IMG/VR virus record: IMGVR_UViG_3300042549_002172
Span: 1 to 26,330 of that record
DNA length: 26,330 bases
Source of the DNA: a virus
Direction: 5' to 3' (one strand)
Positions 1-26,330 of the stretch are shown here, in pieces. The translations under genes and the position numbers were made by a program. Numbering within the stretch: position 1 is the first letter of the stretch; each line of letters begins with the position of its first letter. The notes under the pieces were generated by a model. That model saw only the letters and a program-made list of their open reading frames with translations, did no database searches and was not told where the DNA came from.

Positions 1-4
1 AGAG

Positions 5-262
5 TTATAACGTGTCTATAACGTTGCTAACTCCCTCGTTGTGTAGCATCAAGAACGTAACACCTGTCTCAGTGTCGGTTACTGTTGATACTATACTAAC
101 CTCAGACTTAACCCACTTAGTGGATACTGCGCCTGAGCCTCCAACAAAACTGAAGAAAATCTTCTCAGTCTTTGGATTCTTAACGATATCTATTTTAGAT
201 ACGTTGTGTTCAGCCTTAAATTGGCTGATAGTTCTTGGATTGCTGAATGATAATTCTGCCAT
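5..262 (-). CDS. Small hypothetical phage protein, leftward (85 aa)
   Basis: This is the only leftward gene in the window and ends at a TAA close to the left edge. The predicted protein has 85 residues, begins MAELSFSNPRT and is rich in short beta-type stretches (KIFFSFVGG, SEVSIVSTV, TGVTFLML). It has no membrane segment or signal peptide. The same frame stays open up to an ATG at 418, but the added 52 residues are tryptophan- and phenylalanine-rich and look like translated leader DNA. A TATAAT box at 365-370 would also place transcription start inside that extension, so I choose the ATG at 262. I do not recognise the family. A small nucleic-acid-binding or regulatory role would fit its size and its place opposite the main operon, but nothing proves it. 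Confidence 0.6.
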   Translation of the reverse strand: MAELSFSNPRTISQFKAEHNVSKIDIVKNPKTEKIFFSFVGGSGAVSTKWVKSEVSIVSTVTDTETGVTFLMLHNEGVSNVIDTL

Positions 263-267
263 AATCT

Positions 268-357
268 CTGTGTGTTTACCAAGCCGGGTTAGTCCAACTT
301 GCCAAAACTGACACGGGCGTTCAATGTTACCTGCCCACCGTAAATATCTCCACAGCC
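268..357 (-). promoter_or_regulatory. Candidate structured mRNA leader (three-way junction)
   Basis: Read on the minus strand, the segment ahead of the ATG at 262 is clearly GC-richer than its flanks and can fold as a three-way junction. A closing stem pairs CTGTG (351-355) with CACAG (268-272). One arm pairs GTGGGC (333-338) with GCCCGT (313-318), including wobble pairs. A second arm pairs CAAGTTGG (294-301) with CCGGCTTG (280-287), 8 bp with two G-U pairs and a 6-nt loop. The stem ends 5 nt from the start codon, which would suit a translational switch or autoregulatory site. I do not recognise a known riboswitch. The fold was found by eye. Confidence 0.4.
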
Positions 358-364
358 AAAAAAA

Positions 365-393
365 ATTATAATAAAAAAAATACACTGTATAAA
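365..393 (-). promoter_or_regulatory. Candidate leftward promoter with palindromic operator
   Basis: The minus strand carries a perfect TATAAT at 370-365. Seven T residues follow, then GG at about 357, which would be the transcription start and the first bases of the structured leader. Just upstream, at 380-390, is the palindrome ATACA-C-TGTAT, lying between the -10 box and the expected -35 position, a usual place for a repressor site. The -35 itself (TTTATA) is poor. The region is very AT-rich, so a chance TATAAT is possible. Confidence 0.35.
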
Positions 394-436
394 TAGTCTC
401 TAAAAACAACATGTTCATTTCGTCCTCTCATAACAC

Positions 437-493
437 ATTGATTAGTAATGACATCAATAGGCAAAGTATAGTATAATATATATCCATACTTTG
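437..493 (+). promoter_or_regulatory. Candidate rightward control region (promoter/operator)
   Basis: This lies in the divergent gap before the rightward operon. ATGACA at 448-453 is followed after 18 nt by a perfect TATAAT at 472-477, a sigma70-like arrangement. An inverted repeat ATTGAT-N10-ATCAAT (437-442 and 453-458) straddles the -35-like element and could be an operator. Slightly downstream TACTTTG (487-493) resembles the Bacteroidota -7 box but is one base short. These alternatives cannot be separated from sequence alone. Confidence 0.35.
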
Positions 494-542
494 GTAATTA
501 AATTCCCTAAGTATCAGTGAGTTACAACCGACCAAGTTGAAC

Positions 543-992
543 ATGTTTGTTTTATTGGATAATGTTCATATATTTGAACCGATGAAAGAAGTAGAAATAA
601 TACCGTCTTTAATTAGAGATTTTAACAGGGTAAAACAAGCAATTGATTACACTGGTATAAATAATGGTAGTATTCATATGTCTGACATAGATGCATTCTT
701 AGAGTTTGATGATACGCATTTAGTATTGTTTGAATTTAAGTATAAAGATAACACATTACCGTATGGCCAAGAGTTAGGACTTACTAGAATTGTAAATAGA
801 TGGGGTAAAAATGGTATACTATTTAGAGTATCTCATAATGTACCGGCTAATGAGCCTCTTATATCTATGATTTCTTGTAAAATAACTGACTATTATCATA
901 ATGGTAAGTGGAATGTGTCTAAAGAACAAGATGTAGTAAAAGTATTAAATACTTTAGGCCTACATTGGAACCTAAAAAAATTAAAATTCTAA
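543..992 (+). CDS. Putative PD-(D/E)XK-fold nuclease
   Basis: The 149-residue protein shows the core pattern of PD-(D/E)XK nucleases: acidic D48 and D50 in SDIDAFLEF, a beta strand, then E64-x-K66 inside LVLFEFKYKDN. Q76 follows in the next helix, as in many family members. Such enzymes cut DNA in a metal-dependent way, and phage versions include resolvases, recombination nucleases and debris-degrading enzymes. A longer TTG-started reading from 537 exists, but the ATG at 543 is more ordinary. It is the first gene of the rightward operon, and its stop overlaps the next ATG (TAATG), which suggests translational coupling. The exact substrate is unknown. The fold call rests on motif spacing only. 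Confidence 0.6.
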   Translation: MFVLLDNVHIFEPMKEVEIIPSLIRDFNRVKQAIDYTGINNGSIHMSDIDAFLEFDDTHLVLFEFKYKDNTLPYGQELGLTRIVNRWGKNGILFRVSHNVPANEPLISMISCKITDYYHNGKWNVSKEQDVVKVLNTLGLHWNLKKLKF

Positions 993-1522
993 TGAGTAAA
1001 CAAGTACCTGATTCACTTAAAGGAGCTAAGTCTCCATTCTTAGAAAACCTTACTATTCCTGTAATAGCTAAAAGGATTACTGAGGATACTGTGACTATAG
1101 GTAAGGTAAAGGTAGAAGATGGTATAGTTATTTCCACTGGTCCAGTTAATAAGATAACTAAGGGATTCGTTATAGAGAAGGATAGAAAGGTAGAGTTGTA
1201 TTATGAGAATAATAAGGAAGACCTAAGACCTGTATATTCTGCTATATCTAAAGAAGGTAGAATGTTATTAGATTATATACTGTTCTATGCGCTTAGAGAA
1301 AACAAGTTATATTGTTACATTGACGGAAAGGATTTTATGGAGAAGTATTCTATTGCTTCTCGTACTACTTTCTGGAACTGTAAAAAGAATCTAATAGATT
1401 TAACTTTTATATCTGCTACTTCTTGCCAAGGCTGGTTTTGGATAAACCCAAGATTTATGTTTAAAGGGTATAGAAGTAAACTTGTAGAACTACAACCAAA
1501 TTTAAAATATAGTAATGAATAA
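992..1522 (+). CDS. RepL-like winged-helix protein
   Basis: The protein has 176 residues and starts at the ATG that overlaps the previous stop. The N-terminal third is beta-rich. From about residue 85 to 142 there is a helix-turn-helix-like stretch (SKEGRMLLDYILFYAL, then FMEKYSIASRTTFWNCKKNLI). It is followed by a wing-like strand and FWINPRFMFKG at 149-159. That ending closely resembles the INPxxxFxGDR signature of RepL-type and other plasmid or phage replication initiators, though the usual GDR is GYR here. A role in replication initiation or gene control through DNA binding is therefore likely. Origin-like repeats were not noticed inside the gene. Confidence 0.5.
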   Translation: MSKQVPDSLKGAKSPFLENLTIPVIAKRITEDTVTIGKVKVEDGIVISTGPVNKITKGFVIEKDRKVELYYENNKEDLRPVYSAISKEGRMLLDYILFYALRENKLYCYIDGKDFMEKYSIASRTTFWNCKKNLIDLTFISATSCQGWFWINPRFMFKGYRSKLVELQPNLKYSNE

Positions 1523-1766
1523 ACCGACTAGTAACACTGAGTATACCAAAATGATGAAAGAACGTTACAGAAATTATGTACTTCCAGCTTACCTGGATAC
1601 GCCACAAAATAATAACCCTACTACTGTCCTAGAATTAGTACATGATACCTTTTTACACAATTCTGTAGTAGGTAAAATGAATAAGGAAGAGGCAATAGAT
1701 TCTGCACTTGAGCATTTTAAGTGTAATTCCAAAATGAAAACCCTATATAAAAACAAATACAAATAA
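1515..1766 (+). CDS. Hypothetical protein (83 aa)
   Basis: This small soluble protein is rich in Asn, Lys and Thr, with no membrane segment and no motif I recognise. Its ATG lies 8 nt inside the end of the RepL-like gene, so the two are probably translated together. The following gene starts only 2 nt after its stop. The C-terminal half (KMNKEEAIDSALEHFKCN) is likely helical. The compact operon setting supports it being a real gene. Confidence 0.6.
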   Translation: MNKPTSNTEYTKMMKERYRNYVLPAYLDTPQNNNPTTVLELVHDTFLHNSVVGKMNKEEAIDSALEHFKCNSKMKTLYKNKYK

Positions 1767-1767
1767 C

Positions 1768-2073
1768 ATGACAAGAGACGAAAAATTAGTAATACTAACT
1801 GAGTTAGTAAAAGAAGATGCTATCACATTAGAAGAAGCATTTGGTTTAGCTGAAGATTGCGAAATTGAGATTGGTGAGTTTGATGACGAAGATGAAGAAG
1901 AAGAGGATGAAATAGAAGAAACAGTATCTTCTATTGATGATGTTATCGCTAGAATCCAAGCTAAGATGAAAGAGCTAGACAAGCAAGTTACAAAGAGTGA
2001 AAACAAAACAGAAAAGTTTATGACTTTTACTGAGTGGTTAGCTGACAAACAAAAAGAAAGTAAAAAGAAATAG
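1768..2073 (+). CDS. Acidic hypothetical protein (101 aa)
   Basis: The protein has three parts. The N-terminal helix (LVILTELVKEDAITLEEAF) resembles short SHOCT-like oligomerisation helices. A very acidic linker at about residues 34-52 consists almost only of Asp, Glu and Ile. A charged helical C-terminus ends in a lysine cluster. The acidic run could mimic DNA or bind basic partners, but no family was recognised. It is separated from the genes on both sides by a single base. Confidence 0.6.
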   Translation: MTRDEKLVILTELVKEDAITLEEAFGLAEDCEIEIGEFDDEDEEEEDEIEETVSSIDDVIARIQAKMKELDKQVTKSENKTEKFMTFTEWLADKQKESKKK

Positions 2074-2074
2074 T

Positions 2075-2458
2075 ATGACAACACATAAGACAACGCAAAA
2101 GTTATCTGTTGGACCTGATGGCCAATTAGAGCAAACAACCAAGTTTAAAGCTGTAGATAGTTTACCTACATTTAAAGGTAAGCCTACTAGAGGTTTAGTA
2201 TTTGTACAACAACTTAGTAATCAAGAAATTGTTACTAAATCAGGTATAGTATTACCTTCTATCTCATCACATGAGACTAGAGTATTAGTAGTATCAGTAG
2301 CAGACGATGTAACTGAGTACAAAGTAGGAGATGTTGTAGCAATGTCTTTAGGCCATGGTAATCCTCCTATCTATATGATTGAAGGTGAGCCTATTACTCC
2401 TGTATACCCATCTACTTTGATTTGGATATACGATGAAAAGATAACTGATTACAGATAA
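2075..2458 (+). CDS. GroES-like co-chaperonin
   Basis: After an N-terminal extension of about 35 residues, the protein follows the GroES pattern. It has RGLVFVQQL at 39-47, the mobile-loop signature TKSGIVLP at 54-61, strand VLVVSVADD, then YKVGDVVAM at 82-90 and a final strand TLIWIYDEK. The mobile loop of GroES docks onto the GroEL rim, and KSGIVLP is the usual sequence. Phage co-chaperonins (for example T4 gp31) replace host GroES so that GroEL can fold large capsid proteins. No GroEL gene is present in the window, so it would work with the host chaperonin. At 127 residues it is longer than cellular GroES (about 97), mainly because of the N-terminal extension. Confidence 0.8.
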   Translation: MTTHKTTQKLSVGPDGQLEQTTKFKAVDSLPTFKGKPTRGLVFVQQLSNQEIVTKSGIVLPSISSHETRVLVVSVADDVTEYKVGDVVAMSLGHGNPPIYMIEGEPITPVYPSTLIWIYDEKITDYR

Positions 2459-2631
2459 TGGAATTCCATACTATAAAGTTAGAGGGTAGAGAACTTAAAC
2501 TCTACAAAACTATTTCTACTGCTAGACAACCTGAAGAAACTCAAGAAGAATATAAGATGAGAAAAGCTTTTGTAAAACAACAGCTAAAAGATAGGAAACA
2601 AAAAGGCGTAGATTATAGGTATGGTAATTAA
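2458..2631 (+). CDS. Very small hypothetical protein (57 aa)
   Basis: This short ORF begins at the ATG of TAATG where the GroES-like gene stops, so it looks translationally coupled. The product starts MEFHTIKLEGRELKLYKTI and ends in a Lys/Gln/Arg-rich helical tail (KAFVKQQLKDRKQKG) typical of small nucleic-acid-binding proteins. No known motif was found. Evidence for it is the start/stop overlap on both sides and the lack of any other gene covering this stretch. Confidence 0.55.
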   Translation: MEFHTIKLEGRELKLYKTISTARQPEETQEEYKMRKAFVKQQLKDRKQKGVDYRYGN

Positions 2632-2764
2632 ATTAAAGGTAGATATAGATGAAATCTTTGAAGTACAAAGTTACCATAGAGCTAAATATAAAGAACATGG
2701 CTTGGAAATAAAAGATTTTATCTATATTTGCAATAATTACATTATGTATATAATTGAGTTATGA
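2621..2764 (+). CDS. Very small hypothetical protein (47 aa)
   Basis: The ATG lies 11 nt inside the end of the preceding small ORF, and the TGA overlaps the next gene's start (ATGA). The product starts MVIKLKVDIDEIFEVQSYH and ends in the hydrophobic CNNYIMYIIEL. Tight overlaps on both sides argue that it is a real gene. Function is unknown. A candidate promoter sits inside its 3' half. Confidence 0.5.
   Translation: MVIKLKVDIDEIFEVQSYHRAKYKEHGLEIKDFIYICNNYIMYIIEL
2702..2730 (+). promoter_or_regulatory. Candidate Bacteroidota promoter (TTG-N18-TATATTTG)
   Basis: TTG at 2702-2704 and TATATTTG at 2723-2730 are spaced by 18 nt. They match the Bacteroidota -33/-7 consensus, and the box is followed by CAA, as in the other candidate promoters here (TAnnTTTGYAA). 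It lies inside a small ORF, about 30 nt before the ATG at 2761, and could give an internal start for the second half of the operon. Confidence 0.45.
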
Positions 2765-2997
2765 GGGAACAATTCACAGTAGATTACTTACTGTTAAATG
2801 GTTGGGTAGAAAGCACTCTTAAAGAAGGGATGTATAGATTCTACACAAAAGGCGTGTTTAAAATACGTACGCGTAGAAACATGTTTCCTTTAGAAATCGA
2901 ATTGTTTAAAAACAATGTTCTAATTATGGCAAGTTATATTCCTACTGTAGGATTTTGGAAATTTAAAACTAGAAAACTAAATGAGAGAAATCTTTAA
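2761..2997 (+). CDS. Hypothetical protein (78 aa)
   Basis: This small basic protein has alternating aromatic and charged residues (YRFYTKGVFKIRTRRN, then FWKFKTRKL), which suggests a small beta-sheet fold. No transmembrane helix is clear, although VLIMASYIPTVGFW is hydrophobic. It overlaps the previous gene at ATGA and the next gene by 17 nt. I do not recognise the family. Confidence 0.6.
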   Translation: MREQFTVDYLLLNGWVESTLKEGMYRFYTKGVFKIRTRRNMFPLEIELFKNNVLIMASYIPTVGFWKFKTRKLNERNL

Positions 2998-3232
2998 ACG
3001 CGCAGCTAAGGAATTAGACATGCCCAAAGCACTAATAGAAGAAGTATGGCAAAGCCAGTTTGATTTTGTTTTTAGCCAAATGAAAGAAGACCATGGTAAA
3101 TTAGATGCTGAGTCTATTAAGTTACCAGCATTTGGTACATTTAATTTAAATGTAGCACAATTAAAAATATACCAAGCAGCAGTTGCCGCTAAAGCAGCAG
3201 CAGCTAATCCCCCAACTGAAACTGAAGCATAA
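2981..3232 (+). CDS. HU/IHF-like DNA-binding protein (putative)
   Basis: The 83-residue protein has two N-terminal helices (FKRAAKELDM and EEVWQSQFDFVFSQMK) followed by IKLPAFGTFNLNV at 46-58. The LPxFGTF pattern after a helix pair is typical of the HU/IHF fold just before the DNA-binding arms. The arms seem short here, and the C-terminus is an alanine-rich tail (AAVAAKAAAAN). Small IHF-like proteins are common in Bacteroidota phages and bend or compact DNA for replication, transcription or packaging. The match is partial. It could be only structurally similar. Confidence 0.5.
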   Translation: MREIFKRAAKELDMPKALIEEVWQSQFDFVFSQMKEDHGKLDAESIKLPAFGTFNLNVAQLKIYQAAVAAKAAAANPPTETEA

Positions 3233-3243
3233 ATTACATAAAA

Positions 3244-3468
3244 ATGAAAAGTATAGACCCAAGAGCATTATTACCAGAATTGCCAAGATTAGGCATTGAA
3301 GTTCAGCTACTTACAGTTATAAACGAATGTTTAAAAACTCAAATAGACGCTAAACAATTAGACCAGCCTTACGAACAAGGCATAATAAACGCTTGTAATA
3401 ATATTATAGGCAGGTACGTAGGAAAGTTAGATATGATAACTTCCGATGGCCATTTGATAGAAGGTTAA
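3244..3468 (+). CDS. Hypothetical protein (74 aa)
   Basis: A small, mostly helical soluble protein beginning MKSIDPRALLPELPRLGIEV. The pattern of leucines and the stretch GIINACNNIIGRYVGKL suggest a compact helical bundle. No catalytic motif or membrane segment is visible. It sits 11 nt after the HU-like gene and 14 nt before the exonuclease gene, in line with the same operon. Confidence 0.6.
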   Translation: MKSIDPRALLPELPRLGIEVQLLTVINECLKTQIDAKQLDQPYEQGIINACNNIIGRYVGKLDMITSDGHLIEG

Positions 3469-3482
3469 ACCAAATTCAAATT

Positions 3483-4256
3483 ATGAGAAGATTCAAAAGA
3501 CTATTTTTTGATATCGAAACTAGTCCAAACATTATGTTTGCTTGGACTGCTGGGTATAAGTTAAATTTACCACCTGAGAACATTATAAAAGAACGCGCTA
3601 TTATGTGCATCTGTTATAAATGGGAAGGAGATAAACAAGTACATTCTTTAGAATGGAAAAAGGGAGACGATAAAAAACTTCTTGTAGATTTTATGAAGAT
3701 AATGAATACTGCAGATGAAGTAATAGGACATAACTCAGACAACTTTGATATTAAGTGGGTGAGAACCAGATGCTTATATCATGGTATACCTGCTATACCT
3801 GATTACTCTACAGTAGACACATATAAATTAGCTAAAAAGTATTTTAGATTTAACTCTAATAAATTAGATTACATATCTAGTTTTTTAGGAGGAGGACATA
3901 AATTACATACTGGCTTTGCTTTATGGAAAAGTATTGTGTTAGATAACGATGTAAAAGCCATGAAGAAAATGGTTACATATTGTAAAAAGGATGTAGTACT
4001 GCAAGAGAAAGTATATCAAAGAATGAAAGAGTATACTAATCACAAGACCCATATTGGTGTACACGGAGGCAATGATAAAGCAAGTTGTCCAGAATGTGAA
4101 TCAGAAAACGTTGTAAAAAGAGGAATACGAGTTACTGCAGCCGGCACTAGATTTTATAGACTAAATTGCCTAGATTGTGGCAAGTGGTACCAAATAGCAT
4201 TTTCAACATATAATAAACTTATAAGAACTAAAGAAAATTTAATAAAATGGATTTAA
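3483..4256 (+). CDS. DnaQ-like 3'-5' exonuclease with C-terminal zinc ribbon
   Basis: The first 185 residues contain the three motifs of DEDD exonucleases. Exo I is D10-x-E12 in FFDIETSP. Exo II lies in GHNSDNFDIKW, with D89 the likely acidic ligand. Exo III has the YxxxD form Y166-C-K-K-D170. These enzymes remove nucleotides from 3' ends using two metal ions, for proofreading or DNA processing. The remainder carries two CxxC pairs (C202/C205 and C229/C232) spaced like a zinc ribbon, with basic and aromatic residues between, probably for substrate binding. No polymerase domain is attached, so it acts alone or with a polymerase outside the window. Its end overlaps the next ATG by 10 nt. Confidence 0.8.
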   Translation: MRRFKRLFFDIETSPNIMFAWTAGYKLNLPPENIIKERAIMCICYKWEGDKQVHSLEWKKGDDKKLLVDFMKIMNTADEVIGHNSDNFDIKWVRTRCLYHGIPAIPDYSTVDTYKLAKKYFRFNSNKLDYISSFLGGGHKLHTGFALWKSIVLDNDVKAMKKMVTYCKKDVVLQEKVYQRMKEYTNHKTHIGVHGGNDKASCPECESENVVKRGIRVTAAGTRFYRLNCLDCGKWYQIAFSTYNKLIRTKENLIKWI

Positions 4257-4543
4257 TAAAACTAGAAATTTTATGTAAGGTAGAAGACGAGAACGGTAAA
4301 AGTTCTGCGTATAATGATTTATTACAAGAGCTAAATATAGAAGCTCAAACAGAAGAAGAAGAATATCATTGGCAAGATATGTGGTTTAATTCTACTATCT
4401 TAGCCCAAGAAGTATTTTGTTTTACAGCTAGAAAGAAAAATCCTGAGCATTCTGTAGTAGAATTCTATGATGCAAGGAATCTAATAGTAAATCTACCAGT
4501 AGATAAATTGATTGAAGCGATACATGCTGCCGCAACAATTTAA
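4247..4543 (+). CDS. Hypothetical protein (98 aa)
   Basis: This acidic soluble protein begins MDLIKLEILCKVEDENG. It includes an acidic run (QTEEEEYHWQDMWF) and a C-terminal helix (VDKLIEAIHAA). No motif was recognised. It overlaps the exonuclease gene at its start and the zincin-like gene at its end, so all three are likely translated from one message. Confidence 0.6.
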   Translation: MDLIKLEILCKVEDENGKSSAYNDLLQELNIEAQTEEEEYHWQDMWFNSTILAQEVFCFTARKKNPEHSVVEFYDARNLIVNLPVDKLIEAIHAAATI

Positions 4544-4865
4544 TTTATTAGGACATACTATCACAGTAAAGATAGATAATAAGTATTGCCAAGAGAATGA
4601 ATGCATAGGACGCTTCATTCCTTGGGATAATACTATTATGCTAGCAACAAAATATAAAACAGAAAAGACTTGGAGGAGATATAAACCTTCTATAATTGAA
4701 CATACTTTTCATCATGAGTTGATGCATTGTATATTATACTATACAGGTTACGAAGATTTATGGTTAAATGAACCATTGGTAGATTTATTAGGAGGCCTAT
4801 ATCACCAATACGAAACAACGAAAATAGAAAGAAATGAAGTTATTAATATTAAATCAAAATCTTGA
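4524..4865 (+). CDS. Zincin-like putative metallopeptidase
   Basis: The 113-residue protein carries HELMH at 64-68, the HExxH zinc-binding motif of zincins. It sits in a helix (IEHTFHHELMHCIL) and is followed 15 residues later by E83 in LNEPLVDLLGGLYHQY, placed as a third zinc ligand. Similar small phage proteins belong to the ImmA/IrrE- or SprT-like group. Its substrate is unknown: it might trim a phage structural protein or cleave a host regulator. A TTG-started version from 4512 would add four residues, but the ATG at 4524 is preferred. It overlaps its neighbours by 20 and 32 nt. Confidence 0.6.
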   Translation: MLPQQFNLLGHTITVKIDNKYCQENECIGRFIPWDNTIMLATKYKTEKTWRRYKPSIIEHTFHHELMHCILYYTGYEDLWLNEPLVDLLGGLYHQYETTKIERNEVINIKSKS

Positions 4866-5436
4866 AGCTGAACCTGCTCCAGAAATAAGAGACATAGAAT
4901 GCTTTAGAAAGATAATAATCAGAGACAGAGACAAATACAAAAAAACAGTCAAGAAAGAATTATGCTATATATTTAATATGGCAGATAATGATTCTAAATA
5001 CGCACATTTTCCTGAAAAAGAAAGACATGTTGTCTTAGCTAAAGATATATTCCAAGATAATACCTGGAAAACAGATGATAGTATTAATGAGTGTATAGAG
5101 ACTTATAAAAAACTAACTGTTACCCCTTCAGAAAAGCTAGTTATTACCCTTAATGAAACTATTCATAAAACAGATAAGATTATTAAGGCTCTAATTGAAC
5201 AATTAGAAGAAAACCTTACTAATGAAACCCATAAGGAAAAGTATATTAAGATGGGAAACTCTGTTAAAACAGGAGTGCAGATAACTGTAGATGATATAAA
5301 CGCTTTAATGGATGTAGGAAAGAGAGTGCCGCTTATGTTAGGTGAACTTGAAAAACTACAAGATAAGATTAGAACAGAAAAACAGGCGTCTTCTAAAGTA
5401 CGTGGAAGTTTAACTATTAGTGAGAGAGAAAGATAA
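4834..5436 (+). CDS. Hypothetical protein before terminase, possible small terminase
   Basis: The protein has 200 residues. The N-terminal half contains a charged segment (FRKIIIRDRDKYKKTVKKE), an aromatic patch and an EKERHVVLAKDIF stretch. The second half is strongly helical and likely coiled coil (about residues 100-190, for example IIKALIEQLEENL and LGELEKLQDKI). Its stop overlaps the terminase large-subunit ATG by one base. Position and helical, oligomer-like architecture fit a small terminase subunit, but no helix-turn-helix is clear. It could instead be another packaging or head protein. Confidence 0.4.
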   Translation: MKLLILNQNLEAEPAPEIRDIECFRKIIIRDRDKYKKTVKKELCYIFNMADNDSKYAHFPEKERHVVLAKDIFQDNTWKTDDSINECIETYKKLTVTPSEKLVITLNETIHKTDKIIKALIEQLEENLTNETHKEKYIKMGNSVKTGVQITVDDINALMDVGKRVPLMLGELEKLQDKIRTEKQASSKVRGSLTISERER

Positions 5437-7469
5437 TGTTTGATTTAGACTTAACACATGTAAATACAGAATACTTTCGTCAACCTGCTTTAGAGTGGAT
5501 AAAGAATTATAGAAATACTGGAAATGGTTTTTATATAGATGCTCCTAAACATTCTTACGAGTGGACAAAGTATTGGGACGAGCAAGAATATTATTGTAGA
5601 GAAGGTTATTCTGTAGGAGGTATAAAGATTACAGGTGAACATTACTTTTACTTAAACTTTTGCCAAATACAATTAAAAGACTTTGGTTATGAAGTAGTTA
5701 AAACAAAAAGAAAGGTAGAAAAGAAAGTAACATTTCCTGATTTTTGGGATTCAGATTGGTTTTACTTTACAGAATGCGGATTAGCTAGAGAAGCAGGACA
5801 ACATATGTTAATTCTTAAACCTAGAAGGAGAGGATATTCATATAAGAATGCGGCCAAGTGCGCTTACAACTATACTTTTTATAAAAAATCTACATCACTT
5901 ATTATAGCAGAACAGTCAGGGTACTCTGAAGAAACAATGGGTATGGCTGTAAACTATTTAGATTTTTTACTTAAATATACCGATTTCGGTAAGAATAGAC
6001 AATTCTTAAATAAACCTGCTGAAGTAGTAGAGGCGTCTTACCAAGAGATAATGCCAGATGGCACTAAGATTAAAGCTGGGTATTTATCTAAGATAATGTC
6101 ACTTACTTCTAAAAATAATCCTAACGTAGCCAGGGGTAAAGATGCTAACGTTATTTTATTTGAAGAAGCAGGAACATTTACAAATTTAAAAGCAACTTAC
6201 AAAGCAGCTCAACCTACTGTTGAAGAGGGACTAGGCGTATCAGGTCAGATATTTGTATTTGGAACTGGAGGAGATTTCTCTGGAGGTATGGTGGATTTTG
6301 ATGATATGTTCTATAATCCTGAGCCTTATAACTTTAGAAGTTATGCAAACATCTGGGAAGATGGTATGGAGTTAAATAGAATAGGTTATTTTTTACCTGA
6401 CTATTATTCTAAAGGTGGATTTATTACAGCTAAAGGTGAATCTTTAGTTGATGAAGCTAAACAAAATATAGATACTAAAATAGAAACTTTAAAAAGAACT
6501 TCTAAAGATGCTAACGCAGTAGATTCTTTTTTAGCAGAATTTCCAAGGACTCCTAAAGAAGCTTTTATTAAAGCATCAAGTAATATATTTCCTAAAGCTG
6601 AACTTAACGCGCAGATTAATTATATTAAATCTTCTAAGATAGATTCATCTTTAGGAGTATGTGGTATATTGTCTGATACAGAAGAAGGTATAAAATTTGA
6701 ACCTTCAGAAAAGGTTAAACCAATTGATTCGTTTCCACTTAAAAAAGATTCTGATAGAGAAGGTTGTTTTATACAATACCAGGGCCCTTATAGAGATAAT
6801 GGTAGAGTTCCAGATAATTTATACTATATTGGGCATGACCCTTATGGTGTAGATTCAAGTAAAGGAGAATCTTTAGGTTCACTATTTGTACTTAAACAAG
6901 CTAATAATTTATCTCAGCCCGATGACTTAATAGTTGCAGAATATGTAGCACGCCCGTCTGGTGGCCAGGATGAGTATAATAGAATTATGTTTATGATAGC
7001 TAGATATTACAACTGTAAAGTAGGATTTGAAAATGACAGGGGAAATGTAATACAGTATGCTAGAACACATAAGTTATTAAGTTGGTTACAAGACGAGCAA
7101 GATATTTATGATAAAGGCGAAAAAGTATCTAACGGTTTAGGTAGAAGTTACGGTATGTCTATGTCTAATCTTAAAAAGAAACAGCAAGGGGCTTTGTATC
7201 TTAGAGATTGGTTACTAACAAAAAGAGGAATAGATGTAAATGGTAAAGCAAAATTAAATTTAAATCTAATTTATTCTGTACCTTTGTTAGAAGAACTAAT
7301 TAAATTTGATTATGATGGTAACTTTGATAGAGTATCAAGTTTACTTATAGCAATGTACTATCAAAAACAAATAGCCCCTAAAGGAATAGAGGTACCTAAC
7401 TATGTTTATAATACTGATTCTTTTTTCAGTAGATTTCATTCGTTAGGTAATATGGAAAGTAATTATTAA
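5436..7469 (+). CDS. terL: Terminase large subunit (packaging ATPase/nuclease)
   Basis: The 677-residue product has both terminase domains. A Walker A-like loop runs K128-P-R-R-R-G-Y-S-Y-K137. Walker B is VILFEEAG at 239-246. A coupling-like FGTGGD follows at 275-280. The C-terminal RNase H-type nuclease shows D468 in IGHDPYG, E532/D534 in GFENDRGN and a late acidic D631 in DRVSSLLIA. The enzyme translocates phage DNA into the prohead and cuts the concatemer. Its length is at the upper end for terminases, as in many large Bacteroidota phages. It begins on the stop of the preceding gene, and its own TAA is part of the promoter box ahead of the portal gene. Confidence 0.9.
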   Translation: MFDLDLTHVNTEYFRQPALEWIKNYRNTGNGFYIDAPKHSYEWTKYWDEQEYYCREGYSVGGIKITGEHYFYLNFCQIQLKDFGYEVVKTKRKVEKKVTFPDFWDSDWFYFTECGLAREAGQHMLILKPRRRGYSYKNAAKCAYNYTFYKKSTSLIIAEQSGYSEETMGMAVNYLDFLLKYTDFGKNRQFLNKPAEVVEASYQEIMPDGTKIKAGYLSKIMSLTSKNNPNVARGKDANVILFEEAGTFTNLKATYKAAQPTVEEGLGVSGQIFVFGTGGDFSGGMVDFDDMFYNPEPYNFRSYANIWEDGMELNRIGYFLPDYYSKGGFITAKGESLVDEAKQNIDTKIETLKRTSKDANAVDSFLAEFPRTPKEAFIKASSNIFPKAELNAQINYIKSSKIDSSLGVCGILSDTEEGIKFEPSEKVKPIDSFPLKKDSDREGCFIQYQGPYRDNGRVPDNLYYIGHDPYGVDSSKGESLGSLFVLKQANNLSQPDDLIVAEYVARPSGGQDEYNRIMFMIARYYNCKVGFENDRGNVIQYARTHKLLSWLQDEQDIYDKGEKVSNGLGRSYGMSMSNLKKKQQGALYLRDWLLTKRGIDVNGKAKLNLNLIYSVPLLEELIKFDYDGNFDRVSSLLIAMYYQKQIAPKGIEVPNYVYNTDSFFSRFHSLGNMESNY

Positions 7470-7474
7470 ATTTG
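7467..7474 (+). promoter_or_regulatory. Candidate -7 box before portal gene
   Basis: TAAATTTG overlaps the terminase stop codon and is followed by TAAC, matching TAnnTTTGYAA. The portal ATG is 8 nt downstream, giving at most a very short leader. No good TTG is present at the expected -33 position. Confidence 0.4.
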
Positions 7475-7482
7475 TAACCAAA

Positions 7483-9822
7483 ATGGAAGAAGCTAAATCA
7501 ACAGGATTTTTTAACATACCAATTCAGACTATAAGTTATAAAGACAAAATAGCTAAGAATGACCAATGGGGTAAGAACTGTATAAAAGCATTTATAAACC
7601 TTGCATCTTTTTCTAACTCTTCTTATAAAGTGTACCTGAAAAAGTTATATGACTATTATAATGGAGTAATAGATTCAAAAGATTACACGTCTTTTTTATC
7701 TCCTTATGGTACTCAACGTACTGGTATCCCAAATCTTATAAAAAACTATCCTATTATTAAACCTAAGATAGATTTACTAAGAGGAGAATTTGCTAAGAGA
7801 ACAGATAACTTTTCAGTTGTAGTAAGTAACCCGGATGTTATTAATAAGAAAACAGAAGAAAAAAATAAACTAATTCAACAAACTATAGAGCAAATGTTTG
7901 TTAATGAGCTTAATGCTCAAGGTGTACCTACAGGTCAACCTACAGAAGAAACTCAAACTCCTGAATACGTAGCTGCAGAATTTGAATCTACATATAGAGA
8001 TAAACGCGCTATTTTAGGACAACACTCTTTAGACTTTTTAAAGAAGTACTGTAAAATAGAAGAAAAGTTTGACCTTCAATTTTTAGATTTTCTTACAGCA
8101 GGTGAAACATATTCTTTTAGAGATGTTATTTCTAATGAAGTAGTATACGAATGCGTTAACCCTTTAGATATAGATTACGATAAAGACCCTGATATTCAAT
8201 TTGTTGAAGATGCAGACTGGATTTGTAGAAGAAAATACATGACTGTATCTGGTATAGTAGATTATTTCCAAGGGGATGACCCTCTTTCAGGAGATGAAAT
8301 TGCTGACCTAGAACAATCTGCTCCTGTAAACGCAGAATGGTTTATTCCATTTGCACAAATTCAAGATAGACAACAACCTTTTAAATCATATGGAAGACTT
8401 TTAGAAGTAATCCATCTTTGCTGGAAGTCTCGTAAAAAAGTTGGTATAGTTACTTTTATGGATGAGTATGGCCAAGAGCAATTACTTGACGTAACTGAAG
8501 ATTACAAAGCAGGGCCTGATGAAAAAATAGAATGGCATTGGGAAAATGAATTCTGGGAAGGTTATAGAATAAACAATAAATATTTTAAAAAGATACGTGC
8601 TATACCTGTGCAAAGAGGTTCATTAGACAATGGTTCTAAATGTAAAGCTCCTTATAATGGTAGAGTAATGTCTAATAGAAATTCTAAAAATGTATCACTT
8701 GTATCTTTAGGTGTACCTTTTCAGGTACTTTATAATGGTATACATTATAGAATGGAATTGGCTATTGCTAAAATGAAAGACCAGATGTCTCTGTTAGATG
8801 TTAATATAATACCTAAAGGTTGGGACACTGATAAATTTTTAGATTACTTAGACCTTACTGGTATAGGGTTTGTAGATTATAATAAAGAAGGTGTAAGATT
8901 TAATGCTCAACATCAGACTTCTATTAAATTAGCATCAGATACTATACAAGCATATATGGGATTATTAACTCATATAAAAAGTGAGTGGGATGATGTATGT
9001 GGTATATCTCGTCAAAGAGAAGGACAAGTATCTTCATCTGAAACTGTAGGTGGTGTAGAACGTGCTGTAGTACAATCTTCACTTATTACTGAAATGTACT
9101 TTAGAATGTTTGACCAATTTAAAGAAAGAGAATATCAAGCATTATTAGATTACTCTAGACTTGCTTGGATTAATGGTAAAAAGACTTCATTTGTACATCC
9201 TGAGTATGGTAATACTGTATATATGGATTTGGACCCAGAATACTCTGAAGCTGAATTAGGAATCTTTATGTCTAATTCTACTAAAGATATGCAGAAGATG
9301 CAAAAGTTAGAACAGTTAACACAGGCTATGGCTCAAAACGGTACACCTGGTTCTACTATTGCTGAAATAATTGAACAAGAATCTTTTGTTGAAATTAAAA
9401 ACGCATTACGTAAAGCTGAAGCTAAAGCTCAAGAATTCCAACAACATATGGAGGAAGTTAAAGGCCAACAGCAAGAACAAGCAATGCAAGCTGCAGCTGA
9501 AGCTCAAGATAAGAAACATCAGTATGATTTAGAACTTATAGATAGACAAGGATATTGGGATTTACAAAAAACTCAACTTACTGCTTTAGGTATTGATGAG
9601 GGAGAAAATAGTAAAGATATTCTTGCACAAGCTAAGTTAGGATTTGAGCAAAGTAAGTTTGAAGTAGAGTCTCAAATGAAAGATAAAGAGATATCAGCTA
9701 ATCAATACAATGATGATAAACGCATGGCTCACGAGAATCTTATGAAAGATAAAGAAGTTGCTATAAAAGAAAAAGAAATAGCAGCTAAAAAAGATATAGC
9801 AAGTAGGAAACCTAAGAGCTAA
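7483..9822 (+). CDS. Portal protein
   Basis: This 779-residue protein lies directly after the large terminase and before the scaffold and capsid genes, the standard place for the portal. The N-terminal and central parts are mixed helix and strand, with many aromatic residues (YKVYLKKLYDYYNG near residue 50). The last 180 residues are rich in Gln, Lys, Glu and Ala, strongly helical and probably coiled coil (KAEAKAQEFQQHMEEVKG, then KDKEISANQYNDDK). They could form the crown or barrel, or contact scaffold. Portals form a 12-subunit ring through which DNA enters and leaves. The call rests on position, size and general layout. Confidence 0.7.
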   Translation: MEEAKSTGFFNIPIQTISYKDKIAKNDQWGKNCIKAFINLASFSNSSYKVYLKKLYDYYNGVIDSKDYTSFLSPYGTQRTGIPNLIKNYPIIKPKIDLLRGEFAKRTDNFSVVVSNPDVINKKTEEKNKLIQQTIEQMFVNELNAQGVPTGQPTEETQTPEYVAAEFESTYRDKRAILGQHSLDFLKKYCKIEEKFDLQFLDFLTAGETYSFRDVISNEVVYECVNPLDIDYDKDPDIQFVEDADWICRRKYMTVSGIVDYFQGDDPLSGDEIADLEQSAPVNAEWFIPFAQIQDRQQPFKSYGRLLEVIHLCWKSRKKVGIVTFMDEYGQEQLLDVTEDYKAGPDEKIEWHWENEFWEGYRINNKYFKKIRAIPVQRGSLDNGSKCKAPYNGRVMSNRNSKNVSLVSLGVPFQVLYNGIHYRMELAIAKMKDQMSLLDVNIIPKGWDTDKFLDYLDLTGIGFVDYNKEGVRFNAQHQTSIKLASDTIQAYMGLLTHIKSEWDDVCGISRQREGQVSSSETVGGVERAVVQSSLITEMYFRMFDQFKEREYQALLDYSRLAWINGKKTSFVHPEYGNTVYMDLDPEYSEAELGIFMSNSTKDMQKMQKLEQLTQAMAQNGTPGSTIAEIIEQESFVEIKNALRKAEAKAQEFQQHMEEVKGQQQEQAMQAAAEAQDKKHQYDLELIDRQGYWDLQKTQLTALGIDEGENSKDILAQAKLGFEQSKFEVESQMKDKEISANQYNDDKRMAHENLMKDKEVAIKEKEIAAKKDIASRKPKS

Positions 9823-9905
9823 GTGTAATATAATATAATTACAAGAATAAAGAAGAAATAAAAATATTAAAAGAATAAAAATAATTTTAATTTTGAAATA
9901 GAAAA

Positions 9906-10997
9906 ATGGAAATAAAAGGAACCGATTTTGGAGATGACTTTTTAGAGTCCCCAATCAAAGAAGAACAAATTCCTGTAGAACCAGTAGTAAAAGCTGAGAA
10001 AAAAGGAAAGGTTGAAAAACCAGTAGTAGAGGAAAAAATCATAGAAGATAAACCAGAGGTTGAAATCGATGATGAACCTGTTAAAACAAAAGGAACTAAA
10101 GAAGCTCCTGAACCTGAAGAGGAAGAAGAAGAAGTTACTGAGGGATTAGTAAATGCTTTAGCTGCTAAGTTAGGTTATGAGTTTGGTGAAGATGAAGAGT
10201 ATGAAGAAACTGAAGAGGGTCTTGTACAATTTATTCAAAAGCAACAACAAGTAGGAGCTCAAGAAATAGTTGAGAATTACTTTAATAATGTACACCCAAA
10301 AGGTGGAGAGTTTTTTGACTTGATTAATATGATTTCAGATTTATCTGAATCAGAACAAGGAGATATAATTGAAGAGTTTTTTAAAGGCAAGAGTCCTGAG
10401 TTAGATTATTCTTCTGTTAATTTAGAAGATGAGAATACTCAGAAGTCAGTTTTAAAAACATTCTATAGAGCTAGTGGCTTTAGTGATGAACAAATAAATA
10501 AAAAACTAGATAAGTTTGAGATTGCAGGAATGTTAAAAGATGAAGCTGAAGAAGCATCTGAACTTTTAGCTAAAATGCAAAAAGAAGAATCTAAACGAGT
10601 TATAGAAAGAGAAAAACAAGAACAGATTCAAAGAAAACAACAAAACGACAAATACTATAGTGCTCTTAGACAAACTATAGAATCAGGTAAAGTAAATAAT
10701 TTTACTATCCCGGTTAATGAGAGAAAAGCTATATTTGAATATATAGCTAAAGGGGATGCCCTTAATAAATTAAACGAAATGTGGAGTACTATTGAAGGTA
10801 GAACTCAATTAGGATTGCTGTTAAAAAATGATTTTAAACTTGATAAGTATATAAATCAAGCAGCAAAGACACAAGTTGTAACTGGTTTAAGAGATAAACT
10901 TAAAGCAGGTGCAGCTAGATTAAAATCTTCCGACCCTAGAAGTAATACCTATGATAATGATTGGGATGACGGGGAAGTAAGTTATGCAAGAAAGTAA
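9906..10997 (+). CDS. Putative head scaffolding protein
   Basis: The protein has 363 residues and is very acidic at the N-terminus, with low-complexity Glu/Pro/Lys repeats up to about residue 75. Helical coiled-coil regions follow (about 205-250, LLAKMQKEESKRVIEREKQ). The C-terminal 40 residues are more basic (AAKTQVVTGLRDKLKAGAARL), as in scaffolds that bind capsid protein through a basic C-terminal helix. Its place between portal and capsid supports this role. The 83-nt gap before it is almost pure A/T and holds no hairpin that I could see. Confidence 0.6.
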   Translation: MEIKGTDFGDDFLESPIKEEQIPVEPVVKAEKKGKVEKPVVEEKIIEDKPEVEIDDEPVKTKGTKEAPEPEEEEEEVTEGLVNALAAKLGYEFGEDEEYEETEEGLVQFIQKQQQVGAQEIVENYFNNVHPKGGEFFDLINMISDLSESEQGDIIEEFFKGKSPELDYSSVNLEDENTQKSVLKTFYRASGFSDEQINKKLDKFEIAGMLKDEAEEASELLAKMQKEESKRVIEREKQEQIQRKQQNDKYYSALRQTIESGKVNNFTIPVNERKAIFEYIAKGDALNKLNEMWSTIEGRTQLGLLLKNDFKLDKYINQAAKTQVVTGLRDKLKAGAARLKSSDPRSNTYDNDWDDGEVSYARK

Positions 10998-11006
10998 TTA
11001 AACTTT

Positions 11007-11027
11007 AAATAAATAAAACAAACAAAC
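11007..11027 (+). promoter_or_regulatory. A-rich translation leader of the capsid gene
   Basis: The capsid ATG is preceded by a purely A/C/T leader made of AAAT and AAAC units, with no Shine-Dalgarno sequence. Except for one inserted A, the core is identical to the leader at 14697-14715 before the 433-residue virion protein. A-rich leaders favour translation in Bacteroidota, whose ribosomes rarely use Shine-Dalgarno pairing. Confidence 0.5.
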
Positions 11028-12461
11028 ATGGCAATTTTTAAATTAACCCCTGATGTTATTTGGAACGAACAAGGTAAAACCAATGATAATTCGTTACAAC
11101 GTCAGTTATTGTTGAAACCCGAAAAATTAACTCCAGTATTAACTTACCTAATGGGTCAAGAAGATGAAAGATTTCCTCTTTCTTTCTTAACTGAAGGTAT
11201 GCAAAACACAATGGAAATTGAGGGTAACGAATTTGAGTACAACATCATTGGTAGATTATATTCTCCAGTAATGTTAGCTGAATCATTTACTACTTCTACT
11301 CAACCGGGTATTGGTTTCACTCCTTTTAAACTAGTATTTTCTGAAAGAAGATTCGCTAGAGATTACATGATTTTCACGCCTAATGGCTACCAAATCCGTG
11401 TAACTGAAGACCCTATCCAACGTGGTACTAACTGGGAATACACTTTTGTATTAAACGCAACTAATGCAAGTGAATTTGTTCCTGTAACTGAATTAGTAGC
11501 AGGTAACTTGTTCTCACAAGCATTTGCTCCTGTAGCTTCATTTGGTTCAACTGGTAACGAAAGTTTCGCAGCTGCTCCTGGAACTGTAAGAGGTCAAATC
11601 ACTACTATCCGTAAGTCTTTTGCTTGGGAAGGTAATGCAGTTGAGCGTACTATGACTATGCAAGTTCAAACTGACAAAGGTACTACTAACTACTGGTGGG
11701 ATTTTGAAGAATACCAACACATGATATCATTTAAATTAGAATGTGAAATGTTATATTGGTACGCTAAAGATAACCGTGATGATAGAGGTATTATTACTTT
11801 GAAAGATAAGAATGGTATTGCTATTCCTATCGGAGATGGTTTGTTAGAGCAAATTACTAACAAAGATACTTACGGTATCTTAACTACTCAAAAAGTTAAA
11901 CAAGTAGTCCGTGATGCTTTGTATGGTATGTCTGATGCGTCTAAAAAATCTATTACTTTATTTACAGGTGTAGGTGGAGTTGAAGAATTTGATAATGCAA
12001 TGAAAGATGATTTAGCTTCTAAAAGCTATATTAAATTAGATGCAGGTAAATTCGTTTACGGAACTGGTCGTAACTTAGAGTTAAGTGGTTTCTTCTCAAC
12101 TTACCAACATATTGATGGTCATACAATTACTATCAAGCGTGTAAACTTGTTTGATGACGGTCCCAAAGCATTAGCTTCTCCTAAGCATCCTATCTCAGGA
12201 TTACCTTTAGAGTCATATCGTATGGTATTTGTTGATACTTCAACTTACAACGGTAAACCTAATTTAATCATGATTAACAAAAAAGGTCGTGCAATGATTA
12301 GACGTGTTGTAGCAGGTATAAATGAATTACCTTCTGATTTCAAAGGTAACGATTTTAGAGCTTCAGATAAAGATGCTTCAAGCATACATTTATTGAAAGC
12401 TTCAGGAATTGTACTTAGACGTTTTAATACATCTATTGATTTACAATGTAATTTAAGCTAG
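11028..12461 (+). CDS. Major capsid protein
   Basis: The 477-residue protein follows terminase, portal and scaffold, in the expected capsid place. The N-terminus reads NDNSLQRQLLLKPEKLTPV, then LTYLMGQEDERFPLSFLTEG, a pattern I associate with capsid proteins of Bacteroidota phages. The rest mixes long helices with beta-rich segments as expected for an HK97-type fold, though that fold cannot be shown by eye. The codons include more C-ending forms (AAC, TAC, CGT) than neighbouring genes, as in highly expressed genes. It ends with TAG and is followed by the structured stretch 12463-12710. Confidence 0.75.
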   Translation: MAIFKLTPDVIWNEQGKTNDNSLQRQLLLKPEKLTPVLTYLMGQEDERFPLSFLTEGMQNTMEIEGNEFEYNIIGRLYSPVMLAESFTTSTQPGIGFTPFKLVFSERRFARDYMIFTPNGYQIRVTEDPIQRGTNWEYTFVLNATNASEFVPVTELVAGNLFSQAFAPVASFGSTGNESFAAAPGTVRGQITTIRKSFAWEGNAVERTMTMQVQTDKGTTNYWWDFEEYQHMISFKLECEMLYWYAKDNRDDRGIITLKDKNGIAIPIGDGLLEQITNKDTYGILTTQKVKQVVRDALYGMSDASKKSITLFTGVGGVEEFDNAMKDDLASKSYIKLDAGKFVYGTGRNLELSGFFSTYQHIDGHTITIKRVNLFDDGPKALASPKHPISGLPLESYRMVFVDTSTYNGKPNLIMINKKGRAMIRRVVAGINELPSDFKGNDFRASDKDASSIHLLKASGIVLRRFNTSIDLQCNLS

Positions 12462-12462
12462 T

Positions 12463-12710
12463 AAAATAGCAATCTATTTTTAGAAAGGGTCTTGGGTAAC
12501 CAGGCCCTTTCTGAAAATATAAATCCAAGAAGGAGAAACGGAACGTTTCCTTTAGCGGCCAGGGAATTCTTTGGTAATACGCCTGCCGCAAGGCAGTTTA
12601 TATTCGCGCAAGTGAATATAGTCATTTAGAAGTTAAGGGCGAATTGTATAAGGCGTTTTTTGAGACTACGGTCAAAAAATAGTAGAAACTCCTTTTTGGT
12701 TTTTCAAAAA
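12463..12710 (+). ncRNA. Candidate structured RNA element downstream of the capsid gene
   Basis: This stretch holds no ATG-started forward ORF but a chain of hairpins. H0: AAAATAG/CTATTTT, 12463-12480. H1: 12482-12512, 13 bp with one bulge and a GTAA loop. H2: 12530-12552, AAGG..AAACG/CGTTT..CCTT. H3: GCG (12555-12557) with CGC (12580-12582) around CCAGGG/CTTTGG. H4: CTGCC-GCAA-GGCAG, 12583-12596. H5: TATATTCGC-GCAA-GTGAATATA, 12599-12620. H6: T6..GAC-TACG-GTC..A6, 12656-12679. H7: a weak TTTTTG/CAAAAA, 12693-12710. Three loops are GNRA and one is C(UACG)G, a clear sign of selection for RNA structure. G+C is about 42% in 12481-12660 by my count, above its flanks. CGCCT (12580-12584) can alternatively pair with AGGCG (12651-12655). 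It could be a separate small RNA, a 3'-stabilising or processing element of capsid mRNA, or the leader of the next gene. Confidence 0.6.
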
Positions 12711-12742
12711 ATTATAAGAAACTAAAAGAAAAAAAAGAAATA

Positions 12743-13612
12743 ATGAAAAAATTTGTAACAATTTACAGAAGAGAATCTGCTGCTAGACTTCCACAGGAAA
12801 TCAAAGACGGAGCAGTATTAAAGTTAAGTTCAGGAATTACCTCTAGTGGAATACCATTAAAAGGAATTACAATTGAAGAAGAAGAAAAGTTGTTACCAAC
12901 TATTGTAGGAGTTCCTGCAAACCATATTGATTTTTTCAGTAAGGTAAATACTTGGTATAATAATTTATCAAAACCTGTTACTAAAGAAGGTTTAAAATTA
13001 AACATCTCAGTAAGTGCAGCTAGCGGAATGCCAGAAGCTCCTATTGATTATTTACTTTACAAACGTGCTTTAGTTGATAGAAGAGTAGCTAAGAGCAAAC
13101 AGTTATTATTATCTGACCAGTTTTTTACATTTTATATAAATGATGAAACTGAAGAACAAGATAAGAAAATTGCTTCTTTAAGAGAAAAAGAAACAGCTCA
13201 GAAAGAATACTTTAAAGTTAAAGAAAGTGAAGTTTTAGTAGATTGGATTTTACAGGTATACGCTCAGTCATTGGGTGAAAAAACCTCTAAATATGGTAAT
13301 CTATCTAAAGAAGATAAAGATTTAATACTTGACAAAATGGTAACTACGTTGCCTAAGATGTTTGTTAATCTTGCACAAGATAAAGATTTAGAATTAAAAG
13401 CTGAAATCTTATCAATGGTAGATTACCAGGTAATTACAAAAGCAGGTAATAAATTTATAAATGGTACTGAACCAATAGGAGATACATTAGATGAAGCAAT
13501 TGCTTATTTTAAATCTGCTAAAAATCAAACAGTTTATGTTCAACTTAAAGCTAAATTAGAAGCTTTAGGATACAAAATAAAAAAAGAGAAAAAACTAAAA
13601 GATGCTAATTAA
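12743..13612 (+). CDS. Virion-associated protein of unknown function (289 aa)
   Basis: A 289-residue soluble protein that begins MKKFVTIYRRESAARLP, with a beta-type N-terminal domain to about residue 100 and a helical, Lys/Glu-rich remainder (DKKIASLREKETAQKEYF and LKAKLEALGYKIKKEKK). Its place between the capsid and connector-like genes suggests a head-completion, connector or internal virion role. The family was not recognised. A short A/G-rich stretch just upstream is the only possible ribosome-binding context. Confidence 0.5.
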   Translation: MKKFVTIYRRESAARLPQEIKDGAVLKLSSGITSSGIPLKGITIEEEEKLLPTIVGVPANHIDFFSKVNTWYNNLSKPVTKEGLKLNISVSAASGMPEAPIDYLLYKRALVDRRVAKSKQLLLSDQFFTFYINDETEEQDKKIASLREKETAQKEYFKVKESEVLVDWILQVYAQSLGEKTSKYGNLSKEDKDLILDKMVTTLPKMFVNLAQDKDLELKAEILSMVDYQVITKAGNKFINGTEPIGDTLDEAIAYFKSAKNQTVYVQLKAKLEALGYKIKKEKKLKDAN

Positions 13613-14678
13613 AGAATGGCACACACAACTTCAACAAGAGCTGAATAAAATAAATTCATCTCTTTATGATGTGCTACTATCCCAAGAAATAGATATTGCT
13701 TTCAATAAAAGTATTGAAATGTTTATCAATCAAAGGTATTCTGCTAAGTCAAACAGAAAGCAAGAAGGTTTTGAAGCGTCTCAAAAAAGAATAGACGATT
13801 TAAAATCTCTTGTTACTGTTTACAAAGCACCTGCTATATTGGGTAGTAATTTCGATAATTCATTTAGTTATGACCAAAGAAGTCTATTTATACTTCCACA
13901 AGATTACAGATTTAAAGTAGCTACTAGGATTAATAGTGCTATTAAAGATTGCAATGTAGCTTTTAACCCTGCTACTACTGCTCAAACATATTACGTTTAC
14001 GGATTTGATTTATCATCAATAACTAATTATGCTACTTTTTCTGTTAGAACTAAAACTCCTGCAATTGTAATTTTAAATGCAAATAGCGGATTAGGTAGCT
14101 ATACAACAGAAGATTTTGGCGTATTTAAAAATATAATAGTTGACGGGTTAAATAAATATTACCCTCTTACAAAACCAATTTACTTTGAAACTTTTTACAC
14201 CTACACAAATAAAAATTATTTATATATCGTATATACAACTCCACCGTCTGACGCAGAAAAGTTACAATATTTTAATGGTAGTACTTGGATAGACTTTACT
14301 TTAATGTCTACTATATCAGATTTAAAATATCCTACTTCAACAGTTTATAATATATCATCTGACAAACAAGTTTCTCATGATGATGTATATGCTTTACAGG
14401 CAGACCCTTTTAGTTTTACTAACGCGGACTTTCCTTTATCGTTTTTTGAGAACAATTATTATTACACATTATATGACAAATTAAATTTTGTTGTTTCTGA
14501 AGTAGAAATGACATACATTTGTAAACCTAAAACTGTGTCTCTTTTTGGAAACATAAGTAGTGACTTACCAGACTCAACTCACCAAGAGATTATTAGCATG
14601 ACTGCTCAATATTTCTTAGAAGAATTTGAAGCAGGTAGAGTACAAACTCACAAAGAAACAGTTTTAACAACCGAGTAA
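13602..14678 (+). CDS. Putative head-tail connector/ring protein (358 aa)
   Basis: The product begins with helices (KEWHTQLQQELNKI, then SQEIDIAFNKSIEMFINQRY) and continues with a beta-rich, Tyr/Phe/Thr-rich centre (ETFYTYTNKNYLYIVYTT). It ends in a helix, HQEIISMTAQYFLEEFE. A helical base with an inserted beta domain at this locus is common among neck or ring proteins that sit under the portal. It overlaps the preceding gene by 11 nt and is followed by the leader of the 433-residue virion protein. The functional call is based on location and shape only. Confidence 0.45.
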   Translation: MLIKEWHTQLQQELNKINSSLYDVLLSQEIDIAFNKSIEMFINQRYSAKSNRKQEGFEASQKRIDDLKSLVTVYKAPAILGSNFDNSFSYDQRSLFILPQDYRFKVATRINSAIKDCNVAFNPATTAQTYYVYGFDLSSITNYATFSVRTKTPAIVILNANSGLGSYTTEDFGVFKNIIVDGLNKYYPLTKPIYFETFYTYTNKNYLYIVYTTPPSDAEKLQYFNGSTWIDFTLMSTISDLKYPTSTVYNISSDKQVSHDDVYALQADPFSFTNADFPLSFFENNYYYTLYDKLNFVVSEVEMTYICKPKTVSLFGNISSDLPDSTHQEIISMTAQYFLEEFEAGRVQTHKETVLTTE

Positions 14679-14696
14679 ATTTTTCTTAATTCTAAC

Positions 14697-14724
14697 AAAT
14701 AAATAAACAAACAAAAAAAACAAA
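14697..14724 (+). promoter_or_regulatory. A-rich translation leader, twin of the capsid leader
   Basis: The core AAATAAATAAACAAACAAA is the same as the capsid leader except for one A, followed by a run of A up to the ATG. It probably marks a second highly translated virion gene. A TAAATTTT at 14676, one mismatch from the -7 box, lies over the upstream stop. Confidence 0.45.
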
Positions 14725-16026
14725 ATGGCTAAACATGTATTAGTTCACAAAACAAGTGGTTCTTTAGGGTCACAAGCAGCGAACCCTTCAGTAATAACTG
14801 ATGGTGATATCGCATTGTATAATGGAAATACTTCAGCGCCTTTGGCTGCTGCGTATAGTGGAGGAGTAATTCCTTTCTTTTATGCACAAGGAGTTCCATC
14901 GGGAAGAAATGCAAGACTTTCTCCTATTATTAAAGCAAGTGCAGTTAAAAGCATAACTAAAAAAGTTTATGCTGCTACAGTTCAACCTATCTTAATTGCT
15001 GGTTATCAAGGTAGCGGTGCATTAACTTTAAACTTTTTAGCTGCTTCAGGCTCAACTACTGTTCCTTACGGAATGAAAATTGAAAACTTAGTAACTAACG
15101 TTCCTCCATTTCCTAAAGCATATGCTCAATTTACATTGACTTCTGCTAAAGGAGCTGCTAACCAAAACCCAGTTTATGTAGCTGACCAATTAGTAAAAGA
15201 CTTAAACAGTCAATTAGTAGTTATGCCTACTATTGATGGTGGTCAATTTGCTAATGTTGACGTATTATCTGATTTAACTTTAGCTACTGCTCCTCAATCA
15301 GCTGGAACAACTCCTACTTATGCAGTTACTAACGGTAGTAATGTTTTAACAATTACTGCAGGTGCTGCGGATTTAGCTCTTAATGCAGGTACTGCATCAG
15401 GATGCTGGATTAGAATTGGTGGTTCTGCTGCTACTTTTCCTGTTTACCAAATTTTAAGTGTAGCTACTACTACTAGTACTGCTACAATTACTTTGACTAG
15501 ACCTTTTGTTGGAACAACTGCTACAGGTGTTGCAATTGCTAATTTAAAAGTTGGTGCTTCTGCTTCAGTATTACCTACTTCTAGTTCTTTAGCTGGTATT
15601 AAAGTAACTGTTACTGGTAACTATTTTACTGGAAACAGCTATGCTGCTAGTAAGCCTAACACTAACGTTAACATTCCTTTATTAGATACTTTAGCTGGTA
15701 CTCCAATAGTTGTAAGCCAAGCTTTAGTTTATGGTTCAGGTAGTGCTAATTATGTATTAAACCAAGAAATGCAAGTATTAGGTAATTTAGGAGTAGAAAA
15801 CCGTATCTGGATGCCTCTTCCTAATGATACTTTTGCTGTTGCTGGAGTTAATTATGATTGCTATTCTATTTCTTATGAAAATGCAATCTCTGATAAATCT
15901 GCACAAGGTCAAGGTAGATTAGAACCAGGAGTATTAGATATATATGTTGTAAATGGTACAACTATTACTAACTTTGAAAGTTCTTTAGTTTCTCTTACAG
16001 GGATACAATCTGCTACTTGGGCATAG
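14725..16026 (+). CDS. Abundant virion structural protein (433 aa)
   Basis: The 433-residue product is rich in Ala, Thr, Ser, Gly and Val, low in charge, and almost wholly beta-type, as expected of capsid-decoration, tail-tube or coat proteins. It opens with MAKHVLVHKTSGSLG. A stretch around residues 190-290 (TPTYAVTNGSNVLTITAG) looks like an inserted Ig-like or beta-sandwich domain. The capsid-like leader before it and the strong terminator after it suggest high expression and the end of a transcription unit. Whether it is a tail tube, a decoration protein or another major component cannot be told from sequence. Confidence 0.5.
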   Translation: MAKHVLVHKTSGSLGSQAANPSVITDGDIALYNGNTSAPLAAAYSGGVIPFFYAQGVPSGRNARLSPIIKASAVKSITKKVYAATVQPILIAGYQGSGALTLNFLAASGSTTVPYGMKIENLVTNVPPFPKAYAQFTLTSAKGAANQNPVYVADQLVKDLNSQLVVMPTIDGGQFANVDVLSDLTLATAPQSAGTTPTYAVTNGSNVLTITAGAADLALNAGTASGCWIRIGGSAATFPVYQILSVATTTSTATITLTRPFVGTTATGVAIANLKVGASASVLPTSSSLAGIKVTVTGNYFTGNSYAASKPNTNVNIPLLDTLAGTPIVVSQALVYGSGSANYVLNQEMQVLGNLGVENRIWMPLPNDTFAVAGVNYDCYSISYENAISDKSAQGQGRLEPGVLDIYVVNGTTITNFESSLVSLTGIQSATWA

Positions 16027-16051
16027 TTTTTAAATTTTAATTTTTGATTTT

Positions 16052-16080
16052 AAAAAGAGGATAGAAATATCCTCTTTTTT
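16052..16080 (+). terminator. Strong intrinsic terminator
   Basis: A perfect 12-bp stem pairs AAAAAGAGGATA (16052-16063) with TATCCTCTTTTT (16068-16079) around a GAAA loop, and a T run follows. It lies 25 nt after the TAG of the 433-residue gene and should end the head-gene transcript. It is nearly symmetrical and faces no leftward gene. Confidence 0.85.
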
Positions 16081-16097
16081 TATTTAAAATAATACGT

Positions 16098-16105
16098 TAG
16101 CTTTG
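16098..16105 (+). promoter_or_regulatory. Candidate -7 box before first fibre gene
   Basis: TAGCTTTG, followed by TAAC, matches TAnnTTTGYAA just after the terminator. The fibre ATG starts only 4 nt beyond the box, so the transcript would be almost leaderless. The -33 position falls on the T run of the terminator. Confidence 0.5.
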
Positions 16106-16109
16106 TAAC

Positions 16110-17345
16110 ATGAATACTATACTAAATAGTCTATCTGAAGCAGATAAAAATAAATCTTTTTTAACGATTTATAAAGATGGTGCTGATTTTGATATTAAAA
16201 TGTCAGATTTTGCATCTGCTATTTCAAAAGGAAGTTTAAAATTATTAAACGGTATTGATTTGTCCGCTAGTCTTACAGAAGTAACTGATAGTATAGGTAC
16301 TTCTTCTGTACTAAATTTAAGCACTACTCAAGTAAATATTGGTGGTGGTACAGCATTAGGTAGATTAGCAGTTAGAGGTGATGGAACAAACCCTGTAGCA
16401 AGATTTGAGGATAGTAGTGGAACATTAGTTTTTTCTGTTAATAATACAAATATATTTGCCGTTAGACCATTGTTTTTAGACCAAATTAATGCTTATTCAT
16501 CACCCAATATATCTATAAATGGAAATACAATTGCTACCTCAAGCAGTACTATCACAACAGGTTCTTTTTCAACATTATCTGTTGTATCTTCTATAGGTTC
16601 TGCGACAGGCAATGCAAACTACAGACCTTTAAACCTAGCATACACCATTAATAATAGCGGAGTTCAAACAGGCAATGCAACAGGTCTATTCTTAAATGCA
16701 ACCGAAACGGCTTTAAATGGGATTACTCATAATTTGTTAGATTTGCAGGTGGGTGGATTGAGTAAATTTAGAGTGCGAAATAACAATAATATTGACATTT
16801 ATAATAATACTCAATTAACTTGGGTAACTTACAACGGTTATTTATATCATGACGCAAATAATTTTCAAATGTCAACGGCTGGTTCTATATTGTTTACTCC
16901 TGTAACGGGTTTATTAAAAATAGGCGGCACAACGTCAAGTTTTCCCGCAATAAAAAGAAACGGGGCGGCTATTGATTTTAGGTTGGCGGATGATTCGGCT
17001 TTTTGCAATATAAATGCGGCAAATTTAAAAGCCTCAATTATATTAAGTAATTTGTATTATGATGGTACGGGTACTCTGCCATGGCTTTTAGTTGCCGGCA
17101 CAACTGCGGAATGTAATTTTAAAAGAAGTTCTTTGTTTTCAGAAGCCACGGGAACAGCGGTAGCAAGTGCACAAGTACAAATTGATAGCACTACAAAAGG
17201 CTTTTTAATGCCACGAATGACAACGGCACAAATAAACGCAATAGTAACACCCGCAAACGGTTTGCAAGTATATAATACTACAATTTCTCACGCGTGCTGT
17301 TATCAAAGCGGTGCATGGGTTAAATTTAACCATTCACCAATGTAA
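16110..17345 (+). CDS. Tail fibre-like protein, modular (411 aa)
   Basis: Residues 1-37 (MNTILNSLSEADKNKSF, then IYKDGADFDIKMSDFASA) recur in the next gene and may attach the fibre to the virion. Residues 84-115 and 169-300 are closely similar to the last third of the 1326-residue fibre: 43 of 54 residues agree in A169-V222 by my hand alignment. The C-terminus (357-404, DSTTKGFLMPRMTTAQ, then GLQVYNT and a WxK end) is a tip domain shared by all three proteins. Codons from about 16900 on use more G/C third positions than the homologous segment of the large fibre, which hints at recent exchange. Confidence 0.65.
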   Translation: MNTILNSLSEADKNKSFLTIYKDGADFDIKMSDFASAISKGSLKLLNGIDLSASLTEVTDSIGTSSVLNLSTTQVNIGGGTALGRLAVRGDGTNPVARFEDSSGTLVFSVNNTNIFAVRPLFLDQINAYSSPNISINGNTIATSSSTITTGSFSTLSVVSSIGSATGNANYRPLNLAYTINNSGVQTGNATGLFLNATETALNGITHNLLDLQVGGLSKFRVRNNNNIDIYNNTQLTWVTYNGYLYHDANNFQMSTAGSILFTPVTGLLKIGGTTSSFPAIKRNGAAIDFRLADDSAFCNINAANLKASIILSNLYYDGTGTLPWLLVAGTTAECNFKRSSLFSEATGTAVASAQVQIDSTTKGFLMPRMTTAQINAIVTPANGLQVYNTTISHACCYQSGAWVKFNHSPM

Positions 17346-17359
17346 TAACTAAATAAAAA

Positions 17360-17707
17360 ATGAATACAATACTAAATAGCTTATCTCAAGCTGAAAAACT
17401 TAAATCCTTTGTATCAATATATAAAGACGGGGCTAGTTTTGAAATTAAATTATCAGATTTACTTGCAATATTACAACCAACAGTATTACAAGTAACAAAT
17501 CCTGCAAATAATACACCATTAGCTGCTAGTGCAGCATTACAAGTAGATAGTACTACTCAAGGAATTTTAATTCCTAGAATGACAGCAACTCAAATATTAG
17601 CAATACCAAGTATAGCAACTGGATTAATGGTGTACAATACAGATATACAGTTACCTTGTTTCTGGAATGGTATGACTTGGCAAAGATTAACAAGTTTAGC
17701 AATGTAA
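17360..17707 (+). CDS. Short tail fibre paralogue (115 aa)
   Basis: This is a reduced copy of the preceding fibre gene. It has the same N-terminal module (MNTILNSLSQAEKLKSF, IYKDGASFEIK) and the same C-terminal module (QVDSTTQGILIPRMTATQ, then GLMVYNT and WNGMTW), with the whole middle missing. The reading frame is intact with its own ATG 14 nt after the previous stop. It may be a short spike, a competitor that mixes with the longer fibre, or the ancestor from which the longer gene grew. Confidence 0.65.
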   Translation: MNTILNSLSQAEKLKSFVSIYKDGASFEIKLSDLLAILQPTVLQVTNPANNTPLAASAALQVDSTTQGILIPRMTATQILAIPSIATGLMVYNTDIQLPCFWNGMTWQRLTSLAM

Positions 17708-17709
17708 TC

Positions 17710-18495
17710 ATGACTTTAGCAACTAAAATAAAACTTACTCCTAGTTATGATTGGAAATCAATCAAATTAGATGATATTACTGGAACAGGAATAACTGGTT
17801 ATGGAAGTAATCAAGACCCTGTTGGCTTTAGAAGAATTACTTCAAGCGGTATAGATATTGTAAAAACTAGAATACGTATAACAGCACCTGGTTCTACTGT
17901 TCCTGTAATAGTAGATAGAACTGCTGCACAAGCATTTTCAATATTAACTAATGGGTATTCTATTATAAATACTGCTTTAGGATTTGCAGCAGATGCTCCA
18001 TTAACAGACGGAATTTGGAAAATTGAATATGCTCCTTATTTTCCAGAACCTATTACCGATTGTTTAGCTTGGGTTCCAGGAACTTCTGGGTATACTGCAT
18101 CTTTTAATCCTGGATATGCATCGCATTTTAAAAATGCAACTGCTATACAAACTTTAGTAGACCCTAAAAATTTAGATATATCGTCTATAAACTTTACAAC
18201 TAGTGTAGTAACTTTTGTACAAAATACACAAGCACCAACAACAGACTTTAGTGCTTTACAAATAGGATTAGGTACAACTTTATATGTTCCTATTGCTAAA
18301 GCAATTAAAGAATGTTTAGATAACAAAGTAGCGGATGAAACAATATGTTCATGTGATAAAGTAAATTGTGAATTAGTAAATAAGTATTTATTATATGATG
18401 CAATGTTTGTTAATTGCGTAAATAGTAATGTTACTAAAGCACAACAAATATTTGATTTACTAACAACTTATTGTGGCGATAACTGTGGATGCTAA
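17710..18495 (+). CDS. Hypothetical virion protein with Cys-rich C-terminus (261 aa)
   Basis: The start chosen is the ATG 2 nt after the preceding stop. A frame-open extension to 17656 would lie inside that gene and is unlikely. The first 200 residues are beta-type (DWKSIKLDDITGTGITGYGS; LTDGIWKIEYAPYFPEP), fitting a tail or fibre-associated protein. The last 50 residues are helical with about nine cysteines (CSCDKVNC; then YCGDNCGC at the end), a possible metal-binding or disulfide module. The following gene starts within its end. No family was recognised. Confidence 0.5.
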   Translation: MTLATKIKLTPSYDWKSIKLDDITGTGITGYGSNQDPVGFRRITSSGIDIVKTRIRITAPGSTVPVIVDRTAAQAFSILTNGYSIINTALGFAADAPLTDGIWKIEYAPYFPEPITDCLAWVPGTSGYTASFNPGYASHFKNATAIQTLVDPKNLDISSINFTTSVVTFVQNTQAPTTDFSALQIGLGTTLYVPIAKAIKECLDNKVADETICSCDKVNCELVNKYLLYDAMFVNCVNSNVTKAQQIFDLLTTYCGDNCGC

Positions 18496-18754
18496 CTATA
18501 CAACTGAACAATTAAATGCTATTATTTTAAAATTAGATACTGCATTTATGAAACAAGCTAATCGTATTTACGCTAAATACGGATTAGGTATTAAGTGTAC
18601 TGACATGTGCGCGTATTATAAATTATGGTTATATAAAAGAATAATAGCAGATTGGCACCAATTAGATAACGGTGATTCTACTGGTATTTATAATTCTATA
18701 ACTGTAGACCAGTTTAACATTATTGTAGCTGATGCTTTGAATTACTGCGATTAA
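18473..18754 (+). CDS. Small helical hypothetical protein (93 aa, GTG start)
   Basis: No in-frame ATG is near the start. The GTG at 18473 or the one at 18485 must be used, the first giving 93 residues and a 23-nt overlap with the upstream gene. The product is helical with several aromatic residues and cysteines (KCTDMCAYYKLWLYKRII). The shared Cys content suggests it may pair with the Cys-rich tail of the preceding protein. The family is unknown. A good promoter lies at its 3' end. Confidence 0.5.
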   Translation: MAITVDANYTTEQLNAIILKLDTAFMKQANRIYAKYGLGIKCTDMCAYYKLWLYKRIIADWHQLDNGDSTGIYNSITVDQFNIIVADALNYCD

Positions 18755-18766
18755 AATATATATTTG
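18736..18766 (+). promoter_or_regulatory. Bacteroidota promoter (TTTG-N19-TATATTTG)
   Basis: This is the best-formed promoter in the window. TTTG at 18736-18739 and TATATTTG at 18759-18766 are separated by 19 nt, and CAA follows the box. It lies 26 nt before the ATG at 18793 and probably drives that gene and the large fibre. Confidence 0.65.
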
Positions 18767-18792
18767 CAATATTAAATTAAACAATAAATAAC

Positions 18793-19098
18793 ATGACTAG
18801 ATTAGAATCCTTAATTGCACAATTAATTACTTATTTCTCAAATTTATATAAAATTACTACCGGCAGCACCGGCAAAAACAATATAGTTTCTACTACTGCA
18901 GTAACTACCGGAGACTGGGTAGCAGTTCAAGTATTAGCAGATGCAGTTATATCTTCAGCTATTATTGATGGTGCAACTGTTACAGCATTGTCTGGAACAA
19001 CTTTATCACAAGGTATTTGGTTATACGGTAAAATTACTTCTATTACTTTAGCTTCTGGCATTGTTAGATGTTATGGTAATATTAATATAGCTTATTAA
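18793..19098 (+). CDS. Small hypothetical virion protein (101 aa)
   Basis: After a helical N-terminus (ESLIAQLITYFSNLYKI), the rest is Ser/Thr/Gly/Val-rich beta sequence (GDWVAVQVLADAVISSAII; GIVRCYGNINIAY). It resembles small tail-tip or capsid-decoration proteins, and it directly precedes the large fibre gene. No exact family was recognised. Confidence 0.5.
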   Translation: MTRLESLIAQLITYFSNLYKITTGSTGKNNIVSTTAVTTGDWVAVQVLADAVISSAIIDGATVTALSGTTLSQGIWLYGKITSITLASGIVRCYGNINIAY

Positions 19099-19125
19099 GC
19101 TATTTAGAAATAAACTTATAAAATT

Positions 19126-22100
19126 ATGGGAAACTTTGTAATCCCTAAAACTCCGCCTAGCCCAACTGTACCTGCTGGTGGGGCTGCAGGTCAAATATTA
19201 GCTAAAATAAATGATGTTAATTTTAACACTCAGTGGATTAATAATACTGATTTAGATGCTGCTATAGGAACAGGTACAATTAATTACATATCTAAATTTA
19301 TAGGTTCTAATGCTTTAGGCAATAGTTTATTATTTGATAATGGAACTAATGTAGGTATTGGAACAGCTACTCCTATATCTACCTTAGATGTAAATGGTCA
19401 AGTAAGTATTAAAAATGGTTTAAATTTTTTTAAAGCTACAACAAATATTGTTGGAAGCTATAATGCAAATGCCTCTAATTATCAAGACTTATTAATAAAA
19501 GCTAATAGTTATGATTTTTCAATAGGTGCTGTTAATAAACTATTTATTAGTTCAGCAGGTAACGTAGGTATAGGAACTACAACACCATCAGTACCTTTAG
19601 AAATAGGTAAATCTTTAGGAATACAAGGAAAAATTAGATTGTGGAGTGGTAATGTTCAATGGGGTCAAATAGAAGGAGGAGATTCAATTCTTGATTTTAA
19701 TGTAAATAATCAAATTGCTTTAACAGTATCTAGAAATGGAGGACATAAAATAGCAATACCTTCAAATAGTCAATTTGCATTTTCTTCTCAAGTTGGAGGC
19801 TCTTCTAGTATAAATTACTTAGATTCAGGAATTTCTAGATTAGGGGCAGCTAAACTATCTATAGGAAATGGAACAGTAGGAGATTATTCAGGAACTTTAA
19901 TAGCAACTAATATAGGAATTGGTGAAACTTCTCCATTAACTACATTAGATATTAGAACTTCTGCTAATACTACAATAACGCCATTAGCTTCAGTACCTAA
20001 TGTAGCTACTACAGTATTAATAGGTAATACAGGAACTAATGGAGTTTTAGCTATAGGCCATGATAATACAGGACACCCTTGGTTACAAGGAAGAAGTAGA
20101 TTAGCAGGTGCTGCTGCTGAAGATATATTAATAAATCCTTTAGGAGGTAATGTAGGTATTGGAACTACATCACCAGTTTATTTACTTGATGTAGCGGGAG
20201 TAATTAATTCTGTTAGTGGATTGAGTACTACAGATGTAGCTTATCGCATAAATGGTTCTGGTATATTAGGTAAAACGACTGCAGGAAATTTTCCATCAAA
20301 TACAGGATATACACGCTTTATAGGTCCAGGAATGTTATTCTCTGCAAATAATGATAATACTATACAAATGGTTATTATGCCGACTACAGGTAATGTCGGT
20401 ATTGCTACTACAAATCCAGTATATAAATTAGATATTACTGGCGATGCGCGTACAACAGGTAATCTTACTATACAAGGCACTAGTACATTTGTAAATGAAT
20501 TAAATGCTACAAGATATTTTCAAATACCTACAGGCGTACCTACAAATAATTTAGGAACACCTACAGTTACTGAAATGGCTTTGTTTGACGAACAGTTTGA
20601 CAATAAAACTGCATTTTACCCATTTATATATGGTTCATCTATTTTAACTTTTGAAACTTATGATGGTACTACATGGACAGACATTAGTTCTACTTTAACA
20701 GATATTCAAAAGAAGCAGTTATTTGGAGGAGATATTTCTTCAAGCATTGTTATTCCTTATGGTACTGTTCAGTATCAAATTACAATAAACAATCCAGGAC
20801 CATATGTTTACCTTAATGCTTTTTATAATTATTGGAGTAGTAATGGGCATAGTACACAAGTAAATATTTGGAAAAAGCATAACTCTGGTTCTTGGGTTCA
20901 ACATACAACTTCAACAGTAGCAGTATCTTCTTGGCCTGGTCATTTATACTTGCCTTTTAATACAATACCTTGGCATCCTGCTGGTACTTTAAATGTTCAT
21001 TACCATCAAGTTCGTGTTGTTTATACGCCTACTTGGAATGCAACTTACCCTACTAATAATATAGGTCTTTTTAAATTACAAATGTGGGGTGGATATCCTG
21101 CTGCAAAAAGAGTTATTTATAGTACAGACGAAAATCGTAATGTATCTTTTGGACAAAAAATTGGAATAGGAACCTCTACATTTATTGGTAATATAAAATT
21201 AGCAGTTAATGGTCAAATAGGAGGCCCAACTTATAGTGGTACTTATTTAGATGTTTCAGGAGCAATACCTGAATTAAGAGGAAACTCAGGTATAGGATAT
21301 TATTCATCTGTAGGAAATCATATATTTTATGGTGGAAGCAGTGTTGAATATATGAGATTAACTACTGCAGGTAATTTAGGAATTGGTACAAACTCTCCTA
21401 ATAATAAATTACATGTTGTTGGTGCTTATGATAGTGCTACTCAAGCACCTCTTGTTGTTCAAAATACAACTCCTTACGGAGGAGGTTTCACTGAATTTTC
21501 ACAAATATGGCTTGATAGTTCAGGAGCTGTAATGTCATGGATGAGAAATGATGGTTCTTTTTTTATGGGTGGTACTCAAGGTCAAATGAGGGCAAAATTA
21601 ATTGCTTATCAATCAGGAAATGGAGCAATTGACATGACTACTAACAACCTTGCTTTAACATCTAAAGGAGGAACTAACGGTAATATTACTTTAATTCCTG
21701 ATGGCACAGGTAAGGTTGGAATTGGAACTACAGCTCCTACTACTATAGCAGAAGTTTTTAGATTAGAAACTGTAAATAGAACTTCTTATACTGATATCCT
21801 TACAGTTAGTGCAGGAGCAAATACTAATCCTTTTACAGGACATGGAGGAGGAATTTTATTTCGTGCTACAAATTATATTAGTGGAACAACATTAGTAAAT
21901 AGTGCAAGAATAGGAAGTACAATTACAAATAACTCTGTAATACTTACAGGAGCAGATTTGTTTTTTGATGTTTCTCCATTACAAGATGGTGTTCTTTCAA
22001 GAGCAATGACTATTAAATATAATGGTAATATTGGAATTGGTAATAATGCACCAACAGCGAGATTACAAGTTAAAGGCGATGGTACTAATACTATTGCAAT

Positions 22101-23106
22101 ATTTGAAACTTCAGCAGGAGCATTAGCTTTATCCGTAAATAATAGCGGTAGTGCATTTGGTTTTGGAAGTGGAGGAATAAATTTAATTACAACAAATGAT
22201 GGTACTACTAATGTAAATACAGGTACAGGATTAATTTATAGAGGCAATGTTTCAACATCAAATACAAGTATTTACTCTCATTATTTTAGTAATAATAATA
22301 TAAGACAAGCTGTTAGTGGAACAATTGGATTAGTTGATTATAGTTCATCATTTTCAGCAGGAGCAGGTTCGGCTAATTTTAGACCATTAAATATAGGATA
22401 TACAATTAATAACTCAGGAGCACAAACAGGAACAGCCACAGGCATATTTTTAAACGCAACTGAAACAGCTTTGAATGGTATGGTTCATAATCTTATGGAC
22501 TTACAAGTGGGGGGAGTTAGTAGGTTTAGGGTAGGAAGTGACGGGGCTCTTTTTTGTACAGGCAACTTAACTATACCAAGTACAAATTATATATTATTTG
22601 GTTCAAATGGTAGATTTAGAGCAATAAGTGATGGAGTTTTTATTTTTGTTTCTAATTCAGGTTCAGATTTTAATAGAATACAATTAGGTGGTACAACAAG
22701 TAGTTATCCTGCAATAAAACGTAATGGTGCGCAATTAGATTTTATAGTAGCTGATGACTCGGCTTATTGTAATATAAGAACGGCAGCAATTAGTGCAACA
22801 AGTATTTATAATAATGTAGGTGCTTATTATATGGATACATTTGGATTTGTAAAAAATGCAAATACAAATACAAGACTAAACATTTTTAACAATGGATATT
22901 CAATAGAACTTGGAGCAAGTAATGTAGTTGCAGCAAGTGCAATATTTGAGTTAAAAAGCACAACTCAAGGATTCCTTCCACCAAGAATGACTAATGCACA
23001 AAGGTTAGCAATACTTACACCAGCTGTAGGCCTTATAGTATATTGCACTGATGTTGTTGAAGGCTTATACATTAATAAATCAACAGGTTGGACTTTTATA
23101 GCTTAA
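19126..23106 (+). CDS. Large repeat-containing tail fibre (1326 aa)
   Basis: This long fibre-like protein opens with VIPKTPPSPTVPAGGAAGQ, a flexible head. Nine copies of an x-x-GIGTxxP unit, most followed by a short LDVxG-like strand, start near residues 76, 146, 262, 342, 422, 678, 750, 863 and 968. They form a beta-spiral-type shaft. Between repeats five and six, residues of about 460-670 break the pattern and are rich in Trp, Tyr and His (IPWHPAGTLNVHYHQVRVVY), a likely inserted binding domain. The last third matches the 411-residue fibre, and the end (STTQGFLPPRM, GLIVYCT) is the common tip. It probably recognises the host surface. Confidence 0.75.
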   Translation: MGNFVIPKTPPSPTVPAGGAAGQILAKINDVNFNTQWINNTDLDAAIGTGTINYISKFIGSNALGNSLLFDNGTNVGIGTATPISTLDVNGQVSIKNGLNFFKATTNIVGSYNANASNYQDLLIKANSYDFSIGAVNKLFISSAGNVGIGTTTPSVPLEIGKSLGIQGKIRLWSGNVQWGQIEGGDSILDFNVNNQIALTVSRNGGHKIAIPSNSQFAFSSQVGGSSSINYLDSGISRLGAAKLSIGNGTVGDYSGTLIATNIGIGETSPLTTLDIRTSANTTITPLASVPNVATTVLIGNTGTNGVLAIGHDNTGHPWLQGRSRLAGAAAEDILINPLGGNVGIGTTSPVYLLDVAGVINSVSGLSTTDVAYRINGSGILGKTTAGNFPSNTGYTRFIGPGMLFSANNDNTIQMVIMPTTGNVGIATTNPVYKLDITGDARTTGNLTIQGTSTFVNELNATRYFQIPTGVPTNNLGTPTVTEMALFDEQFDNKTAFYPFIYGSSILTFETYDGTTWTDISSTLTDIQKKQLFGGDISSSIVIPYGTVQYQITINNPGPYVYLNAFYNYWSSNGHSTQVNIWKKHNSGSWVQHTTSTVAVSSWPGHLYLPFNTIPWHPAGTLNVHYHQVRVVYTPTWNATYPTNNIGLFKLQMWGGYPAAKRVIYSTDENRNVSFGQKIGIGTSTFIGNIKLAVNGQIGGPTYSGTYLDVSGAIPELRGNSGIGYYSSVGNHIFYGGSSVEYMRLTTAGNLGIGTNSPNNKLHVVGAYDSATQAPLVVQNTTPYGGGFTEFSQIWLDSSGAVMSWMRNDGSFFMGGTQGQMRAKLIAYQSGNGAIDMTTNNLALTSKGGTNGNITLIPDGTGKVGIGTTAPTTIAEVFRLETVNRTSYTDILTVSAGANTNPFTGHGGGILFRATNYISGTTLVNSARIGSTITNNSVILTGADLFFDVSPLQDGVLSRAMTIKYNGNIGIGNNAPTARLQVKGDGTNTIAIFETSAGALALSVNNSGSAFGFGSGGINLITTNDGTTNVNTGTGLIYRGNVSTSNTSIYSHYFSNNNIRQAVSGTIGLVDYSSSFSAGAGSANFRPLNIGYTINNSGAQTGTATGIFLNATETALNGMVHNLMDLQVGGVSRFRVGSDGALFCTGNLTIPSTNYILFGSNGRFRAISDGVFIFVSNSGSDFNRIQLGGTTSSYPAIKRNGAQLDFIVADDSAYCNIRTAAISATSIYNNVGAYYMDTFGFVKNANTNTRLNIFNNGYSIELGASNVVAASAIFELKSTTQGFLPPRMTNAQRLAILTPAVGLIVYCTDVVEGLYINKSTGWTFIA
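19345..22060 (+). repeat. Nine GIGTxxP shaft repeats coded in the large fibre
   Basis: The coded unit reads NVGIGTxxP followed within a few residues by a strand such as STLDVNG, YLLDVAG or NKLHVVG. Copies begin near 19351, 19561, 19909, 20149, 20391, 21157, 21373, 21712 and 22027. Spacing is uneven (about 70-250 residues), so whole domains lie between units. The DNA of the copies is diverged, with no perfect tandem repetition. Confidence 0.7.
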
Positions 23107-23148
23107 ATAGTCTATAGATTATTTATTTTTATTTACTTGAAAAAATCT

Positions 23149-23156
23149 TAACTTTG
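23149..23156 (+). promoter_or_regulatory. Candidate -7 box before LamG-like gene
   Basis: TAACTTTG followed by TAA lies in the 72-nt gap after the large fibre, 22 nt before the ATG at 23179. It fits TAnnTTTGYAA. The -33 position has only TTTT. Confidence 0.5.
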
Positions 23157-23178
23157 TAAAAAAATATTATTTATAATA

Positions 23179-24000
23179 ATGAAAATAGGAATAGGCCTAG
23201 GAATAGAATATAGCAATTTTAAAAAAAAGGCTGTTGTAGCGTATGATGTAGACGCATTAGCTTATTTTGCAAGAGTAACAGCAGCAGGTGGAAGTTTAAC
23301 TACTCCTGAAAAAAATGCTGCTAATACTTTAACGTTAGCTATGAAAGCTGCAGGTGTTTGGACTAATGCAGTAGCCGTTTATCCTTATCTAGGAGGTAGT
23401 GCTGCAAGTTGTGCTCAGAATTTAAAAAGTGCTAGTTTTACAGGAACATTTAATGGTGCCTGGATTTACTCAGCTGCTGGAGCTGCACCTGATGGAACTA
23501 ATGCTTATTTTAATACTACAATTGAAGTATGGCCAACATTACCTGATACTAATAGTTTCAGTATGAGTACTTATATAAATACTCCTGCTAAAACCGGTGC
23601 TTACCAAATGGGAGCAATAGGAGGTAACGGTACATACAATTTAATTGGAGCACATGTTGTTGATGCAACTACTGGGTATTATTTAAATAATACTACTACA
23701 GTAACTAATATTGTAGATGCATCTTCTGTAACAGGGTTTTTAGCAACATCTAGAATTGCAGCCGGTGAATACAGATATTATAAAAGCGCTACAAGTGCAT
23801 TAATTACTGCAAATTCTAATAGTGTAGCATATTTATACCCTTTATTAATGGGAGCAGGAAACGGTTTTGGCGGTACTCCTAATGCTTACGATACAGGAAG
23901 AATAGCTTTTGGGCATATTGGTAGTGGAATGAACGATACATTAATGGTAGCGTTAAGAACTGCAGTAAATACATTTCAATCAACTTTAGGAAGAGTATAA
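23179..24000 (+). CDS. LamG/lectin-like adhesion protein (273 aa)
   Basis: The protein has an N-terminal region with VDALAYFARVTAAGGSLTTP and a central beta-rich part with Gly/Tyr/Thr-rich strands (NAYFNTTIEVWPTLPDTNSF). The C-terminus includes AFGHIGSGMND followed by VNTFQSTLGRV. This ending (IGxGLxD, then FQTxLGR) is familiar to me from concanavalin-like (LamG-type) phage and Bacteroidota surface proteins. Its location next to the fibre gene supports a role in binding host polysaccharide or as a fibre partner. No catalytic residues stand out. Confidence 0.55.
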   Translation: MKIGIGLGIEYSNFKKKAVVAYDVDALAYFARVTAAGGSLTTPEKNAANTLTLAMKAAGVWTNAVAVYPYLGGSAASCAQNLKSASFTGTFNGAWIYSAAGAAPDGTNAYFNTTIEVWPTLPDTNSFSMSTYINTPAKTGAYQMGAIGGNGTYNLIGAHVVDATTGYYLNNTTTVTNIVDASSVTGFLATSRIAAGEYRYYKSATSALITANSNSVAYLYPLLMGAGNGFGGTPNAYDTGRIAFGHIGSGMNDTLMVALRTAVNTFQSTLGRV

Positions 24001-24002
24001 TT

Positions 24003-24221
24003 ATGTTAGGATATATATTAACAGTACCACAAAAAGAAAGTATTCAAGGAATAGAATACGCACCATTTCAATATTTTAATTGCGTGCAAGATATTAACGG
24101 AGTTTGGTTTACATTTTTAACACCTCAAGATATAGTTTTAATTACAGATACAACTTACAGTTGGATTTTAAATTGTACAAAAGGAGAATATGTAGCTCCA
24201 CCAACTCCACCATTACCATAA
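24003..24221 (+). CDS. Small hypothetical protein, fibre accessory (72 aa)
   Basis: It starts 2 nt after the LamG-like stop and ends in the proline-rich APPTPPLP. The rest is beta-type and aromatic (YAPFQYFNCVQDINGVWFTF). Size and place suggest a tail-fibre assembly or tip accessory protein, but no family is recognised. Confidence 0.5.
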   Translation: MLGYILTVPQKESIQGIEYAPFQYFNCVQDINGVWFTFLTPQDIVLITDTTYSWILNCTKGEYVAPPTPPLP

Positions 24222-24239
24222 TTTTAAATAAATATAAAT

Positions 24240-24539
24240 ATGATAAAAGTAACAGAACCGTGTTTCATAGCTACAAGCACTGAAACTCAAACAAGTACGA
24301 AAGTAGGTTTACTAACTGTAAACTATAATTCTTTTTTAGGAAGTAAATTAGTAGATGGAGAAAATGTTAACCAAGGGTACATTCAATCATTCGTTTACAC
24401 TGAAACTATGAATTCTATTATGAATGATGTTCAGGAAGATACATTATTTACTGGAAATATTTTAGCAGAATTAACAGATATGTATATCAGTAAGTTGCAA
24501 ATATTGAATCCAAACGTTACATTTGTAAGCACATTATAG
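24240..24539 (+). CDS. Small hypothetical protein (99 aa)
   Basis: A soluble 99-residue protein beginning MIKVTEPCFIATSTETQT, with a beta N-terminal half and a helical end (ELTDMYISKLQILNPNV). It ends with TAG. No motif or membrane segment is seen. It follows the adhesion genes and may be a minor tail or fibre-related component. Confidence 0.5.
   Translation: MIKVTEPCFIATSTETQTSTKVGLLTVNYNSFLGSKLVDGENVNQGYIQSFVYTETMNSIMNDVQEDTLFTGNILAELTDMYISKLQILNPNVTFVSTL
24495..24525 (+). promoter_or_regulatory. Candidate promoter (TTG-N20-TACATTTG)
   Basis: TTG at 24495-24497 and TACATTTG at 24518-24525 (20-nt spacer), followed by TAA, lie in the end of the preceding gene and 25 nt before the small gene at 24551. 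Confidence 0.45.
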
Positions 24540-24550
24540 AAAATAGAAAT

Positions 24551-24700
24551 ATGATAACTTTAAGCGAAGAAAAATTAAAAGAATTGGATTCATTTATCCA
24601 AGAGATGCCGACTAAATTTGGTTTACCGTTAATTCAATTTATTAATAAAATAATTGAAGAGCAAAAGCCAAAAGTAGAAGAAGCAGAAGTAGTAAATTAA
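24551..24700 (+). CDS. Very small hypothetical protein (49 aa)
   Basis: The short ORF codes for MITLSEEKLKELDSFIQEMP, then TKFGLPLIQFINKIIEE and an acidic tail. It is probably two helices. It begins 11 nt after the previous stop, has a promoter-like box upstream, and is followed directly by a terminator, so it is likely a real last gene of the unit. Function is unknown. Confidence 0.55.
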   Translation: MITLSEEKLKELDSFIQEMPTKFGLPLIQFINKIIEEQKPKVEEAEVVN

Positions 24701-24714
24701 TTAACTAACTAACT

Positions 24715-24748
24715 AATAAAAGGTAGACTCGTACTCTACCTTTTATTT
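24715..24748 (+). terminator. Intrinsic terminator after the adhesion module
   Basis: A perfect 13-bp stem pairs 24715-24727 (AATAAAAGGTAGA) with 24735-24747 (TCTACCTTTTATT) around a 7-nt loop. The A/T-rich outer part gives the T tract. It separates the adhesion genes from the lysis genes. Confidence 0.8.
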
Positions 24749-24765
24749 AAACACATATAATAACA

Positions 24766-25023
24766 ATGGCTGGAGTATTACCTATTTCTTTTTCAGATTT
24801 TTTAAAGGACCCTTTTAAGGCGACAATGTTTCTAATTATTATCTCAGTAGGTTACCTATATGTAGATAATAAACTAATGTACCAAAAACAGATTGAGAAA
24901 TCTGATGCAAAGATTGAGATAATGGACTATAAGATAGACCAATTATCTATTGCATTAAAAAGGTCAGACTCTGCATTAGCAGTAGCAGTTACGAAGTTGG
25001 ACATTTTAACCCAAATGAAATGA
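24766..25023 (+). CDS. Membrane-anchored coiled-coil protein, lysis cassette (85 aa)
   Basis: One transmembrane helix (about residues 18-33, KATMFLIIISVGYLYV) is followed by a charged helical region (IEKSDAKIEIMDYKIDQL; DSALAVAVTKLDIL), which is probably coiled coil. This is the shape of an inner-membrane spanin or an antiholin-like protein. Its stop overlaps the next ATG (ATGATG). It is the first gene after the terminator and next to holin and lysis genes. Confidence 0.5.
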   Translation: MAGVLPISFSDFLKDPFKATMFLIIISVGYLYVDNKLMYQKQIEKSDAKIEIMDYKIDQLSIALKRSDSALAVAVTKLDILTQMK

Positions 25024-25340
25024 TGAAAAGTATACTACTCATAGCCACAACGTTAGCCATTACGGTATCCACACTAACTCATGAACCAGAATCAAAAAAC
25101 ACAACCCCAGACTCAATCGATTCTTTATTGGCTAAAAGCAAATCCAATTTTGTTAAAGCTAATTCTTCAATCAAAGTGGCTGAAAAACTTCAGAAAGAAA
25201 GTTTTGAAACCATTAAGACTAAGATTGCAACACTTGAATCAGAAAATAAATCTTTAACTTTTAAACTAGAACACTATGAAGACACTATTCCTACTGTTGT
25301 TGACTCTGTTGAGCCTTTCAACTTATTCCCAAATAATTAA
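25020..25340 (+). CDS. Exported or membrane-tethered coiled-coil protein, spanin-like (106 aa)
   Basis: The N-terminal hydrophobic stretch (residues 4-19, SILLIATTLAITVSTL) could be a signal peptide or anchor. Thereafter the protein is helical with heptad-like leucines (SIKVAEKLQKESFETIK; LESENKSLTFKLEHYED). No lipobox cysteine is present. A spanin-like function would fit: an N-terminal anchor, a coiled-coil body, and a second small gene starting inside its 3' end in another frame, as with lambda Rz/Rz1. No sequence similarity to Rz can be claimed. Confidence 0.45.
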   Translation: MMKSILLIATTLAITVSTLTHEPESKNTTPDSIDSLLAKSKSNFVKANSSIKVAEKLQKESFETIKTKIATLESENKSLTFKLEHYEDTIPTVVDSVEPFNLFPNN

Positions 25341-25587
25341 AAAAGTAGACGGAGAAAAAGTAGTAGTGTTTACCCTTGTTCAAGCTAAGCAGGTAAATGA
25401 TACCTTTGTATATCAAAGAGCTGAAATTGAAAGGTTAAAAAATATTAAGCCTATTGTTAGAGTAGATACAGTAGAAATTATAAAAATAATACAAACAGAA
25501 CAAAAAGACCAATTATTTACAATAGAAGGTTTTGTGTTTATAGTAGTACAAGGAATAATAATGTTCCCATTAATATTTATGAAATGA
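25276..25587 (+). CDS. Secreted/membrane protein overlapping the spanin-like gene (103 aa)
   Basis: It starts 65 nt inside the end of the previous gene, in the +1 frame. The signal peptide is clear (MKTLFLLLLTLLSLSTYSQ), and YSQ is a common flavobacterial cleavage ending. A charged middle (YQRAEIERLKNIKPIV) and a C-terminal hydrophobic segment (about 83-101, TIEGFVFIVVQGIIMFPLIF) follow. The overlapping layout recalls o-spanin genes, but there is no lipoprotein cysteine, so an alternative is an envelope protein that assists lysis. Its stop overlaps the next ATG. Confidence 0.5.
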   Translation: MKTLFLLLLTLLSLSTYSQIIKKVDGEKVVVFTLVQAKQVNDTFVYQRAEIERLKNIKPIVRVDTVEIIKIIQTEQKDQLFTIEGFVFIVVQGIIMFPLIFMK

Positions 25588-25808
25588 AATTCTTAGAAAT
25601 CATCAAAGACGAAAAAGGCCAGTTTTCTTCTAAAAGAGTAGCAGGCTTATTATGTACAATAACATTGTGCATTACTATGTACCACAATTCATTCTCATTA
25701 GTAGAGGTTGCTCCTTCAACAATATTAGTTGAGTCAGTAGCCTTATTAGCCTTTGGTGCTTTAGGTTTAACCTCAGCAGAAAAGTTCAAAAAAACTGAAG
25801 ATAAATAA
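25584..25808 (+). CDS. Holin-like two-helix membrane protein (74 aa)
   Basis: This small protein has a charged N-terminus (KDEKGQFSSKRVAG) and two transmembrane helices (about 19-33 and 46-64, the second with a glutamate at 50). It ends in TSAEKFKKTEDK, a charged tail. The pattern SSKRVAGLLxxxxL, then a second helix and a short lysine-rich tail is typical of putative holins in Bacteroidota phages. Holins make the membrane lesions that start lysis. Neighbouring lysis-type genes support the call. Confidence 0.65.
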   Translation: MKFLEIIKDEKGQFSSKRVAGLLCTITLCITMYHNSFSLVEVAPSTILVESVALLAFGALGLTSAEKFKKTEDK

Positions 25809-25821
25809 TTAAAAAATTTAT

Positions 25822-25829
25822 TATATTTG
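25822..25829 (+). promoter_or_regulatory. Candidate -7 box before the DUF5675-like gene
   Basis: TATATTTG followed by CAAC fits TAnnTTTGYAA. The ATG is 5 nt after the box, so the message would be nearly leaderless, as at 16098. No -33 TTTG is visible. Confidence 0.45.
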
Positions 25830-25834
25830 CAACT

Positions 25835-26257
25835 ATGAAATTAGAAGTTATTAGAGATACCTTTACTGATAAGTCTACAATCGGTAAGTTAAGTTTAGGT
25901 GGTAGATTTTTTTGCTATACTTTAGAGGATTTCGATAGAGACCTTAATAAAGATGGTGACTTGTTAGATTTAGGTGAAGCTAAAGTTCACGGTAAAACTG
26001 CAATTCCTAGAGGAACATATACAGTACAACTTACTATGTCTAATAGATTTAAAAAGGTTTTACCTTTAATAGTTGCTGTACCAGGATTTGAAGGAATCAG
26101 AATTCATCCAGGAAATACTGCTGAACACACAGAAGGTTGTTTGTTAGTAGGAGAATCTAAAGCTAAAGATTTTATTGGTGGTTCTCAAATAGCATTTAAT
26201 AAATTAATGGATATATTAACAAAGAGCAAGGAGCCTATTACTATTACAATAAAATAA
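25835..26257 (+). CDS. DUF5675-like protein, putative cell-wall lysis factor (140 aa)
   Basis: The sequence follows the DUF5675 pattern. It has FCYTLED near residue 26, VHGKTAIPRGTYTV at 51-64, SNRFKKVLPLIV, then GIRIHPGN at 87-94 and H98-T-E-G-C102. The HxGN...TxGC arrangement resembles the His/Cys site of L,D-transpeptidase-type folds, and such proteins often sit beside phage holins. An enzymatic cell-wall role is therefore plausible but is inferred from context. There is no signal peptide, so it would need the holin to reach the wall. Confidence 0.7.
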   Translation: MKLEVIRDTFTDKSTIGKLSLGGRFFCYTLEDFDRDLNKDGDLLDLGEAKVHGKTAIPRGTYTVQLTMSNRFKKVLPLIVAVPGFEGIRIHPGNTAEHTEGCLLVGESKAKDFIGGSQIAFNKLMDILTKSKEPITITIK

Positions 26258-26330
26258 TGGAAACATTAGGCTTTATAGCAGTACTACTATTAGTACAAAC
26301 AAGTTTAAATGCAATATCAGATTCTATTAT
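26257..26330 (+). CDS. Small membrane protein, partial at the window edge
   Basis: An ATG overlaps the previous stop (TAATG). The visible product METLGFIAVLLLVQTSLNAI begins with a hydrophobic helix and runs on to the edge without a stop. It may be another holin-like or membrane lysis protein. Too little is visible for a firm call. Confidence 0.4.
   Translation, partial: METLGFIAVLLLVQTSLNAISDSI

Follow-up and report, generated by a model that had tools for sequence, protein, structure and literature searches.

A strongly folded, lineage-specific region behind the major capsid gene of a crAss-like phage

Directly downstream of its major capsid protein (MCP) gene, a crAss-like phage carries a non-coding element that is real both as sequence and as a fold prediction, and unusual at this position. 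The fold belongs to the coding strand, is far from chance, and was seen in a single lineage only. Our preferred reading, to which we assign a probability of about 0.48, is that the capsid mRNA of this lineage ends in its own strongly folded 3′ region, standing in place of the simple intrinsic terminator of related phages. The element probably ends or protects the capsid mRNA, and perhaps releases a stable RNA of ~180 nt.

Phage and Genomic Context

The window (the whole 26.3-kb stretch of DNA that was analyzed) comes from a single virus record of one metagenomic assembly and is, by gene content, a piece of a crAss-like phage (Crassvirales). Its gene order runs from terminase (PHROG 6681) and portal (PHROG 6547) through a 363-aa gene, the major capsid gene and a 289-aa gene to a probable ring protein; no tRNA or tmRNA was found in the window. 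Identity of the capsid protein to those of named Crassvirales is at most 31%, and it recurs at 93–99% identity in seven IMG/VR contigs, the others among the best 80 lying at ~50% or less. The element is flanked by two genes:

11028–12461, + strand: MCP gene of a crAss-like phage (Crassvirales) (Pfam PF23898 Crass_capsid, 1.1e-75; PHROG 11589 major head protein, 5.6e-78)
12743–13612, + strand: next late gene, 289 aa, found at the same place in relatives (no Pfam and no PHROG match)

The gap between them covers 12462–12742, i.e., 281 nt from the MCP stop codon (TAG, 12459–12461) to the ATG at 12743. The preliminary description had reported a segment free of forward ATG codons, and in fact ATG is absent throughout the gap. 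A small protein gene was rejected for this reason and because neither of the two ORFs on the minus strand (52 and 55 aa) has a PHROG match. A recoded TAG stop was also rejected, since read-through of the capsid TAG meets TAA at once.

Predicted Fold of the Post-Capsid Gap

On the plus strand, the region 12440–12740 folds at −90.4 kcal/mol, vs. −59.5 (sd 5.0) for dinucleotide shuffles (z = −6.1, with 0 of 100 shuffles as good); the minus strand gives a z of −2.7. The gap ranks first in a window-wide fold scan (150-nt windows, both strands, 1048 foldings), in which the use of 20 shuffles per window makes the z-scores rough. The minimum free energy (MFE) fold carries three GNRA loops (GUAA, GCAA, and GCAA), all present only in the coding-strand sense, and three GNRA/UNCG loops occurred in 0 of 500 shuffles (mean 0.10). 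Content of G+C is 42.2% in 12481–12660 compared with 32.1% for the whole window. These results bear out much of what the preliminary description had read from the letters: a series of hairpins in the 281-nt gap, two GCAA loops and one GUAA loop of a kind rare by chance, and a G+C of ~42%, above that of the flanks. These predictions give good support to a folded coding-strand RNA.

The whole composite spans ~240 nt and consists of an upstream hairpin (H1) and a larger unit closed by a long-range helix (P1), followed by a U-run and the leader of the next gene:

12475–12519, + strand: upstream hairpin H1, with 18-nt arms (12475–12492 / 12502–12519) that are 89% complementary
12525–12699, + strand: closing helix P1, CCAAGAAGGAG (12525–12535) / CTCCTTTTTGG (12689–12699), 11 bp, pair probability 0.98
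12536–12548, + strand: small hairpin AAACG-GAA-CGTTT within P1, uncertain (probability 0.44)
12549–12639, + strand: possible inner closing helix, CCTTTAGC (12549–12556) / GTTAAGGG (12632–12639), probability 0.5, with other pairings competing
12558–12575, + strand: hairpin GCCAGGG-AATT-CTTTGGT, probability 0.99
12583–12596, + strand: hairpin CTGCC-GCAA-GGCAG with a GNRA loop, probability 0.94
12598–12621, + strand: hairpin TTATATTCGC-GCAA-GTGAATATAG with a GNRA loop, probability 0.90
12655–12680, + strand: hairpin GTTTTTTGA-(8 nt)-TCAAAAAAT, probability 0.88
12700–12704, + strand: U-run TTTTT directly 3′ of P1, from sequence and alignment
12709–12742, + strand: A-rich leader of the next gene, common to the nearest strain, L001 (97% identity from 12709 on), and marking the right edge of the replaced stretch

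The arms of H1 are extended by GG/CC up to the GUAA loop, and no U-run comes after it, so that H1 alone is not a terminator. Folded separately, the module 12463–12523 reaches a z of −6.7 (0 of 300 shuffles as good) and the module 12524–12706 a z of −4.3. The stretch enclosed by P1 reaches only −2.3 by itself, and the signal of the second module is therefore largely that of its closing helix. The arms of P1 lie 153 nt apart with a multibranched structure between them. A P1-like helix (at least 11 bp, arms more than 100 nt apart) appeared in 10 of 4000 shuffles, and 5 of 4000 had a distant helix of 9 bp or longer running into a U-run. In the window, P1 alone is followed by a run of five U. The hairpin at 12583–12596, followed by TTTATATT, was scored as a weak terminator-like site.

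Two finer features of the preliminary description fared less well. A C(UACG)G form of the 12655–12680 hairpin is a minor state with a pair probability of ~0.04, the MFE structure having an 8-nt loop instead. The proposed two-state pairing of CGCCT (12580–12584) with AGGCG (12651–12655) likewise reaches ~0.04 in the ensemble, costs 2 kcal/mol when forced, and is not supported. As modeled, the center of the element (12549–12556 / 12632–12639, P = 0.5) has no clear structure and does not behave as a clean switch between two states.

The Same Junction in Related Phages

The nearest strain, L001, matches the window at 95.8% identity across the 5436 bases that lead to the capsid stop and at 97.2% starting with position 12709, but its gap measures 84 nt with a textbook terminator (AAAATTAAGGGG/CCCCTTAATTTT) and U-run. 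In L002–L006, which are ~79% identical upstream, the gaps are 67–72 nt long and each holds a terminator (e.g., AAGTAGAGGA/TCCTCTACTT and AGTAGGGGG/CCCCCTACT ahead of the U-run). By eye, and with no statistic attached, the stems of L001–L006 differ by apparently compensating pairs (GTAGAGGA/TCCTCTAC vs. GTAGGGGG/CCCCCTAC), and the paired changes in L002–L006 suggest a hairpin that is kept while its letters change. The contig of L007 ends inside the capsid gene and is uninformative on the gap.

A hairpin with a U-run was present in 35 of 42 distinct post-capsid stretches of relatives. Post-capsid gaps in the ten named Crassvirales inspected range from 23 to 133 nt; crAss001 and cr10_1 have a hairpin with a U-run there, and the Intestiviridae among the ten have no post-capsid hairpin at all. 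Against the gaps of its relatives the 281 nt of the window are an outlier, which makes a gain in this lineage the simplest history, and on the best reading the element would be a recent, lineage-specific acquisition. The window keeps the relatives' U-run and A-rich leader, and the spacing to the next ATG is nearly unchanged (43 nt from U-run to ATG, vs. about 40 in L001). P1 occupies the position of the relatives' terminator stem, structured RNA replaces the loop, and H1 is added upstream. An insertion sequence or MITE with the P1 arms as terminal inverted repeats was rejected, as no target duplication is seen and the earlier terminator stem has been exchanged and not split by an insertion.

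Four other relatives (L021, L024, L025, and L054) have two small Lys/Arg-rich ORFs (e.g., MPLKKKRKENPIRKTTKGKGANYRPTKSGA... in L024) after the capsid terminator and ahead of the following structural gene; these ORFs are absent from the window.

Searches for Known Families and Further Copies

Among 4227 Rfam families, none scored at or above its gathering threshold, in line with the preliminary description, which had recognized no known class. The best sub-threshold scores are at chance level (e.g., mir-465 with 21.6 vs. 65 bits and BTnc231 with 18 vs. 80.4 bits). A group I or II intron was considered for the GNRA loops and a GAGACUA string and was rejected, given that none of the Rfam intron models scored even at E = 10 and that the capsid gene has no interruption. 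The GOLLD and ROOL models gave no match, neither at the gathering threshold nor with the E-value limit relaxed to 10. These RNAs, named earlier as precedents in kind, resemble the element in being phage-borne and of elaborate secondary structure, but they are poor precedents: they are several times larger, widespread, defined by covariation and often located near tRNA islands (PMC12286853), whereas the element matches no Rfam family and its window has no tRNA.

Searches by blastn found no relative of the element in 50,697 phage, 72,556 plasmid, and 20,395 E. coli records; in 30 related virus records the flanks alone gave similarity, and no copy was seen elsewhere in the window. The virus records searched may leave out those very near the window's own genome. 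One scan for genomes turned up only two metagenome-assembled genomes, both of phyla other than Bacteroidota. A covariance model built from this single sequence gave no convincing second copy in 47–49 virus records including the window; the only other match, in L007 (9.8 bits, partial, E = 0.035), was taken as chance. Six exact patterns of 15–19 nt had chance matches only across IMG/VR (L096–L105, L120–L148, and L150–L152), which share the pattern alone with little around it and in many cases lie within evident coding sequence; such patterns detect close copies only, and their absence elsewhere is not proof that there are no copies.

Because no homologue was found, no covariation backs any helix of the element. 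The preliminary description had put forward an undescribed class of structured RNA, a claim that the comparison does not sustain: gaps of the same genus, even that of L001 with its 96% identical flanks, are without the element, and no second copy was found. A new RNA class is not demonstrated for what is a single copy with conservation seen nowhere, and a single unreplicated copy does not by itself define one.

A Proposed Structured 3′ End for the Capsid Transcript

Of the roles offered in the preliminary description, a 3′ element belonging to the abundant capsid mRNA is the best fit, because the folded stretch sits exactly at the site of the relatives' capsid terminator and keeps that terminator's U-run. 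In this best reading the host mRNA would be that of the MCP gene. Neither the gap nor the sequence shortly before it has a Bacteroidota-type −7 box (TANNTTTG) on the plus strand, as would be expected if the element is transcribed together with the capsid gene. The events that we infer, from transcription and termination to protection and release or processing, would run as follows. A late transcript would pass through the capsid gene, and H1 and the GNRA-capped hairpins would fold while emerging. Closure of P1, together with the U-run, would then end transcription, probably only partly, at about 12700–12705, leaving more capsid mRNA than downstream mRNA. The folded 3′ end would block 3′ exonucleases, and an RNase III-like cut at H1 could free an RNA of ~180 nt (12524–12706).

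Intrinsic terminators are normally short-looped, and stems closing over 153 nt are unusual. P1 (12525–12535 / 12689–12699), with TTTTT at 12700–12704, provides the stem and direct U-run of an intrinsic terminator, whereas the usual short loop (about 3–12 nt) is replaced by the 153 nt between the arms, and a terminator scan with loops of 3–8 nt found no site at P1. It is doubtful that an 11-bp stem over such a distance would form fast enough to stop RNA polymerase. The U-rich 3′ arm of P1 also counts against this reading.

The closest known counterparts are the capsid-gene intrinsic terminators of crAss-like phages (L001–L006 and Bacteroides phage crAss001), which agree with the element in their place after the capsid stop, in a stem followed by a U-run, and in the distance to the next gene. 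They differ in a loop of 4–12 nt, compared with 153 nt of folded RNA here, in the lack of the extra upstream hairpin H1, and in total size (~35 nt there, ~240 nt here). In phiKZ, an RNA of roughly 100 nt comes from the 3′ UTR of PHIKZ298 and has two stem-loops, the second probably a terminator (PMC8545117). Both are structured RNAs behind a phage gene with no ORF and a last stem that may be a terminator; that of phiKZ is a detected transcript of ~100 nt, whereas the predicted fold described here is larger and multibranched. In phiX174, terminators of graded strength lie between capsid genes, and read-through yields stepwise transcript levels (PMC9135205).

If the element works as proposed, the most abundant mRNA of a phage can, within a species, lose its plain terminator and gain a far larger folded 3′ end instead. 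L001 is a natural control strain that differs at the junction and shares 96% of the flanking DNA, and the two otherwise near-identical junctions make an effect of the 3′ structure on capsid mRNA directly testable.

Alternative Explanations

The element could instead be a noncoding RNA gene in its own right (an RNA "moron") that recombined between two late genes, has targets in trans in the host or the phage, and is terminated by its own P1 and U-run. Its recent gain relative to both flanks, high local G+C, and closed multibranched shape with GNRA loops would suit such a gene, as would a sigma-70-like match (TTTACA-16-TAAAAT, 10/12) just ahead of it at 12440–12467. Yet such matches are no more frequent than expected by chance, no promoter motif of Bacteroidota type was found at the element on the plus strand, and the phages, plasmids, E. 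coli, and related virus records searched held no second copy. We consider this explanation unlikely, though it is the strongest competitor.

Rather unlikely, too, is a functionless relic of recombination, in which foreign multi-hairpin junction DNA was swapped in and enough was kept for a passable gene junction. Terminators often carry GNRA loops, and a string of terminator-like hairpins, such as the weakly scored one at 12583–12596, could have brought them in; the occurrence in one genome only, with strains of 96% identical flanks doing without the element, points the same way. A relic is harder to reconcile with an inner part that folds together with P1 as one closed unit (P1 probability 0.98) and with a fold that is undecayed although the region is non-coding.

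We hold it improbable that the element is a new kind of structured phage RNA of ~180 nt that moves between phages as a unit and plugs into the terminator positions of highly expressed late genes; its outer stem would close onto the resident U-run and so serve as both terminator and functional RNA. Control of the next gene by a two-fold switch, i.e., a leader or attenuator of 12743–13612, is about as improbable: the element is directly upstream of that gene and has alternative central pairings within 2 kcal/mol, but the CGCCT/AGGCG state has a probability of only ~0.04, L001 has the same A-rich leader, the site of any translational control, although it is without the element, and there is no match to a known riboswitch family. 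An assembly artifact that joined unrelated metagenomic sequences, suggested by the single record and by the failure to find a second contig with the element, is barely credible, since both edges fall within one gene junction, the gene order of the closest relative (L001) is kept on either side, and the old U-run and leader are kept at the right edge.

Other Structured Gaps in the Window

An ordinary intrinsic terminator follows a 433-aa gene at 16052–16079, so the phage does use plain terminators elsewhere. The gap at 24540–24765 holds a plain terminator (AAAAGGTAGACTCGTACTCTACCTTTT) and an ORF that starts with the ATG at 24552 and falls just short of the 50 aa required for listing. Strong folding is also predicted for a second non-coding stretch, 2625–2765, whose long A+T-rich 21-bp stem on the coding strand is followed by a TATATTTG box; the fold z for 2601–2750 is about −5.
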